Shown in pieces: positions 1-64,000 of a DNA stretch of 64,000 bases; the stretch's first letter is position 1, and each line of letters begins with the position of its first letter. Source of the DNA: Clostridia bacterium (GTDB lineage Bacteria > Bacillota > Clostridia > Oscillospirales > CAG-272); assembly GCA_017410065.1 (NCBI GenBank), contig JAFQRL010000022.1, forward strand, positions 1 to 64,000, read 5' to 3'. The notes below the pieces were generated by a model. It was not told where the DNA came from and did not search any database. It saw nothing but the letters and a program-made list of their open reading frames with translations. A program made the translations under genes and the position numbers.

Positions 1-374
1 AATCTTGTGCTTTTTCATTTCGTGTTGTTCAATTTTCAATGATCAAGACCGCCCTCGCAAGCTCGCTTTTTGCGGCTCCCTCGCAAGTCGGCTTTCCTAT
101 TATACTATAAACTTCTCCACTTGTCAATACCCTTTTTGAAAAAATTTTCGACTTTTTTCAACTTTTCCAGCTTTGATAATAAGGTCACCAAAAATCGGGA
201 GACTTTTTGTGCAAATTGCCAAACAGGTGCTTCTGCTTAAAAATAAAGCCAAAATTTGGCGGTGTTTTTTCAGAGCTTGTTTTGCAACAATATATATATT
301 ATATATAATAAAAGGTAGACTTTGTGTTGTCGCGTGCATTGCCGCCTGCCGAGGTTGCGACCTGTCTCAATATT
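1..374. other. AT-rich stretch without a recognised gene
   Basis: No credible coding region was found on either strand. Short open frames here have no ribosome binding site and no recognisable protein character. The first 120 bases hold short repeats of a CCTCGCAAG-like motif. The remainder is A/T-rich and lies downstream of the terminator of the minus-strand secreted-protein operon. It may be the 5' region of a gene lying beyond the left edge. Confidence 0.4.
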
Positions 375-401
375 CAAAAAGCGGCGCATTTCTGCGCCGC
401 T
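375..401 (-). terminator. Rho-independent terminator of the secreted-protein operon
   Basis: A perfect 8-bp G+C-rich stem (GCGGCGCA / TGCGCCGC) with a 4-base loop is followed on the minus strand by a run of five T. It sits 37 bp past the stop codon of the 703-residue secreted protein and would end the minus-strand transcript. Confidence 0.85.
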
Positions 402-437
402 CTTATAGAATTCTGTGCTTTGTTTATATTCCTTCGA

Positions 438-2549
438 TTATTCCGCCGAAGGAACGTTATATGAGATGTTTACGTTATCGATCCTGATTTGACCGAGCCA
501 AATCGTATCAGGTACAAGTCTCGCCTGGTCGATTTGAGCGATCGTGTATACCTCATCGGTGTATGTTCCATTGCAAATAGGAGCGCCGTTGATATATACA
601 GTAGTTTTATACTGATTATCGGTTTCGGTTTTTTCGATCTCGATAACAAGCTTGAACCACTCGCCAACCTTAACCTCAGAGGTTTCATAGTTTTCGCGGT
701 CCATACTTGCTGCAATCTTGTTCGAAAAAACATCCAGATATACATACTCAATTCTGCTCTTATCGTTGGACGTGCTTCTGAAGGAAATTGGAATTGCACC
801 GCTAGCAGAATTGATCATAAGATCCATTTCTACCTTCACCTTGTCAGCATTATCCGCTGCCGCGACCGTCTGATAAAAGTCAATATAGCTCTGCCCGCCA
901 GTTGTTGCGTGGTCTATCCAGTTGATCCACGAACTATCAACGGACACATTCGCAAAGTTTTCAATACCGCAGTCAGCAAAGGAAGCCCCCGTAAAGGTGG
1001 TCTTTAAGCCGTTTACAGTAGTATTAACAGAAGCTACATTATTATAATCGTTGCCTGCGAAGCCTGTATCAGCAGCAGAAGATTTAAGATCAAGATTTGC
1101 CTGAGTGAAGGTTACCTTTGCAACGTCAAGACCTCCGATGAAGTCAGATGAGGGAAGAATAGAAAGCGAAGTAATCTTCTCGGCGGGTGAATAATAGGAG
1201 GTGCTATTATTATTCTGCAATTCCGTTTGTGAAACCAGTTTATTGTTGACATAAACCCACGTGTAGAAGCTGTCTGAGCTATAAGAGCTTCCAAAGGCAG
1301 TGTGCACGATACGTATATTGAACCATTCGTTTTTGCCTACACCGGTAGATTCGTTTTTGCTGTTTCCTGAATTTGCCGAGAAATTGCTTGTTGAAGACGT
1401 GTTAAGATAAACTCTGTGGGATCTGGTATTACTGGATGCTCCGCCGTAACCGAGAGAGAAGTCTATATTGTTTCCATAATACACAGTATCAATGGTAGAA
1501 TTGGAGGCATCAGTAATTCTCATCAGAACGTCAACCACAACGGTGTTTCCTTCAACTCCGTCAAGACTACGGACAAAACGGAATATTGGCTGACCGGTTA
1601 CTGCGGTAACGGAGCCATCCTCTTCAACTCTGCCGTATCCAGTGCCCTTCTTATAAGGGTCGTTTACGTGATAATAATTTCCGTAAACCTCATCTGTGCC
1701 TATGCTATAATCAGCAAGCGCGCCCGATTGGTTGCTGTCAACGAAAGTAAGATCACCAATGATAGATCCCGTTGCGGGAGCCTCGGTGAAGCCGGAAAAG
1801 TCACTGCTTACGGAATCCACAGCTTCAACAACCGTATTCGCTCTTGCGTAAATGCTTGCCGCGTCTACGGTATATCCAACATTGATAAGCTCGCCGTTCA
1901 AATCGTATTCGTAATACTTATATGCAGATTTGGGAGCAGAAATAGTCAGTATCTCGCCTGTTTTGTGCATGCCGCACTCGATTCCCTCTCCATATATATA
2001 GCGAAGTTCCTCAATAGGAGTAATTCCATCAACAGGAAAGACATTTTGAGCTGCCGCGCCGTATTCAAGGGTGGAGAGATAAAGCTCTTTTCTGAGAAGA
2101 TCGGCTGCCTCGGTGGCATTGATCACGTCGTTCTTATAAAGTCTTTCGTAGAAATATTCGGCAACCGAATAGGAGGTCTCTTCAACCACCTCGCCGTTAT
2201 ATTTAACGACAATGGAAAGCTCCTTGCTCATATTCTTTGGAGAAACGCCTGCCGCCTCAACAACGTAGGCAGAGACTCCATCCTTGATGGATATGGGCTC
2301 CTGAGAGACTACTGCATCTCTGCCGCCAACGGTGACGGAGAGGAGTGATGCGTCTGCAACGAGAGTTGCATCGATTGCAAAATAGGGGTGTATATCATCG
2401 GCATAAGCAACGTTTGCGGAGATGACCCATTTTTCATCTGCCTGTGCGGCAGGGGTGTCCTCTGCGGCGGAAGCACTTACACCAACAACAGCACCAAGAA
2501 GCAGTGCAAGGGTGAGCACTACTGCAAAAATGGCTGTTAACTTTTTCAT
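438..2549 (-). CDS. Large secreted protein with LamG-like regions (paralogue A)
   Basis: This 703-residue protein has a clear Sec signal peptide (KK followed by a hydrophobic stretch, cleavage likely after SASA at residue 28), so it is exported. Residues about 38-175 form a module shared with the 789-residue protein upstream, including a YSVAEYFYERLY motif (127-138) and LEYGAAAQ (161-168). The motif resembles one I associate with Clostridia surface proteins, but I know no named function. Residues about 255-700 are Ser/Thr/Asn-rich beta-strand sequence that looks like two concanavalin/LamG-type sandwiches, so glycan or surface binding is an inference. I see no catalytic motif, sorting signal or transmembrane anchor. 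The start follows a GAAAGGA ribosome binding site. It is the last gene of a probable operon with the short peptide gene and paralogue B. Confidence 0.8.
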   Translation of the reverse strand: MKKLTAIFAVVLTLALLLGAVVGVSASAAEDTPAAQADEKWVISANVAYADDIHPYFAIDATLVADASLLSVTVGGRDAVVSQEPISIKDGVSAYVVEAAGVSPKNMSKELSIVVKYNGEVVEETSYSVAEYFYERLYKNDVINATEAADLLRKELYLSTLEYGAAAQNVFPVDGITPIEELRYIYGEGIECGMHKTGEILTISAPKSAYKYYEYDLNGELINVGYTVDAASIYARANTVVEAVDSVSSDFSGFTEAPATGSIIGDLTFVDSNQSGALADYSIGTDEVYGNYYHVNDPYKKGTGYGRVEEDGSVTAVTGQPIFRFVRSLDGVEGNTVVVDVLMRITDASNSTIDTVYYGNNIDFSLGYGGASSNTRSHRVYLNTSSTSNFSANSGNSKNESTGVGKNEWFNIRIVHTAFGSSYSSDSFYTWVYVNNKLVSQTELQNNNSTSYYSPAEKITSLSILPSSDFIGGLDVAKVTFTQANLDLKSSAADTGFAGNDYNNVASVNTTVNGLKTTFTGASFADCGIENFANVSVDSSWINWIDHATTGGQSYIDFYQTVAAADNADKVKVEMDLMINSASGAIPISFRSTSNDKSRIEYVYLDVFSNKIAASMDRENYETSEVKVGEWFKLVIEIEKTETDNQYKTTVYINGAPICNGTYTDEVYTIAQIDQARLVPDTIWLGQIRIDNVNISYNVPSAE

Positions 2550-2583
2550 TGTTTTATCCTTTCAATCAACGATTTAGAAGCTA

Positions 2584-2709
2584 TCAGGTCCAAGCCTTGT
2601 CGTCGAAGTCCTCGCCGTCACCCAACGCCTCGGAGGTGGTGATAACGTCAAGCTCATCGATCATAACAAGCTCAAGCCTTGCTTCTTCATAAACAAGTTT
2701 TATGTTCAT
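2584..2709 (-). CDS. Short conserved peptide, 41 residues (peptide 1)
   Basis: The frame starts at ATG 2709, preceded by GAAAGGA like both secreted-protein genes beside it, and ends at TGA 2584. The product has no signal peptide. Its N-terminal half is amphipathic (VYEEARLELVMIDEL). Its C-terminal half carries DVITTSEA followed by GDGEDFDDKAWT, nearly identical to the plus-strand peptide at 5537-5668. Over the shared 21 codons the two genes differ by five synonymous changes and one conservative replacement (Leu/Met), a sign of selection on the protein. It sits 34 bp upstream of the 703-residue gene and 95 bp downstream of paralogue B. The function is unknown; it could be a precursor peptide, a secretion partner or a signalling peptide. 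I know no characterised family to assign. Confidence 0.8.
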   Translation of the reverse strand: MNIKLVYEEARLELVMIDELDVITTSEALGDGEDFDDKAWT

Positions 2710-2740
2710 AATGATGTAAATTCCTTTCAGATATCATCTC

Positions 2741-2763
2741 TACCGCTCCATAAAGAGACGGTA
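2741..2763 (-). other. Intercistronic stem-loop
   Basis: On the minus strand TACCG and CGGTA pair around an inner CTC/GAG stem with a short loop, between the stop of paralogue B and the start of peptide 1. There is no T-run, so it looks more like an RNA processing or stability element within the operon than a terminator. The role is inferred. Confidence 0.45.
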
Positions 2764-2804
2764 AAGCCAAAAAGTTTGAGTGATAAATAATACGAATCAA
2801 GAAA

Positions 2805-5174
2805 TCACTCGTTGGTGATTATGACGTTTCTTGTATAGAACAGCGATTGATAGCCTTTAGAAGGAACAACACTTGCACGAACGGCGTATGCGGAAGGATC
2901 AATCGTAGTGCTTGAACCGCAAGTATACGTAAGGCTCGTTACTTCTCCTCTAATATCGGTTACAATAACCGTTGCGGTTGCAGATGCTGCCACATCGCCA
3001 GCTGCGGGTGTATATACGTACTCATATCTTACGTGGAACCATTCGCCGAACTCAGCCGTTGTTGTTGCTCCGCCTTCAGCAGTCCAAGCAATTTTTCCAC
3101 CATTGTTATAGAAACGAAGTCCCATAACATTCTTTTTGTTGATTTGAAGACGGAAGAGGTTACCGCTGCTATACGTTCCAAGGCTTGACTTATCCAATTT
3201 TAGATCAGCCTCTACAACAATCTTTGTGTCAAATACTTCGGATGTATAGAAATTCAGCTGGCCCTGTCCGATATCAAGATTTTTAGCATCGCTCTCGCTT
3301 GCTTTACCGCTGTTATAGTCACTACCCGCGTGCGTGTCATCCATATAACCGTACACATCGTTTGTGAGAATATCCTTGTAGATAACCACGCTGCCCTTCC
3401 ATTGAGGAACAGGGTTTCCGTTTTCATCGTATGCCTTTATGGATGAAGGAGAAGCGAGGGTATCTCCGTCATCGTAGGCACCATTTCCGTTGACGTCATT
3501 TTCAAGATTCGCATACGAAGCTTGGCCGTATGCCGATTCATCCGTACCAATGATTACACCGGAGACTCCGGAAAGCTCAGGAACTTCAAGCTCAGGGAAA
3601 GAAAGCTCGGAGCCAAAATAAACGTAATCAACGTCATAAGTGCATGCAGCCGCCGAAGATGGCATTAATCTAAAGGTCTTTATGTCATCAAGTGACGTTA
3701 CCGCTGCGTACTTTTCTGTGTAATAAGGAACAAAGCAATTATTTTGATATTCTTCGCCGTTGTTTGAAACGATCGATCCGGTTTCATTGAGAACATATAA
3801 GGTGAGCGTTCCATCAAGCGCATACGTTATTCTAACTGTCATCCAATCACCTGCGGTAGTACAATTAAGAATAGTGGACGTGCTTGAATTAAAGTCGTTT
3901 GCAGCTTTACTTGTACAAATTTCGTATTTACCCGAATTGATCGGAAGGTACATACGCGCTGAAGCGCCAAATTCGACTGACTGGTTTGTGAGAGCTGTCG
4001 AAGAGCTGGTATAAAGTCTGAACTCAAGTGCATTGGTACCGCTTCCTGCGTTCGAATAGGAGTAACGAAGTCTCATATCGATAGTAAGAGTATCACCAGC
4101 TACCGTGGATGTATCTCTGGAGAAGATGGTCCAGTTCTGAGTAGTGGGTGGAGAGAAAGTGCCGTCTCCGTTGTCTATCTTACCCTTAGTTGTTGAGAGA
4201 TAACCGTTAGTTCCGTCTTTAACCAAAGCGGAGGTAACGGGAGCATTTGTAAGGCTCTGGGTATACTGCTGAACATTAGCTACGTTACCGCCGAAAAGAC
4301 CTAAGCTCTCAGCTGTATTAGCTTTTGCGGGAGAACCAAAATCGGTTGCCTCAGCGCTATCAAACGTAAGCGTGTTTTCAGGAATGACGTATTCAGCTTC
4401 CTTGATATTCATCTTGGTTATTACAGCCGGGTTCTTTATCAAATAATTACCGCCCGCAACAACGGAATTGACAACTTCGCCGTCAACGTAGGATTTCACG
4501 TTGTAATAACCGTTGTCAAGAGTGAGAAACTCGCGAGAATCAAAAATAACAGGAACAGACTCAACGTCCGAACGAACGTAGATCGCGTCCTCGATATAGA
4601 GGGCATCGGCTGCGGAGAGAAGCTTCTGCGCTGCGTTGCCGTACTTAAGGGATGCGAGGTAGAGCTCCTTTTTATTGAGAGCTTCGCCATCGGTGGCGAG
4701 AATGAACTCGTCCTTATAGAGGCGCTCGAAGAAATACTCGGCTACCGAATAGGTGGTGGTTTCAACGGTTGCACCGTTGTAGACGATCTCTATTGTGAGC
4801 TCGTCTGCCATATCCTTGGCTGCAACGCCGAGGGTGTGGATAATGTATGCGGGAACTGCGCCCTCGTCATACTCACCGTAGAGGTCTTCCTTAAACTCGC
4901 ATCTTAAAAATTCCTCGCAAGCGGCGTCAACACCGGGAACGGAAATCTTTACGGAGAGGAGCTCGGAGTCCTCGACCTTGCTTGCATCAATAGCGAGGAG
5001 AAGATGGATATTCTCGCTATAAGATACGTTTTTGGAGATCACCCATTTGCCGCCGTCTTCACTTGCCGCGACCGCGCCGTCGGTTTCTTCTGCCGATGCG
5101 GAGATCGCGAAAGCTGAGCAAAGAAGCACTGCAAGAGTGAGCGCCACGATTAGAATTTTGCTGAACTTTTTCAT
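2805..5174 (-). CDS. Large secreted protein with LamG-like regions (paralogue B)
   Basis: This is a 789-residue secreted protein with a signal peptide (residues 1-28, ending SASA). Residues about 42-190 match the N-terminal module of the 703-residue paralogue, including WVIS, YSVAEYFFERLY (142-153) and LKYGNAAQ (176-183). Two beta-rich, Ser/Thr/Asn-rich regions follow (about 265-525 and 590-785) and look like LamG/concanavalin folds. Between them lies a Ca-binding-like loop, DVNGNGAYDDGD (560-571), similar to EF-hand or dockerin loops but present only once, so I do not call a dockerin. It heads the operon with peptide 1 and paralogue A, with a sigma-A-type promoter about 40 bp upstream of the start. 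Extracellular glycan or surface attachment is an inference. Confidence 0.8.
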   Translation of the reverse strand: MKKFSKILIVALTLAVLLCSAFAISASAEETDGAVAASEDGGKWVISKNVSYSENIHLLLAIDASKVEDSELLSVKISVPGVDAACEEFLRCEFKEDLYGEYDEGAVPAYIIHTLGVAAKDMADELTIEIVYNGATVETTTYSVAEYFFERLYKDEFILATDGEALNKKELYLASLKYGNAAQKLLSAADALYIEDAIYVRSDVESVPVIFDSREFLTLDNGYYNVKSYVDGEVVNSVVAGGNYLIKNPAVITKMNIKEAEYVIPENTLTFDSAEATDFGSPAKANTAESLGLFGGNVANVQQYTQSLTNAPVTSALVKDGTNGYLSTTKGKIDNGDGTFSPPTTQNWTIFSRDTSTVAGDTLTIDMRLRYSYSNAGSGTNALEFRLYTSSSTALTNQSVEFGASARMYLPINSGKYEICTSKAANDFNSSTSTILNCTTAGDWMTVRITYALDGTLTLYVLNETGSIVSNNGEEYQNNCFVPYYTEKYAAVTSLDDIKTFRLMPSSAAACTYDVDYVYFGSELSFPELEVPELSGVSGVIIGTDESAYGQASYANLENDVNGNGAYDDGDTLASPSSIKAYDENGNPVPQWKGSVVIYKDILTNDVYGYMDDTHAGSDYNSGKASESDAKNLDIGQGQLNFYTSEVFDTKIVVEADLKLDKSSLGTYSSGNLFRLQINKKNVMGLRFYNNGGKIAWTAEGGATTTAEFGEWFHVRYEYVYTPAAGDVAASATATVIVTDIRGEVTSLTYTCGSSTTIDPSAYAVRASVVPSKGYQSLFYTRNVIITNE

Positions 5175-5218
5175 AGTGGATTCCTTTCAAAGATATATAA
5201 ATATTTTTGCTATAACCT

Positions 5219-5247
5219 ATTATAAACTCAATTGGTAAATATTTCAA
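5219..5247 (-). promoter_or_regulatory. Sigma-A-type promoter of the secreted-protein operon
   Basis: TTGAAA (5242-5247) and TATAAT (5219-5224) on the minus strand are separated by 17 bp. Transcription should begin near 5212 and read a 5' leader of about 40 nt before the GAAAGGA site of paralogue B. The wider gap 5175-5536 is A/T-rich, holds this and the divergent promoter at 5440-5468, and contains no other gene that I can see. Confidence 0.75.
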
Positions 5248-5439
5248 TTCGCAGAATAACCAAATATTACAAGTGGATATTATACATTTTGAACAAAATT
5301 TTGCACGATTCGAACATTTGTTAAAAAGTATTACAACAAATGAAAATTAACCGTTTATTTACTTTTTCGGAGTAAATTACTTTTGTTTGAGAATGGGAAT
5401 TTGTTAATAAAAAGTTTTTATATTTTTTAGCGTTAGGTC

Positions 5440-5468
5440 TTGAAAAAAGAGAAAAGTTGTGCTATAAT
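5440..5468 (+). promoter_or_regulatory. Strong extended -10 promoter of peptide 2
   Basis: TTGAAA (5440-5445), a 17-bp spacer and TATAAT (5463-5468) preceded by TGC form a near-consensus extended promoter. A predicted start near 5475 leaves a 5' leader of about 60 nt before the GGAGG site of peptide 2. A dedicated strong promoter and terminator around a 43-codon gene suggest high expression. Confidence 0.8.
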
Positions 5469-5536
5469 TTTAATAGAAATTAATAATTAACAATTATTTT
5501 TAACGAAATCAACGCGGCAAGATTGGAGGTATTATG

Positions 5537-5668
5537 ATGAAAAAGAAGATTTTACTTGATTACGAGCCCGCTGAGCTCACTATTATAAAGCTTTCCGAGG
5601 CAGACGTTATCACTACCTCTGAGGCTATGGGAGACGGCGAGGACTTTGACGACAAGGCTTGGACCTGA
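5537..5668 (+). CDS. Short conserved peptide, 43 residues (peptide 2)
   Basis: GGAGG at 5525-5529 lies 7 bp before the second of two consecutive ATG codons (5537), so I choose that start; 5534 would add one Met. The peptide has a basic start (MKKKILLDYEP), an amphipathic middle, then DVITTSEA and GDGEDFDDKAWT, matching peptide 1 at 20 of 21 residues. The N-terminal halves also align loosely (a hydrophobic stretch, YE, A, EL or LEL). It has its own promoter and terminator and is divergent from the secreted-protein operon. There is no signal peptide or Cys. The Asp/Glu-rich tail with a terminal Trp-Thr is the conserved signature. The function is unknown; proximity to two exported paralogues is the only clue. 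Confidence 0.8.
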   Translation: MKKKILLDYEPAELTIIKLSEADVITTSEAMGDGEDFDDKAWT

Positions 5669-5704
5669 TCTATGATCAGATGGCTTTGATGCCAAAGGAA
5701 TATA

Positions 5705-5780
5705 AAAAGAGCAGATCTAGGGTGCACCGCAAAGGCATTTGGCTTTTGGGCGGCATCACTCAGATCTGCTCTTTTCTTTT
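5705..5780. terminator. Bidirectional terminator between peptide 2 and sigG
   Basis: A 14-bp perfect inverted repeat (AAAAGAGCAGATCT at 5705-5718 and its complement at 5762-5775) encloses a 43-base loop and carries T-rich flanks on both strands. It lies between the convergent peptide 2 gene and sigG, and can end both transcripts. The loop is unusually long for a simple terminator. Confidence 0.8.
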
Positions 5781-5844
5781 ATCTTGCTTTATCTACCGTT
5801 TAAATCGTTCTTTTAGTTAGCTTTTTATCGTTTGATTTTTCGGA

Positions 5845-6621
5845 TCATTCCATAAATTTTCGAAGCTTTTCGATAGCTCCCTTCTCAATTCGGGACACCT
5901 GCGCCTGGCTGATGCCGATCTCGGCGGCAATTTCCATTTGAGTTTTGCCTTTATAGAAGCGGCGGTCGATGATGTTTTTTTCCTTATCGGAGAGCTTTTT
6001 GAGGGCTTCGCGAAGGGAGATGCTTTCAACCCAGGCGTCGTCGCTTTCGGATTCATCCGCAAGCTTATCTATAACGAACATTGCGTCGTCGCCGTCGCCC
6101 CACACGCTGTCGAAGATGGAGATGGGGTCGACTATCGCCTCCATTGCCTCGGCGACAGCCTTTTCGTTTTCGCCGATCGCTTCGGATATTTCGGCAAGGC
6201 TTGGCTCGGACTGCTTTTCTCGGACGAGGGCTTCCTTCGCAGTGAGGGCGCGGTAGGCGAGGTCGCGCATACCTCGGCTGACGCGGAGAGCGGTGTTGTC
6301 GCGCTGGAATCGGCGCAGCTCGCCGATGATCATTGGTACTGCGTAGGTGGAGAAGCGGACGTCCATATCAAGGTTGAAGTTATCAATTGCTTTTATCAGC
6401 CCGATGCAACCGACCTGAAAAAGGTCGTCGGCGGTCTCGCCCTTGCGGTTAAACTTTGATATCACGCTGAGAACAAGGCGAAGATTTCCCATAACGAGAG
6501 CTTCTCTCGCCTCCGAGTCTCCCTCCCTTGCCTTCTTGAGAAGGGCGCGTTTTTCCTCCTCCTTCAAGGATCTTAGCTCGGAGGTGTTAATTCCGCAGAT
6601 TTCGACTTTATTTGTGCGCAT
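5845..6621 (-). CDS. sigG: RNA polymerase sigma-G factor (forespore)
   Basis: SigG directs late forespore transcription during endospore formation. The product carries the SigG signature MRTNKVEICGINTSEL at its start, the sigma-70 region 2 motif DDLFQVGCIGLIKAIDNFN, region 3, and a region 4 helix-turn-helix (TQMEIAAEIGISQAQVSRIE). I start at ATG 6621 because SigG proteins begin at this conserved NKVEICG segment, giving 258 residues, close to the family length of about 260. The frame stays open to an ATG at 6744, but the extra 41 residues look unlike the family. In Bacillus and many Clostridia sigG follows spoIIGA-sigE; here it stands alone, with peptide 2 downstream and a lipoprotein gene divergent upstream. 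Confidence 0.93.
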   Translation of the reverse strand: MRTNKVEICGINTSELRSLKEEEKRALLKKAREGDSEAREALVMGNLRLVLSVISKFNRKGETADDLFQVGCIGLIKAIDNFNLDMDVRFSTYAVPMIIGELRRFQRDNTALRVSRGMRDLAYRALTAKEALVREKQSEPSLAEISEAIGENEKAVAEAMEAIVDPISIFDSVWGDGDDAMFVIDKLADESESDDAWVESISLREALKKLSDKEKNIIDRRFYKGKTQMEIAAEIGISQAQVSRIEKGAIEKLRKFME

Positions 6622-6770
6622 ACCGTACCCCGTGTTGAGTTTTTTGCCTTTTATCGCAGTTTCTTTGCGGTTTCGGGCAGTTTCCGTGAGGTTAGTATTA
6701 CCGATATTTTGAAAATTAAACTTTACATTTGAATTTGCTGACAAATTTAGGTATAATGATTATAGAATGT

Positions 6771-6941
6771 CGAAAAGGCAAAAAGCCTTTTCGCGGCTGA
6801 TTTTTCAGCCGTTGCAAAAAGCAAAAAACTGCTTTTTGCTTCTATATCATTGCAACAGAAATCGACAAATTCCCTTCCGAAATTTGTTAGCAAATCAAAG
6901 ATTTGCAGTCGAAATTCTCGAATTTCGACTTCCGATTGTCG
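6771..6941. repeat. Cluster of consecutive palindromes
   Basis: Within 171 bp there are at least five tight inverted repeats: CGAAAAGGC (6771-6779/6785-6793), CGGCTGA (6794-6800/6805-6811), GCAAAAAGCA (6814-6823/6830-6839), GCAAATC (6890-6896/6900-6906) and GTCGAAATTC (6908-6917/6920-6929). Outer arms CGACAA (6863-6868) and TTGTCG (6936-6941) close the right half into a branched shape. The cluster lies in the 446-bp gap between sigG and the divergent lipoprotein gene. It could be a small non-autonomous mobile repeat, a structured RNA or a double terminator region. No coding potential is seen. Confidence 0.7.
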
Positions 6942-6994
6942 TTATGGCGGCAATTTGCACAAGCGGGTCAATAAAACATTGGCTATTATTACTA

Positions 6995-7023
6995 TTGAAT
7001 TTTAGATTCGCGGGTGTTATAAT
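6995..7023 (+). promoter_or_regulatory. Promoter of the deacetylase-like lipoprotein
   Basis: TTGAAT (6995-7000), a 17-bp spacer and TATAAT (7018-7023) precede the gene, giving a leader of about 38 nt that ends in a GAGGTGG ribosome binding site. Confidence 0.7.
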
Positions 7024-7067
7024 ATATTCAAATTGAAAATAAGTTTTTATATTTTTGAGGTGGAATT

Positions 7068-9041
7068 ATGAAAAGACGGTTGCTTTCCCTATTTCTAGCA
7101 CTCATTATGCTTCTTTCTATGCTCGTTTCCTGTGGAGGAGGCGAGAGCTCGGGCGGAAAGGATAAGAACGATAACGAGACACCCCCTGCGGTCACGCCGC
7201 CTGATGAGGGGGGAGATGAAGAAGGAGGAGACGAGGAGTTGGACACATATTCACCCACAGCCACCGTGCTTGCCGTTAAGGGCGGTGCGAACGGAATAGT
7301 TGTGCTTCAGCACGACGACGGCGACTACGACACCGCCATTATTATGGATAGGCTTTTGAAGGAATACGACCTTGTTGCCGATGCGGCGCTCCTATCCAAC
7401 CGTTTATGGAACTATTCAAACGGCACGCCGAAGGCAGACGTGGTGGCGAAGTGGCGCGGAATTCTTGACACGGGTCGCTGGAAGATCACCTCTCATTCGG
7501 CAACGCACACCTGGTGGGGCACGGCAACCGACAACGGCGACGGCACGTACACTATTTCAGATAACGAGCAGAAGATGTACGATGAGATCGTTGGTTCTCA
7601 AAAGATCTTCCGTCAGCTCTTCCCCGACCAAAGAGTGCTGACGTTTGCGTATCCCGGCTTCACGACCGAGAAGAACAAGTATACCGACGGCAGCGAGGCG
7701 GGTATTCTTGAATACATATATTCCGATGCGGCAAGAGAGCTTATCGGAGAGACTTATATTGCGGGGCGAAGAGTTCAGGCTGATTATCCTGTGACAGACA
7801 CGGGCATTGACTGGACTATGACGGGCAGCTATCACATCGGAGGAAACTATTTCTCAAAGAAGGCAACGCAGGCAGGCGAGCGGGGCACGTTTATGGTGCT
7901 TTACGTTCACAGGGTTGCAGACGTTCCCGAGGATCAGCTCAAGACCTATGATTACCCCTCGAACACTATGGCGGCGTACTATCTTGAGGACACCTGCAAG
8001 CAGCTTGCCGAGAGCATTGCGAGCGGGGCGGTGTGGAATGCGCACTACGAGGATGCGACGATGTATCTTCGCGAGGCACAGAGCGCGAGCGTTTCCGTGA
8101 GCGGTGATAAGTCGGGGCTTTCGGTGCTTCTCACCGACGGGATGGATGATGAAATTTACAACTTCCCTCTTACAGTCAGGATCAAGGCGCACGAGGATTG
8201 GCAGGCGGTGAAGGTCACGCAGGGTGACAGAGTGAGCTATGCAAAGGTTGAATACGAGGCATACGAATTCTACGGCGGCGAATACTACGCGCTTCTTGAC
8301 ATAGTGCCCGACGGCGGCGAGGCGAAGGTTGAACCCATCGCGCTTTCGGATATGCCCGAGGTGAAGCCCGAGGAGCCGAAGCCCACGCCCACCGTTCCAG
8401 AGCCCGAGAAGCCCGAGGTCGACCCGGGCAGGCCTGCGGACGCAAGGCTTTATGCTTCTATTGATTTTAATGACGGATATGATGCGGAATTTTCGGAGAC
8501 CTCCACCTGCTCAACGGTTGAGAGAGTGATTCCCGAGGGCAGAGACACGGCGGCACTCCATATCACAAAGACCTCAACCGATGCGACGGACAGATTCTTC
8601 TTCGATGCGGGCGGCAAGGTAACGGATGCAAAGGAGGTTACGATCTCCTATTCGATGAAGCTGAATACATCTTATAACGGCCTTTTGGTTCAAACGCTAT
8701 TCAGCGATTCAACAAGCACGACGCCCTATAATATGACGATCAGGACGGCGCAGGACGGCTTCTACTTCAGCGAGATCCCCGGAAATGCTACCTTAACGAA
8801 AAAATATTCCTACAACGAATGGCACACGGTAGAGCTTAAGATGAGCTTTGGCGAGGACGGCTCCTTCCTTGCGGTCATCACGGTTGACGGTGCGGAGGCT
8901 GCGAGGTCGACAAACTTCGCGTCATCCCTTGCGTCAGATGCAACGAAGCCCTCAAGAACAATATCAAGAATGGGTTTCTATTGGCAGAAGGCAACGACTC
9001 TCGACGTTTATATTGACGACGTTATCATCTACGTTAAGTGA
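7068..9041 (+). CDS. Lipoprotein with polysaccharide deacetylase-like and LamG-like domains
   Basis: This 657-residue protein has a lipobox (LVSC, Cys22) and should be anchored on the outer face of the membrane. After a Gly/Asp/Glu/Pro linker, residues about 65-310 resemble a carbohydrate esterase family 4 (NodB) fold: VLQHDDGDYD (80-89) at the metal-Asp motif, HSATH (143-147) as the two metal histidines, and FAYPGF (193-198) as the third motif. The first motif departs from the usual TFDDG. A Pro/Glu-rich linker (about 425-455) leads to a beta-rich C-terminal domain (about 457-657) that looks LamG-like, as in the two secreted paralogues nearby. Deacetylation of a wall or dietary glycan is likely but inferred. 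It is monocistronic, with a convergent phosphoribosyltransferase downstream. Confidence 0.8.
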   Translation: MKRRLLSLFLALIMLLSMLVSCGGGESSGGKDKNDNETPPAVTPPDEGGDEEGGDEELDTYSPTATVLAVKGGANGIVVLQHDDGDYDTAIIMDRLLKEYDLVADAALLSNRLWNYSNGTPKADVVAKWRGILDTGRWKITSHSATHTWWGTATDNGDGTYTISDNEQKMYDEIVGSQKIFRQLFPDQRVLTFAYPGFTTEKNKYTDGSEAGILEYIYSDAARELIGETYIAGRRVQADYPVTDTGIDWTMTGSYHIGGNYFSKKATQAGERGTFMVLYVHRVADVPEDQLKTYDYPSNTMAAYYLEDTCKQLAESIASGAVWNAHYEDATMYLREAQSASVSVSGDKSGLSVLLTDGMDDEIYNFPLTVRIKAHEDWQAVKVTQGDRVSYAKVEYEAYEFYGGEYYALLDIVPDGGEAKVEPIALSDMPEVKPEEPKPTPTVPEPEKPEVDPGRPADARLYASIDFNDGYDAEFSETSTCSTVERVIPEGRDTAALHITKTSTDATDRFFFDAGGKVTDAKEVTISYSMKLNTSYNGLLVQTLFSDSTSTTPYNMTIRTAQDGFYFSEIPGNATLTKKYSYNEWHTVELKMSFGEDGSFLAVITVDGAEAARSTNFASSLASDATKPSRTISRMGFYWQKATTLDVYIDDVIIYVK

Positions 9042-9134
9042 GGATCGGTGCCACAAAAAGCAAAGGTAAAAAACATTATTTTTATACTGTTTTTTCTAAA
9101 TCTCAAGGCAAAATATAAAAGTTAAAGCAAGAGC

Positions 9135-9180
9135 AAAACCGCAGAAAATGCAAATAATTATGTGCATTTTCTGCGGTTTT
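9135..9180. terminator. Bidirectional terminator
   Basis: A long perfect stem (AAAACCGCAGAAAATGCA and its complement) sits between the convergent lipoprotein and phosphoribosyltransferase genes, with A-tracts and T-tracts on both sides. Its loop contains a TGCAAA...CATTTT motif that recurs in this window (see findings). Confidence 0.85.
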
Positions 9181-9206
9181 ATAATTATTATGTAAAAATT
9201 GATCTA

Positions 9207-9758
9207 TCAGAGGGGATTTCCGTTCTTATCAAAGAGAGGAAGGGGAGATAGATATGTAATATCGGTTCTGCCGATAGCGTCGCCCTCGGCGAGGATAGCC
9301 ATCTTGCCAACGACCTGCCCGCCTGCCTGGCGGACAAGATTTTCAAGAGACTTAAGAGAGCCGCCCGTGCTTATAACGTCGTCAACGATAAGGACTCTTT
9401 TACCCTTCATATATTCTGCATCAGCACCGTCTATATAGAGGGTCTGAACGTCGCCTGTGGTGATGGATTTTGTGACACAGGAGACCACGTTGCTCATATA
9501 GAGCTTCACAGATTTTCTTGCGAGAACGTAGCGATTTTTGCCCGAGATGCGGCACATTGCGTGGATAAGGGGAATTCCCTTTGATTCGGCGGTGATCATA
9601 ACGTCGTGCTCGGGAGCCTTTGCATAAAGTGCCTCCGCGCTTTTCTCGGTGAGCTCAACGTCTCCAAAAAGAATAAACGCGCCGATATAGAGGTCGTCGT
9701 TGATTGGGCAGAGGGGCAGATCGCGCTCAACGCCCGCAACCTTCATTCTGTATACCAT
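9207..9758 (-). CDS. Purine-type phosphoribosyltransferase
   Basis: The 183-residue protein belongs to the type I phosphoribosyltransferase fold. The PRPP-binding loop is VLIVDDVISTGGS (122-134), the two acidic residues contacting the ribose of PRPP. Residues about 20-60 carry the flexible hood region. Length and pattern fit the adenine/xanthine phosphoribosyltransferase group, which attaches a free purine base to PRPP in the cytosol, but I cannot fix the base. It is a single gene with its own promoter, convergent with the lipoprotein gene. Confidence 0.8.
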   Translation of the reverse strand: MVYRMKVAGVERDLPLCPINDDLYIGAFILFGDVELTEKSAEALYAKAPEHDVMITAESKGIPLIHAMCRISGKNRYVLARKSVKLYMSNVVSCVTKSITTGDVQTLYIDGADAEYMKGKRVLIVDDVISTGGSLKSLENLVRQAGGQVVGKMAILAEGDAIGRTDITYLSPLPLFDKNGNPL

Positions 9759-9826
9759 AAGTAAATCCTTTCTTTACCGTGCCGCCCGAGGGAGGCCGAT
9801 TTTTGAAGCTTTATTTCTACCCTTAC

Positions 9827-9855
9827 AGTATACTACAAAATGAAAAATTTTTCAA
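9827..9855 (-). promoter_or_regulatory. Promoter of the phosphoribosyltransferase gene
   Basis: On the minus strand TTGAAA (9850-9855) and TATACT (9827-9832) are 17 bp apart. The leader is about 65 nt and includes a short G+C-rich segment (9780-9800) that could fold. I see no recognisable purine riboswitch core. Confidence 0.7.
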
Positions 9856-9912
9856 GCATTTTTACCCTTTTTAGGAAAAAATGTTTTTTCCACTCTCAAA
9901 AACCCGAAAATT

Positions 9913-9942
9913 CGGACACGTCCCCCGACGGAGGCGTGTCCG
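9913..9942 (-). terminator. Terminator downstream of the SleB-type hydrolase
   Basis: CGGACACG (9913-9920) pairs with CGTGTCCG (9935-9942). T-rich sequence follows on both strands. It lies 35 bp past the hydrolase stop codon. Confidence 0.7.
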
Positions 9943-9976
9943 ATAATATTTTTTTAACCTAATGATGTGCGGCAGC

Positions 9977-10984
9977 TCAATAGTAAAAATCGTGCTTTCC
10001 TATGGAAAAGGCATAGCGGCGGTTATTGGGTATCCAGGAGGACGAGGAGATCTCGGGTCGCAGGAAGAAGAACGCGCCGTCAGATACGTCAGCTCCGTCG
10101 AGACAAATTTTCGCGGCAAGGATCGAATTATAGCTTGGGGTGTTATAGATCGAGCCGTCCAGCACAGGGCTGAATTGCACGCCGTATTTTCTATCGAAGA
10201 TCACGCCGTAGATGGTGTTTGGATAATACGCCGAGCGCACTCTGTTCAGCACCACGTTACCAACGGCTATCTTGCCGAGAAGCGGCTCGCCGCTCGCCTC
10301 TGCGTGAATTATTCTTGCCAGCCACAGGACCTCGTCCGCTCTGTAAAATTTATCGCCCGAGATTATCGGGGTAAGCTTTCCGCTGATGCTGACCGAGCTG
10401 CCGTCTGTCGCAAGCTTCATTCCAACAGCCTTTGCGAATATTTCAGCGGGGATATACATCACACCGTCGCTCATTATTACAGATGGCATAGTTGAAAACA
10501 ACGCTCTGCCGTTTGCATAGCTAACGTAGCAGCCGTTTGAAAAGCTCATATTCAGACCTTTTCCTGTGATAGTTACCGACTTTGAGGCTGAATTGTAGTT
10601 ATAAGTGAGCCCGAGCGCACCCGATGCAAGCCTTGACGGTATGTAATCAACTCCGCCGATCGTAAGGCTTTTTCGACTTAATACTGTGCCTCCGACCTTA
10701 ACCGTCTTTCGCTGATAGGAATAGACGCTTTTGTTTTGCACCGAGCCGAGGGCGAGGAATTTTTCCCAAACCTCGCGGCTGTTTTCATTATATTCCGACC
10801 TCGGTGCATCAAAGAGAAGCTCTTGTGCGTTGGCACCGCCCTCATCACCGCTTTCTATAAGTCTTGCAGCGACGGCGCGCTCGCTCTCTCTGCTCACTGC
10901 GGCACTTGCGGAAGTTGCTCCAAGGGTCGCGGCTATTGCAATGGCAAGAGTCGCCGCACCTATTCTGATTTTACCTTCATTCAT
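9977..10984 (-). CDS. Secreted SleB-type cell wall hydrolase with stalk-like N-terminal domain
   Basis: The 335-residue protein starts at ATG 10984, after AAAGGAAAGGAAAG and 70 bp downstream of a good promoter; longer starts would overlap that promoter. A signal peptide (ending TSASA) is followed by a segment resembling the copper amine oxidase N-terminal-like (stalk) repeat, with GGVDYIPSRLASGALG and MYIPAEIFAKAVGM. The C-terminal third (about 205-335) is a Hydrolase_2/SleB domain: LARIIHAEASGEP contains the catalytic Glu, followed by GKIAVGNVVLNRV. SleB-type enzymes cleave spore cortex or wall peptidoglycan. With sigG nearby a germination role is possible, but vegetative wall turnover is equally consistent with the sigma-A-type promoter. 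Confidence 0.85.
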   Translation of the reverse strand: MNEGKIRIGAATLAIAIAATLGATSASAAVSRESERAVAARLIESGDEGGANAQELLFDAPRSEYNENSREVWEKFLALGSVQNKSVYSYQRKTVKVGGTVLSRKSLTIGGVDYIPSRLASGALGLTYNYNSASKSVTITGKGLNMSFSNGCYVSYANGRALFSTMPSVIMSDGVMYIPAEIFAKAVGMKLATDGSSVSISGKLTPIISGDKFYRADEVLWLARIIHAEASGEPLLGKIAVGNVVLNRVRSAYYPNTIYGVIFDRKYGVQFSPVLDGSIYNTPSYNSILAAKICLDGADVSDGAFFFLRPEISSSSWIPNNRRYAFSIGKHDFYY

Positions 10985-11057
10985 TGATTCACTTTCCTTT
11001 CCTTTTGACTTCATCAGCGGGCGTGAGTGGGGTCGCCCGAGTTGACGATACGAAGAA

Positions 11058-11086
11058 ATTATACAGGAAAACGCAGGATTTTTCAA
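11058..11086 (-). promoter_or_regulatory. Promoter of the SleB-type hydrolase
   Basis: TTGAAA (11081-11086) and TATAAT (11058-11063, preceded by TG) on the minus strand are 17 bp apart. The predicted leader is about 65 nt. The gap 10985-11316 holds this promoter and the hairpin at 11180-11213, and no other gene is visible. Confidence 0.8.
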
Positions 11087-11179
11087 TGGATAAAATTTGG
11101 ATATTTCGGAATATTATACCATAAAAATGCAGATTTTGCGCGGTTTTTCTTTGTTTTTTACATTTTATGCAGATATTGG

Positions 11180-11213
11180 AAGCCCTGTCCGCGGTATAAT
11201 ACAGACAGGGCTT
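11180..11213. terminator. Hairpin after the two-component operon
   Basis: AAGCCCTGTC (11180-11189) pairs perfectly with GACAGGGCTT (11204-11213). It lies about 100 bp downstream of the last gene of the minus-strand two-component operon. The stem is strong but a clear T-run is missing, so terminator function is a moderate-confidence inference. Confidence 0.45.
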
Positions 11214-11316
11214 GATATAATATAAGGTTGTTTCGCTTGGCGGTTATATTTTCGCGCAACGATAAAAAATTTTATTTCCGTCGGCTTCGATCCATTCTGG
11301 AGATATCGCCGCGCCT

Positions 11317-11730
11317 TCAGTCCTCCTCGGGCATAGCTTCTCCGAGAAGCTCGTTTGAAAGACGGACTATTTCCTCGCCGTGCTTTTTCTTGTTTTTGGC
11401 AAGGAGGAGAGAGTATACGGGGTATGCCGCCGCAATAGGGCAAGCGCCCACAGCGGCAATAAGCACGCCTGCGAAAATGAGTTGCCATTCAAGCACCATT
11501 GCAAGACCCAAGCCAAAGATCAAGAGTCCCACAATGCCGAGGGTGAGCGAAATTATGCGTGGCGTGCTGTGGACGCGCTCGTGAAGCTTTTTTAATCTAT
11601 CGGTTTTGCTTTGGGCATCGGAGGGACTGATAACGTATTGTCGCCTGATGCTTTCAATCTGGCGGCGTTCCTCCTCTGTGGGTGCGGTGTAGCTGAAGCT
11701 GAAGCTGTTGCTTTCGTTTTTATTTTCCAT
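11317..11730 (-). CDS. Small membrane protein, unknown function
   Basis: This 137-residue protein has a charged N-terminal half (about 1-57, probably helical), two hydrophobic segments (about 59-80 and 83-110) forming a membrane hairpin, and a charged C-terminal tail ending EAMPEED. I do not recognise a family. It follows the response regulator/kinase/membrane protein operon on the same strand after 90 bp and may be co-transcribed. AAAAGGG lies before the start. Confidence 0.65.
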   Translation of the reverse strand: MENKNESNSFSFSYTAPTEEERRQIESIRRQYVISPSDAQSKTDRLKKLHERVHSTPRIISLTLGIVGLLIFGLGLAMVLEWQLIFAGVLIAAVGACPIAAAYPVYSLLLAKNKKKHGEEIVRLSNELLGEAMPEED

Positions 11731-11820
11731 ACTTAATTCCCTTTTAGGGACCTTTCTTTTAATAATTGATCCTACGCTTGAATTTTACTTTTCCGTGCAA
11801 GGCGAGGTTCTGTTTTTTAG

Positions 11821-12795
11821 TTATTCGGATAACGCCGTCTTGGATGCCCTCACCTCTCGTGCACCGCGGCGGATCATCAAAATGCTCATTGTTACCGTGA
11901 AGATGCTTACCACCGAGCCGGTTAACGTATTAAAGGCAGAGACGTTCACCTCCCCCGACGAGAAGGTGTGAAGGAGCGCGGTTTGAAGCGCAAGGATGGA
12001 GACCGCCGCATCTATAAGCCCGATATCTCTTATGGCTCTTATGGTGAGCACGTCCTGCTTGCGAGCCTTGAGAAAATTGCGGATCGCCTGAGCTATTTTA
12101 TAAAATGCATACGCCGCAAAGGCGAATATGAACCAATCCTTATACGAAAAGGCTCTGTCGTCAAATATCATCTGGGCGATCGCCGATGAAAGAGTCAGGT
12201 TTAGAAGGAGGAGCTTTATTCCGCAGTTGCGGTAATTTTTCGCGGCAAGGGTCGCATCACTGTCTCCACTTGAATTTTTTCTATGAAAGAGGAGCACGCC
12301 TCCGCGCATAAGCGCAAAGAAGATATAGTAGCAAGCAAGCACGCCGAACCATATCGACCTTTCGGTGATACCGAGATACGCGTTAAACGCCGCGTTCAGA
12401 ATACTTACGCCGAAGGAGATAGTTGCCGTGACCAGGGTTCTGAAGCCCCAATTGAGAGCAAGCCTTGCGGCTATGGGATTTTTGAGGATACGCGCTTTAA
12501 CTATACGCACGAGGCTCGGCCCGAAGATAACCGCAGTGTAGACCGAATATGCAAGCAGCAGTGCGGCAAAGCCAAAGCATACGTATGCGATTATTGAGAG
12601 ATAGTCGCTTGAGGTAAAGTCGAGCAAAAGAAATACGAGAGACGCAGCAATAAAGAATAGGGCGATCGGGTACACGAAAAACAACGTGCGCACCTTCGGA
12701 GAAAGGAGCTTATTCCAAAGCCTGTGAGCTGTGCGACCGAGCCGCGACCCGAGCCGCCCAAGGGATGCGACCAAGCGGGAATTTCGAAGCTTCAT
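11821..12795 (-). CDS. Polytopic membrane protein coupled to the two-component system
   Basis: This 324-residue protein has about seven or eight hydrophobic segments, with charged loops rich in Arg/Lys. Its start overlaps the histidine kinase stop by 4 bp (ATGA), so the three genes are almost certainly co-translated. The family is not recognised and no transporter or enzyme signature is visible. The tight coupling suggests it could be a sensor partner, a regulated target or a modulator of the kinase; that is inference from context only. Confidence 0.75.
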   Translation of the reverse strand: MKLRNSRLVASLGRLGSRLGRTAHRLWNKLLSPKVRTLFFVYPIALFFIAASLVFLLLDFTSSDYLSIIAYVCFGFAALLLAYSVYTAVIFGPSLVRIVKARILKNPIAARLALNWGFRTLVTATISFGVSILNAAFNAYLGITERSIWFGVLACYYIFFALMRGGVLLFHRKNSSGDSDATLAAKNYRNCGIKLLLLNLTLSSAIAQMIFDDRAFSYKDWFIFAFAAYAFYKIAQAIRNFLKARKQDVLTIRAIRDIGLIDAAVSILALQTALLHTFSSGEVNVSAFNTLTGSVVSIFTVTMSILMIRRGAREVRASKTALSE

Positions 12796-13844
12796 CGATC
12801 CTCGCTCCTTAATATTATAGTGAAGCAGCTTCCCTCCGAAAGCTTGCTCTCAACCGAGATCGTGCCGCCGAGACGGTCGATGACCTGCTTGACCATAGGC
12901 AGCCCGAGGCCGTTTCCTTCGCTCTTATGGGAGGTGTCTCCCTGGTAGAATTTTTCAAATATTTTTGAGCCGACCTCGGCAGACATACCCACACCCGTGT
13001 CACGAATACTGACCGCGGCACCGTCAACGGTAGCCTTAAGACTAACGAAAATCGTGCCTCCTTCGGGGGTGAATTTGATGGCGTTTGAGAGCAGATTATT
13101 CCAAACGATATCAAGATACGCGCCGACCGACATTATCGAGACCTCGGAAAGATCACATTCCACCGAAAGCCCCTTTTCCTCTATCACAGCCTCGTATGCG
13201 ATTATTGCCTCCGAGAGCTGGGCAAAAAGATCGACTCTCTCTGCCTCGGGTCTTATTTCCTCATTTTCGAGCTTATTGAGCTTTAAGACATCGGAGACAA
13301 GATTTGAAAGCCTTTTTGACGCAATGCTTACGGTGTTAAGATATTTTTTTCGGGTACCCTCGTCAAGAGAATCATCCTCAAGCATTTTTGTGTAGTTTTG
13401 GATTATAGCGAGAGGGGTTTTCATTTCGTGAGAGACGTTCGATATAAAATCGGATTTTAAAAGCTCGCTTTTTCCGAGCTCCCTTGCCATAGTATTAAGG
13501 TTTTCGGCGATGCGGTCGTAGCCATCGTACTTATCGTAAGAATGGGATATTTCCACCCTTGCGCCAAAATCTCCGCTTGCTATGCGCTCGGTAGCATTGA
13601 GTATTTTTTCAACAGGCTTCTCAACCATAATCCTGCGCCTTATAACGTCAATAACAGTGCAAACACCGGACATTATAAGCACGACTCCAAGTATTGTGAA
13701 GGCTATGGCAAGCTTGCTTTCGGTACGTACTCTCACGTAGTCGTAAACAAGTATTGCAATCTGCATCGGTATCGCAACCGTAATGAAGAAAATAATTAAG
13801 CCAAGCCAAGAAAAACGAGCGTTTTTGTAACCTTTTCTTTTCAT
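12792..13844 (-). CDS. Membrane sensor histidine kinase
   Basis: The 350-residue kinase has two transmembrane helices (about 12-34 and 45-66) separated by a very short loop, so it has almost no extracellular sensor. A HAMP-like segment follows (about 70-125), then the dimerisation/phosphoacceptor H-box SHEMKTPL with His139, and an HATPase domain with an N-box (NNLLSNAIKF), DTGVGMS and NGLGLPMV. It phosphorylates the OmpR-type regulator encoded just upstream. The minimal sensor domain fits kinases that sense membrane stress or a partner protein; the multi-TM protein overlapping its 3' end is the obvious candidate. Confidence 0.9.
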   Translation of the reverse strand: MKRKGYKNARFSWLGLIIFFITVAIPMQIAILVYDYVRVRTESKLAIAFTILGVVLIMSGVCTVIDVIRRRIMVEKPVEKILNATERIASGDFGARVEISHSYDKYDGYDRIAENLNTMARELGKSELLKSDFISNVSHEMKTPLAIIQNYTKMLEDDSLDEGTRKKYLNTVSIASKRLSNLVSDVLKLNKLENEEIRPEAERVDLFAQLSEAIIAYEAVIEEKGLSVECDLSEVSIMSVGAYLDIVWNNLLSNAIKFTPEGGTIFVSLKATVDGAAVSIRDTGVGMSAEVGSKIFEKFYQGDTSHKSEGNGLGLPMVKQVIDRLGGTISVESKLSEGSCFTIILRSEDR

Positions 13845-14512
13845 TTTAGCACCAATTTATAACCGAGTCCGTGAACGGTTTGAATTGAAAAGCCTGTGCA
13901 ATTTGCACATTTTTCGCGGAGCTTTACCATATAAACGTCCACAGTTCTTGACGTTGCGGAGGAATCGTAATCCCAGAATTCCTCCATCAGAGCCGAGCGG
14001 GTGAAGGTCTTTTTCGGGTAGGAGAGAAGCTTGAAGAGTATATCGAATTCACGTACCGTCAGGGATATCTCCTCGCCGTCAACGCTAGCACTTCTTTCCT
14101 CGGAATTTATCTTGAAATTGCCAACGGTGATCTCTCTTTCATCCTCGATCTTCGCCCTGCGAAGCATCGCCGCAACCTTCATACAAAGCACGTCGGGGTC
14201 GAAGGGCTTTGTTACGTAATCGTCTATTCCGATATTGTAGCCCAGCATTTTTGATGCCTTGTCCTCCTTCGCGGTTATGAAGATTATCGGAATGGCTTTA
14301 TCTGTTGCTCTCACCGATTCGGCAAGCTCAAAGCCGTCCATTTTCGGCATCATAATATCCGTGATAAGCATATTAAATTTTTCCTCCGCTATTCTGGAGA
14401 GAGCCGCCTCGCCGTCATACACACCCTCCACCTCATAGCCATTTGCGCGAAGCACGGTGCTCACAAGTCTGTTCAGGTCGCGGTCGTCCTCCGCAAGCAA
14501 GATCTTTACCAT
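13841..14512 (-). CDS. OmpR-family response regulator
   Basis: The 223-residue regulator has a receiver domain (about 1-118) with an acidic pocket (E8, D9, D10), phosphoacceptor Asp52 in LITDIMMPKMDG and the switch Lys in ITAKED. A winged-helix DNA-binding domain (about 128-223, SLTVREFDILFKLL, SRTVDVYMVKLREK) follows. It overlaps the kinase gene by 4 bp and leads a three- or four-gene operon. AGGTGG precedes the ATG. Upstream, two TTTACA repeats 18 bp apart (on the minus strand near 14595-14620) could be binding half-sites for autoregulation, which is speculative. Confidence 0.92.
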   Translation of the reverse strand: MVKILLAEDDRDLNRLVSTVLRANGYEVEGVYDGEAALSRIAEEKFNMLITDIMMPKMDGFELAESVRATDKAIPIIFITAKEDKASKMLGYNIGIDDYVTKPFDPDVLCMKVAAMLRRAKIEDEREITVGNFKINSEERSASVDGEEISLTVREFDILFKLLSYPKKTFTRSALMEEFWDYDSSATSRTVDVYMVKLREKCANCTGFSIQTVHGLGYKLVLK

Positions 14513-14619
14513 AATGCCACCTCACTAAAGTCATAATACCTGATCATATTATATATATTTTATCATCCTTTCATTTGCAAAAAGTTTGTAAAATATGAAC
14601 TATCTGTAAACATCTTGAT

Positions 14620-14697
14620 ATAAAAAGAGCCTTTTCCCCGACGCTTCGGTGCGGATATATCCGTGCCGAGGTGCCGAAGCAAAAAGCTCCTTCATTG
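14620..14697 (-). terminator. Terminator of the small lipoprotein gene
   Basis: GCTTCGG and CCGAAGC pair around a loop containing CGGATATATCCG. An outer GAGC/GCTC stem is followed on the minus strand by TTTTTATATC. It sits about 50 bp past the lipoprotein stop and upstream of the two-component operon promoter region. Confidence 0.7.
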
Positions 14698-14745
14698 ATC
14701 TTATATCTTTATATACTTTATATAACAGATGCTTTGTCGCTATTA

Positions 14746-15153
14746 TTACTTCGCGGCTTTAACTGCGTTTTCCGTGCCAAACCAGATCATATTGCCGGAT
14801 TTTTCGCAAACGAATTTCGAGCCGTAATCACTTGGATTATTAAACCAGCTTTGGGCTTCCTCCTGCATTTTCTCCCAGGCGTTATTGGCGGCGGTGGTGC
14901 TTTCGAAATAATAGACCTCTATCCACTCGCATTTGGGCTCCATAATAATACCGCTGACCTTCCAATCAATTCCCGAAACACCGAGATAGGAAAAGCCCTT
15001 CGAGGTTTTATAAACGTCCTCGTAGCCCGCCGCCTCAAGAGCCGCAACCACCTTGTCGGGGTCATCGTTAGGCTTCGCTCCGCAGCTCACGAGAACAAGA
15101 AGAAGGGAGAGCACCGTGATCATCATCAAGGCGCAGGATATAATTTTCTTCAT
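14746..15153 (-). CDS. Small lipoprotein, unknown function
   Basis: This 135-residue protein has a lipoprotein signal (hydrophobic stretch ending VLVSC, Cys24). The mature part, about 110 residues, has an alternating alpha/beta pattern (DKVVAALEAAGYEDVY, WIEVYYFESTTAANNAWEKM) that looks like a single ferredoxin-like or SPOR-like fold. I do not recognise the family. It is monocistronic with its own promoter. Confidence 0.7.
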   Translation of the reverse strand: MKKIISCALMMITVLSLLLVLVSCGAKPNDDPDKVVAALEAAGYEDVYKTSKGFSYLGVSGIDWKVSGIIMEPKCEWIEVYYFESTTAANNAWEKMQEEAQSWFNNPSDYGSKFVCEKSGNMIWFGTENAVKAAK

Positions 15154-15188
15154 AGCTATTCTCCTTTTCTAAAAAATTAATACATCTT

Positions 15189-15217
15189 ATTATAGCAATT
15201 ATTGAAATATAATTCAA
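15189..15217 (-). promoter_or_regulatory. Promoter of the small lipoprotein gene
   Basis: TTGAAT (15212-15217) and TATAAT (15189-15194, preceded by TGC) are 17 bp apart on the minus strand, followed by AAAAGGAG before the start codon. Confidence 0.75.
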
Positions 15218-15281
15218 TAGCTTACAAAGATTTTTTTAATGAATTCTTTCGTGCTTTTTTGTATAGTATGACATATTATAT

Positions 15282-16229
15282 TTAATTGCAATCGGCAACG
15301 AGGGGACCTGCAAGCTCGGAGAGGAAGAAGAGCCTTCCCGGAAGCGTGGGAATATAAGAGGAGGTGATCCAAGGCGTCGTGCCGTGACGGAGAGTCATCC
15401 AAAGAGACATTCCCTGCCACTGCATACCTCTGCCGAGAGTGCCGTCTGCACCGCCGATAGCATAGTCAGCCTTAAGGAATATACCTGGGCCGATGGTGTT
15501 CGCGCGGCAAGGCACGAGAGTCGTGCGAGACTTAAAGCTTGTGAGAGCATTCTGCTCAACGGTGAGGGGGTGTATCTTTGCACCGATGCGATAGGGTGCC
15601 GCCTCCCATTCTGCCTCCGTTTCATAATCAGCCGCAAACGTGGGCTCCCAGAATGCGATGTGGCACATTCTGCCGATACCGTAAACAAGGACGAGCCTTG
15701 CGCCCTCCGCCTTAAGGGCGGCTATCTTTTCGGGATAGGTGGGAAGATTCGCCTTGGTGGCAAAATTGCGCTGTGCGGCAGGCACGGTAAGCTCACCAAG
15801 GGGCTCAAAGAGTGCCTTCTCCATTGCATACTGAAATGCTCCGGGGTTTGTGGGCTCAAGGGTGTTGCCCTCGCCGTCTGCCCATTCGTCCATATTAAAG
15901 GTCCAAACGTGGTCGCACTTGATTCCCCATTCCTTGATGAAGTAAACCACCCATTTATACATACCCATAGGTCCAACGGGAAGGATGAAAGCCACCTTCT
16001 CCCCTCTCTCCTTCGCAAGCTTTATCTGCATTGCGATCTCGTGGCCCATATATGTCTCAAATTCGCCGAGACTCTCGCACTTAATGGGGGTGAAGCCATC
16101 GTTCCAGAAGCTCTGGCGATCGGTTATTGAGTCGGGTGTACCAATGCACGCATCGATCTTATCAAAATCCCAGCCCGCAGGATAAAAGCCTTCAAGAGCC
16201 GAGCCCTTCACTGTATCGTTAAAATTCAT
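15282..16229 (-). CDS. NagB-like (glucosamine-6-phosphate deaminase/isomerase family) protein
   Basis: The 315-residue protein has the NagB/RpiA-type fold. [12 protein letters not shown] (111-122) carries the Asp equivalent to E. coli NagB D72. [13 protein letters not shown] (184-196) aligns with GVGNDGHIAFNEP, keeping the His (190) and Glu (195) but replacing catalytic Asp141 with Met188 and the following Gly with Cys. It is longer than NagB (about 266). The substrate may therefore be a different sugar phosphate, or the reaction may be altered. It is the last gene of a minus-strand sugar locus, 62 bp after the PIG-L deacetylase, which supports work on an amino-sugar-like intermediate in the cytosol. 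Confidence 0.75.
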
Positions 16230-16291
16230 TTTTAAGTCCTCTTTTCTGATTTTTGCAAATAACTATTTACATTTTACCCTATTTTTTATGC

Positions 16292-16999
16292 TTAAGGAAG
16301 CATTCTCTTGGTTGTCCCCTTAAGATAAACCTGACACATTCTGAATGCCTCCGCATACTCCGCGCCGCATTGATATCCGCGGTAACGGCTACAAGTCTTC
16401 ACCATATCGGGAAAGTCTATATGGTCGTGATCTCTCATCCAGACGATCTGCGACTCGTGGCAATTCAGCATTTCGATCTTCTTATCTATATGGTCGGTCA
16501 CGTCAACGTACTCCGTGGGAACAAAGTTTACCCCTGCGAGAGTATCGAAGTAATATATGGGAACGAGCCTTGCGGCTCCCTTTGCCTTTGAGGGGTAATT
16601 CGGGAGAGTTGCCGCAAAGCTTGCATCAAAGACGAGCCTTGATACGGCTGTGTGATCGGGCATATAGTCATTAGGATCGTGCGTAATTATAAAATCGGGG
16701 TCAACCGTTTTGATCACCTCAACAACCTTGTCGCGGGCTTCTTTATTGTTATCGTATATATCAAGGTCGTGGAAGCCGCCCCACATTACCTCGAAGCCCG
16801 CCAATGCTCCGCTTCGCTGAGCCTCACCTGCTCTCATCGGGATAAGCTCCTCGGGAGGAATGATAACGTGCCCGAGATTTCCGCTTGAGAGATGGCATAC
16901 CACAACTCGATCTCCTCTCTCCTTGCACTTCAGAAGCGTGCCCGCGCAGGAGACCTCCATATCGTCGGGGTGACAGGTTATTGCAAGAACGGTATACAT
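16292..16999 (-). CDS. PIG-L/LmbE-family deacetylase
   Basis: The 235-residue enzyme family removes N-acetyl groups from sugars with a zinc-bound water. CHPDDMEVSCAG (near residue 9-20) holds the HPDD and Glu zinc/catalytic residues, and HDPNDYMPDHTA the second metal motif (PDH). I choose ATG 16999 because the conserved sheet starts immediately (MYTVLAITCHPDD) and AGTGAG precedes it; the frame is open 14 codons further upstream. It lies in the sugar locus between two DUF4838 genes and the NagB-like gene, so an N-acetylated sugar substrate is likely. There is no signal peptide, so it acts in the cytosol. Confidence 0.85.
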   Translation of the reverse strand: MYTVLAITCHPDDMEVSCAGTLLKCKERGDRVVVCHLSSGNLGHVIIPPEELIPMRAGEAQRSGALAGFEVMWGGFHDLDIYDNNKEARDKVVEVIKTVDPDFIITHDPNDYMPDHTAVSRLVFDASFAATLPNYPSKAKGAARLVPIYYFDTLAGVNFVPTEYVDVTDHIDKKIEMLNCHESQIVWMRDHDHIDFPDMVKTCSRYRGYQCGAEYAEAFRMCQVYLKGTTKRMLP

Positions 17000-17146
17000 A
17001 TTTTTTCTCACTTTCTTTTTCTGTTTGTTGTTATCAAGCACGTCACTCCGCCCGTTTGATGCGGAAGCTCTGTGCGTTTTTCTTTTCGTACTTAAAGCTA
17101 ATTATCACTCTGTGCTCTAAAGGCTTTTAGGACGGGGCAACAGAGA

Positions 17147-19111
17147 TCACTGCCCTGCCGCGTTGTCGATTTCCTCGGGAGCTTTCAAAAGCAGGGAGTA
17201 ATAGAAAAATCCTGTCTTTTGCACAAAGTCATTATAAAGCTCGTATTCCGCCTCGCGCTTGCCGAGAAGATCGCGAGCCTCCTCGTATTTCTCCATAGCT
17301 TCATCGTCCATACCGACAGACTTTAAGCTAAAGGCGGCGGAATACAGCTTGATAAAGTCCGCATAATGCTCAAGTAGTCTTATCAGCACAGTGCGTGCTC
17401 TCAGATCGGAATTATAGTGCTCCAAAGCGTAAGCGTGAAGCTTTTCAGCAAGAGGCACGAGAGAATCTATGCGAGGCTTCATATCGGGGTCGTAATATGC
17501 ATTTTTGCGCTTTGCCGCGTGAGGCTGAGCAAGATAAACGTAAGGGACGGCATCGTGCATCTCTGTGAGAATATCTCTCACCTTCTCCCAGCTCTCTCCG
17601 TACGCCGCAGAATAGTATTCGCTCACCAGCTCCTCAAAGCTTGTGGAAATATCGTACTGGGCTCTTGCGTGAGTGTAAAACGCAAATCCGTTAGGGAAAA
17701 ATCCGCGCTGTGAGCCGCATTGCATAATTCCATTGATTCCCTCGGCAAGATACGCCTTAGTGTCCTCATATATTCTCTCGGCAATTCTGATTCCCGTAAG
17801 GTCATAGTGCTGATGCCTCCAGAAGTGATATTCGAATGCAAAGGAGGGGTTTTTGAAGTTCTCCTTCCACCTGCGTAGGTGAGCGAGATATTCGTCAAGC
17901 GATTCAGGCATTGTGAGCTTGTTTCTCACGAACGGAGGGATCTCGACATCGCTTACGTCACCGGACAGTGTCTTAGTATAATCTCTGGTGATAGGTGCAA
18001 GCATAAGAACGAAGCGGTCGGGATTTGCCAATCTTTCAACGTCGGGTGCCCAGCTAGTATCCACGTAAACGATAATAACTATCTTAACGTCACAGCCACG
18101 GCGCGTCAGCTCCTCGTCGGTCTTATTCATCATTCTGATATACCAATCGGAAGGCGACATTTTCGCGCACTCGGCACATTCACAATGGTTGTTTGAAGCG
18201 TCGGCAAGCCAGACGTGAATATATGAGGTGTTTGAGTGAGCCTCGGCGTAATCGGCGATGCATTTCGCCGTTAACTCCTGCACCTTAGGGTTCGAAAGAC
18301 AGACCTGCGTGTTTGCAGGCCGACCTCTGTATAGCCCGCGCTTACCGTTGTAGAGCGCGATACAATCTCTGTATTCCTCGGGGATCACCGAATCGTCAAC
18401 CTCCGACCAGCAAAGAGTTGAATCAATGCCGAAGGGGTCGTTATTCCAGCCGTGGCCCACCGAGTGAAGCATAATTCCGCGCCTGTCCATCTCGCATTCA
18501 AGACGGCGGGTGATCTGAATTGAGTATTCGTCAGTTATCTCCTCGGGCGGACGGTTCTGCTCGTTGCGGAGATGCTTATAGTATCTTTGATAAAATTCCT
18601 TTGGGTTGCGGAACTGCATCATAAAGCAGTTGAGCCCAAGCTTTGGCATAAAGTCGATAAAGGCTTCAAGAGCCCTCTGACTCACGCCACCCTCAATGCA
18701 ATTTCCGCGGACTCTCATCGTTGGCGTGTGGGTATATGAGACAGGCTCAATATTCTTTATGGGAATGATCTCGCCATCAACGCCGAGCACAAGCCAGACG
18801 CAACCGTTTTTACGCAAAAACTCATATACGGCAATAAGGGTCGCTCTGGGGTTTGCTCCCGCAATAACGCCACCCCGTGTATCGGTTTTTATGTAAACCG
18901 TATCGTCGAGCTCGGGGGATGTCCCATCGGGTGCATCTATTCCAAGATCGGAAAACGTGCCGAGGCGAAAGCCCTCCGAGGCTGTGGGATCGTATGCGAT
19001 CTTAACATCTCCGCCCTCGGGCATCATCATTCTAAGGTATTTTTTCAACTCCTCGGCGGCAAAATCGATGGGAGAGCCTAGGCTTACTTTGTTTATTTTC
19101 ACTAAATTCAC
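17147..19111 (-). CDS. DUF4838-type protein, putative glycoside hydrolase (copy 2)
   Basis: The 654-residue protein resembles DUF4838 proteins. Residues about 10-120 form an alpha/beta N-terminal domain like that preceding GH67/GH20-type barrels (IDFAAEELKKYLRMMMPEGG, GGVIAGANPRATLIAVYEFLRKNGC). The central part looks like a TIM barrel with HVWLADASNNHCECAEC and FAFYTHARAQYD, and a helical C-terminal segment follows. There is no signal peptide, so it is cytosolic. It is a tandem duplicate of the gene 22 bp upstream, with the same length and clear similarity throughout. The family is poorly characterised; hydrolysis of a glucuronic-acid or amino-sugar glycoside is an inference from the fold and neighbours. 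One difference from copy 1 is VLGVDGE where copy 1 has LPGVDGE. Confidence 0.75.
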   Translation of the reverse strand: MNLVKINKVSLGSPIDFAAEELKKYLRMMMPEGGDVKIAYDPTASEGFRLGTFSDLGIDAPDGTSPELDDTVYIKTDTRGGVIAGANPRATLIAVYEFLRKNGCVWLVLGVDGEIIPIKNIEPVSYTHTPTMRVRGNCIEGGVSQRALEAFIDFMPKLGLNCFMMQFRNPKEFYQRYYKHLRNEQNRPPEEITDEYSIQITRRLECEMDRRGIMLHSVGHGWNNDPFGIDSTLCWSEVDDSVIPEEYRDCIALYNGKRGLYRGRPANTQVCLSNPKVQELTAKCIADYAEAHSNTSYIHVWLADASNNHCECAECAKMSPSDWYIRMMNKTDEELTRRGCDVKIVIIVYVDTSWAPDVERLANPDRFVLMLAPITRDYTKTLSGDVSDVEIPPFVRNKLTMPESLDEYLAHLRRWKENFKNPSFAFEYHFWRHQHYDLTGIRIAERIYEDTKAYLAEGINGIMQCGSQRGFFPNGFAFYTHARAQYDISTSFEELVSEYYSAAYGESWEKVRDILTEMHDAVPYVYLAQPHAAKRKNAYYDPDMKPRIDSLVPLAEKLHAYALEHYNSDLRARTVLIRLLEHYADFIKLYSAAFSLKSVGMDDEAMEKYEEARDLLGKREAEYELYNDFVQKTGFFYYSLLLKAPEEIDNAAGQ

Positions 19112-19133
19112 TCCTAAATTGCGTTATTGCGGA

Positions 19134-21092
19134 TCAATCGATGCGCTGATATCTGAACACCTCGGGCTCATCAATATCCATTATTTGCCGGATAAAGCCT
19201 GTCTTTTGAGAATGATCGTCATATTGCTCAACCTCCGGCTCAATTTTGTTAAGATAAGCTCTTATGTCCTCATAAGCGGCTCTTGCCTCCTCATTTTTGC
19301 CAACAGCCTTAAGCCCAAGAGCAACCGAGAGAAGCTTGATATATTCGCAGTATTTTTCAAGAAGCCTTACTATAACCGTTCTCACTCTGTGATCGGAGTT
19401 ATAGTGCTCGCGCACAAGGGCGAGAAGCTCGTCTGCAAGAGGTATGAGGCTGTCGATTCGAGGCTTCATATCGGGGTTATAATATGCGCCCTTGCGCTTC
19501 TTTGCGTGATCCATAGACATATATTCGTACGGAACGGCATCGGAGAGCTTTTTGAGTCCGTCGCGGAAGAGTCTCCAGTCCTCGCCGTATGCTATCGAAT
19601 AGTAACGCTCCTCAAGCTCCGAAAGAGGCACATCAAGCTCAAAGAGAGCTCTTGCGTGGGTGTAGAAGGCGAAGCCGTTGGGGAAGAATCCGCGCTGGCT
19701 GCCGCATTGCATCATACCCTCCATACCCTCGCCGAGATACGCCGCTGTGTCCTCGTGAAGTCTTTTTGCTATTTGCAAGCCCGAAAGGTCGAACTGATGA
19801 TGCTTCCAGAAATGATACTCAAAGGCGAATATATCTCCCTTCCATATCTTTTGCCACTCACGAACGTAAAGCATAAACTCCTGAAGAGATCCCGGAAGTA
19901 TGAGATTGTTTTTCACGTAGGGACGGAGCTTCAAGGTGGGGTCAGGCTCGCCCATAGATTTTGTGTAATCCCTGTTTATGGGTGCGATCATCATAATAAA
20001 TCTATCGGGATTATTGAGCTTTTCTGTAAACGGTGCCCAGGTCAGATCCTCGTAAACGATATACACGATCCTGTTATCAAGTCCGCGACTTGTGAGCTCC
20101 GCGTCGACCTCGTTGAGAAGGATCATATACCAATCCTGTGCCGAATGTTCTTTGCAAGCCTCGCACTCGCAATGGTTATTTTTGTCGTCAGCGAGCCAGA
20201 TGTGGAGATAATCGGTGTTAGAGTGCTTTTCGCAATAATCCGCAACGTAATTTACAAAGAGCTTTCTCGCTCTTCGGTTTGACATACAGAACTGCGTGTT
20301 TGCGGGTCTTCTGTGATAAAAGCCGCGCTTGCCCTCAACGAAAGCCATACATTCGAGATTTTCCTTCGGGATAACGTCGTCGTCCGTGCCGTTCCAGGCG
20401 AGGGAGGAATCTATACCGAAGGGATCGTTAGTCCAGCCGTGACCGCAGGAATGAAGCATAATACCGCGCTTATCCATCTCACATTCCATAGCACGGGTCA
20501 ATTGGATGCAGGTCTCCTTGGTGATGGGCTCGGGAACGCGGAGATCCTCATTTCTGAAATGGAGATAATATCTATTATAGAATTCTATCGGATTTTGGAA
20601 TTGCACCATAAAGCAATTGAGACCGAGCTTTGGCATAAGGTCGATAAAGTCTGCCATAATTTTCTGGCTTACCGCGCCCTCAATGCAGTTTCCTCTATGG
20701 CGCACCGTGGGCTTGTGGCGGAGCTTCACGGGCACGATATCCAGCATTGGAATAAACTCTCCGTCAACTCCCGGAAGAAGCCACTCGCAACCGTTTTTGC
20801 GAAGATACTCATAAACGGCGATAAGGGTCGCTCTTGGGTTTGCACCTGCAATAATGCCACCCCGTGTATCGGTTTCGATATAAATAACGTCGTCCTTCTC
20901 GGGGTCACTGACGTCCGAGGTGTCAAGCCCGAAGTCTGCAAGAAGTCCGAGGCGGAAGCCGTCGGTCGCAGTGCTATCGTATGAAATTTTAACGTCGCCG
21001 CCCTCGGGCATCATCATTCGAAGATATTTTTTAAGCTCCTCTGCCGCAAAGTCTATTGGGGACGCAGATCTTACCTTATAAATTTTAAGCAT
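19134..21092 (-). CDS. DUF4838-type protein, putative glycoside hydrolase (copy 1)
   Basis: This 652-residue paralogue of the following gene has the same domain order: an N-terminal alpha/beta domain (about 8-118), a barrel-like region containing LHIWLADDKNNHCECEACK and a helical C-terminus. Shared stretches include GRPANTQ-like ANTQFCMSN, GSQRGFFPNGFAFYTHARA and YYNPDMKPRIDSL. It is cytosolic (no signal peptide), second in the locus, 32 bp after the oxidoreductase gene. Two divergent copies kept side by side suggest different linkages or a heteromer rather than a recent duplication. The reaction is not established. Confidence 0.75.
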   Translation of the reverse strand: MLKIYKVRSASPIDFAAEELKKYLRMMMPEGGDVKISYDSTATDGFRLGLLADFGLDTSDVSDPEKDDVIYIETDTRGGIIAGANPRATLIAVYEYLRKNGCEWLLPGVDGEFIPMLDIVPVKLRHKPTVRHRGNCIEGAVSQKIMADFIDLMPKLGLNCFMVQFQNPIEFYNRYYLHFRNEDLRVPEPITKETCIQLTRAMECEMDKRGIMLHSCGHGWTNDPFGIDSSLAWNGTDDDVIPKENLECMAFVEGKRGFYHRRPANTQFCMSNRRARKLFVNYVADYCEKHSNTDYLHIWLADDKNNHCECEACKEHSAQDWYMILLNEVDAELTSRGLDNRIVYIVYEDLTWAPFTEKLNNPDRFIMMIAPINRDYTKSMGEPDPTLKLRPYVKNNLILPGSLQEFMLYVREWQKIWKGDIFAFEYHFWKHHQFDLSGLQIAKRLHEDTAAYLGEGMEGMMQCGSQRGFFPNGFAFYTHARALFELDVPLSELEERYYSIAYGEDWRLFRDGLKKLSDAVPYEYMSMDHAKKRKGAYYNPDMKPRIDSLIPLADELLALVREHYNSDHRVRTVIVRLLEKYCEYIKLLSVALGLKAVGKNEEARAAYEDIRAYLNKIEPEVEQYDDHSQKTGFIRQIMDIDEPEVFRYQRID

Positions 21093-21124
21093 ACTCTTCT
21101 CCTTTTAAAGCTTTTTTGCGAGAA

Positions 21125-22132
21125 TTAATTCAGCGCGATCACGCGGGCTGAGGTCGAGCTCTCACGTATTTTTTCAACGAGAGCAACGCTCGCCGCCGAG
21201 GATTTTGGAGGATTTTTGGAATTTTCTCCACCATTAAGAACGAGGGTGAGAAAATGACGGATCTCCTCGGTTACGCCGTCGGTCTCGGGAAGATTTACAG
21301 GGCTCGGAGCCTCGCCAAGCTTCGTGAGCCTCACGACACCGTCCTCGCAAGTGACAGTCCCCTTCTCAAATCTTGCCTTGAAGCCGAAGGTGAACGGCTT
21401 CTCGTAGGATGCATCCCAAGAGCAATTGATAACGGCGGTGCTGCCGCCGAAGCGGAGCGTAGTCGTTACCGCCTGATAGCTTGGCGGATTATTAAATTCG
21501 GTGGCAAATACGGAGTCAGGCTCGCCGAGGAGGTATCTTGCCATATCCACGTCGTGAATGTGGGTATCAAGGGCACAGCCGCCTGTTACGGAATTATCCG
21601 CGAAGGATGCACCCCACCCCGGATACACGCTATGCCTCTCCATATAAATATTATCAAGAGAGCCGAGGCTGCCACCGTCTGCTATTTCCTTAAGATAAAC
21701 GTATGCCCTATCAAATCTCAGCACCTGGGCGATCATAAGCCTCTTTCCGCTTTTATTTGCCGCAGATATCATCTCGGCACAGTCGGCGGAGGAAAGCGCC
21801 ATCGGCTTCTCGCAAAGGGTGTGCTTGCCTGCCAGAAGCAGCTTCACCGATACGTCCTTATGAAGGAAGGTTGGGAGGCAGACGTCGGCAACGTCGAAGT
21901 CCTCTTTTGCAATAAGCTCGTCTATATCCGAATAGATATGAACGGTCTCGGGGAGCGGTGTGTCAACTCCGCCGAGATTAAAATTCAGCTTTGCCGTAAT
22001 GCGGCTTGCGTCGCGGTCGCAGACTGCAACGAGCTCAAGAGGAAACCCCTCCTCTGAAAGATTTGCATAGGCTGTGTTATGAGCTCTGGCAATTCCGCCG
22101 TAGCCGATAATGGCAACACGCAATTTTCTCAT
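21125..22132 (-). CDS. Gfo/Idh/MocA-family NAD(P)-dependent oxidoreductase
   Basis: The 335-residue protein has an N-terminal Rossmann domain with GYGGIARAHNTAY (NAD(P)-binding loop, residues 10-22) and the family motif CEKPMALSSADC, whose Lys is catalytic. The C-terminal alpha/beta domain carries the substrate His/Asp pattern (LDTHIHDVDMARYLLGEP). Such enzymes oxidise or reduce sugars and inositols, some acting on C3 of glycosides before elimination. It heads the minus-strand sugar operon, opposite the AraC regulator. Confidence 0.88.
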   Translation of the reverse strand: MRKLRVAIIGYGGIARAHNTAYANLSEEGFPLELVAVCDRDASRITAKLNFNLGGVDTPLPETVHIYSDIDELIAKEDFDVADVCLPTFLHKDVSVKLLLAGKHTLCEKPMALSSADCAEMISAANKSGKRLMIAQVLRFDRAYVYLKEIADGGSLGSLDNIYMERHSVYPGWGASFADNSVTGGCALDTHIHDVDMARYLLGEPDSVFATEFNNPPSYQAVTTTLRFGGSTAVINCSWDASYEKPFTFGFKARFEKGTVTCEDGVVRLTKLGEAPSPVNLPETDGVTEEIRHFLTLVLNGGENSKNPPKSSAASVALVEKIRESSTSARVIALN

Positions 22133-22151
22133 TTTATATTTACCTTCTGTG

Positions 22152-22180
22152 TTGATTTTTCGAATGAACTATGCTATAAT
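22152..22180 (+). promoter_or_regulatory. Promoter of the AraC-type regulator
   Basis: TTGATT (22152-22157) and TATAAT (22175-22180, preceded by TGC) are 17 bp apart. The leader to the ATG is about 110 nt, longer than needed, so regulator sites may lie between 22185 and 22290. It overlaps the 5' region of the divergent operon. Confidence 0.7.
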
Positions 22181-22210
22181 TATTTTAAACCTAGATAAAA
22201 TTCCAATTTA

Positions 22211-22239
22211 ATCATACTACAAATCGCAATATAATACAA
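22211..22239 (-). promoter_or_regulatory. Promoter of the sugar operon
   Basis: On the minus strand TTGTAT (22234-22239) and TATGAT (22211-22216) are 17 bp apart. The weaker boxes fit an activator-dependent promoter, and the two divergent promoters interleave within 90 bp, so the AraC protein could control both. Confidence 0.6.
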
Positions 22240-22296
22240 TGAACTATTTTCCAAACAATCTGCACAATATTACGGCTATGCAGATAAGGAGGCAAA

Positions 22297-23208
22297 ATGT
22301 CGACAAAACCCTTTAAAAAAACGCCCTTGGTACGTACATTTAACGTAACGAGCGCAATAACTATACTCTGCTATGAGCTTTCCCCAAGCTACTCAAACGA
22401 GGGAGAGAGGCACGATTTCTGGGAGATGATCTATATTGATCGCGGTCACGTAACTATCCGTAGCGACTCGGAGTCCTTCATCCTTCATCAAGGCGAGCTG
22501 ATGTTCCACAAGCCAAACAGCTTTCATCAGGTTGCCTGCGACGGAGCAAACAGCGCGTCTGTTTTCATAATTTCCTTTGACTGCCGCTCTCCTGCGATGA
22601 AGCTTCTTGTTGGAAGAATATTTGCCGTGACGAGCCATCAAACCAAAATAATAAAACGCCTTATCGACGAATGCCTTGGCACATTTGCGCTTTCGGAATA
22701 TCCGCTGGCAAAGCTCGGCACTGCCCCCATCGGCGGCTCACAGCTTGTAAAAAATTATCTTGAGGAGCTGCTCATCTTTCTTGCCAGAGGCGAGGGGATT
22801 TCCGAGCAGCATCCCGGCACGGAGCCCGAGAGGATACACAACGTTGATAATCTTGCGCAAAAGATAGAGGAATATCTTGTTCTTCATCTGCGCGGAAAGG
22901 TCTCCCTTGACGAGATCTCGGCAAGATTCCATTACGGCAAAAGCTCGCTTTGCGATATCTTCAAGCGCACTTACGGAGAAACGATCATCAATTATCACAC
23001 GAAGCTGAAGATAGAAGCGGCAAAGCGGATGATCTTTGAGAAGAAGATGACTATAAGCGAGGTCGCCGAGCACCTTGGCTTCGAAAGCCCCGAATATTTT
23101 TCAAGAACCTTCAAAAAGGTCACGGGCATTTCCCCGAGGACCTTCCGCACAAGTCTTATCAGCGGCAACACCGTTTATCTTGAAAACGAGCTTGTGCTAA
23201 ACAAGTAA
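22297..23208 (+). CDS. AraC-family regulator of the sugar locus
   Basis: The 303-residue protein has an N-terminal cupin-like effector domain (about 20-110; HDFWEMIYIDRGHVTI, HQGELMFHKPNSFH) and two C-terminal helix-turn-helix motifs (about 200-300; VSLDEISARFHYGKSSLCDIFKRTYG and MTISEVAEHLGFESPEYFSRTFKKVTGISPRTFR). It is divergent from the oxidoreductase/DUF4838/PIG-L/NagB operon and probably activates it in response to a sugar. AAGGAGG lies 5 bp before the ATG. Confidence 0.9.
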   Translation: MSTKPFKKTPLVRTFNVTSAITILCYELSPSYSNEGERHDFWEMIYIDRGHVTIRSDSESFILHQGELMFHKPNSFHQVACDGANSASVFIISFDCRSPAMKLLVGRIFAVTSHQTKIIKRLIDECLGTFALSEYPLAKLGTAPIGGSQLVKNYLEELLIFLARGEGISEQHPGTEPERIHNVDNLAQKIEEYLVLHLRGKVSLDEISARFHYGKSSLCDIFKRTYGETIINYHTKLKIEAAKRMIFEKKMTISEVAEHLGFESPEYFSRTFKKVTGISPRTFRTSLISGNTVYLENELVLNK

Positions 23209-23294
23209 ACTTGTGCTTCATTTGCCGATGTAAAATGACAAATAGTCAGAACCATAATAACAAAAAAGTTCACCCCAACTATTGGCAAATAGCC

Positions 23295-23342
23295 AAAAAA
23301 CACCGATTATGCAAACTAAAGCTTGCAAAATCGGTGTTTTTT
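23295..23342. terminator. Bidirectional terminator at the end of the ribosomal operon
   Basis: An A/T-flanked stem (AAAACACCGATT and complement, extended by TGCA) with T-runs on both strands lies between convergent AraC and rplQ. It should end the alpha-operon transcript. Confidence 0.85.
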
Positions 23343-23353
23343 ATTATATCAGA

Positions 23354-23722
23354 TTACTTGCTCTCTTCCTCTGCGGGAGCCTCTGCTACGGGAGTGAGCT
23401 TTACGATAGCGCACTCTGCGCCGTCTCCGCGACGGGGACCCATCTTGAATACCTGGGTGTAACCGCCGTTAACGTTAGCATAAGCGGGAGCGATAACGCT
23501 GAACAATTTTTTAGCAACGTCTTCCTTGGTGATATAAGCAAGAGCTGCGCGATAAGCGGAGAGGTCGCCCTTCTTACCGAGGGTGATCATCTCGTCGACC
23601 TTCGCAGAAACCTCCTGAGCTCTGGTGTAGGTGGTTTCGATCTTGCCTGTTTCAAGGAGAAGAGTAACCATGCCTCTGAGCATAGCCTTGCGCTGTGCAG
23701 TAGTTCTGCCAAGCTTTCTCAT
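23354..23722 (-). CDS. rplQ: 50S ribosomal protein L17
   Basis: The 122-residue protein carries the L17 core from its start ([18 protein letters not shown], then [16 protein letters not shown]). It is the last gene of the S10-spc-alpha operon, 16 bp after rpoA. The acidic tail [10 protein letters not shown] is a lineage-specific addition. Genes often found next in Firmicutes (ecf transporter genes, truA, rplM, rpsI) are absent; a terminator and the sugar locus regulator follow. Confidence 0.97.
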
Positions 23723-23738
23723 TTGTGTTTCCTCCTAA

Positions 23739-24719
23739 TTATTCTTCTTCTTTCTTAAGTGCGAGTCCGAGCGAATTAAGCTTCTGGATCACTTCCTCGA
23801 GGGACTTACGGCCAAGGTTACGAACCTTGATCATATCCTCCTCGGTGCGGTTGATAAGATCCTCGACACAATCAATGCCCGCGCGCTTCAAGCAGTTGAA
23901 GCTACGAACGGACAGATCAAGCTCCTCAATGGTCATCTCGAGTACTTTTTCTTTCTTTACTTCTGCTCTCTCAACCATAATGTCCTCGCCGTTTCTTGCA
24001 ACGTCGGACATATCGATGAAGAGCCTGAGGTGCTCGTTGAGAACCTTGGCTGCGAGGGATACCGCTTCCTTTGCACCAACCGTGCCGTTGGTGATAACCT
24101 TCATTGTGAGCTTATCGTAGTCGGTAATGTTACCAACACGGGTATTCTCAACACTGTATTCTACCTTATATACGGGAGTGAATATAGAATCAACGAAGAT
24201 AAGACCGATGGGTGCGCCAACGTTTGCTCCAACAGTCTGGAGATAGTTCTGCTTATTGACGTCAGAGGGAACGTAGCCACGGCCCTGGTCAAAGGTGATC
24301 TCCATATAGAAGCGAGCGTTTTCGCTAACGGTGCAAATGTGGTGATCGGGATTATAGATCACAAGGTCTGCATCGGGACTAATGTCCGCCGCAGTAACGT
24401 TGCAAGGACCTGTTACGTCGATAACGACGGTCTTAGGCTCGTCACATTCGAGCTTAGCAACAATGCCCTTTACGTTAAGAACGATCTCGGGAACGTCCTC
24501 CTTAACACCGTTGCAGGCAGAGATCTCGTGGAGTACACCGTCGATCTTGATGCTGGTTGCAGCATAGCCGGGAATGGTGGAAAGAAGAACACGGCGAAGA
24601 GAGTTACCGAGGGTGATACCGTAGCCTCTTACAAGGGGCTCGGCAACAAACACCGCCTCATTACCGTTTTCAGACATTTCCGTAGCGGTTATATTGAACT
24701 TCTCTATTGCGTTCATCAT
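23739..24719 (-). CDS. rpoA: RNA polymerase alpha subunit
   Basis: The 326-residue protein has the N-terminal dimerisation domain ([25 protein letters not shown]) and the C-terminal domain ([37 protein letters not shown]) that contacts UP elements and regulators. Two ATG codons are adjacent at the start; either gives full-length protein. It sits in the conventional place between rpsD and rplQ. Confidence 0.98.
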
Positions 24720-24844
24720 TTTGGGTTTACCTCCTGTTTTAGTTTTTTATGCTCTCTTACGAGAATGGTGAAACTTGCACTGATACGCTGCGAAGAATAA
24801 TGAAAGGAGCACTTTCAAAATTCTTTCGCTTAGTATCGGAGGGA

Positions 24845-25471
24845 TTACTTGGAATAGAGCTCGACGATAAGCTGCTCTTCGATCTCGAAGTCGATATCGT
24901 CTCTTGCGGGAAGTGCAACTACCTTTGCTGCTGCATCTGCGGCATTGAGATCAAGCCACTTGGGAGTAGCAACGGTTGCAAGACCCTCGATAAGAGCCTT
25001 GATCTTTGCGCTTTCCTTGCTTGTTTCCTTAACGGCAATTACGTCACCTGCCTTAACGAGGATAGAGGGGATGGATACCTTCTTACCGTTAAGAGTGAAG
25101 TGAGCGTGAAGGACGAGCTGACGAGCTTCCTTTCTGGATGCTGCCATACCCATTCTGAATACTACGTTGTCAAGACGGCGCTCAAGGAGACAGAGGAGGT
25201 TCTGACCTGTGATACCTTCCATCTTCTCTGCCATCTCATAATAGTGCTTGAACTGACCCTCAAGTACGCCATAGTAGCGTCTTGCCTTCTGCTTCTCACG
25301 AAGCTGCTTGCCGTACTCTCCGACCTTCTTGCGAGCCGCGCCGTGCTGACCGGGAGCGGTGCTTCTGTGATCGAAAGCACACTTGCCGTTGGTGCAACGC
25401 TCGCCCTTAAGATAGAGCTTGCAGCCTTCACGACGGCACATTTTACAGTTAGGACCTGTATATCTAGCCAT
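24845..25471 (-). CDS. rpsD: 30S ribosomal protein S4 (zinc-binding form)
   Basis: The 208-residue protein binds 16S rRNA early in assembly and includes an S4 RNA-binding domain ([32 protein letters not shown]). Cys9, Cys12, Cys26 and Cys31 form the metal site of the C+ S4 type, whereas B. subtilis S4 lacks it. In some bacteria S4 regulates its own operon; the 125-bp gap before rpoA shows no obvious pseudoknot that I can claim. Confidence 0.97.
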
Positions 25472-25492
25472 TTTACTTTTACCTCCCTTAGA

Positions 25493-25885
25493 TTAAACGC
25501 GTCTGCGCTTAGGAGGACGACAACCGTTGTGAGGAATCGGTGTTACGTCCTTGATCATTGTGATTTCAAGACCTGCGGTTGCAAGTGCGCGGATAGCAGA
25601 CTCTCTGCCTGCTCCGGGACCTCTTACGAGAACCTCAACAGTCTTCATACCGTGATCAACTGCGATCTTGCCTGCGTGCTCTGCTGCGGTCTGTGCTGCG
25701 TAGGGGGTAGACTTCTTGGAGCCCTTGAAGCCCATCTCACCTGCAGTACCCCAAGCAATTGCATTGCCCTGCACGTCGGTGATGGTTACGATCGTGTTGT
25801 TGAAGGTGGAGCGGATATGTGCTACGCCTTTTTCAACGTTCTTACGTTCACGACGCTTTTTAACAACCTTTTTTACTGCTGCCAT
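25493..25885 (-). CDS. rpsK: 30S ribosomal protein S11
   Basis: The 130-residue protein shows the S11 platform sequences ([31 protein letters not shown]) and the C-terminal [13 protein letters not shown]. It lies 21 bp upstream of rpsD and 14 bp downstream of rpsM. Confidence 0.98.
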
Positions 25886-25899
25886 GTCATATCTCTCCT

Positions 25900-26268
25900 T
25901 TACTTCTTCTTATTAGCGATGGTCTTTGCGGGACCTTTTCTTGTTCTTGCGTTTGTCTTGGTGCGCTGACCTCTTACAGGGAGACCCTTTCTGTGTCTAA
26001 CACCGCGATAGCAATTGATTTCTACGAGACTCTTGATGTTAAGAGCTGTCTCACGGCGGAGGTCACCCTCTACGTGGTAGCTTGTTTCTATCTCATCACG
26101 AAGAGCCGCGATCTCACTCTCGGTAAGATCCTTTGCGCGAGTGTCGGGATTAACGCCTGTCTTAGCAAGGATATCCTGAGCGCTCTTGAGACCGATACCG
26201 TAGATGTAGGTAAGCGCGATTTCCACACGCTTGTTATTGGGAATATCAACACCAGCTATACGAGCCAT
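25900..26268 (-). CDS. rpsM: 30S ribosomal protein S13
   Basis: The 122-residue head protein contacts the large subunit and tRNA. It begins [19 protein letters not shown] and ends in the basic tail that reaches the P site ([17 protein letters not shown]). It is placed between rpmJ and rpsK, as usual. Confidence 0.98.
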
Positions 26269-26323
26269 TTCGATATATACTCCTTATTTTAATTTAGTGT
26301 CTTAAAATTTGCGGACCCAGCTA

Positions 26324-26437
26324 TCAGCCCTGACGCTGCTTGTGCTTGGGATTTTCGCAGATGACCATTATTTTACCGTGTCTCTTAATGATCTTGCACT
26401 TATCGCAAATCTTTTTGACGGAAGGCTTAACTTTCAT
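26324..26437 (-). CDS. rpmJ: 50S ribosomal protein L36 (zinc-binding form)
   Basis: This 37-residue gene was read directly from the sequence: it starts at ATG 26437 ([15 protein letters not shown]) and ends at TGA 26324 (KHKQRQG). Cys11, Cys14, Cys27 and His32 form the zinc knuckle of the C+ form. It occupies the expected position between infA and rpsM. Confidence 0.96.
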
Positions 26438-26471
26438 TTTTTATGACCATGCCTTTCTTTTAATTCAAATA

Positions 26472-26693
26472 TTACTTCTTTCTCCAGGTGATACGTCCTC
26501 TTGAAATATCATAGGGTGATACCTCAACAGTTACCGTATCTCCAACGAGAATTTTGATATAATTCATACGAAGCTTGCCCGATATGGTCGCAGTTACTAT
26601 GTGACCGTTGGGGAGCTTTACCTTGAAGACCGTGTTGGGAAGTGCTTCCACAACCACGCAATCCTCAAATTCGATCAAATCGTTCTTTGCCAA
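26472..26693 (-). CDS. infA: Translation initiation factor IF-1
   Basis: The 73-residue OB-fold protein blocks the ribosomal A site during initiation. Diagnostic sequences are [18 protein letters not shown] and [21 protein letters not shown]. It is placed between map and rpmJ. The small KOW-domain protein often found between map and infA in Bacilli is absent. Confidence 0.97.
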
Positions 26694-26719
26694 GAAGATT
26701 TCCTCCTGTTTATTAACCT

Positions 26720-27481
26720 TTAGTAGTCATTGTCTACGTCGGTTAGCAAAATAGGATCTCCGTCGGTAATGATGACCGTGTTCTCGTAATGAGCGGATAG
26801 CTTACCGTCCAGAGTTACCACTGTCCAACCGTCTTGCAGTACCCTTACCTCTTCTGTGCCTGCGTTAACCATAGGCTCGATCGCAAGCGTCATATTGGGG
26901 TAGAGCCTTGCACCTCTTCCCGCTCTGCCGAAATTCGGGACCTCGGGGTCCTCGTGCAGTGCGGCACCGATGCCGTGTCCAACGTAGTTGCGGACAACGG
27001 AGCAGCCATTTGAAATGACGAAACCTTCAACCGCTGAGCCAACGTCTCCGATGCGATAGCCTGCCTTGGCAAACTTCATCGCCTCATAGAAGCTTCCTTT
27101 AGTGACCTCAATCAGCCTCAGCGCCTCATCGCTTACCTTGCCGACAGGGAATGTTCTTGCACTGTCGCCATTATAGCCGCGGTAGCGAGCGCCGACGTCA
27201 ACCTTTACGATATCTCCCTCTTTGAGAATTCTTCTCTCGGAAGGAATTCCGTGTATGACCTCATCGTTAATAGAAATACAAGCGCTTCCGGGGAAGCCGT
27301 TATATCCAAGGAAGGAGGGGTGAGCATCGCACCTTTCGATAAAGGCGCGGATCTTTGCGTCGACCTCCTTCGTGGATATGCCGGGGCGGATAACGTCGCG
27401 GGCAACAAGAAGTGCCTCGCCTGTTATTCTTCCCGCCTTTTGCATAAGCTTCAGCTGCTCGGAATTTTTAATTATGATCAT
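26720..27481 (-). CDS. map: Methionine aminopeptidase type I
   Basis: The 253-residue metalloenzyme removes the initiator Met from nascent proteins. The metal ligands lie in [18 protein letters not shown] (two Asp), [18 protein letters not shown] (His), LAIEPMVN (Glu) and [10 protein letters not shown] (Glu), and the substrate His in NDEVIHGIP. The start follows adk after only 2 bp. Confidence 0.97.
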
Positions 27482-27483
27482 AA

Positions 27484-28113
27484 TCAGATACCGAGAGCCA
27501 GGAAGGTACGTTTTTTGGTATCCTCAAGCGCGTCTGCGCCCACAACCACCCTGATGAGTCCTTTCTTTGAATAGAACTCCTTGAGGGGCTCTGTGGAAGA
27601 GTGATACACCTGCAGGCGAGATCTCACCACATCCGGTGCATCGTCTGCACGGATGGAGAGTGCCGTACCGCACTCGCACGCATCTCCGTTGGGAGAGGGG
27701 TTATGTGCTGTGTGGTAGGTCTTTCCGCAGGAGGGGCAAACCCTTCTGCCGCTCATTCTCCGGACGATCTCCTCATCGGGGACCTCAAGAGAAACAACGG
27801 CATCGAGCTTCACGCCCATTGCATCAAGAGCCTCTGCCTGTGGAACGGTACGAGGGAATCCATCAAGAATGTATCCCTTGTCGCAGTCCGATTTCGCGAG
27901 GCGCTCCTTGACGATGCCGATAACGACATCGTCAGGAACAAGAGCACCGCGCTCAATAAATTCTTTGGCTTTGCGTCCCATATCCGTGCCTGCCTTGCAA
28001 GCCTCGCGGATGATCGCGCCTGTGGAGATGGTAGGAATACCGAGCTCCTTGGAAACGAATTCAGCCTGAGTGCCCTTGCCTGCACCGGGAGCGCCAAGAA
28101 AAATTATTTTCAT
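27484..28113 (-). CDS. adk: Adenylate kinase
   Basis: The 209-residue enzyme interconverts ATP + AMP and 2 ADP. It carries the P-loop GAPGAGKGTQ, the AMP-binding segment (STGAIIREA) and DGFPRTVPQAEAL. The LID has Cys pairs CPSC and CEC around YHTAHNPSPNGD; the second pair is one residue closer than the usual C-x2-C, so zinc binding may be altered. It is located between secY and map. Confidence 0.96.
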   Translation of the reverse strand: MKIIFLGAPGAGKGTQAEFVSKELGIPTISTGAIIREACKAGTDMGRKAKEFIERGALVPDDVVIGIVKERLAKSDCDKGYILDGFPRTVPQAEALDAMGVKLDAVVSLEVPDEEIVRRMSGRRVCPSCGKTYHTAHNPSPNGDACECGTALSIRADDAPDVVRSRLQVYHSSTEPLKEFYSKKGLIRVVVGADALEDTKKRTFLALGI

Positions 28114-28140
28114 TTGAGTTACCTCGGGTATGTGCGTAGC

Positions 28141-29580
28141 TTAATTAAGGAAGCCCTTGTAGTTACGCATCGTAAGCTGTGCTTCGAGCTCTCTGAAGGT
28201 CTCAACGGCAACACCGACAACGATAAGAAGTGTCGTACCACCGAAGGAGAAGATGCTGACGAGTCCGGAAGCGTTTGCCGCGATCTGAGACTGAAGATAT
28301 GCAGACTCAAGACCAAAGATCTGCTCAAGCCAGGTACCGACATACGCACCCTCGATGATCCACTCAAAGAAGTGCTGGAACACGTGAGGGCCGAGTATCT
28401 GAGGAATGACCGCGATGATACCAAGGAAGAGCGCGCCTGCAAGAGTGATCTTGCCGAGGATCTTCTTGATATAGTCTGCTGTGGGTCTACCCTGTCTGAT
28501 ACCGGGGATCGCACCGCCCTGTCTCTTAAGGTTATTGGATACTTCCATAGGATCGAAGGTGATCTGTGTGTAGAAGTATGTGAAGCCTATGATGAGAAGG
28601 AAGAGCAGCACGGGATAAACAACGCCGTTTACGCCGATGATGTCCGCGAATTTAGCCCATCCGGAGGTCTCATCGTATGCGCCTGCGCTCTCAAGCACCT
28701 GCATAATGGTGGGAACGAAGGAAACGATGGAGGAAGCGAAGATGATGGGCATAACGCCTGTCATATTGAGCTTGATCGGAAGATTAGAGCTCTGACCGCC
28801 GTACATCTTACGGCCAACTACCTTCTTCGCATACTGAACGGGAATTCTTCTCTCGGAGCCTGTGAACCAGATAACCACAGCGATAAGAGCGAGGAGTCCT
28901 GCGATGAGCACTACTGCGAATACAGTAGAGATCAGTGCGTAGAGCCAAGCTCTGTCAACGTAGCTATAGGTGTCAACGACCATAACAACGAGGTTGTAAA
29001 CGAAGGAAGGAACCGATGCAACGATATTTGCAAAGAGTATGATGGAAATACCGTTACCGATACCTCTTTCGTTGATTCTCTCAGCAAGCCACATAATGAT
29101 GGACGCACCTGCTACGTAGCAAGCGATGATAACTACCGAATAAAGGAAGCTTGCATCGCCCTCTGTTGCAGCGTTGGTGAGCGCACCTGCCTGCTTGAGA
29201 AGGAAGTAATAACCGATAGCCGTTACGATAGCAAGGATAACGGTTACTATTCTTGTGATAAAGCTCATCTTCTTTTTGTCGTTTTTCGCGATCTCGCCGA
29301 GCTTCGGGAATACGACAGCAAGAAGCTGAATGATAATTGAAGCGTTTATATAAGGCTGTACGCCGAGCGCAAAGAGCGTCATTGTACCCATAGAGCCACC
29401 CGAGAGCACGTTCATATATTCAAGGATCGTGCCACTCATAGTTGCCTGGAAATTGTTAGCCTCAACAAACGGAACGGGAATGACTGTACCTATACGGTAG
29501 AGGAAGAGGATCAGGAGAGTGAAAAGTATCTTACTTCTGATTTCCTTGGTATTCCAAGCGTTCTTAAGTGTCTGAAGCAT
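28141..29580 (-). CDS. secY: Protein translocase subunit SecY
   Basis: The 479-residue protein has ten predicted transmembrane helices forming the Sec channel. Typical segments include FALGVQPYINASIIIQLL, ITRIVTVILAIVTAIGYY and INERGIGNGISIILFANI. It is longer than B. subtilis SecY (about 431) through expanded loops. Its ATG overlaps the rplO stop by one base (TAATG), implying coupled translation. Confidence 0.97.
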   Translation of the reverse strand: MLQTLKNAWNTKEIRSKILFTLLILFLYRIGTVIPVPFVEANNFQATMSGTILEYMNVLSGGSMGTMTLFALGVQPYINASIIIQLLAVVFPKLGEIAKNDKKKMSFITRIVTVILAIVTAIGYYFLLKQAGALTNAATEGDASFLYSVVIIACYVAGASIIMWLAERINERGIGNGISIILFANIVASVPSFVYNLVVMVVDTYSYVDRAWLYALISTVFAVVLIAGLLALIAVVIWFTGSERRIPVQYAKKVVGRKMYGGQSSNLPIKLNMTGVMPIIFASSIVSFVPTIMQVLESAGAYDETSGWAKFADIIGVNGVVYPVLLFLLIIGFTYFYTQITFDPMEVSNNLKRQGGAIPGIRQGRPTADYIKKILGKITLAGALFLGIIAVIPQILGPHVFQHFFEWIIEGAYVGTWLEQIFGLESAYLQSQIAANASGLVSIFSFGGTTLLIVVGVAVETFRELEAQLTMRNYKGFLN

Positions 29581-30023
29581 TATACCACCTCAGTCTTTCC
29601 ACCTACTGCCTCGATCTTCTCTTTAGCAGAAGCGGAGAAGACCGCTGCTTTAACGGTGAGTTTTTTGGTGATTTCGCCCTCGCCAAGCACCTTAACACCG
29701 TCGAAAGCGGTGTCGATAAGACCCTTGGTGAGAAGAGCTGCAACGTCAACTACCTCGCCGTCATCAAACTTGTTAAGCGCCTGCACGTTGATAACCGCGT
29801 ACTTCTTCGCAAAACGATAGTTATTAAAGCCTCTCTTGGGAAGCTTTCTGTAAAGCGGAAGCTGACCGCCCTCAAATCCGGGTCTTACACCGCCGCCGGA
29901 GCGAGCGTTCTGACCCTTGTGGCCCTTGCCGGCCGTTTTTCCGTTGCCGGAACCTGCGCCTCTACCCTTGCGGAAGTTCTCCTTTACGGAGCCCTCTGCG
30001 GGTGAAAGTTCATGGAGCTTCAT
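29580..30023 (-). CDS. rplO: 50S ribosomal protein L15
   Basis: The 147-residue protein starts at ATG 30023, directly after AAAGGAGG and at the conserved [12 protein letters not shown]; the frame is open six codons further without support. The Gly/Lys-rich N-terminus ([19 protein letters not shown]) penetrates 23S rRNA. It is located between rpmD and secY. Confidence 0.96.
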
Positions 30024-30047
30024 TTTGTATCCTCCTTTCAATTCCGA

Positions 30048-30227
30048 TTAAACGGTCTCAACCTTAACAAGGTGAGAGATAACTTTTATTTTGCCCTGAA
30101 GGCATGCATTGTTTGCCTGAACGGTGCTGTCGCCGGGTCTCTTGAGACCGAGGGACTCAGCAGTTGCGATCTGGTTCTTCTTGCACGCGATGAGGCTCTT
30201 TATGAGAGTAACCTTAACGTTTTCCAT
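30048..30227 (-). CDS. rpmD: 50S ribosomal protein L30
   Basis: This 59-residue gene was read directly from the sequence, from ATG 30227 (MENVKVTLIKSLIACKKNQ) to TAA 30048 (HLVKVETV). The pattern TAESLGLKRPGDSTV is typical of L30. It lies between rpsE and rplO, the standard place; TAG-GGGG-like Shine-Dalgarno sequence is 5-9 bp upstream. Confidence 0.95.
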   Translation of the reverse strand: MENVKVTLIKSLIACKKNQIATAESLGLKRPGDSTVQANNACLQGKIKVISHLVKVETV

Positions 30228-30241
30228 TACACGCTACCCCC

Positions 30242-30745
30242 TTATGCCTTAACGTCTTCTACGCTAAGTCCGCGAAGCTCTGCGATCTCTTCAGCGGTTC
30301 TGAGAGACTTGAGACCCTCGAACGTTGCCTTAACCACGTTAGTGGGGTTAGAGGAACGAAGGCACTTAGCACGAATGTTCTTGATACCTGCGAGAGCAAG
30401 GATGGTACGAACTGTACCGCCTGCGATAATACCGGTACCGGGAGCGGCGGGCTTAAGGAGAACCTTACCTGCACCGTACTCGCCGATAACGTCGTGAGGG
30501 ATCGTGGATCCGTTAAGGGAAACCTTGATCAAATTCTTTTTAGCATCCTCGATACCCTTGCGAATTGCATCGGGAACCTCAGCTGCCTTTCCGAGGCCGA
30601 AGCCTACATGTCCATTTCCGTCGCCTACTACCATGATAGCTGCAAAACGAGCGATTCTACCGCCCTTTACGGTCTTGGAAACACGGTTTAAAACTACAAG
30701 CTGCTCCTGAAGATCAAGCTCAGCTGCATTAATGATCTTTGCCAT
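30242..30745 (-). CDS. rpsE: 30S ribosomal protein S5
   Basis: The 167-residue protein has the S5 double-stranded RNA-binding domain ([36 protein letters not shown]) and C-terminal fold ([16 protein letters not shown]). It maintains decoding accuracy. It is in standard order between rplR and rpmD. Confidence 0.98.
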
Positions 30746-30796
30746 GTTAATCTCCTTATAGAATGTTTCTTGTGGAAACAGTGTATAAACCGGCGA

Positions 30797-31156
30797 TTAG
30801 AACTTCAGGCCGCCTTCTCTGGCGCCTTCTGCTAATTCCGATACACGTCCGTGATAAATGTAGCCACCGCGGTCGAATACTACCGTGGAAATGCCCTTTG
30901 CGAGAGCTCTCTCTGCGAGAGTCGCGCCTACCTTGCGAGCTGCCTCCTTGTTGGAGCCGATGCCCTCAAAGTCCTTTTCATAAGTGTTTGCACTTACGAG
31001 CGTTACGCCCGCAACGTCATCGATGATCTGAGCGGAGATGTTTGCGTTGGATCTGTAAACTGCAAGACGAGGTCTTTCAGCAGTGCCCGAGATCTTGCCG
31101 CGAACTCTCTTATGTCTCTTAAGACGCTGTGCGTTACTGTCAATTCTCTTAACCAT
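30797..31156 (-). CDS. rplR: 50S ribosomal protein L18
   Basis: The 119-residue protein binds 5S rRNA. The sequence has the expected [24 protein letters not shown] segment and [22 protein letters not shown] end. It lies 51 bp upstream of rpsE. Confidence 0.98.
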
Positions 31157-31174
31157 TTTAACGCTCTCCTTTCA

Positions 31175-31714
31175 TTACTTACCGGTCTTTCCGGCCTTGC
31201 GGCGGATGTGCTCACCGGAATACTTGATACCCTTACCAAGGTAGGGCTCGGGAGGTCTCTTGGATCTGATCACAGCTGCGACCTGACCAACTGCCTGCTT
31301 GTCGATACCCTTTACGATGATGGTCGTGCTGTCGGGGCACTCGAACTTAACGCCGTTTGCTTCCTCGAACACAACAGGGTGGGAGTAACCGAGACCAAGG
31401 TTAAGCTTAGTACCGGACTTCTCAGCACGGTAGCCTACACCAACGATCTCAAGCTTCTTCTCATAGCCCTTGGTAACGCCAACAACCATATTGTTGAGGA
31501 GCGTTCTTGTGAGGCCGTGAAGAGCGCGGTTTTCTTTCTCGTCGTTAGGACGGGCAACGGTGAGCTTGTCACCGTCAAGGGTGATCGTAAGAGCTGCATT
31601 AAAGGTATCCTTGAGCTCGCCAAGGGGGCCCTTTACGGTAACTGCATTGCCTTCGGCAATGGTTACGCTTACGCCTGCGGGAACTGTAATAGGTTCTCTA
31701 CCAATTCTTGACAT
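31175..31714 (-). CDS. rplF: 50S ribosomal protein L6
   Basis: The 179-residue protein has two similar domains (SRIGREPITVPAGVSV; VGVGYRAEKSG...) and the conserved C-terminal PPEPYLGKGIKYSGE. It sits near the GTPase centre of the ribosome. It is placed between rpsH and rplR. Confidence 0.98.
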   Translation of the reverse strand: MSRIGREPITVPAGVSVTIAEGNAVTVKGPLGELKDTFNAALTITLDGDKLTVARPNDEKENRALHGLTRTLLNNMVVGVTKGYEKKLEIVGVGYRAEKSGTKLNLGLGYSHPVVFEEANGVKFECPDSTTIIVKGIDKQAVGQVAAVIRSKRPPEPYLGKGIKYSGEHIRRKAGKTGK

Positions 31715-31734
31715 AACTTCTTACCTCCCCTTTC

Positions 31735-32133
31735 TTACCATACGAAGGCGAGGACTTCGCCACCGACGTTTGCCTGTCTTGCCTTCTTATCGGTCATAAC
31801 ACCCTTAGAGGTGGAAACGATCGCGATACCGAGACCGTTCATAACCTTGGGCATATCCTCACAGTTGGAGTAGATACGAAGACCGGGCTTGGAAACTCTG
31901 CGAAGGCCGTGAATAACCTTCTGCTTGCCGGGAGCGTACTTGAGGGTAACGCGGATGATACCCTGCTTGCCGTCCTCAACGATCTGGAAATTCTTAATAT
32001 AACCTTCCTCGAGAAGGATCTGAGCGATAGACTTCTTGAGGTTGGATGCGGGAACATCAACAGACTCGTGCTTAGCATCATTTGCGTTTCTGATTCTTGT
32101 AAGCATATCTGCGATTACATCTGAAATTTGCAT
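31735..32133 (-). CDS. rpsH: 30S ribosomal protein S8
   Basis: The 132-residue protein begins [18 protein letters not shown] and ends with the S8 motif [26 protein letters not shown]. It binds central-domain 16S rRNA. An unusually long spacer (about 150 bp) separates it from rpsN upstream. Confidence 0.98.
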
Positions 32134-32286
32134 TGTTTTTTCCTCCTATATGCAAGTTTGTTTTTCTTGCTGCCGACGTGCGGCGGCATATCGGCGGTTA
32201 AAGCCCAAGGTATCGGTTAAATTATTACCGACCCTTTTGGAGCTTTCCTTCCGGTTGCTTGGAGATGCGAGGGCATCTCAATCAGA
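32134..32286 (-). other. Structured spacer between rpsN and rpsH
   Basis: This 153-bp gap is much longer than neighbouring spacers (mostly 10-50 bp) and contains several short inverted repeats, such as GCCG...CGGC near 32172-32187 and a GAGATGC...GCATCTC stem near 32264-32280. It may be an RNA processing or autoregulatory site inside the operon. No small reading frame stands out. Confidence 0.4.
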
Positions 32287-32472
32287 TTACCAAGATGCCT
32301 TTCTTACACCCGGGATCTCGCCCTTGTATGCGAGCTCACGGAAGCAGATACGGCAGATTCCGTACTTACGAAGGTAAGCGTGAGGTCTGCCACAGATCTT
32401 GCATCTGTTGTAAGCGCGAGTGGAGAACTTAGGCTCCTTCTGCTGCTTGAGTATCATTGACTTCTTTGCCAT
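32287..32472 (-). CDS. rpsZ: 30S ribosomal protein S14 type Z
   Basis: The 61-residue zinc-binding S14 has Cys24, Cys27, Cys40 and Cys43 (CKIC / CRIC) and the typical end [11 protein letters not shown]. The short type Z form is usual in Firmicutes; a zinc-free paralogue is not in this window. Confidence 0.97.
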
Positions 32473-32484
32473 GGCTTCTTCTCC

Positions 32485-33024
32485 TTAATTTGCAAAGGGA
32501 GCGCCCATAAGAGCGAGCATCTCTTTTGCTTCTTCGTCGGTGTTAGCAGTGGTTACGAACACGATGTCCATACCGCGGATCTTGTCAACCTTATCATACT
32601 CGATCTCGGGGAAGATGAGCTGCTCCTTAAGACCGAGAGCATAGTTGCCTCTGCCGTCGAAGCCGTTGGGGTTGATACCCTTGAAGTCACGAACGCGGGG
32701 GAGAGCGAAGCTGAAGAGCTTATCCATAAACTCATACATCTTCTCGCCGCGAAGAGTTACCTTAACGCCGATCTTCATACCCTCACGGAGCTTGAAGTTA
32801 GCGATGGACTTGTGAGCATAGGTGGGAACTGCCTTCTGGCCGGAGATAAGGGTTATCTCGTCGATAACGTTATCAATAACCTTGGAGTTCTCCTTTGCGT
32901 CGCCGCAGCCAACGTTGATAACGATTTTGTTGAACTTCGGGATCTGCATTACCGAGGAATAGTTGAACTTCTGCATAAGAGCAGGTGCAACTTCATTCTT
33001 ATACTTTTCAGCGAATCTAGACAT
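32485..33024 (-). CDS. rplE: 50S ribosomal protein L5
   Basis: The 179-residue 5S rRNA-binding protein shows [35 protein letters not shown] and the C-terminal [19 protein letters not shown]. It is in standard order between rplX and rpsZ. Confidence 0.98.
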
Positions 33025-33041
33025 TTATCTGCACCTCCATC

Positions 33042-33356
33042 TTATATTTCCGCGCCGCACTTAGCGCATACGCGGATCTTCTTACCGTCAACTACCTTGA
33101 CCTTGGAGCGAACTGCCTTATCGCACTTGGGGCAGTAGAGAGCTACCTTGCAGGCGTAGATCGCGCCCTCGGTCTTAACGATCTGGGACTTGTCGCCCTG
33201 GCGACGAGCCTTAGTGTGCTTGGAAACGATGTTTGCACCCTCAACGATTACCTTACCTTCCTCGGGAGAAGCTGCAATAACCTTGCCCTTCACGCCCTTG
33301 GAGTCACCGGAGAGAACAACAACGGTATCATCTTTTTTAACATGAAGCTTATCCAT
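33042..33356 (-). CDS. rplX: 50S ribosomal protein L24
   Basis: The 104-residue protein has an N-terminal KOW motif (DDTVVVLSGDSKGVKGKV) and IVEGANIVSKHTK. The C-terminal part carries two CxxC pairs (CPKC and CAKC), a probable zinc ribbon seen in some Clostridia L24 proteins but not in E. coli. Confidence 0.97.
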   Translation of the reverse strand: MDKLHVKKDDTVVVLSGDSKGVKGKVIAASPEEGKVIVEGANIVSKHTKARRQGDKSQIVKTEGAIYACKVALYCPKCDKAVRSKVKVVDGKKIRVCAKCGAEI

Positions 33357-33376
33357 TATTCATTACCTCCTGTGAA

Positions 33377-33745
33377 TTAAAGTACCTCGGGAGCAAGGGA
33401 CATGATCTTGGTGAAGTCGTGCTCACGAAGCTCTCTTGCTACCGGGCCAAAGATACGGGTACCTCTGGGTGTTTTGTCTTCCTTAATAATAACTGCAGCG
33501 TTCTCATCGAACTTGATGTAGGAACCGTCTGCACGGCGAAGCTCTTTTACAGTTCTGACTACAACTGCTTTTACAACGTCGCCCTTCTTTACAACGCCGC
33601 CGGGTGCTGCCTTCTTGACAGAGCAAACGACGATATCACCGACGCTTGCATAGCGGCGACCTGAGCCGCCGAGAACTCTGATGCACATAAGCTCTTTTGC
33701 ACCGGTGTTATCTGCGACCTTCATTAAAGATTGCTGCTGAATCAC
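33377..33745 (-). CDS. rplN: 50S ribosomal protein L14
   Basis: The 122-residue protein has the full L14 signature: [46 protein letters not shown]. It forms part of an inter-subunit bridge. An 80-bp spacer separates it from rpsQ upstream. Confidence 0.98.
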
Positions 33746-33825
33746 TGTTTTTTCCTCCTTTTTCGGTAAACCTTTAATCTACCTACTGGTTTAGTGACTA
33801 ACTTATTTGTTTGATTTTGTAAATA

Positions 33826-34092
33826 TTACTTTGCCTTTTCGATGATTTCAACAAGGCGCCATCTCTTAGTCTTGGAGAGGGGTCTGGTTTCCATCACTGC
33901 AACCTTATCGCCGATTCCGCAGGTATTAGCCTCATCGTGAGCGTGGATCTTAACGGTTCTCTTGATGATCTTACCGTACTTGGGGTGACGAACGTTGTCT
34001 ACGATAGCAACGACGATGGTCTTGTCCATCTTGTCGCTTACTACCTTACCGACTCTGACTTTTCTAAGCTTACGAGTTTCAGTCATTTTCAT
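33826..34092 (-). CDS. rpsQ: 30S ribosomal protein S17
   Basis: The 88-residue OB-fold protein binds 5'-domain 16S r[23 protein letters not shown] and [23 protein letters not shown] are diagnostic. It lies 9 bp downstream of rpmC. Confidence 0.98.
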
Positions 34093-34101
34093 TACCTCCC
34101 G

Positions 34102-34290
34102 TTATGCATTCTTCTCGCGAAGAACTGTCATTACGCGAGCAATATCATGCTTAACTTCTGTGATTTTGTGAGGATTGTCAAGCTGCTTGACTTCAAGCTG
34201 GAAGCGAAGATTGAAAAGTTCTTCTTTGAGCTCGCCGAGCTTCTCGGTAAGCTCCTCAGCGGTCATTTTTCTGAGTTCTGTTGCCTTCAT
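34102..34290 (-). CDS. rpmC: 50S ribosomal protein L29
   Basis: The 62-residue helical-hairpin protein beside the exit tunnel has the expected [31 protein letters not shown]. It is separated from rplP by only 3 bp. Confidence 0.97.
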
Positions 34291-34293
34291 TGC

Positions 34294-34725
34294 TTAAACC
34301 TCCTCGCTTATTTCAAGATCTGCTTTCCTAGCAAACTTGCACTTAATGGGAAGCTTGTTGGAAGCGAGACGCATAGCCTCTTTTGCCTGCTCCTCGGTAA
34401 CGCCGTCCATCTCGAACATAACTCTGCCGGGCTTAACGACCGCTACCCAGTATTCGGGCGAACCCTTACCTGAACCCATTCGAGTTTCAGCGGGCTTCTC
34501 CGTGATAGGCTTATCGGGGAATATTTTGATCCAAACCTGACCACCACGCTTTACGTATCTGGTCATTGCGATACGGGCTGCCTCGATCTGGTTGGAGGTG
34601 ATCCAAGCAGGCTCAAGAGCAACGAGACCGAAGGAACCGTTGGTGATCTTGTTACCGCGAAGGGCTTTACCTTTAAGTCTGCCGCGCTGCTGGCGTCTGA
34701 ACTTAACTCTCTTTGGCATCAACAT
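34294..34725 (-). CDS. rplP: 50S ribosomal protein L16
   Basis: The 143-residue protein carries [19 protein letters not shown] and the segment [21 protein letters not shown]. The first ATG overlaps the rpsC stop by one base (TAATG); an internal ATG two codons later is the usual family start. A GGAGGG site inside the end of rpsC suits the first ATG better. Confidence 0.97.
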
Positions 34726-35501
34726 TACTTATTGCCCTCCTCATTGTTTCTTCTGAAAGGGCGGTTGCCGTCGCGACGCTGACCGTCTCTTCTCTGAGGA
34801 CGTCTGTCGTTGCGGTTGCCGTCGTTTCTTCTACGGGGTCTGTCGGGGCGGTCGGATCTCTGGTTCATAGCCTCTGCAAGGACCTCGCCCTTGTAGATCC
34901 AAACCTTAACGCCGATCTTACCGTAGGTGGTGTTTGCTTCATAGAAGCCGTAGTCGATATCGGCTCTGAGGGTCTGAAGCGGAATGGTACCCTCGTGATA
35001 GTGCTCGGTACGTGCGATCTCTGCACCGCCAAGACGGCCGGAGCAGGAAACCTTGATACCCTTTACGCCGAGACGCATAGTTCTACCGATGGAGAGCTTC
35101 ATTGCTCTACGGAAGGAAACTCTCTTCTCAAGCTGAGCCGCGATGGACTCTGCAACGAGCTGAGCGTTGATATCGGGATTCTTGATCTCGATAACGTTAA
35201 CTACTACGGGGCGGCCAACCATTGCCTCAAGCTCTGCTCTGAGCTTCTCGATCTCTGCGCCGTGGAAGCCGATTACAACACCGGGCTTTGCGCACTGGAT
35301 GAATACTCTGACGCGAGCGGAATCGCGCTCGATCTCAACCTTGGGAACGCCTGCGCTCTGAAGCTTAGTCTTTACGTACTCTCTGATCTTGTGGTCGGAT
35401 ACGATGGTGTCGCCCATCTCCTTTGCGTTAACAAACCATCTGGAATCCCAGTTCTTGATAACGCCGACTCTCAGACCGTGGGGATTTACCTTCTGTCCCA
35501 T
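34725..35501 (-). CDS. rpsC: 30S ribosomal protein S3 with Arg/Asp/Asn-rich tail
   Basis: The 258-residue protein has a KH domain ([20 protein letters not shown]) and the S3 C-terminal domain ([33 protein letters not shown]). B. subtilis S3 ends near residue 218; here residues about 215-258 add a low-complexity tail with repeated DRP, RRDG and NRP motifs and a final NNEEGNK. Such tails occur on S3 in some Clostridia, and the role is unknown. It sits at the mRNA entry site. Confidence 0.97.
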
Positions 35502-35503
35502 TG

Positions 35504-35845
35504 TCAGCCTACCTCCTTTTCCTTTACTGTAAGTGTTACATGGCTGGTCCTCTTAAGGATGTGGAATGCTCTACCCTGTGCTCTGGGCTGTACTCTCTTG
35601 AGTGTGGGGCCGGGGCACACGAAGCATTCGGAAACATAGAGGTTGCCGGAGTCCATGTTAAAGTTGTGCTCTGCATTTGCTACCGCGCTCTTAAGGAGCT
35701 TGATAAGGTGCTCACAAGCGATCTTGTTGGTATTCTTAAGAATAGCCATTGCTGTATCGGTATCCTTGCCTCTGATGAGGTCAAGTACGATCTTAACCTT
35801 GCGCGGAGAAATTCTCACATATTTAAGATGTGCTTTTGCTTCCAT
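35504..35845 (-). CDS. rplV: 50S ribosomal protein L22
   Basis: The 113-residue protein's beta-hairpin lines the exit tunnel. [23 protein letters not shown] and the [16 protein letters not shown] hairpin are present. The hairpin sequence is where macrolide resistance mutations arise; nothing unusual is seen here. Confidence 0.98.
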
Positions 35846-35882
35846 TATGGAATTGCCTCCTCTCGCTTTCTGCGATTACTTA

Positions 35883-36164
35883 TTACTTTCCGTTGTTCGA
35901 TGTTTTGGAACCCGCATGTCCCTTGAAGGTACGGGTAGGTGCGAACTCACCAAGCTTGTGTCCGACCATATCCTCGGTAACGTATACCGGAACGTGCTTT
36001 CTACCGTCGTGAACGGCGATAGTGTGACCGATGAACTCAGGGAATATGGTAGAGGAACGGGACCAGGTCTTGAGAACCTTCTTCTCATTCTTTTCATTCA
36101 TAGCGCATACGCGGTTGAAGAGCTTAACTTCAACGTAGGGCGCTTTCTTTAAGCTTCTACTCAT
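35883..36164 (-). CDS. rpsS: 30S ribosomal protein S19
   Basis: The 93-residue head protein contains [49 protein letters not shown] and [16 protein letters not shown]. It is placed between rplB and rplV, as in most bacteria. Confidence 0.98.
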
Positions 36165-36184
36165 TGTGTTTTCTCCTCCGTCAA

Positions 36185-37015
36185 TTACTTAGCGTTTCTG
36201 CGCTTAATAATGAATTTGTTGGTCCTTGCCTTCTTATCTCTTGTCTTAAATCCAAGAGCGGGCTTGCCCCAAGGAGTTACAGGACCGGGACGGCCTACGG
36301 GAGACTTACCTTCACCACCACCGTGAGGGTGATCACAGGGGTTCATTACGGAACCGCGAACTGTGGGGCGGATGCCGAGGTGACGGGTCTTACCTGCCTT
36401 ACCGAGCTTGACGGTCTCGTGCTCAAGGTTGCCGACCTGACCGATTGTTGCCTTGCACTCAAGGCGAACTATACGAACCTCACCGGAGGGAAGTCTTACC
36501 TGAGCGGAGCCGTTCTCCTTAGCCATAAGCTGAGCAAATGCGCCTGCGGAACGAACGAGCTGAGCGCCCTTACCGGGATAAAGCTCGATGTTGTGAATGA
36601 TTGTACCAACGGGAATCGCGGAAATGGGAAGTACGTTACCGGGCTTGATGTCTGCATCTGCGCCTGCGGTTACTACGTCGCCATCGGTGAGACCAACGGG
36701 AGCGATGATGTAGCTCTTCTTACCTGCCTCGTTCTCAAGGAGAGCGATGTAGGAGGTTCTGTTGGGGTCGTACTCGATACCGATTACCTTTGCGGACTCA
36801 TCAACACCTCTCTTGAAGTCGATGATTCTGTACTTCTGCTTGTTGCCGCCGCCGTGATGACGAACGGTGATCTTGCCGTAGCTGTTTCTGCCGGCGTTCT
36901 TCTTCTTCTTAGCAATCAGGCTCTTTTCGGGGGAGAACTTGGTGATCTCCTCGAAGGAGGGGCTGGTCATATGTCTGCGCGACGGTGTCGTCGGCTTGTA
37001 TTTCATTGTTGCCAT
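36185..37015 (-). CDS. rplB: 50S ribosomal protein L2
   Basis: The 276-residue protein supports peptidyl transferase centre assembly. It carries [27 protein letters not shown], and the essential [20 protein letters not shown] with the conserved His. Confidence 0.98.
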
Positions 37016-37031
37016 TACTACTTACCTCCTC

Positions 37032-37328
37032 TTAGTTCATGCTCTCGAAGAAGGCGATGGGAGCGGAGTCCTCGGAAAGAGTGACAATCGCTTTCTTCCA
37101 TTCTCCGGTGAAACCGAAGTGTACGCCGTATCTCTTGGGCTTTTTCTTCATATTAATTATATTGACCTTTACAACCTTGGTCTTTTTGAACATAGCCTCT
37201 ACCGCAGCAGCAACGTCTGCCTTGGTAGCGGAGCTTGCAACCTCGAAGCTGTAACGCTTCTCTGCAACGCCGTCCATGCTCTTCTCGGTGATAAGAGGTC
37301 TTACAATGATATCTGCATAAGATTTCAT
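37032..37328 (-). CDS. rplW: 50S ribosomal protein L23
   Basis: The 98-residue tunnel-exit protein docks trigger factor and SRP. IIVRPLITEKSMD and the basic loop NIINMKKKPKRYG are present. Its ATG overlaps the rplD stop by 4 bp. Confidence 0.97.
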   Translation of the reverse strand: MKSYADIIVRPLITEKSMDGVAEKRYSFEVASSATKADVAAAVEAMFKKTKVVKVNIINMKKKPKRYGVHFGFTGEWKKAIVTLSEDSAPIAFFESMN

Positions 37329-37951
37329 CTTGCATATACCTCCTCGATTTTTGCTACCGCATCCTTAGCTACGATGAGAGTATCGCAGTTGAGAATGTCG
37401 TAAACGTTGATGGTGTTCCACTGAGTTGTCTTAACACCCTCGATGTTTGCGCAGCTCTTGATAACGAGCTCGTTTACCTCGGGAAGCACGATGAGAGCCT
37501 TCTTTGCTGCGCCGAGCGCTGCGAGCATCTCGACCATAGCCTTGGTCTTGTACTCTGCTACGCTGATAGCGTCAACAACTACCATCTCATTTGCTGCTAC
37601 CTTAGAGGAAAGCGCGCTGAACATTGCTGTTCTCTTGAGAGCCTTGTTAAGGTTTACCTTGTAGGAACGGGGCTTGGGACCGAGCGCGATACCGCCGTGG
37701 GTCCACTGAGGAGAACGGGTGCTACCCTGTCTTGCGTGGCCTGTACCCTTCTGCTTCCAGGGCTTTCTGCCGCCGCCGGAAACCTCACTGCGGGTAAGGG
37801 TGGACTGAGTACCCTGTCTCTGATTCATAAGGAATGCTCTTACTGCCGTGTGGAGGACTGCTTCGTTCACTTCTGCGCCGAAGACCTTCTCGGAAAGGGC
37901 AAGCTCGCCAACTTCCTTACCGGCCATATTTACAACTTTAATACTAGGCAT
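37325..37951 (-). CDS. rplD: 50S ribosomal protein L4
   Basis: The 208-residue protein has the extended tunnel loop (GTQSTLTRSEVSGGGRKPWKQKGTGHARQGSTRSP). In gamma-proteobacteria L4 represses the S10 operon through its leader RNA; whether that applies to the long rpsJ leader here is unknown. Confidence 0.97.
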   Translation of the reverse strand: MPSIKVVNMAGKEVGELALSEKVFGAEVNEAVLHTAVRAFLMNQRQGTQSTLTRSEVSGGGRKPWKQKGTGHARQGSTRSPQWTHGGIALGPKPRSYKVNLNKALKRTAMFSALSSKVAANEMVVVDAISVAEYKTKAMVEMLAALGAAKKALIVLPEVNELVIKSCANIEGVKTTQWNTINVYDILNCDTLIVAKDAVAKIEEVYAR

Positions 37952-37969
37952 TGTGTGTTCCTCCTTCCG

Positions 37970-38599
37970 TTATGCTTTAACCGAATCACGGATGAATACG
38001 ATGCCGCCCTTTGCTCCGGGAACCGCACCCTTTACCGCGATAAGATTCTTTTCTGCATCGATCTTAACCGCTACGAGGTTAAGGATAGTAACCTGCTCGT
38101 TACCGTACTGTCCTGCCATCTTCTTGTTCTTGAAGATTCTGGCGGGGTCAATAACACCCATAGAACCGGACTGGCGGTGCACAGGACCAACACCGTGAGT
38201 CATTCTGAGCTTGTGAAGATTCCATCTCTTGATTGCGCCGGTATATCCGCGACCCTTGGTAATACCTGTGATGTCGACCTTCTCGCCCTCGGCGAAGGTA
38301 TCGACGGTTACTACCGAGCCTGCTTCGTATGCGCTGCAGTCGTCAAGTCTGAATTCCTTGAGATGTCTCTTCGGGCTGATGCCAGCCTTTGCGAAATGTC
38401 CGAGCTGTGCCTTGTTAACGTTCTTTTTCTTAACGTCCTCAAATGCAAGCTGAACTGCGTTGTAGCCGTCGTTTTCGACGGTCTTCTTCTGTGCTACCGC
38501 GCAAGGACCTGCTTCAATCAGGGTTACGGGGATCACATTGCCTTTTTGGTCGAAGATCTGAGTCATACCCAGCTTCTTACCGATAATGCCTTTTTTCAT
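37970..38599 (-). CDS. rplC: 50S ribosomal protein L3
   Basis: The 209-residue protein starts MKKGIIGKKLGMTQIFDQKG. The central loop (RMTHGVGPVHRQSGSMG) reaches the peptidyl transferase centre. A 136-bp structured spacer separates it from rpsJ. Confidence 0.98.
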   Translation of the reverse strand: MKKGIIGKKLGMTQIFDQKGNVIPVTLIEAGPCAVAQKKTVENDGYNAVQLAFEDVKKKNVNKAQLGHFAKAGISPKRHLKEFRLDDCSAYEAGSVVTVDTFAEGEKVDITGITKGRGYTGAIKRWNLHKLRMTHGVGPVHRQSGSMGVIDPARIFKNKKMAGQYGNEQVTILNLVAVKIDAEKNLIAVKGAVPGAKGGIVFIRDSVKA

Positions 38600-38735
38600 T
38601 TTTCCTCCTTTGGGTTATTGGTTGACGGCTGTGAATTTTCGCCGAAGCGATTCCGCCAACGTGACCACGAGGCCGTGGTGGTTCGGAGCTTTTCGCTCCA
38701 AGGGATTTGAAGCTCCCTTTTTTCGGTGATACCGA
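38600..38735 (-). other. Structured spacer between rpsJ and rplC
   Basis: This 136-bp gap holds strong stems: CCACG...CGTGG (about 38661-38674) and GGAGC...GCTCC (about 38686-38700), the latter followed by pyrimidine-rich sequence. It is an unusual position for structure within a ribosomal operon and might adjust expression of rpsJ relative to downstream genes. A T-run suitable for full termination is not clear on the minus strand. Confidence 0.45.
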
Positions 38736-39044
38736 TTAAGCCTTGATCTCGATCTCAACGCCTGCGGGAAGCTCGATGCTCATAAGAGCCTCGATGGTCT
38801 TCTGCTGAGGGTCGATAACGTCGATCAGACGCTTGTGAGTACGCATTTCGAACTGCTCGCGGCTATCCTTATACTTGTGAACAGCTCTGAGGATAGTTAC
38901 GATCTCCTTGTCAGTAGGAAGCGGAATAGGACCGCTGACCTTGCTGCCGTTTCTCTTTGCTACGTCTACTACCTTTGCCGCTGCGGCGTCAATGATGGTG
39001 GAATCATAGCTCTTAAGACGTACTCTGATTTTGTTCTGTGCCAT
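38736..39044 (-). CDS. rpsJ: 30S ribosomal protein S10
   Basis: The 102-residue protein is the first gene of the operon. [22 protein letters not shown] and [29 protein letters not shown] are diagnostic. S10 also serves in transcription antitermination with NusB/NusG. The str-operon genes (rpsL, rpsG, fusA, tuf) that often precede it are not here. Confidence 0.98.
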
Positions 39045-39299
39045 TTTGTTTTCCTCCTTCTTGGTTTCGCTTGAGACCGTTTTTAGAAGGCGCTAGGGTT
39101 TCACACCGCTTCGGGTGTATCAAACACCCCCAACAAAATCAGTTCGGCAAGCCTCCGCAGGGCTGACGAACCGATTAAAGTGCGCAGTGGTGCCAAAGAA
39201 GGCAACACCCTTGCTTCGCCCGGTTAAAATATCGGACATACTCCACGGAAATTCCCTACCTCGATGGGTAGCCACCTCCCGCTTCAACGCATATCAAGC
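39045..39299 (-). promoter_or_regulatory. Long structured 5' leader of the ribosomal operon
   Basis: From the predicted start near 39299 the transcript runs about 255 nt before rpsJ. It contains several hairpins: CTACC...GGTAG (about 39255-39272), GTTCG...CGAAC with an inner AGCC/GGCT stem (39142-39171), and an ACACC/GGTGT stem (39103-39118) close to the ribosome binding site. I do not recognise a published leader family. Autoregulation by a ribosomal protein or attenuation is plausible. No leader peptide is evident. Confidence 0.55.
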
Positions 39300-39305
39300 T
39301 TTTAT

Positions 39306-39334
39306 ATTATACACTATTTATTATAGATTTTCAA
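39306..39334 (-). promoter_or_regulatory. Promoter of the S10-spc-alpha operon
   Basis: TTGAAA (39329-39334) and TATAAT (39306-39311, preceded by TG) on the minus strand are 17 bp apart, a near-consensus strong promoter. Very A/T-rich sequence upstream (39335-39520) could act as an UP element. The rest of 39335-39652 contains no gene and only weak candidate boxes for the plus-strand membrane protein gene. Confidence 0.85.
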
Positions 39335-39652
39335 GTATTTCGGCAAAAAAAGTTGGAAAAAGTTTGTAGAAATATAGACGAAAATTGCAAAGCCAATTTG
39401 TGCACTTTTCACAAAAATAGAAAATTTTAGAATTTTTTCGCCAATTTGGGGCTTCTATATGAAAATTTTTGGGATTTTGAGGTAAAAATTTTATTTTATT
39501 CCTGTTTGTCTATAATTTGTTCACAATTATGTAGTAAAATATGAGAAGTAAATATTATCAGATAACCTCACTCGGGCGGGATCCTTCTTCCTTTTTGGCA
39601 GAAATTTTCTCCCTCGCACGCACGTAATTATGATAAATGAAGGAAATTCGAT

Positions 39653-40654
39653 ATGAAAAAAATTCGTCTAACACCCCTTATATACCTGCTTTTTACGGCG
39701 GCACTTATACTGATAGGTGTGTCGCTCAGGTCGGTGGCACTCATCGGCTCATATAATTTTACCACGGGATATTTCAGCGATAAGCTGCTGATCGGCATCT
39801 CGGACGGCGTGACCGTGCTTGCGGTCCTTGGAGCCGTCAGCTATCTTTTCACAGGCGAGCGCAAGAAGAAATTCGTGGCTACCTACGAGGATCCGACGAC
39901 CTATATTCCCTCGGCTCTCGTTGCCGTTGCCACGGTATTTCTCGCTATCGAACTTTGCGGCGCGGTCGGCAGCAGGGACGCCGTTATCCCCTCGACCGCA
40001 AGATTTACGGCAGTTATCGCAATAGCTCTTGCCGCACTTTCCGCCGTCGCGTTCTTCGTTTCCTGCCTGCGCACAGACAGGCGCGACGCCACAAGAGCCG
40101 CCTTTCAGATCACCGCGGTGCTTTTCCTCGGCATTTACGCGGCGTTTATATATTTCGAAAATCCGCTCCCCATAAACGTGCCCTCCAGAATAGTTGATAT
40201 TATGGCATATCTTTCCGCGGCAGTATTTCTTCTCTACGAGGCAAGGCTCTCTCTCGGCAGAGATCTCTGGGGGCTATACACAGTATTCGGGCTGATCTGC
40301 GCCGTGCTTTGCGCATATTCGTCGATACCCTCGATAATCACCTATTTTGCTCTTGACAAGGAGGTCTCTCACAGCGTAAAGGAGAACGTGCTTACCCTCG
40401 CGCTGTTCCTGTTCTCCGCTCTCAGGCTCATAAGGAGTGCGCTTCTCTTTGAGGACACAGATGCAAAAACGGTTGCCGCAATAAAGCTGCAAGAGGCGGC
40501 AAGAGATAACGCCGCCGAGGGACAGGATGACGGAGAGGCTGAGGACGATGGCTCACAGGAGAGTCCCGATGCCGCCGAAACAAATGCCGAAAACTACACC
40601 TTTGAGATCGACGGCGATTCTGCCGACGAGGCTCCCGAGGGAGAAGAAGAATGA
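39653..40654 (+). CDS. Polytopic membrane protein, unknown function
   Basis: The 333-residue protein has about seven hydrophobic helices between residues 8 and 270. A hydrophilic acidic C-terminal tail of about 55 residues follows (EGQDDGEAEDDGSQ, ESPDAAETNAEN, ending APEGEEE). I do not recognise the family. It overlaps polA by 4 bp (ATGA), so the two are translationally coupled, an unusual neighbour for polA. The acidic cytosolic tail could bind a basic partner, which is speculation. Confidence 0.7.
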   Translation: MKKIRLTPLIYLLFTAALILIGVSLRSVALIGSYNFTTGYFSDKLLIGISDGVTVLAVLGAVSYLFTGERKKKFVATYEDPTTYIPSALVAVATVFLAIELCGAVGSRDAVIPSTARFTAVIAIALAALSAVAFFVSCLRTDRRDATRAAFQITAVLFLGIYAAFIYFENPLPINVPSRIVDIMAYLSAAVFLLYEARLSLGRDLWGLYTVFGLICAVLCAYSSIPSIITYFALDKEVSHSVKENVLTLALFLFSALRLIRSALLFEDTDAKTVAAIKLQEAARDNAAEGQDDGEAEDDGSQESPDAAETNAENYTFEIDGDSADEAPEGEEE

Positions 40655-43281
40655 AAAAGATATTAGTTATAGACGGAAACAGCATTATCAACCGCGCCTA
40701 TTACGGTATTCGTCCTTTAACGACGAAAACGGGCAAAAGCACCCACGCAGTCTACGGTATGGTAAATATAGTACAGCGTCAGCTGAACGCCCTGAAGCCC
40801 GACTATGCGGCGGTTGCTTTCGATGTGAAGCATCCGACCTTCCGCCACGAAATGTATGCAGAATACAAAGCGGGACGGCACGTCACCCCCGACGATCTTA
40901 TAGAACAATTCCCCGATGCAAAGGAATGTTTACATTTAATGGGACTTCACATCCTTGAGCTCCCGGGCTACGAGGCAGACGATATCCAAGGTACCGTGGC
41001 AAAAATGGCGCACGGGTGCGCGGATACGGAGGCGTATATTCTCTCGGGCGACCGTGATCTTCTCCAGCTCATAGACGATAAGGTAACTGTTCTTCTCGCC
41101 ACCACGGGAGACACAAAGGAAATGGACGCCGAAGCCTTCAGGGCGGAATACGGCATAGACCCCTCCTCCTTCGTTGATATGAAGGCATTGATGGGAGACA
41201 GCTCGGATAACATACCCGGAGTTGCGGGAATAGGAAAGAAGACCGCAGCCCAGCTTATACAGAATTTTGAGACACTTGACGGCATCTATGAGAATATCGA
41301 AAGCCCTCTCATCACCAAGGGCGTGAGAGAAAAGCTTCTTAAGGATAAGGATAACGCATATCTTTCAAGGACACTTGCAAAGATCGAAACGCAGGCTCCT
41401 ATAAATATGGAGCTTTCCCAGCTTTCCAGGGGAGAGATGGACCGAGGCGGACTTTACACGAAATTCCTTGAGCTTGAGCTGAATTCGCTTATATCAAAGT
41501 TTGGACTCAGCTCCGCAGACGTTAAGGCAAAGCCCGCCGAGAGCGACGCCGCTTGTGCCGAAAACGGAGAAAAAGATGCAAAAGGGCGCGCACGGGTCGC
41601 CCGTAAGCAGTCGGAGGGGCAGCTTGGCTTTGATTTTCCCGAGGAGGGAGACGAGGTTGATTTTCTCCCCTTTGATAAGCGTGACATAGAAAATACGAGA
41701 GAGCTTCCTCTAGCCGTTCAATTACACGAGGGTAAAGTTTACTTTACATCCGGCAACAAGAATTATTACTACGACGGCGAGCTTTTTGAAATAGCAAAGC
41801 TCTTTGAAAAAAGGGAGATCCTTTGCTTTGACGGCAAGGCTCTCAGGCACGCCCTTGACAGATCGGGCGTTGACGTCTCGGGCATAAAATTCGTTGATCT
41901 TATGCTTTACTCCTACGTTATAAACCCCGGTAGCGGTCAAGGCTCTGCCGAGTCCACTATTGCCGCTTTTACCGGAAAGGTAGGCGTAAGTGGCGGAGTG
42001 TGTACGAATTTCTTCGTTGAAGCCGAAAAAATTATGCGCGAGCGCATTGAGTCCGACGGACTTTCGGACGTTCTTTATAATATTGAGCTTCCCCTTCTCC
42101 CGATCCTTGCAGAGATAGAAAAGGCGGGCTTTAAGATCAATTCTTCCGAGATGCTTGAATATTCGGATGCCCTTCTCACCCTTGCGGACGAGCTTACAGA
42201 AAAGATCTACGCTCAGGTTGGGCACGAATTCAACATCAACTCTCCAAAGCAGCTTGGAACGGTGCTGTTTGAGGAGCTCGGTCTTTACTGCCCAAAGAAG
42301 AAGACGAAAACAGGCTATTCCACCGATGCGGAAACTCTTGAGCAGATCCGCTCCGATTCTCCAATAATCGACGACATTCTTGAGTATAGGCAGGTCACAA
42401 AGCTCAGGGGCACCTATGCGGAGGCACTTCCGCAGGCAGCAGACGGCGAGGGTAGAATACACACAGATTTCAAGCAGGCACTCACCGCAACAGGCAGACT
42501 TTCAAGCGCAGACCCCAACCTCCAGAATATTCCCATCAAGACCAAAATGGGCAGAGAGCTGAGGCGATGCTTTATTGCAAAGGAGGGCTACACCCTCGTT
42601 GATGCCGACTACTCCCAGATCGAGCTTCGCTTGCTCGCCCACATCTCGGACGACTACACGATGAAGGATGCCTTCATTTCGGGTCAGGATATCCACCGCA
42701 AGACCGCCTCTGCCGTTTTCGGTATTCCCGAGGATGAGGTCACGGAGCAGATGCGCAAGCGCGCGAAGGCTGTGAATTTCGGTATAGTTTACGGAATCGG
42801 CGGCTTCTCGCTTTCGAAGGATCTCGGCATCACGGTTGCTGAGGCGGGGCAGTACATCAAGAATTACCTTATGAACTACCCTAGCATCGAGGAATATCTT
42901 GAAAGAGTCGTTGAGGAGGCGAAGGAGTGCGGCTACACCAAGACCGTTTTCGGCAGAAGAAGATACATTCCCGAGCTCACGGCACAAAACGGCAATCTTC
43001 GCGCCTTTGGTAAAAGAGTGGCAATGAACGCGCCTATTCAGGGCACGGCGGCAGATATTATGAAGCTTGCTATGATAGCCGTTCACAAGCGACTTATCAG
43101 CGAGGGCGTTGATGCGAGAATAGTTATGCAGGTCCACGACGAGCTTGTTGTTGAGGCATTGGAAAAGGACGCGCCCCTCGTTAAGAAAATTCTTCGCGAG
43201 GAGATGGAGGGCGTTGCAAGCCTTTCGATTCCGCTGACGGTCGACGTTACCTCGGGCAAAAACTGGCTTGAGCAGGAATAA
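40651..43281 (+). CDS. polA: DNA polymerase I
   Basis: The 876-residue protein replaces primers and fills repair gaps. Residues 1-290 are the 5'-3' exonuclease (VIDGNSIINRAYYGI, YEADDIQGTVAKMA, ILSGDRDLLQLI, GDSSDNIPGVAGIGKKTA). A middle domain (about 340-480) has the 3'-5' exonuclease fold but lacks the catalytic Asp-x-Glu, as in Bacillus-type enzymes. The polymerase domain has LSSADPNLQNIP, DYSQIELRLLAH (motif A), RRCFIAKEG, KRAKAVNFGIVYGI (motif B) and MQVHDELVVEA (motif C). Confidence 0.97.
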   Translation: MKKILVIDGNSIINRAYYGIRPLTTKTGKSTHAVYGMVNIVQRQLNALKPDYAAVAFDVKHPTFRHEMYAEYKAGRHVTPDDLIEQFPDAKECLHLMGLHILELPGYEADDIQGTVAKMAHGCADTEAYILSGDRDLLQLIDDKVTVLLATTGDTKEMDAEAFRAEYGIDPSSFVDMKALMGDSSDNIPGVAGIGKKTAAQLIQNFETLDGIYENIESPLITKGVREKLLKDKDNAYLSRTLAKIETQAPINMELSQLSRGEMDRGGLYTKFLELELNSLISKFGLSSADVKAKPAESDAACAENGEKDAKGRARVARKQSEGQLGFDFPEEGDEVDFLPFDKRDIENTRELPLAVQLHEGKVYFTSGNKNYYYDGELFEIAKLFEKREILCFDGKALRHALDRSGVDVSGIKFVDLMLYSYVINPGSGQGSAESTIAAFTGKVGVSGGVCTNFFVEAEKIMRERIESDGLSDVLYNIELPLLPILAEIEKAGFKINSSEMLEYSDALLTLADELTEKIYAQVGHEFNINSPKQLGTVLFEELGLYCPKKKTKTGYSTDAETLEQIRSDSPIIDDILEYRQVTKLRGTYAEALPQAADGEGRIHTDFKQALTATGRLSSADPNLQNIPIKTKMGRELRRCFIAKEGYTLVDADYSQIELRLLAHISDDYTMKDAFISGQDIHRKTASAVFGIPEDEVTEQMRKRAKAVNFGIVYGIGGFSLSKDLGITVAEAGQYIKNYLMNYPSIEEYLERVVEEAKECGYTKTVFGRRRYIPELTAQNGNLRAFGKRVAMNAPIQGTAADIMKLAMIAVHKRLISEGVDARIVMQVHDELVVEALEKDAPLVKKILREEMEGVASLSIPLTVDVTSGKNWLEQE

Positions 43282-43370
43282 GACCCCCGAATATTTTTGC
43301 TGAAATATCTCTTTACTTTTTTCAGCATTGCTCGGGTATTTATTAAAAACCGATTTACCCGCAAAAATAT

Positions 43371-43419
43371 GAGCAAGAGATGCTTTGGGTTCGCCCCGTA
43401 GCCGCTCTTGCTCTTTTTT
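43371..43419 (+). terminator. Terminator of polA
   Basis: GAGCAAGAG and CTCTTGCTC pair around a GGG/CCC inner stem, followed by seven T. The remaining stretch 43420-43569 holds two copies of a CTTTGGCTTGCCGCA-like repeat (about 43494-43509 and 43536-43551) and no gene. Confidence 0.85.
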
Positions 43420-43569
43420 TGATTAGTTCAGGCTTGCCTCGCCGAAAAAGATTACTTGCACCTCGGCGACGCACCGTTTAATAAGCTCGCACGACCTTTG
43501 GCTTGCCGCACCTTGCTTTATAATTTCACAAGCCATTTGGCTTGCCGCAAATACCCCTATCGGCTTTCC

Positions 43570-45117
43570 TTAAAAGATTATCAGCCTGCTGACGCCGCCG
43601 AGGGATTCGGCGTCCCCCGCCGATGCCTGAGCCGCGATATCGTTATCGTGGGAGAGCTTTGCGACCTTGGTCTTGTATTTTTTCGCAACCGAGAAAAGGG
43701 TGTCCGTGTCGGTTGGATAATAAACGGTGATCCCTCCCCGCTCCGCTTCGATCGGCTCTGCCGTCTCGGAGGAGGTGAGCAGTTTTTTCGAAAGAGAAGC
43801 CGCCGAGGTAAGCTCTCCTGTCAGCTTATAATTGATCTTCACGGTGGAGGTATCCAAAAGAGCGGAGACCGCGTGAGCCTCAAGAGTCGCCGAAAGCTCC
43901 TCGCTCTCCGAAGCACCGTCCAAGGTGACGCGTTTCTCGATTGGAAGGGCAAACCGAAGACCCGTGTAGCTTATTTCGCCGTTTTCACCAATGACGGACG
44001 CCACTCCCACGCAACGAAGCTCGCCCGAAATTACAGCCTCTCCCGCCTCTCGGGAAACGTTCTCTACCTTAACTGTGGCTTTGAGATAGGGTATATCCCT
44101 GATCTTCTCTGCCGAGAGCTCCTCCGCCCGAAGCTCTGCGGTGCACCCCTCCGATACTTTAACAACACCGCCAAGAGTATTGTATTTATAATCACGGTAG
44201 GTGTTATTTACCTCGGCGCACGTCAGGTAGACGTCCTCCTTTGCAAGCACGGGTGTATTGTATTCAGCCACGCAGGAAAGCTCAACGATGGAAGACACCA
44301 CCACCTCGCATCCCGCCTCGTCCGCGTTGACGCTTGCCGTGACCGACCTGACCTCTGCGCGAGGAATAAGATGCATATCAGCCGAGACTCCGACAAAGGG
44401 TACCGGCTCATCAAATTCCACCGTTTTGCTTGCAAGGTAGAGGGGCGCTTCGTCTATCGAAAGCAAGGCATAAAGAATTATCTCGCCCTTTATGCTCACC
44501 CTGTCATCCTCGGCGTGCGCATCGTCAAGGAGCACCTCCGCGCCGCAATAGATCACGCGAGTCTCGTCCTCTATTACTCCGTCAAGCCTTTCGACCCTCT
44601 CTGCAAACTCCCGCTCTATGGGCTCGGATTCGGAAATATTCCTGATTTTTAAGACACCCTCCAGGGTCTGGGGCTCTGTCTCACCGACAAAGGTCGAGCC
44701 GCTAACCGAAATTTCATCCTCCGCAATGCACTTCACCGATGCACTGACCGTCGCACGGGCGGAAAAGCGCCTCGGTCCTGTGAGCCTTACGTTGTAGGAA
44801 GTGGCGGAAGGTGTCGCAAAAGCGGCGATTTTTCCTTGATCAGCACTCTTGTGCCGAAGGTCATAATCGGACGTGAAGCCAGCACTTGATAGCTTGTTTT
44901 CCGAATCAAGATAAACCACCTCGTATGCGACTATCCCCGAGAATTCGTCTCCGTTTTCATCAGAGAATTTTCCCGCCTGCTTTGCCTCGCAGGTCGTGAA
45001 TAGAACCTTGCGCACGTCACCGAGATAATCGGGGAGAGTGTAGTCCGCCTGGCTCTCCGTGCTTACGTCGGCTACTCGGCAGAGCTTTTTGAATTTGCCC
45101 TCGTTAATTATATCCAT
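43570..45117 (-). CDS. SPOCS (DUF3794)/LysM protein, probable spore coat or envelope factor
   Basis: The 515-residue protein starts at ATG 45117 after GAGGTG; the frame is open six codons further. It contains repeated SPOCS/DUF3794-type beta domains (QADYTLPDYLGDVRKVLFTT near the start, then two further copies at about 165-290 and 300-430) and a C-terminal LysM module (ITVYYPTDTDTLFSVAKKYKT). LysM binds peptidoglycan or chitin-like glycans. This architecture is typical of sporulating Clostridia and is usually linked to coat or cortex assembly in the mother cell. There is no signal peptide. A sigma-E-type promoter is expected but I could not place one with confidence. Confidence 0.85.
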   Translation of the reverse strand: MDIINEGKFKKLCRVADVSTESQADYTLPDYLGDVRKVLFTTCEAKQAGKFSDENGDEFSGIVAYEVVYLDSENKLSSAGFTSDYDLRHKSADQGKIAAFATPSATSYNVRLTGPRRFSARATVSASVKCIAEDEISVSGSTFVGETEPQTLEGVLKIRNISESEPIEREFAERVERLDGVIEDETRVIYCGAEVLLDDAHAEDDRVSIKGEIILYALLSIDEAPLYLASKTVEFDEPVPFVGVSADMHLIPRAEVRSVTASVNADEAGCEVVVSSIVELSCVAEYNTPVLAKEDVYLTCAEVNNTYRDYKYNTLGGVVKVSEGCTAELRAEELSAEKIRDIPYLKATVKVENVSREAGEAVISGELRCVGVASVIGENGEISYTGLRFALPIEKRVTLDGASESEELSATLEAHAVSALLDTSTVKINYKLTGELTSAASLSKKLLTSSETAEPIEAERGGITVYYPTDTDTLFSVAKKYKTKVAKLSHDNDIAAQASAGDAESLGGVSRLIIF

Positions 45118-45218
45118 AGTGTTCACCTCTTTCATTCATTTTGTTCAAGTTTATTCTTGATGGAAAGAATTTATGACAGTGCACACCTCAAAGAAAAGGA
45201 GCTTTTAATCAACAAATA

Positions 45219-45283
45219 AAAGAAGTGAATTCACAGCGCTTGGGATGCCATAACGCCAAAGCTTGGAATTCACTTCTGTTTTT
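45219..45283 (-). terminator. Terminator of the zinc-ribbon membrane protein gene
   Basis: AGAAGTGAATTC pairs with GAATTCACTTCT across a 37-base loop, with T-rich sequence on both strands, about 47 bp past the stop of the gene at 45330. It lies between that gene and the SPOCS-LysM gene on the same strand. Confidence 0.7.
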
Positions 45284-45329
45284 AATTTGCCAGAGATACG
45301 ATTTTTTATATGTTACCGCAAGTCCTCAT

Positions 45330-45947
45330 TTATTTTTTATACAATATGGTAAGTCCGCACGCGGCACATTCGGAAAGAGCCGCGCTTTTCCGAGAGGGGT
45401 TCTCGGTCGGGTTAAGGTAGCCGCAGCAGGGACAGGGCTGGTGCTTCGGCGTGCGACTGACTATCTGCGGATATTTTGCGCCCGATGGCTTATAAAGCAC
45501 GTCGCCGTCCTCATAAAGATCCATCAAGGCGGCACTGAGACCGCTTATTCTGTGGATCTCGCCGTCCTTATCCCGAAGATACACTATTCCGCGAATTGCC
45601 GACCTTTTTGTGGGAGAGGTGTTCGAATAGTTGTGGGGCAGATTAGCAAAGCGGCGCCTTATAGGCTTGCCGTCAATGCCCGCATAGTATTCGTGCTCCT
45701 TGATGTTCTCGCCTTCTATCTCCCGAGAGAACAAGACGGTTGGAGAATTTCTGCGAACAAGTCCGCCGACAAACGCCCAGGATATGAGAATAATTATTGC
45801 GGCGGGGACTACGAATTTATTCTCGGGAACGAATATTGCGGCTATAATGGCGCACACGTCGAGTGTGGCAATGAAGATAATGAGCCCGAGAAATTTTCTT
45901 CTTTTTGCTTCTATTCTTCTTTGGAGATCGTCAAGGTCGTATTTCAT
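45330..45947 (-). CDS. Membrane protein with C-terminal zinc-ribbon Cys motifs
   Basis: The 205-residue protein has a basic N-terminus (about 1-20), two transmembrane helices (about 20-40 and 45-62), a soluble region (about 70-165) and a C-terminal CPCCGY ... CAACG pair spaced like a zinc ribbon (171-200). I do not recognise the family. AAAAGGAG precedes the ATG. It is probably monocistronic. Confidence 0.65.
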   Translation of the reverse strand: MKYDLDDLQRRIEAKRRKFLGLIIFIATLDVCAIIAAIFVPENKFVVPAAIIILISWAFVGGLVRRNSPTVLFSREIEGENIKEHEYYAGIDGKPIRRRFANLPHNYSNTSPTKRSAIRGIVYLRDKDGEIHRISGLSAALMDLYEDGDVLYKPSGAKYPQIVSRTPKHQPCPCCGYLNPTENPSRKSAALSECAACGLTILYKK

Positions 45948-46023
45948 AACAGCTCCTTTTCTGATTACATAATTATATATTAAATTTATGATAGATTTGT
46001 GCTATTTTGCGATAGGATTTTAA

Positions 46024-46052
46024 TTGTTCTATGCCGCCCCGGGTGGTATAAT
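46024..46052 (+). promoter_or_regulatory. Promoter with overlapping palindrome, GH20-like gene
   Basis: TTGTTC (46024-46029) and TATAAT (46047-46052) are 17 bp apart. The spacer contains the imperfect palindrome CCGCCCCGGGTGG (46034-46046) immediately upstream of the -10 box, a candidate repressor site that could control the gene. Confidence 0.65.
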
Positions 46053-46084
46053 TAAAATAAAAAAACCGAAGGGATCAGCAGAAA

Positions 46085-47062
46085 ATGAGATTACATCACG
46101 AATTTATATGGTCAACACTTGTGCACTTTATGACTAATTGGTCATACGAGGAGGGCAATTACAGAGGCGGAAACCCCGAGAAGGTCTGGCAGACCGCTGG
46201 ATCCTCCGAGATGAGATTTGACAGAGAGCTTTGGAGAGAATATCTTCTTCTGCTCCGCGAGGCGGGAAACAACGCGATAATAGTTGACGTGGGAGACGCG
46301 CTGGTATACGAGAGCCATCCCGAGATCGCAGTTAAGGGAGCCTTCACCAAGGATGAGATGCGCCGAGAGATAGACCTTATGAACGAGCTTGGCTTTGAGG
46401 TAATACCGAAGCTGAACTTCTCCACCGCTCACGACGTGTGGATGAAGGACTATTCAAGAATGGTGTCAACACCGATCTATTACAAGGTGGTTGATGACAT
46501 TATCGGTGAGGTGTGCGAGCTCTTTGAGCCCAGGCTTTTCCATCTCGGGCTTGACGAGGAATTCTACGACTGCCAAAAATATTACGACTACGCCCTTGTG
46601 AGACAAAACGACCTTTGGTGGAACGACCTTTATTTCTACGTCGATTGCGTGGAAAAGAGAGGTGCGAGAGCTATGATGTGGTCCGACTATGCAAGAAGTC
46701 GCCCCGAGGAGTTTGTGAAAAGATGCCCGAAGTCTGTTGTGCAGAACGTGTGGTATTACTTCAATAAATACGGTGAGGATATCGAGGAGAAATTCCGCAT
46801 CCGAATAATGCCCATCAAGGCGTTGAACGAAGCAGGCTTCGACCAGATACCCACAGGCAGCATAGAATACGACTTTGACTCCCTGCAAAGGCTTGCTGAA
46901 TATTCCGCCGAGAATATCGACAAAAAGCATCTTCTCGGCTTTATGCAAACGACCTGGGCACCCGTGCTTCCCCATTGGAAATATATGCTTGATAAAGGAA
47001 ATGAGGCAACAAAAGAAGCCATCGCCGCTTACAATTCAAAGCTTGCTGAACTTAAAAAATAA
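46085..47062 (+). CDS. GH20-like TIM-barrel glycoside hydrolase
   Basis: The 325-residue protein resembles the catalytic barrel of family 20 hexosaminidases. LFHLGLDEEF (151-160) matches the H-x-G-x-D-E motif, where the Asp/Glu pair drives substrate-assisted cleavage of N-acetylhexosamines. It lacks the N-terminal GH20b domain and a signal peptide, and it is shorter than classical GH20 enzymes, so it acts inside the cell and the exact family is uncertain. The convergent AraC regulator downstream may control it. Confidence 0.7.
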   Translation: MRLHHEFIWSTLVHFMTNWSYEEGNYRGGNPEKVWQTAGSSEMRFDRELWREYLLLLREAGNNAIIVDVGDALVYESHPEIAVKGAFTKDEMRREIDLMNELGFEVIPKLNFSTAHDVWMKDYSRMVSTPIYYKVVDDIIGEVCELFEPRLFHLGLDEEFYDCQKYYDYALVRQNDLWWNDLYFYVDCVEKRGARAMMWSDYARSRPEEFVKRCPKSVVQNVWYYFNKYGEDIEEKFRIRIMPIKALNEAGFDQIPTGSIEYDFDSLQRLAEYSAENIDKKHLLGFMQTTWAPVLPHWKYMLDKGNEATKEAIAAYNSKLAELKK

Positions 47063-47093
47063 GGTTATTTGCAAACAGTAATTTACATTTTAG

Positions 47094-47993
47094 TTAGTTT
47101 TCGGGTTTATATTCGGAGCCAGCTTCTATATGAGCCTTTGTTCCGTTCAGCATTTTTCTATAAGAGAGGGGCGTTGTCCCCTTCATCTTCTTGAACGTTC
47201 TTGTGAAATATGATGCGCTGTTGTATCCGCATCTCATTGCTATGGCGGTTATGCTTTCGGCGGGATACTCTGTCATAAGTCTTTCAGCCCAGTTCATTTT
47301 CATTCGCGCGATAAGCTCGCCGAGAGAATAGCCGAGAGCCGACGTCACAAGTCGGGATAGATGGCTATAGCTCAAATGCATAGCCGCGGCAACGTCCGAG
47401 GGGGATATATCCTCGGAGACGTGCGATTCTATAAACAGCTCCGCCTCGGCAAGCCGCTCGGAGGTCCTTTCAGCTTGCGCACCGTCCTCAAGGTAGACCG
47501 AGCAGATCGCGCCGTGTATACCCAGGATAGCCGCACGGACCTTAAGCTCCCGATCGAAGCCCAAGGCGACGTACTCCTCCATTGCGGAAAGAAGGAGCGA
47601 CTTCAGCCCTTGTGCACCTGGCTCACCCGAGCGGAGGATGCGGTACCCCTTCCTATCCCTTTTGAAGATGGAAAGATACTTCATATTGAAAATTGAGATC
47701 TCGGGAGAATAGATAAGGCTTTCCGTGTAGCTGAACGTGTTGAACTCGCAAAAGCCCTCTCTTGAATCTGTGCCGTGTAGAGTGCCCGAGGGTAGAATAG
47801 CTATATCGCCCTCGTAAATGTACTCCCAATTTTTCTGAATGGAAATTCTTAATCTTCCCTGCTTCACAAGTATTATTTCGAAGGCATCGTGCCAATGAAT
47901 TTTGCTGTAAAAGCGGAGGTCTCCCGCTTGCCTTGAAAAAGCAAAATCAGGCTGATGCTTTTCGCCAAATCTTAAGGGAATTGTAGTTTTCAT
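47094..47993 (-). CDS. AraC-family transcriptional regulator
   Basis: The 299-residue protein has an N-terminal cupin-like domain (about 20-100; IHWHDAFEIILVKQGRLRIS, IAILPSGTLHG) and a C-terminal two-HTH AraC domain (about 185-285; ISPSDVAAAMHLSYSHLSRLV and ESITAIAMRCGYNSASYFTRTFKKMKGTTPLSYR). It is similar in layout to the sugar-locus regulator at 22.3 kb. It is convergent with the GH20-like gene, so a carbohydrate role is likely; the target promoter is unknown. Confidence 0.88.
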   Translation of the reverse strand: MKTTIPLRFGEKHQPDFAFSRQAGDLRFYSKIHWHDAFEIILVKQGRLRISIQKNWEYIYEGDIAILPSGTLHGTDSREGFCEFNTFSYTESLIYSPEISIFNMKYLSIFKRDRKGYRILRSGEPGAQGLKSLLLSAMEEYVALGFDRELKVRAAILGIHGAICSVYLEDGAQAERTSERLAEAELFIESHVSEDISPSDVAAAMHLSYSHLSRLVTSALGYSLGELIARMKMNWAERLMTEYPAESITAIAMRCGYNSASYFTRTFKKMKGTTPLSYRKMLNGTKAHIEAGSEYKPEN

Positions 47994-48042
47994 ATTTATG
48001 TCCTTTTGGTTGTGCCTTATGGATCGAGCGGTCTATAATACT

Positions 48043-48071
48043 ATTCTATCATAAATAAATAGGATTGTCCA
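48043..48071 (-). promoter_or_regulatory. Promoter of the AraC regulator
   Basis: On the minus strand TGGACA (48066-48071) and TAGAAT (48043-48048) are 17 bp apart. The rest of the 317-bp gap up to 48310 holds only the Lrp promoter at 48249-48277 and A/T-rich sequence without a gene. Confidence 0.65.
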
Positions 48072-48248
48072 GTAATTTTGATAATTTCTGTTTAATATAT
48101 CAGCTTTATCAGGAAGGCTGTGCGTAGCACCGATGCTCGGTATTTACGCGCGGTCTTTCTTTTTAGCGGATTTTTTCGGAGAGAGCCGAGCAAAACTTAA
48201 TGCTTTTGGGGGAAATAGTATAATTCGGAGCATATTTTTTCTAAATAC

Positions 48249-48277
48249 TTGTAATTTGAATTGAAAAGCTGTAAAAT
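48249..48277 (+). promoter_or_regulatory. Promoter of the Lrp/M20/aminotransferase operon
   Basis: TTGTAA (48249-48254) and TAAAAT (48272-48277, preceded by TG) are 17 bp apart, with a leader of about 28 nt ending in the GGAGGA site before ATG 48311. Lrp-type regulators usually control their own promoters. Confidence 0.65.
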
Positions 48278-48310
48278 AAATTAAGGACTGCTCTTTTGTT
48301 TGGAGGATAT

Positions 48311-48778
48311 ATGGACGTTATTGATAAAAAGATACTCTCCCTGCTTTCGGTCGATGCGGATATTTCCGCAACCAGAATCGGCGAGGAGGTCAGGCTCTCA
48401 ATTCCCGCGGTCAACAAGCGGCTTGCCAGGCTCAAGGCTGACGGAATAATCAAGAGGCACACCGTTATCACGGACGGTCGCGCGGTTGGAAAATCGGTGA
48501 TGGCGTTTATATTGATCGTAGTGAGGTACGGCGACAACATATCCACCTTCCTTGAATATATGGAAAGCGACCCCGACGTGCTTGAATGTTACGCGGTGGC
48601 AGGCGAATACGACTACCTTATCAAGGTGGCGGCGAGGGACGTTGAGTCCTTAGAGCAAAAGCTTTTATACATAAAGAGCCGCAAGGGTGTGGTAAAAAGC
48701 TACACTATGCTTTCGCTTCAGGAGCATAAATTTGCTCCAACGGTGCTCCCCGACACCGACGAAAATGACCGCGCTTGA
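48311..48778 (+). CDS. Lrp/AsnC-family transcriptional regulator
   Basis: The 155-residue protein starts at ATG 48311 behind GGAGGATAT; a TTG 15 bp earlier lies in front of this site and is rejected. It has an N-terminal helix-turn-helix (DKKILSLLSVDADISATRIGEEVRLSIPAVNKRLARL) and a C-terminal RAM effector domain (LECYAVAGEYDYLIKVAARD) that binds amino acids. Its stop is close to the next gene, so it probably senses an amino acid handled by the downstream amidohydrolase and aminotransferase. Confidence 0.88.
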   Translation: MDVIDKKILSLLSVDADISATRIGEEVRLSIPAVNKRLARLKADGIIKRHTVITDGRAVGKSVMAFILIVVRYGDNISTFLEYMESDPDVLECYAVAGEYDYLIKVAARDVESLEQKLLYIKSRKGVVKSYTMLSLQEHKFAPTVLPDTDENDRA

Positions 48779-48791
48779 GAGGAGCTGGACT

Positions 48792-49943
48792 ATGGAAAAC
48801 TCTGTTTTGGATAAGCTTTACGAATACGCCGTTGGAATACGGCGAACACTACATCAATATCCCGAGCTTGGCTTCGAGCTTGAAAACACGGTGAAGCTCG
48901 TTTCCCGCGAGCTTTCCTCTCTCGGGATCGAATATACCTATAAATACGGCAAAGGCAGCGTTGCTTGCGAGCTCGGCAAGGGAAAGCGGCTGATAGCACT
49001 CCGAGCCGATATGGATGCCCTGCCCATTGAGGAAAAAACGGGACTTCCTTACAGCTCGCGGATAAAGGGCAAAATGCACGCCTGCGGTCACGATGCGCAC
49101 ACGGCGGTGCTGCTTGCGGTCGCAAGGTATCTTAAGGAGAACGAGGAGCGGCTTAAATGCAGAGTGCGACTCATTTTTCAGCCCAGCGAGGAATGCGCCG
49201 AGAGCGGCGCAAAAATGATGGTGGAGAACGGCGTTTGCGAGGGTGTCAGCGAGATACTTGCCGCTCATTGCGAAAACGTGCTTGATGCAGGTGCCATCGG
49301 CATCCGCCGAGGCGACTATATGGCGGCTTGTATTCCCGCCACGGTCCGATTTATCGGCAGGTCGGCTCACGCGGCGCTACCCGAATTCGGCGTTGACGCC
49401 ATCGGTATGGCAAACGAGGCTTACCTCAAAATGAAGGAGGCGGTTCGCGAGGAGTCGCGGGGCGAGAGGTATATATGGTCGGTCGGCAGTTTCCACGGCG
49501 GCACGGCGCATAATATCATTGCCGAGCTTTGCGAGATGGATATTTCCTTCCGCTTCTACGATCTGAATTTTGCCGAAAGAGTTGAAAAAAGAGTGCGCGA
49601 GATCTGCTCCGAGGTAGCGAAAAAATTCGGCGGCAGAGCCGAAATACTTTGGAATTTGAGCAGTATGGCAGTACGTAACGACGAAGCTCTCACCGACCGC
49701 TTTGCCGAGGTGGCTCGGGACGCAGGGCTTGAAACCGTGGAAATGCCGCAGAAAATGTCGTCGGAGGACTTCGGCTGGTACCTTGAGCAGGTGCCTGGGG
49801 TCTTATTCAGATTCGGAACGAGGAACGAGGCTCTCGGTTGCGCGGCGGTTGCTCACAGAGGCGATTTTTGCATTGACGAGAGCGGTATGCGGTCGGCAAT
49901 AAAAGCCTTTTGCGCATATATCACAGGCTGTGAAGGAGAATAA
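48792..49943 (+). CDS. M20-family amidohydrolase
   Basis: The 383-residue enzyme starts at ATG 48792 (GAGGAG 10 bp upstream). Metal residues are visible in ACGHDAHTAVLL and FQPSEECAESGAKMM, and the lid domain covers about 185-295. The family includes N-acyl-amino-acid hydrolases, hippurate hydrolase, IAA-amino-acid hydrolases and N-acetyl-diaminopimelate deacetylase. The adjacent aminotransferase and Lrp gene support an amino-acid N-acyl substrate. A link to the acetylase branch of lysine biosynthesis (deacetylase plus aminotransferase) is possible but not shown. Confidence 0.85.
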   Translation: MENSVLDKLYEYAVGIRRTLHQYPELGFELENTVKLVSRELSSLGIEYTYKYGKGSVACELGKGKRLIALRADMDALPIEEKTGLPYSSRIKGKMHACGHDAHTAVLLAVARYLKENEERLKCRVRLIFQPSEECAESGAKMMVENGVCEGVSEILAAHCENVLDAGAIGIRRGDYMAACIPATVRFIGRSAHAALPEFGVDAIGMANEAYLKMKEAVREESRGERYIWSVGSFHGGTAHNIIAELCEMDISFRFYDLNFAERVEKRVREICSEVAKKFGGRAEILWNLSSMAVRNDEALTDRFAEVARDAGLETVEMPQKMSSEDFGWYLEQVPGVLFRFGTRNEALGCAAVAHRGDFCIDESGMRSAIKAFCAYITGCEGE

Positions 49944-49945
49944 AA

Positions 49946-51115
49946 ATGGAAAGCAGAAATTATTTAAGCTATGCGGCAAATAACGCACTTCCCTCGGGTG
50001 TGCGCCGTATGTTTGAGCTTGCAAAAAAATACGACGACTCAATAAATCTCACCCTCGGCGAGCCCGGCTTCAAAACTCCCGCGCATATTATCGAGGCAGG
50101 CATACAGGGTCTTCGCGACGGCAAGACCAAGTACACTCCCAATGCGGGCATCCGTGAGCTGCGAGAGGCTATCGCAAGAAAGCTTCTCCGCGAAAACGGC
50201 ATTAAGTGCGACCCCGAGAAAAACCTTATCGTAACCGCAGGCGCGACCCAGGCGTTGATGCTTGCTATGGTAACGCTTGTGAACCCTGGGGACGAGGTAA
50301 TTATCCAAGGACCCAACTGGCCCGATTACAGAGGGCAGATAGATATGGTAAACGCAAAGACGGTTTACGCCAAGGTTGACGAGAGCTGTGATTTCAAGAT
50401 GACGGCGGATATTATCGAGCCGCTTATCACCGATAAGACCAAGCTCATTATCATCAATTCCCCATCGAATCCCACAGGCGGCGTGCTTGATTACGAGGAT
50501 CTTCTCGGCATTGCAGAGCTTGTAAAAAAATATAAGCTTTTCGTTATTTCCGACGAGCCCTACGAGCGACTTGTTTACGACGGCTTTGAGCAAAGAAGCC
50601 TCGCCTCTATCGAGGGGCTTGAGGACTACGTCCTCACCATCAATTCCTTGTCCAAAACCTTCGCTATGACAGGCTTCCGCGTGGGCTATATCTGCGCTAA
50701 CGAAAAAATCACCGAAAACCTTATCAAGCTCCACGAAAATATGATCGCATCTGTCCCCGAGCCTATGCAGCTTGCGGCAGTGGAGGCGCTTGATAACGCA
50801 GAGGCGGACGTTCAGGAAATGGTGGAATATTACGACAGAAACCGCCGCCTTATCGTAGAAGGACTCAACCGCATCAAGGGCTTCACCTGCCATAACCCCA
50901 AGGGCGCGTTTTACGTATTCCCAAACATCAAGGGCTTCGGTATGTACTCCCGAGAGTGCGCCGAATACATACTTGAAAAAACCCACGTCGTCACCTCCCC
51001 GGGCGACGCCTTCGGTCCCGACGGCGAAGGCTACATCCGCATCTGCTACGCATCAAAATACGAGCAGATCAAGGAAGCCCTCGACCGAATGGAACGCGCC
51101 TTCGGCACGAAATAA
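49946..51115 (+). CDS. Class I/II PLP-dependent aminotransferase
   Basis: The 389-residue fold type I enzyme has PLP-binding Lys237 in NSLSKTFAMTGFRVGY, the Asn/Pro motif NSPSNPTGG and SDEPYERLVY. It resembles the aspartate/aromatic and PatA-type aminotransferases. It is separated from the M20 gene by 2 bp, so the product is made with it. The amino donor and acceptor cannot be fixed; N-acetyl-diaminopimelate or a branched or aromatic amino acid are candidates. Confidence 0.88.
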   Translation: MESRNYLSYAANNALPSGVRRMFELAKKYDDSINLTLGEPGFKTPAHIIEAGIQGLRDGKTKYTPNAGIRELREAIARKLLRENGIKCDPEKNLIVTAGATQALMLAMVTLVNPGDEVIIQGPNWPDYRGQIDMVNAKTVYAKVDESCDFKMTADIIEPLITDKTKLIIINSPSNPTGGVLDYEDLLGIAELVKKYKLFVISDEPYERLVYDGFEQRSLASIEGLEDYVLTINSLSKTFAMTGFRVGYICANEKITENLIKLHENMIASVPEPMQLAAVEALDNAEADVQEMVEYYDRNRRLIVEGLNRIKGFTCHNPKGAFYVFPNIKGFGMYSRECAEYILEKTHVVTSPGDAFGPDGEGYIRICYASKYEQIKEALDRMERAFGTK

Positions 51116-51151
51116 CCACTAAATGCAAACAATTATAGTCATAACAAGGCT

Positions 51152-51190
51152 AAAACGGCTACCCGAGCACTTAACTTGGGTAGCCGTTTT
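51152..51190 (+). repeat. 39-bp hairpin repeat, left copy
   Basis: The stem AAAACGGCTACCC pairs with GGGTAGCCGTTTT around a 13-base loop, followed by T-rich sequence, so it works as the terminator of the aminotransferase operon. The whole 39 bp is the exact reverse complement of the copy at 52334-52372, on the other side of the Fic-fold gene. Confidence 0.85.
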
Positions 51191-51245
51191 TTATCTCATA
51201 TCATCAAGGCTTTGCCGCGCATCAAATCGAAATGTTTGATTTTTC

Positions 51246-51296
51246 TTGACTTTTAGGGAACAATATGCTATAATATCTTTAATAACGTTCCCTAAA
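51246..51296 (+). promoter_or_regulatory. Promoter and operator of the Fic-fold gene
   Basis: TTGACT (51246-51251) and TATAAT (51269-51274, with TGC before it) are 17 bp apart. Perfect 10-bp inverted arms TTTAGGGAAC (51252-51261) and GTTCCCTAAA (51287-51296) flank the -10 box and end just before the GGAG ribosome binding site. This arrangement is typical of an autoregulated operator. Confidence 0.75.
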
Positions 51297-51305
51297 GGAG
51301 AAATA

Positions 51306-51497
51306 ATGAATACTATCAAAATAAATGTATTACTTCGCCAAAAGGCAGATTTAACCGCAAGGCTTAATCTTTTGCCATACGAAGGCACCATTGAAATAAA
51401 AGAAAACAAAAGCGGTAAGTATCTATATATGAGGCGCCGCGAAGCGGGAAAGATAAAAAGCACGTACGTTGGCATTTTCAACGACGATCTTTATGCG
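51306..51497 (+). other. N-terminal module of the Fic-fold protein
   Basis: The first about 64 residues form a separate basic module (TIEIKENKSGKYLYMRRREA then GKIKSTYVGIF) with a beta pattern resembling small DUF6788-like domains, ahead of a charged helical linker. The similarity is by eye, so confidence is low. Nucleic-acid contact is conceivable from its Lys/Arg content. Confidence 0.35.
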
Positions 51498-52238
51498 GCA
51501 CTTCTCCGATATTCAAAGGAGGCGAGAGAGCTTCGACGTTTGCTGCGCAAGACCGAAAAAGAGCTGGCACTTCTTGGATATGAGGACGGAGAGCTTTCGA
51601 GGGAGGTGCTTTTAAACCTAGATTTTGCCAGAGCAAATATGAAGTCGAATATATATGAGCAAGCGGTGCTTGAAGGTGTGGCTACGACCTTTCCTCAAAC
51701 GGAAACTATTATAGACGGTGGTATTATAAACGGTGTCAGCGCACGTGACGTTCAAAAGATCCTCAACCTCAAGCACGCTTGGGAATTTATTCTTGACAAG
51801 GACGTTTTGCGTTCAAAATCGGATTTCTACGTTTTGTCTCATATAGCAAGACTTGTCAACGAAGGCTTTTATTCCGAGGGCGGTAATCTTCGTGCGGTTC
51901 CCGTTAAGATCGGAGGTTCAAGCTACGTCCCGCCCTTGCCGATCGAAGCAGACGTTAAGGAGGATATCGAAAGCATCACACGCTCGGGTGAGAGCGCCGA
52001 AGATATTGCCATTTCAATATGCCTTTACTGTATGAAAAGCCAGCTTTTCAACGATGGCAACAAGCGCGCCGCGGTAATTTTCTCAAACCATTTTTTAATT
52101 TCACACGGCGGTGGACTTCTCGTTATTCCCGAGCACCGTGTTCCCGATTTTAAAAATTTGCTTGTCCGCTATTATGAGGGGCGTGACAACGGCGAAATTC
52201 AAGAGTTCCTAAAGAAAGAGTGCATAAGAAAGATGTAA
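51306..52238 (+). CDS. Fic-fold protein with altered active-site motif
   Basis: The 310-residue protein starts at ATG 51306 after GGAG; a TTG 20 codons upstream falls in the -35 box. Residues about 115-300 form a Fic domain. The usual HPFxxGNxR catalytic loop reads QLFNDGNKR (246-254), so the histidine that activates the substrate hydroxyl is Gln and the Pro is Leu, while the anion-binding DGNKR is kept. An N-terminal helix (TTFPQTETII) sits where inhibitory helices occur, but its motif is not canonical. AMPylation may be lost, and regulation, scaffolding or another nucleotide-transfer role may replace it. The gene is flanked by 39-bp inverted repeats and has an operator-like promoter. Confidence 0.8.
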   Translation: MNTIKINVLLRQKADLTARLNLLPYEGTIEIKENKSGKYLYMRRREAGKIKSTYVGIFNDDLYAALLRYSKEARELRRLLRKTEKELALLGYEDGELSREVLLNLDFARANMKSNIYEQAVLEGVATTFPQTETIIDGGIINGVSARDVQKILNLKHAWEFILDKDVLRSKSDFYVLSHIARLVNEGFYSEGGNLRAVPVKIGGSSYVPPLPIEADVKEDIESITRSGESAEDIAISICLYCMKSQLFNDGNKRAAVIFSNHFLISHGGGLLVIPEHRVPDFKNLLVRYYEGRDNGEIQEFLKKECIRKM

Positions 52239-52333
52239 ATGCTTTTTTAAAAGTAGGAAAAGCTATATAATTTGTGAATGCGCAATGCCAAGGATTCAAA
52301 GGGTGTTACCTTTATTTTTATCTATATTAACGC

Positions 52334-52372
52334 AAAACGGCTACCCAAGTTAAGTGCTCGGGTAGCCGTTTT
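52334..52372 (-). repeat. 39-bp hairpin repeat, right copy
   Basis: This is the exact reverse complement of the hairpin at 51152-51190, including the asymmetric loop. T-rich sequence on both strands makes it a likely bidirectional terminator between the Fic-fold gene and typA. A 22-bp direct repeat (beginning CTCATATCATCAAGG) follows both copies, at 51195-51216 and 52385-52406. Confidence 0.85.
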
Positions 52373-52390
52373 TTGTGTGTTGTTCTCATA

Positions 52391-52505
52391 TCATCAAGGC
52401 TTTGCCTTGTATGGAATCTCTCGCCACGCGAGAGTATGGAATCCGCGAAGCGGTATGGAATCTGTGCTCCGCACGGTATGGCATCAAGGCTTTGCCTTGT
52501 ATCTC
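52391..52505 (-). repeat. Array of mini-hairpins with GTATGGAATC units
   Basis: GTATGGAATC occurs at 52409-52418, 52434-52443 and 52453-52462, and as GTATGGCATC at 52476-52485. Between these units lie different small palindromes: AAGGC/GCCTT, TCTCGC/GCGAGA, CGC/GCG, GTGC/GCAC, then AAGGC/GCCTT again. The array abuts the typA stop codon and would form a chain of hairpins in its 3' untranslated RNA. Confidence 0.8.
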
Positions 52506-54347
52506 TTACTTCTGCTCCTTGAGAGCTGCGCGCTTCTGCGCCTGGAGGCGTTTTCTTGCGGGTGTGTCAAGGATGACCTTGCGGAGTCTGATGGACTTGG
52601 GAGTTACCTCGATGAGCTCCTCGTCGGTGATAAACTCGATAGCTTCCTCAAGCGAGAGCTGAACGGGGGTGATGAGGGTGAGCTTTTCGTCAGCACCCGA
52701 TGAGCGGATAGCGGTGAGGTGCTTTTCCTTGCAGACGTTTACCTCGATATCGTCGGGCTTGGGGTTTTCACCAACGATCATACCCTCGTAAACAGGGGTA
52801 GCAGGGCCGATAAAGAGGGGTCCTCTATCCTGCGCCTGGAAGAGACCGTAGGTCGTGGAAACGCCCTTTTCGCTTGCAACGAGGGACGAGGTAAATCTCG
52901 TTTTGATCTCGCCGCGGAAAGGCTCGTAGCCCGCGAAGATGGTGGAGATGAGACCCTCGCCGCGCGTGTCTGTGAGGAGCTCGGAGCGATAGCCGAAGAG
53001 GCAACGGGTGGGGATAGTGTAGAAGAGCTTCTGGCGTTTGCCGTGGAGCTGCATATCGTTAAGAGTTCCCTTTCTTGAGCCGAGCTTTTCCATAACCGAG
53101 CCGACGTATTCCTCGGGAACGTCAACTATAACGTCCTCGATGGGCTCGCACTTCACGCCGTCTATATCCTTAAAGAGCACTCGGGGGTTGGAGCAGCAAA
53201 GCTCGTAGCCCTCGCGGCGCATATTTTCAATGAGAATTGAAAGGTGCATCTCTCCTCTGCCCGCAACGCGGAAGGAGTCGGTGGTCTCACCGTCGGAAAC
53301 GCGGAGGGAGACATCCCGAAGAAGCTCCTTATAGAGCCTTGCACGAAGGTGACGGGAGGTAACGAACTTACCCTCCTTACCTGCGAAGGGGGAGTCGTTA
53401 ACCGAGAAGGTCATCTCCATCGTGGGCTCGCCGACCTTAACGAATTCAAGAGGCTCAATGCAAGCGGGAGAGCAGACGGTGTCTCCTATCTCGATATCCT
53501 CACAGCCCGAGAAGCAAACGATGTCTCCAACCTTTGCCGACTCAACGGGCACTCTTTTGAGTCCGTCGAACTGATAGATGGAAACGATCTTTGCGGGGCG
53601 GGACTTGCCCGAGCCGTGGTAATTGCAGATAGCCACGCCCTGGCCCTGCTTAAGAGAGCCGCGCTCAATTCTGCCGATACCTATTCTACCAACGAATTCA
53701 TTATAGTCGATGGAGGAAACGAGAAGCTGACAGGGCTCGTCCTCCTCGCCCTCGGGTGCGGGCATATATTCAAGAATGGTGTCAAGGAGAGGAACGAGAT
53801 CTGTGCCGGGGGTGTGGGGATCGAATGATGCTGTGCCCGCTCTGCCCGAGCAGAAGAGCATAGGAGAATCAAGCTGCTCGTTGGTTGCGTTAAGCTCAAG
53901 AAGGAGCTCAAGGACCTCGTCTCCGATCTCGTCAAGACGGGCATCGGGGCGGTCGATCTTATTAACGACAACGATAACTCTGTGATTCATAGAAAGTGCC
54001 TTTTCAAGCACGAAGCGAGTCTGAGGCATAGGACCCTCTGCCGCATCGACGAGAAGAATAACGCCGTTCACCATTTTGAGTATGCGCTCGACCTCGCCGC
54101 CAAAGTCTGCGTGGCCGGGGGTGTCTATAACGTTGATCTTAACGTCCTTATAATGGATAGCCGTGTTCTTTGCGAGAATGGTTATTCCGCGCTCGCGCTC
54201 AAGGTCGTTTGAGTCCATAACGCGATCTTCCATTTCCTGATTCTCGCGGTAGATACCTCCCTGACGGAGCATTTCGTCCACAAGGGTGGTCTTGCCGTGG
54301 TCAACGTGTGCAATTATTGCAATATTTCTTAAATCGGTACGCTTCAT
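52506..54347 (-). CDS. typA: Ribosome-associated GTPase TypA/BipA
   Basis: The 613-residue translational GTPase binds the ribosome under stress and helps assembly. The G domain shows [30 protein letters not shown] and [12 protein letters not shown]-like domains and the BipA-specific C-terminal domain ([17 protein letters not shown]-like [35 protein letters not shown]) follow. Length matches the family (about 605-615). Confidence 0.97.
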
Positions 54348-54429
54348 TTTTCGTTACCCTTCCCTTTCGGCATAGCTTTTCTGCCGAAAAAATTACTTTT
54401 CTTTATCTTTCAAAATTTCCAACTTTATT

Positions 54430-54458
54430 ATTATAGCACAAATCAAGAAAAATTGCAA
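54430..54458 (-). promoter_or_regulatory. Promoter of typA
   Basis: On the minus strand TTGCAA (54453-54458) and TATAAT (54430-54435, preceded by TGC) are 17 bp apart. The leader is about 75 nt. Confidence 0.75.
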
Positions 54459-54521
54459 TTTTTATTTTTATAGAAAATAAAGCTTATATCGTTTCTTTTT
54501 TTGTTATATTTTTACAAGTCA

Positions 54522-54570
54522 ACGGTTGCAACGCTTTAAACCGTCTCTACGGCAAGCTGCCGATTTTTTT
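54522..54570 (+). terminator. Orphan hairpins with T-run on the plus strand
   Basis: ACGGTT/AACCGT (54522-54544) and CGGCA/TGCCG (54550-54562) are followed by seven T on the plus strand. No plus-strand gene ends here, because typA and serC both lie on the minus strand. It may mark an unannotated antisense or small RNA, or be a relic. The rest of 54348-54744 contains the typA promoter, this structure and the serC-homologue terminator. Confidence 0.4.
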
Positions 54571-54683
54571 ATAAAACTTTCTTTAAATTTCTTCGCCGCC
54601 ATATATTTAATTGCGTTTTCGGTTGACGGTTCCTCTTACGTAGCCTCTAGCTTCAGCTTTTAGCCAACTGAAATTTTATAAAA

Positions 54684-54725
54684 ATGCTCGCTAAGCTACA
54701 CATTTTTTTGCGGCTTGGCGAGCAT
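54684..54725 (-). terminator. Terminator of the serC-homologue gene
   Basis: ATGCTCGC and GCGAGCAT, extended by an AAGC/GCTT inner pairing, enclose an A-rich loop and are followed on the minus strand by TTTTTATAAAATTT. It lies 20 bp past the gene's stop codon. Confidence 0.8.
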
Positions 54726-54744
54726 AATTTGTTTTTTTGATAAC

Positions 54745-55845
54745 TTAGGTTTGCATTTTCGGGTTATTTACCGCAAAGTCCTTCATAAATGCCACGAGCT
54801 TTTCCGCAGCATCGTAAGGCATAGAATTATACATCGATGCTCTCATTCCGCCGATGGATGCGTGACCGTCCAGATTGAGAAGCCCCGCATCTGTCGCACC
54901 CGATACGAACAGGCGATCCAGCTCGCCATCGCCCGTGGTGAACACGATATTCATCATAGAGCGGCAGTTTCTGTCCACGGAGGCGGTATAATATGACTGA
55001 TTGTCGAGATAATCGTAGAGCACACTTGCCTTCTTTTCGTTTCTGCGCTTCATCTCATCAAGTCCGCCAAGCTCAAGAATGTGCTCGAACACAAGCCTTG
55101 CAAGGTAGATCGAAAAGATCGGCGGCGTATTATACATCGATTCGGATTCAAGCATCGTTTTGTAATTGAGGACCGCAGGGGTGTCGGAGCGAGCCTTGCC
55201 GATAAGGTCTCCGCGGATTATTACCACGGTGAGACCCGCGGTGGAAATATTCTGCTGTGCCGAGGCATAGATCATACCGAATTTGGTTATGTCGATGGGC
55301 TCGGAAAGGATGCAGGAGGACATATCCGCAACGAGGGGAATATTGCCTGTGTCGGGTATCTCGTTGAATTTCGTGCCGTAGACGGTGTTGTTATAGCAAA
55401 TGTGCACGTAGTCGGCATCGGGGCGGAAGTCGCTTCTCTGGGTGCGAGGTACGGTTGAGAAGGTGGGCAGAGCTCCCGAGGAGGATGCCGCGATAGCAAT
55501 ATCTCCGTACTTTTTCGCCTCGGTGTACGCCTTCCTTGAGCATTGACCCGTGATGATATAGTCAGCGAGACGTCGCTCGGAAAGCAGATTCATCGGGATC
55601 GCCGCGTACTGTGCGCTTGCACCGCCCTGCATAAAGAGGATTTTATAATTTGAGGGAATGTTCATCAGCTTTCTGAGCGCGTCCTCGGCTCCGTGAAGGA
55701 TCTCCTTGAAGCTTTCCTTCGTTTTGCCGATCTCCATTACGGACATTCCGCTTCCCTGATAGGAAAGCAGCTCAGCTTGCGCTCTCTCAAGCACTTCCCT
55801 TGGAAGCTGAGAGGGTCCCGCCGAAAAATTATACAGTCTATCCAT
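54745..55845 (-). CDS. serC: Phosphoserine aminotransferase homologue lacking the PLP lysine
   Basis: The 366-residue protein starts at ATG 55845 after AAAGGAG. It matches SerC from end to end: NFSAGPSQLP, SYQGSGMSVMEIGK, FMQGGASAQYAAIPMNLL, YNNTVYGT, VADMSSCILSEPID and GHASIGGMRASMYNSMP. The motif that should hold the Schiff-base lysine (AQKN, E. coli K198) reads AQQN: position 198 is Gln, codon CAG at 55252-55254, and the following Gly-Pro is Ser-Thr. Without it the enzyme should not form the internal aldimine. It may be a dead or repurposed paralogue, carry a point mutation, or reflect a sequencing error, since one base separates CAG from AAG. It is monocistronic; serA is not in the window. 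Confidence 0.85.
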   Translation of the reverse strand: MDRLYNFSAGPSQLPREVLERAQAELLSYQGSGMSVMEIGKTKESFKEILHGAEDALRKLMNIPSNYKILFMQGGASAQYAAIPMNLLSERRLADYIITGQCSRKAYTEAKKYGDIAIAASSSGALPTFSTVPRTQRSDFRPDADYVHICYNNTVYGTKFNEIPDTGNIPLVADMSSCILSEPIDITKFGMIYASAQQNISTAGLTVVIIRGDLIGKARSDTPAVLNYKTMLESESMYNTPPIFSIYLARLVFEHILELGGLDEMKRRNEKKASVLYDYLDNQSYYTASVDRNCRSMMNIVFTTGDGELDRLFVSGATDAGLLNLDGHASIGGMRASMYNSMPYDAAEKLVAFMKDFAVNNPKMQT

Positions 55846-55891
55846 ATTATCTCCTTTAAAAAAGAGCATAGTTTTTTTAACCAACATAATT

Positions 55892-55920
55892 ATTATACAA
55901 CCTCGGATAAAAAAAGTCAA
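55892..55920 (-). promoter_or_regulatory. Promoter of the serC homologue
   Basis: TTGACT (55915-55920) and TATAAT (55892-55897, with TG before it) on the minus strand are 17 bp apart, a strong sigma-A-type promoter. Its presence argues that the gene is expressed despite the missing lysine. Confidence 0.8.
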
Positions 55921-56079
55921 GTGCTATGTTTTTCATTAATAATAAGCCCTTCTTGTTTTCCATTAATAAGCCCTGCTTTAAAATTGATATCCGAAGAGAT
56001 TAAGAGAATTAAAAAGAAAGGTAATAATCCGCGATGCGGGAAAATATAATCAAATAAGACTTGACGAAAGGAGAACGGT

Positions 56080-56568
56080 ATGTTTATATATTCTGTGAGA
56101 GCGGGGACCCTGAAGCTTTTCGGCTTCATCGCGCTGACAGTAGTGCTTACCTTGGGAGTTTTGCTTCTGGGAGGAGACCGCGCCGTGGAGGCGGCGGGGA
56201 GTGCTTCGGGAATCGATTACAGCGGTGTTAAGACCAACGAGGACAGGGTGCGCTTCATTGAGCAATTCGGAATAAAGGTGGGCGATACGGCGATCGAGGA
56301 GGAGGCTTTTGCAATGCCCGAAAGCTTCGACCGCGTGATCCTCGGCTACAACGAGCTCCAGAAAAAGCAAGGGCTTGATCTTTCCAAATACTCAAAAAAG
56401 AGAGTGACAAGATACACCTACAAGGTTGAAAACTATAATTACGACGGCGAGGTCTACGCAAACCTCTTTATCTGGCGCGGGAGAGTCATAGGCTGCGATA
56501 TTTCCTCTGCCGACCCCGAGGGCTTTGTTGCTCCTTTAACTCTCGTTGATAAAACAAAGCTAAAATAA
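56080..56568 (+). CDS. DUF4830-type exported or membrane-anchored protein
   Basis: The 162-residue protein has an N-terminal hydrophobic segment (about 11-31) that may be a signal anchor. A C-terminal domain resembling DUF4830 follows (NEDRVRFIEQFGIKVGD, LGYNELQKKQGLDLSKYSKK, YANLFIWRGRVIGCDISS). DUF4830 proteins are common in Clostridia and have no established role. GAAAGGAG lies 7 bp upstream. It is monocistronic with a bidirectional terminator downstream. Confidence 0.75.
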   Translation: MFIYSVRAGTLKLFGFIALTVVLTLGVLLLGGDRAVEAAGSASGIDYSGVKTNEDRVRFIEQFGIKVGDTAIEEEAFAMPESFDRVILGYNELQKKQGLDLSKYSKKRVTRYTYKVENYNYDGEVYANLFIWRGRVIGCDISSADPEGFVAPLTLVDKTKLK

Positions 56569-56579
56569 AACATTAACTA

Positions 56580-56625
56580 AAACACCGAAAATGCAAACAA
56601 TAATGTGCATTTTCGGTGTTTTATT
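56580..56625. terminator. Bidirectional terminator
   Basis: AAACACCGAAAATGCA and its complement form a long stem between convergent genes, with T-runs on both sides. The loop and stem edges carry the TGCAAA...CATTTT motif also present at 9149-9170. Confidence 0.85.
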
Positions 56626-56652
56626 TTTTGATTGGGTATCTCGAATTTAGTA

Positions 56653-57447
56653 TCAAAGGAAAATGTTCAAAAATCCAAGCACGCCGTAGGATGCGAGAGT
56701 CATTATCACGCCGCTTGTCAGAACGCCGAGCGCTATTGCGAGAATAGACCAACGCTTGGGAAGATCAAAGAGCGCCGCAACAAGTCCGCCCGTCCACGCG
56801 CCCGTTCCGGGGATCGGTATGGCAACGAAAAGCAGAAGTGCTGCGAATATTGCGCGAGTCATTCTTCTCTTTTTCGGAGTCTGCTGTTCTTGCTGCTCCG
56901 CGCTTTGCACGGTGGTCTGCTCCTCCGATGCGCCGAGGTTTTCCTCCGCGCTCACCATAAGCTCGGACTCTTGGTTAAAAGCACTTTGCACAGAGGTCTG
57001 CTCTGCACTCGGATCCGACTCCCCGAGCTCGGCGGTGCTCTGCTCCGCTTCTATGCGGGGCTCACACTCCGCAACCTCTGCCGCGACCTGCTCTTTAACC
57101 TGCTCCGATTCGTTTACGCCGTCCTTTTCCTCTCCGCCCTCATTCGGCTTTTCCTCCTTGATGACCTTTGAGGAATGTTTATTCGCCTTTTTTCTGATCC
57201 AATTGATCATTGGACGGAAGATCCTGAATCGAGCAAGAAAATCAAGGAATTTGGAGATAAAGAAGATTATGAATGGTACGGGAAGAAGATTTCCCACCAC
57301 CGAGACCAAGTAGTTAATATAAAACGGAAGACCAAGACCTGCGCCAACGGGTATCGCGCCGCGAAGCTCCACTATCGGCAGCATTGAGATCACGAACACG
57401 TAAATCTCATTCGGCAGAGCCGAGAAAAATTCAAGGATCGCTTCCAA
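56653..57447 (-). CDS. Sm_multidrug_ex-family membrane protein with acidic insertion
   Basis: The 264-residue protein has the typical halves of the small multidrug export-related family (COG2426-like): LPIVELRGAIPVGAGLGLPF with helices at about 10-75, and IPIPGTGAWTGGLVAALFDLPKRW with helices at about 195-262. Normal family length is about 160. Between the halves lies an inserted segment of about 100 residues (about 85-190), rich in Glu/Gln/Ser with two related stretches, SAEQTSVQSA and SEEQTTVQSA, flanked by Lys-rich borders. It would form a soluble, probably disordered loop. Transport function in this family is not proven. Confidence 0.75.
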   Translation of the reverse strand: MEAILEFFSALPNEIYVFVISMLPIVELRGAIPVGAGLGLPFYINYLVSVVGNLLPVPFIIFFISKFLDFLARFRIFRPMINWIRKKANKHSSKVIKEEKPNEGGEEKDGVNESEQVKEQVAAEVAECEPRIEAEQSTAELGESDPSAEQTSVQSAFNQESELMVSAEENLGASEEQTTVQSAEQQEQQTPKKRRMTRAIFAALLLFVAIPIPGTGAWTGGLVAALFDLPKRWSILAIALGVLTSGVIMTLASYGVLGFLNIFL

Positions 57448-57474
57448 TTTTTGAGTTGTCCTTTCGCTTTTTTA

Positions 57475-58692
57475 TTACCAGTATTTCTTCCAATCGGGCT
57501 TGAGATATCTGAGAAGTGCTTCAAGATAGAAGTAGTCGCCGTAAACCGCGCACTCGTCAACGCCCTGTCCCTGAGGTTTTGCGTGAGTCACGTGGCAGAT
57601 AAGACCGTCGTACCTTGTGCCGATGTCGCCTGTGCAATTATCTATAACCGCCTCAAGCATCTTTGCGCCTGCGCACTCATAGATCGCCTTTTCGGGCTCG
57701 TCGTCGGAGAGATACTTGCACATCTCGTGGAGACCGCAAGCACAAATGCAAGCCACAGAGCTATCACGAGGCTGGTCGCCCGAAACGTAATCGAAGTCCC
57801 AATAGGGGATATTATCATCGGGAAGGTGGTTGAGCATAAAGTTCACAACGTGACGGTGAACCTCCTTAATAAAGGGCTCCTGCGAATAGGAGTATGCGAT
57901 CGGGAAGCCGTAAACGCCCCAGGAATGACCGCGCGACCAGCAGGATTCGTCCGACTTACCCTGAAGGGTAACGCCGTGGAGAGGCTCGCTTGTAACAGGG
58001 TCGAACTGATAATGATGATAGGATGAGCCGTCGCATCTGATAAGATAATCTGCGGTGGTCTTAACGTGGTCGAGAGCCGATCTCTTGTACTCCTCGTTGC
58101 CCGTTACCTCGGATGCCCAGAAGAGGAAGGGAGCGTTCATAAGAGAATCCATCATAGTGCGGTAGCCGTATATCTGTCCTTTTCTCCAGCTCTTATGGGA
58201 GCGAATGATGAACTTACCCTCTTTGGAATAGCTTTTGTTGTAGTAGTAATCAAACACCTTGAGAGCGGTCTCTTTAGCGAGCTCGTTGCCCGTGAGCTTA
58301 TACGTCGAAACGCAACCGGGAACGTAGACGAAGCCAACGTCGTGGTCGTCAAGCCCTCTCATATTTTCAAATCTTTCAACGTAGGTGGGAAGGTGCATAT
58401 CAAGGGCGACCTTCTTGAAAAACTCGTCCCCCGTGAGCTCGTATGCAAGCCAGAAGCAGCCTGTATACATTCCCGACTCCCAGTTTCTGTTTGGGCCAAG
58501 TCCGGGAACACCGGGACCTACGGTATATTTATATTGAGTTGAGCAGGTTGAGGGGAAGTCCGCTCCGTCCCTTTCAACTCTTGCCTTAAGCTTATCGCAA
58601 GCCGCCTTTGCCGCCGCGAGGAGCTTCTCTCTCGGAATAACGTGAGGCTTTGCAAAGCGCTCGGGGCGTTCAAGTCTTGTGTTTCTTATCAT
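57475..58692 (-). CDS. Glycoside hydrolase family 88, unsaturated glucuronyl hydrolase
   Basis: The 405-residue enzyme removes unsaturated uronic acid residues left by polysaccharide lyases. The alpha/alpha barrel shows DDHDVGFVY (one catalytic Asp) and YRTMMDSLMNAPFLFWA (the second Asp), then SCWSRGHSWGVYGFP and DSSVACICACGLHE. There is no signal peptide, so it works on imported oligosaccharides. It stands alone with its own promoter; no lyase or transporter is next to it. Confidence 0.9.
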   Translation of the reverse strand: MIRNTRLERPERFAKPHVIPREKLLAAAKAACDKLKARVERDGADFPSTCSTQYKYTVGPGVPGLGPNRNWESGMYTGCFWLAYELTGDEFFKKVALDMHLPTYVERFENMRGLDDHDVGFVYVPGCVSTYKLTGNELAKETALKVFDYYYNKSYSKEGKFIIRSHKSWRKGQIYGYRTMMDSLMNAPFLFWASEVTGNEEYKRSALDHVKTTADYLIRCDGSSYHHYQFDPVTSEPLHGVTLQGKSDESCWSRGHSWGVYGFPIAYSYSQEPFIKEVHRHVVNFMLNHLPDDNIPYWDFDYVSGDQPRDSSVACICACGLHEMCKYLSDDEPEKAIYECAGAKMLEAVIDNCTGDIGTRYDGLICHVTHAKPQGQGVDECAVYGDYFYLEALLRYLKPDWKKYW

Positions 58693-58753
58693 AGAACAGT
58701 CTCCTTTTCGGGAATCAATTATTTCTGTTTTGCGCAGATGCGCTCTGCTTGCT

Positions 58754-58782
58754 AGTATATCATATCTTTTCGGTTTTGTAAA
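58754..58782 (-). promoter_or_regulatory. Promoter of the GH88 gene
   Basis: TTTACA (58777-58782) and TATACT (58754-58759) on the minus strand are 17 bp apart. The remaining gap to 59099 holds small inverted repeats (GTAAC/GTTAC near 58816-58831; CACTTT/AAAGTG near 58915-58930) and a direct repeat of TTCTGCGTTTTTGCCCTTTG-like units (about 58960-59020), with no gene. Confidence 0.65.
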
Positions 58783-59099
58783 GTGTATTTCGCCAAATTA
58801 ATTAAATTTAAGTAGTAACCAAACAGTTACCGCGCGACAGGGCGGCAAACGCGAAATCAAGGGTGTGCTTTGGGTGATACTCCCAAGCGTAACATTCACA
58901 CAAAACGGTGCTTTCACTTTTGTTAAAGTGTAAATTTCAGCAATAGCCATCACCCTTTATTCTGCGTTTTTGCGTTTTTGCCCTTTGTGTTTCTGCGTTT
59001 TTGCCCTTTGCGGCTTGATTTTTTCGCCGAATTATGTTAAAATATGCTGAAGAAAAACTACGTTCGCGAAAGAGTCGCGCAAGCAAAACGAGGCATCCA

Positions 59100-60467
59100 A
59101 TGAAAAAGTATACCACAGATTTCACCGTGGGCAAGGTCACGCCCGCGCTGATAAAATTTGCAACGCCGCTGTTTTTAACAAGCCTGCTCCAGGTTTTTTA
59201 CAGTATGGTGGATATGATAATAGTCGGTCACACAGGCGGCGAGGTCGGGCTTTCGGCGGTCGCCATAGGCTGTGACGTCACCAACCTTCTCGCCTTCGTG
59301 GCAATGGGCTTTGCGGCGGCGGGTCAGGTGTTGATCTCCCAGCTTATCGGCTCGGGAAAAAAGAACGAGGTCTCAGGCTTTATCGGCACGATGTGCGCCT
59401 TTCTCACTATTTCCGCAGTTGTTTTCACCGTGGCGGGCTTCTTCACAAGAGATCTTCTCCTTCGCCTTATGAACACCCCCGCTGAGTCCTACGAGGAGGC
59501 TCTCGGCTATTCCACCGTCTGCATCTTCGGAATGGTGTTCATCTACGGCTATAACGCCGCAAGCGCGATCCTGCGAGGTATGGGAGACTCAAAGCACCCC
59601 TTACTCTTTATAGGTATATCCTCGGTGGTGAACATTGTTCTTGATCTTGTATTCGTTATCGGTCTTGACTCAGGCGCAAAGGGCGCGGCGTATGCCACCG
59701 TTATAAGCCAGGCGGTGAGCCTTATTCTTTGCATCATCTTCATCTACGTTAAGCGCGCAAGCTACGACCTTGAATTCAAGGCTCGTGATTTCCTCATCAG
59801 AAAGCTTCATTTCGCAAGGCTTATCGGGCTCGGCGTGCCGATGGCTATCAAATTTGCGGCTATTCAGACCTCAAGGCTTTTTGTAAACTCCTTTGTCAAT
59901 TCCTTCGGTCTCACCGTTGCCGCCTTCTCGGGCGTGGCAAACAAGCTGAACAGCATCTCAAATCTTATCTCCAACGCCTTCAACACGGCAGGCTCAACCA
60001 TCGTGGCGCAGAATATCGGTGCTAAAAAATACGACCGAGTGCCCCGAATTCTCTACACGGTAGGGGGTATAACCTGTACGGTGGCTGTGATCTTCACCTT
60101 CACGACCCTTGTTTTCCCCGACTTCGTTTTCGGCTTATTCACAAGCGACAGAAGCGTTATCGAGGTGGGCTACACCTACCTCCCCGTCGCGGTGCTCATC
60201 TTCTTCGGCTCCTCCCTACGCGCCATCGCAAACGCGCTTATCAACGGCTCGGGTAACACCAAGATCAATTTCGTTACCGCAATACTTGACGGCATCGTAT
60301 TGAGGATCGGTCTCTCGCTTCTGTTCGGTATCGCAATGGATATGGGTGCTCTCGGCTTCTGGCTCGGCGACGCCCTCGCGGGATTCACCCCCTTCGTTAT
60401 CGGCGCGGTCTATTATCTCACGGGCAGGTGGAAAAAGGAAAAAACGCTTGTGGAAAGCAAGTTATAA
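59100..60467 (+). CDS. MATE-family efflux transporter
   Basis: The 455-residue protein has twelve predicted transmembrane helices in two halves. MATE sequences such as TPLFLTSLLQVFYSMVDMIIVGHTGG and FNTAGSTIVAQNIGAKKYDR are clear. I start at ATG 59100 (GAGGC 7 bp upstream; family-like MKKYTTDFTVGKVTPALIKF); the frame is open 22 codons further. MATE pumps export cationic drugs or metabolites in exchange for Na+ or H+. The substrate is unknown. Confidence 0.9.
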   Translation: MKKYTTDFTVGKVTPALIKFATPLFLTSLLQVFYSMVDMIIVGHTGGEVGLSAVAIGCDVTNLLAFVAMGFAAAGQVLISQLIGSGKKNEVSGFIGTMCAFLTISAVVFTVAGFFTRDLLLRLMNTPAESYEEALGYSTVCIFGMVFIYGYNAASAILRGMGDSKHPLLFIGISSVVNIVLDLVFVIGLDSGAKGAAYATVISQAVSLILCIIFIYVKRASYDLEFKARDFLIRKLHFARLIGLGVPMAIKFAAIQTSRLFVNSFVNSFGLTVAAFSGVANKLNSISNLISNAFNTAGSTIVAQNIGAKKYDRVPRILYTVGGITCTVAVIFTFTTLVFPDFVFGLFTSDRSVIEVGYTYLPVAVLIFFGSSLRAIANALINGSGNTKINFVTAILDGIVLRIGLSLLFGIAMDMGALGFWLGDALAGFTPFVIGAVYYLTGRWKKEKTLVESKL

Positions 60468-60488
60468 TTTTTCAAAGCAAAACAAAAA

Positions 60489-60530
60489 AGACTGAATTTC
60501 GTAATACTTAGCCCGAATTCAGTCTTTTTA
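60489..60530. terminator. Bidirectional terminator
   Basis: AAAAGACTGAATT pairs with AATTCAGTCTTTT, with an 18-base loop, between the convergent MATE gene and the small membrane protein gene. T-runs occur on both strands. Confidence 0.85.
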
Positions 60531-60576
60531 TTTTCTTTTCAGGTTAGCTTAATGAGCCGGCCTCAGAAGTATTCTC

Positions 60577-61056
60577 TTATTCCGCCGCAACTTCCTCGGC
60601 AGGGGCGAGGGCGGGTGCTTTTTTGCTCCATTTGAAGGTGAGAATATTGAGCACCACGGTTGCCGCCGTGACAAGGGTGAGCGCAATGGCGATGAAGAAG
60701 AAGCCCGAGTTGCCCGAGGACAGCAAGAGGATCAGGTTTATCACCAGAAGTATTGAGCCGATCACAACGCAGGCGATATCAAATCCGCGCTTCTTGGTGA
60801 GAATTCTCACAAGCTTCAGCACGAACGGAATAAGCGCGATGACCGAATACGCGATGGCAGCAATCATAATTATCATCAAAAGAACGGTTCCGAGAGCTGC
60901 GCCGAGAGCTGTGCCAAGGCCCTCCGTGCCCTCTGCGGGCTTAACGTTCTTGAGGTCGTTCACACCTATGTAGCAGGAGATAGCAAGGATAGCACCGAAA
61001 GCAAGCGACAGCCCGTGGCAAACGAGAGAAATTATGTTTAAAAGCTTAGTTTTCAT
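60577..61056 (-). CDS. Four-helix membrane protein, unknown function
   Basis: The 159-residue protein has four hydrophobic helices (about 8-28, 48-72, 80-118 in two passes) and a C-terminal tail APALAPAEEVAAE. No family is recognised. It is monocistronic, with a near-consensus promoter and GAAAGGAG before the ATG. Confidence 0.65.
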   Translation of the reverse strand: MKTKLLNIISLVCHGLSLAFGAILAISCYIGVNDLKNVKPAEGTEGLGTALGAALGTVLLMIIMIAAIAYSVIALIPFVLKLVRILTKKRGFDIACVVIGSILLVINLILLLSSGNSGFFFIAIALTLVTAATVVLNILTFKWSKKAPALAPAEEVAAE

Positions 61057-61091
61057 ATTGTTGTCTCCTTTCTTTGTTTTTCTGTAATTTT

Positions 61092-61120
61092 ATTATACAG
61101 GAAAACGAGCCCTATGTCAA
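61092..61120 (-). promoter_or_regulatory. Near-consensus promoter of the four-helix protein
   Basis: TTGACA (61115-61120) and TATAAT (61092-61097, preceded by TG) on the minus strand match consensus exactly with a 17-bp spacer. The upstream gene on this strand (the APH-like kinase) ends at 61158, so this is an independent start. Confidence 0.85.
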
Positions 61121-61157
61121 TAGAAATTTGTATAAATCCAAATTTCGGGCATTTGCG

Positions 61158-61946
61158 CTATCCGAAAACCTCTGCCGCCGCAACGACATCGAGCAGGTCG
61201 GGGTCGATCTTATCTCTGCCGTAGGCATCGAAGAACAGGTCGCGGTATTTATCCGTGCCGAGATTGAAGCCGAGAGTCCACGCACCCCAGAAAAGGTCTA
61301 CGTGCCTGTCTCCGACACCGCCCGCACCGAGGTCGATAAAGCCCGAAAGCCTCCAGTCGTCAAGCATAATATTCGGGAGGCAATAGTCGCCGTGAAGAAG
61401 GGTGTCGCTCGCGAAAAGGTGCTTGCCCTCGCGGAGAACGGCGATCGCATCCTCTGCCGAGCGATAGCCAAAGCTATCGGGAAAATGGGAGCTGTCGTAA
61501 TTTCCCGTGCGGTAGTTTTCCTCGGCTAAAGCCACGTACTCCTGCATTTTATTCTGCACAGGACAGGACGAGGCGTCAAGCTCGTGAAGAGCGCGCAAGG
61601 ACGAGCCGATAAGCTTCGCCAGCCGCTCGGGCTCGGAGAGATAGCTTGAGTGGGTGCAGTCCTCGCCGCGGACAGCCCTTGTGAGCAGCCAGTCGAATTC
61701 ACCAAGGGTGGCATATTCAAGCACCTCTGTGCCAAGCCCGATGGAATGGTAATAGCGCGTCACCGCGCACTCGCGCTCAAGGCTCCCCCGCCCCGCGCGC
61801 TTAAGATAAAATCCGCCGTCCCTATCAAGAAAATACACCCTCGCCTCGGGCGAGCAGGAGCTGTCGTACAACGTCGCCCCGTCCACAAACCTTTTCGCAA
61901 ACGCGGGTAGCGTGTCACGAATTTCGGGTATTAGAGTTCTTTTCAC
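61158..61946 (-). CDS. Aminoglycoside 3'-phosphotransferase-like kinase
   Basis: The 262-residue protein starts with GTG at 61946 (GGAGAGG upstream). It resembles APH(3') enzymes: LLHGDYCLPNIMLDD is the Brenner motif with catalytic Asp and Asn, LSGFIDLGAGGVGDRHVDL the metal-binding Asp, and DKYRDLFFDAYG matches the conserved C-terminus. Such enzymes phosphorylate kanamycin/neomycin-type drugs. A housekeeping kinase of the same fold is possible, so a resistance function is not proven. No resistance island or mobile element flanks it. Confidence 0.75.
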   Translation of the reverse strand: MKRTLIPEIRDTLPAFAKRFVDGATLYDSSCSPEARVYFLDRDGGFYLKRAGRGSLERECAVTRYYHSIGLGTEVLEYATLGEFDWLLTRAVRGEDCTHSSYLSEPERLAKLIGSSLRALHELDASSCPVQNKMQEYVALAEENYRTGNYDSSHFPDSFGYRSAEDAIAVLREGKHLFASDTLLHGDYCLPNIMLDDWRLSGFIDLGAGGVGDRHVDLFWGAWTLGFNLGTDKYRDLFFDAYGRDKIDPDLLDVVAAAEVFG

Positions 61947-61988
61947 AGGCTTCCCTCTCCTTTCGTTGACTAAATACTGTCTGATGCT

Positions 61989-62975
61989 TTAAAGCTGCTT
62001 TGTATATCTGCACTCGGGATAATTAGGGCAACCAAGGAAGTCGCCGTATTTACCCTTGCGCTTGCGAAGCGGTGCACCGCATTTCGGGCAATAGCCGTTA
62101 TTTTCTTCGCCCTTGGCACCTTTGTATACAGCATACGACTCTACGGTATTAGACTTTTCCATATTACATTGATAACACAGGGTTTGGAGATTATCGTATG
62201 TACTTTTACCGCCCTTTGAAATAGGATAAATATGGTCTATTTCAAGAATACGTCTGCCGTTATCGCGCCTTCCGCACTTTCTGCATCTGTAACCGTCGCG
62301 TTGGTAAATTGCAAATCGCATTTTATTGGATACCCTTCCTCGCTCAACGCGGCAGATGGCATCCCATATCTCTGGATCTAAATAGAAGTCTCCCGACTTA
62401 TGCCCAAGCCTTTCGATCACTTCCTTGATTTCTTCCTCGTCAAAACGCTCTCCTGTGCTAGTCACAACAGACCCGTTTATTTTCGTCAAAGTAAGAAATA
62501 CATCAATAAAAAATTCCGTTTGAGGGTACTGCTTAATCCTTTTTAATTGCTTGATCTCCGTTTTCTTCAGCTTGGATACACTTCTCAAAAGCTCCGCTTC
62601 ACCAAAATCTCCCGTAACACATCTTCTTAATATTTCATTTTGATATTTTTCGTAAATAAATCTATTTGACGACGCTGCCTTGATATTTTCCATAGCTTCT
62701 TTTTTGTGATATGCAAGCTGATATATAAGATAATCCTGGTGAGAGATGCTCAAATAGAAGTCTTTATTGTCATAGCTATGGCTAAACTCCATCGGAGAAA
62801 TATCTTTGAACTCGTATTTTTCATTTATTTCGTCAAGTATACTAATCGCGCGGCTATGCTTTAAAACAAAATCCTTGTATATGTACCCTCTTATTAAAAA
62901 TGCGATTATTATAGCCGCAACCACGCAGATCGATATACCGAAGCACAAAGCAAAAACCTTTAATTGATATTCCAT
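61989..62975 (-). CDS. Membrane-tethered HNH endonuclease-like protein with topoisomerase zinc ribbon
   Basis: The 328-residue protein has one N-terminal transmembrane helix (about 7-30), a helical middle region (about 35-215), an HNH domain (about 220-285; CRKCGRRDNGRRILEIDHIYPISKGG, LCYQCNMEKSN) and a C-terminal zf-C4 topoisomerase-type ribbon (CPKCGAPLRKRKGKYGDFLGC, PNYPECRYTK). The HNH residues look intact. DNA cleavage or binding at the membrane is suggested. The combination resembles defence or DNA-uptake proteins more than housekeeping enzymes, but no partner gene is visible. Confidence 0.75.
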   Translation of the reverse strand: MEYQLKVFALCFGISICVVAAIIIAFLIRGYIYKDFVLKHSRAISILDEINEKYEFKDISPMEFSHSYDNKDFYLSISHQDYLIYQLAYHKKEAMENIKAASSNRFIYEKYQNEILRRCVTGDFGEAELLRSVSKLKKTEIKQLKRIKQYPQTEFFIDVFLTLTKINGSVVTSTGERFDEEEIKEVIERLGHKSGDFYLDPEIWDAICRVERGRVSNKMRFAIYQRDGYRCRKCGRRDNGRRILEIDHIYPISKGGKSTYDNLQTLCYQCNMEKSNTVESYAVYKGAKGEENNGYCPKCGAPLRKRKGKYGDFLGCPNYPECRYTKQL

Positions 62976-63032
62976 AATTTAACTCCGCTTAAGTCAAAAA
63001 TGCCCTAAAGATATCTATAATCCGATGGGACA

Positions 63033-64000
63033 TCACTCCTGCTCCTCGGCAGGGTTCATCTCGACTATATACTCCGCCAGCTTATCGGGGAAATTGACGG
63101 TCATACCGTCGGCACCCATATCGTAAACCGAGCGCATGATCTCCTCGTCACGAACGCCAAAGGCGCGGACGTCTATGCCCGCTCTGTGGAAGGCGGCAAG
63201 CCTCTCGGGAGTGATCTCGGATGCCTTCGGGCAGATCTGATCGATCTCAAGCTCGGTTAGCTTGGCAATAAGCTCCTCGTCCATACTGTGGGAAAGATAG
63301 CCGATCCTTATATTGTGATCGATCGCCTTTATCTTCTTTATTCTTTCAAGCTCAAAGGCGGTAACGATGCACTTTTTCCGAACGTCGTGCTTTGAGATAA
63401 GAGCGGCTACCTCTGCCTCGATGCCGTCCTCCTTAAGCTCAATTGCAAGAATTATCTCCTCGTCCCTGAAGCGCGCGAGAAATTCATCAAGCGTGGGTAT
63501 TTTGTCGCTGCGATCACCGCATTTCACGGTAAATCCGCAGAGCTGCTCATAGGTATAGTCGGAGACCGAGCCCGTCTCGCCCGTTACTCTCTCAAGGGTG
63601 CTGTCGTGGAAAAGAACGAGCACGCCGTCCTTGGTTTTACGCACGTCGGTCTCAATGCCGTTTGCGCCCATTTTAAGTCCTGCCTCAAAGGCAAACATCG
63701 TGTTTTCGGGATAGTATGCCGAAGCTCCTCTGTGAGCATAGTTGAGAAACAGCTTACGGCTCTCCTCTCCCATAACTCTTTCGAGAGATGACTTAAGGCT
63801 CAAAAGGTATTTTGCCCACTCCGCGGGATAGATAAAGGGGTTTTTCTCGGCAGTTGCCATCTTCTCGTATTTCTGTATGGTCTTATTCTGCCAGCTGTGA
63901 TTTCCTATCATCACGTCAACAGGCTCCTCTAAAAGCCGCTCAATGCTGTCGAAGAAAAGACCGCGGCAAAGGTAGGGCACCTCGTTCTTGTGCATATACG
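63033..64000 (-). CDS. Glycerophosphodiester phosphodiesterase fused to a metallo-hydrolase tail (5' end outside the window)
   Basis: The reading frame runs off the right edge, so only the C-terminal part (about 320 residues) is visible. Residues from about 84 on form a GDPD barrel: NYAHRGASAYYPENTMFAFE, GIETDVRKTKDGVLVLFHD, KIPTLDEFLARF and AIELKE, with metal Glu/Asp and catalytic His residues present. The preceding segment (PVDVMIGNHSWQNKTIQKYE, NPFIYPAEWAKYLLSL) looks like the end of a metallo-beta-lactamase-fold hydrolase. The fused protein could link two phosphodiester hydrolysis steps. The first domain needs the missing sequence for confirmation. Confidence 0.75.
   Translation of the reverse strand, partial: YMHKNEVPYLCRGLFFDSIERLLEEPVDVMIGNHSWQNKTIQKYEKMATAEKNPFIYPAEWAKYLLSLKSSLERVMGEESRKLFLNYAHRGASAYYPENTMFAFEAGLKMGANGIETDVRKTKDGVLVLFHDSTLERVTGETGSVSDYTYEQLCGFTVKCGDRSDKIPTLDEFLARFRDEEIILAIELKEDGIEAEVAALISKHDVRKKCIVTAFELERIKKIKAIDHNIRIGYLSHSMDEELIAKLTELEIDQICPKASEITPERLAAFHRAGIDVRAFGVRDEEIMRSVYDMGADGMTVNFPDKLAEYIVEMNPAEEQE

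Follow-up and report, generated by a model that had tools for sequence, protein, structure and literature searches.

Two short genes beside a pair of exported paralogues

The window, a stretch of 64,000 nucleotides of DNA from a gut Clostridia bacterium, carries near its start two short genes, P1 and P2, together with two large genes whose products are exported paralogues with a YSVAEYF(Y/F)ERLYK stretch in common (Table 1). Both short reading frames had been predicted, with products of 41 residues (P1, minus strand) and 43 residues (P2, plus strand), and both were confirmed in position and in translation; P2 may start either at 5537, giving 43 residues, or at a second ATG at 5534, giving 44. 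The original prediction also described the two peptide genes as flanking the paralogues. Their linkage to the pair holds, but P1 sits between the two paralogue genes and on their strand, and P2 is a separate gene outside the pair's operon, divergent from the gene for the larger paralogue and 359 bp away from it.

Table 1. Features of the P1 and P2 region, with positions in the window.
Feature	Position	Strand	Description
703-aa exported partner	438..2549	-	directly downstream of P1 (34-bp gap), with the module in residues 42-199
YSVAEYF..ERLY..LxYGAAAQ module of the 703-aa protein	1953..2426	-	aa 42-199
P1, precursor-like peptide	2584..2709	-	41 aa; leader-like YEEARLELVMIDELDVITTS followed by variable tail EALGDGEDFDDKAWT
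789-aa exported paralogue	2805..5174	-	directly upstream of P1, gap 95 bp; module at aa 45-210
YSVAEYF..ERLY..LxYGAAAQ module of the 789-aa protein	4545..5042	-	aa 45-210
Sigma-70-like promoter match	5219..5247	-	upstream of the gene string 789-aa protein, P1, 703-aa protein
Sigma-70-like promoter match of P2	5440..5468	+	TTGAAA-17-TATAAT
P2, precursor-like peptide	5534..5668	+	43-44 aa; YEPAELTIIKLSEADVITTS followed by EAMGDGEDFDDKAWT
Likely P2 terminator	5705..5775	+	14-bp perfect hairpin arms, then T run

Comparison of the last 21 sense codons of P1 and P2 revealed five synonymous changes and one replacement (L/M), corresponding to a pS of 0.385 and a pN of 0.020 by the Nei-Gojobori method. 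P1 and P2 are under protein-level selection, which upholds the proposal that they represent a selected protein and not a copied DNA repeat. The shortness of the reading frames and the nearness of two like copies could be read as signs of chance ORFs or of such a repeat. Scarcely any probability remains for this explanation in view of the codon comparison and of the homologues, which occur in many genomes and families and are accompanied by Shine-Dalgarno-like sequences.

A promoter and a terminator had been attributed to P2, and a candidate for each was located. The promoter match agrees at 11 of 12 positions and has a TG preceding the second hexamer. The hairpin arms of the plausible terminator (5705-5718 and 5762-5775; z -5.8) escaped a simple terminator scan because they enclose a loop of 43 nt. 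P2 adjoins the gene for the sporulation sigma factor SigG (5845-6744, minus strand; NF006071, 4.8e-114). In a relative (genome G002, locus L063) a peptide gene is also found after SigG, yet it points into an exported gene. This arrangement raised the possibility that P2 undergoes phase-variable inversion, but its flanks showed no convincing inverted repeats.

Searches of Pfam and NCBIfam returned no match for the P1 and P2 peptides, the peptide profile, run against the PDB, yielded chance matches only, and no paper came up in a literature text search for DVITTSG.

A peptide family with a conserved front and a variable end

P1 and P2 belong to a family with five members on four contigs of their own genome (2.37 Mb, 47 contigs). 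Members were detected in 50 of 69 genomes of the same genus, with up to 31 per genome, and in 44 of 293 genomes of a class-wide sample; most of the genomes surveyed are MAGs, and kinship among them means that these counts are not independent. Genes in the loci were called mechanically, as ORFs. A sequence-based search for related loci returned only two, both in Clostridia bacterium RGIG4707 (roe deer rectum).

The peptides are mostly 40-55 residues long, and no signal peptide was seen in them. Their conserved part is the first half, consisting of a Lys-rich start, a Y-x-x-(P/A)-x-hydrophobic-x-hydrophobic motif and then D-(V/I)-I-x-x-S. Among 100 distinct peptides, the first motif residue is Y in 89% and F in 11%, position Y+3 is P in 50% and A in 39% (89% together), the motif D is present in 96% and the motif S in 97%. 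Both P1 and P2 carry A, not P, at Y+3. The tail that follows the S is variable and G/D-rich, with a median net charge of -4; Trp is present in 67 of 95 tails and Cys in 5 of 95. Emphasis had originally been placed on the shared C-terminus of P1 and P2. This was misplaced: the likeness of the tails is a within-genome feature, whereas across the family the tail varies and the N-terminal half is conserved. RiPP precursors have this layout of conserved front and variable end, and the front of these peptides is similar to the YxxPxL motif in leaders to which PqqD-type recognition elements bind.

One locus (L090) holds tandem peptide genes (4977-5156 and 5453-5674, both on the minus strand) whose products have identical first 35 residues and different ends; the end of the second has the appearance of a copy that was recombined or broken.

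Exported neighbours often carry a common module

We recorded the same-strand neighbour of each peptide gene within 150 bp, and counted it as qualifying if it had a signal-peptide-like start (judged by a simple in-house rule), carried the module described below or was cut by the contig end. Among the loci read, 55 of 66 peptides had such a neighbour. The module spans about 170 residues and contains the YSVAEYFxERLY stretch. It was present in 35 of 58 partner genes versus 9 of 467 other genes, and a peptide gene is likewise present in the loci of all nine of the latter. Homologues beside similar secreted proteins in other genomes, on which the original prediction depended, were sought and found. 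With an upstream peptide gene, the module is N-terminal, just after the signal peptide, in 25 of 28 cases; with a downstream one, it is doubled and ends 1-4 residues from the C-terminus in 6 of 6, a count that excludes three peptides situated between two partners.

In the class sample the module was detected in 17 genomes, 16 of which are peptide genomes (Fisher 7e-14), although its wider distribution is probably underestimated because the profile was built mainly from the genus of the window. In the window's own genome two module genes lack an adjacent peptide gene; they encode large exported proteins (L275:1519-6534, minus strand; L276:4916-9679, plus strand). AlphaFold models of the module from two sequences had a mean pLDDT of 42, too poor for use.

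The peptide gene often lies 20-90 bp upstream of the exported gene and on the same strand, as would be expected of regulatory leader peptides (attenuators or arrest peptides) controlling translation of the downstream gene. Such a function is highly unlikely, since 6 module genes have the peptide gene immediately after them, P2 is a single divergent gene, and synonymous changes predominate between P1 and P2.

A kinase, a PqqD-type protein and a peptidase accompany the peptides

In the window's own genome, contig C29 (locus L101) encodes a SipW-like S24/S26 peptidase (7523-7978), an overlapping stand-alone PqqD protein (7971-8228; PF05402, E 3.7e-14) and an adjoining HprK-like kinase (8292-9179). 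The stretch of contig around this trio holds no peptide gene, no ABC exporter lies beside it, and no NTP_transf_5 gene was found in this 96% complete MAG. A second PqqD match in the genome (contig C47) was set aside, as its ORF overlaps other genes. The genome also encodes a SCIFF radical-SAM maturase (contig C26, L103:7431-8816, minus strand; TIGR03974, 3.9e-227), part of a separate RiPP pathway. It was rejected as a maturase of the peptides: as an equivalog it has a Cys-rich substrate family of its own, and the peptides rarely contain Cys.

A full-length HprK-like kinase was detected in 42 of 44 peptide genomes versus 8 of 249 others in the class sample (Fisher 3.6e-40, 20 families), a p-value that is inflated because the genomes are related; the operons in seven separate families described below are independent of it. 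In one of the two exceptions among the peptide genomes the kinase match is split into two adjacent pieces. The peptide was found in none of the 28 genomes having only a partial-match type of HprK-like kinase. Within the genus, the kinase is present in 60 of 69 genomes and PqqD in 51 of 69. Five genomes of one family (f69: G255, G335, G221, G322 and G199) have the full-length kinase and no peptide at E 0.01; their precursors are perhaps too divergent for the peptide profile.

In seven families the peptide gene stands in an operon with genes for the kinase, the PqqD-type protein and the SipW-like peptidase. In distant families it is either directly beside these genes (L246, L250, L251) or one small gene away from them (L247-L249, L252, L253). 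In single-copy genomes of distant families the operon comprises the exported protein, the peptide, often a small gene, the kinase, PqqD and the peptidase, and ends with a PF14907 nucleotidyltransferase (NTP_transf_5) and an ABC exporter, whose order varies (L246-L253); by their coordinates, G326 and G101 have the same peptide-maturation operon. Of 20 peptide genomes, 16 have NTP_transf_5, in many cases as part of the operon, and the exporter of the compact loci of other families is of MsbA type.

The catalytic Ser, His and Asp of the peptidase are kept in 25 of 25 sequences, and signal peptidase I models match it best, though below cut-off. The kinase alignment shows conservation of SGxGK(S/T)TH (P-loop) and N(D/G)DKP; no HprK structure was found by a PDB search with the kinase profile.

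Tight synteny with exported proteins, acidic tails and the lack of a visible signal peptide would also suit peptides that act in the cytoplasm as partners of the exported proteins, whether as chaperones, anti-aggregation factors or export helpers, with the maturation locus a coincidence. This is improbable given that the kinase tracks the peptides genome-wide, that operons with maturation genes occur in many families, and that the peptides combine a near-invariant Ser with an RRE-type motif.

Relation to linear polyphosphorylated peptides

Linear polyphosphorylated peptides (LPP) are a kind of RiPP described in May 2026 for the lppAKBSDN genes of Paenibacillus alginolyticus (PMC13381572). The RRE LppB binds YxxP leaders with the aid of N33 (Pro kink) and D70 (Tyr bond), LppK phosphorylates core Ser3, and LppS (Ser-His-Asp) removes the leader (PMC13381572). 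The published leader consensus is YxxPxVLxHQxIxFETxxS, the setting described is capsular polysaccharide loci with 1-3 precursors per cluster, and the biological roles of LPP are stated there as unknown (PMC13381572).

The peptide family shares with LPP a discrete PqqD-type RRE, an HprK-like kinase and a SipW-like Ser-His-Asp peptidase, joined in compact loci of other families by NTP_transf_5 and an MsbA-type exporter, as well as a YxxP/A leader, a near-invariant Ser near the leader/core border, a variable C-terminus and the absence of a lasso cyclase. The RRE profile matches TbiB1, TfuB1, PbaB1 and LppB (9x8z); the equivalent of LppB N33 is kept in 14 of 18 RREs and that of D70 in 16 of 18, and the copy in the window's genome has both. 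Unlike the LPP leader, however, the family leader matches only at Y..P/A..hydrophobic and the Ser, HQ and FET being missing, and since the full consensus is not matched we file the family as a variant of LPP. By alignment, the near-invariant Ser appears as the natural counterpart of LPP Ser3, which would put the cut two residues ahead of it (DVI/TTS), a placement that is uncertain because D-V-I at positions -3 to -1 is unlike F-E-T. The family further differs from LPP in that its precursors are short, paired with module-bearing exported proteins, and scattered (5 here, up to 31 in one genome) at a distance from one maturation locus. New here are the dispersal of the precursors, many of which apparently depend on one maturation locus, and the pairing.

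Lasso peptides also combine a similar leader with an RRE and a kinase, their tail being cyclised into a lasso. The YxxPxL-like leader of the family is in keeping with this, NCBIfam models of lasso chaperones match PqqD, though below cut-off, and a kinase and a nucleotidyltransferase are also present in paeninodin clusters (PMC7533575), whose logic of RRE, HprK-like kinase, nucleotidyltransferase and ABC exporter is alike. In contrast to paeninodin, the family has neither macrolactam cyclase nor B2 peptidase, its leader has Y in place of W, and its RRE carries Asn at a position occupied by Gly in paeninodin RREs. No Asn_synthase domain was found in the window's own genome and no Transglut_core3 (B2) above cut-off in 20 peptide genomes; where Asn_synthase was found, it was never at the maturation locus. 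Moreover, many tails do not offer a suitable first residue together with a ring-closing Asp/Glu at a fixed position. Because cyclase and B2 are missing, we excluded lasso peptides, which have very little probability left. HPr-rel-A and SynChlorMet cassettes (TIGR04352/04353 and TIGR04249/04248) likewise contain an HprK-like kinase and a PqqD-like protein; assignment to either was rejected, the NCBIfam matches being far below curated cut-offs.

A model for maturation in trans

Taken together, the comparisons indicate that P1 and P2 are very probably precursors of LPP-type RiPPs, matured in trans. The N-terminal half, with its Y-x-x-P/A-x-hydrophobic motif, would be the leader and would be bound by the stand-alone PqqD-type RRE of contig C29. 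The HprK-like kinase encoded beside it would phosphorylate the near-invariant Ser of D(V/I)IxxS; the SipW-like Ser-His-Asp peptidase, likewise encoded there, would cut near that Ser and free the acidic Gly/Asp-rich tail, which an ABC exporter would carry out. A single maturation locus would in this way serve the five dispersed precursors of the genome. Among the roles originally guessed for the peptides, that of precursor agrees with this reading, and the existence of a family and its linkage to the exported module also stood.

As to function, the likeliest use suggested by synteny, that is by gene position, is that the mature peptide acts on or with the module of the exported neighbour at the cell surface. 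A more specific idea, which we put forward tentatively and regard as rather unlikely, is that the YSVAEYFxERLY-type module is served by the mature phosphopeptide as its dedicated ligand, tag or anchor. If this were true, one maturation locus would furnish modified peptides for an entire set of surface proteins, and surface proteins could, for example, be linked via phosphate to the cell surface or to a glycan.

Operon position and co-occurrence repeatedly tie these probable LPP precursors to one exported-protein module, and so provide a concrete, testable partner. With scattered precursors and apparently one maturation locus, a search limited to clusters would miss such precursors. The assignment also suggests what many small, unannotated genes of gut Clostridia are likely to be.

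Other genes recur beside the peptides and their exported neighbours. Many peptide genes, in loci L058-L097, adjoin a member of a 15-member protein cluster (c1), often divergently; this protein is possibly a transcription regulator. Genome G031 (L068, L070, L074, L075) contains a repeated block of exported protein, peptide, a protein of about 420 aa and one of about 1200 aa, the ~420-aa protein being of no known family; the block looks duplicated as a unit.
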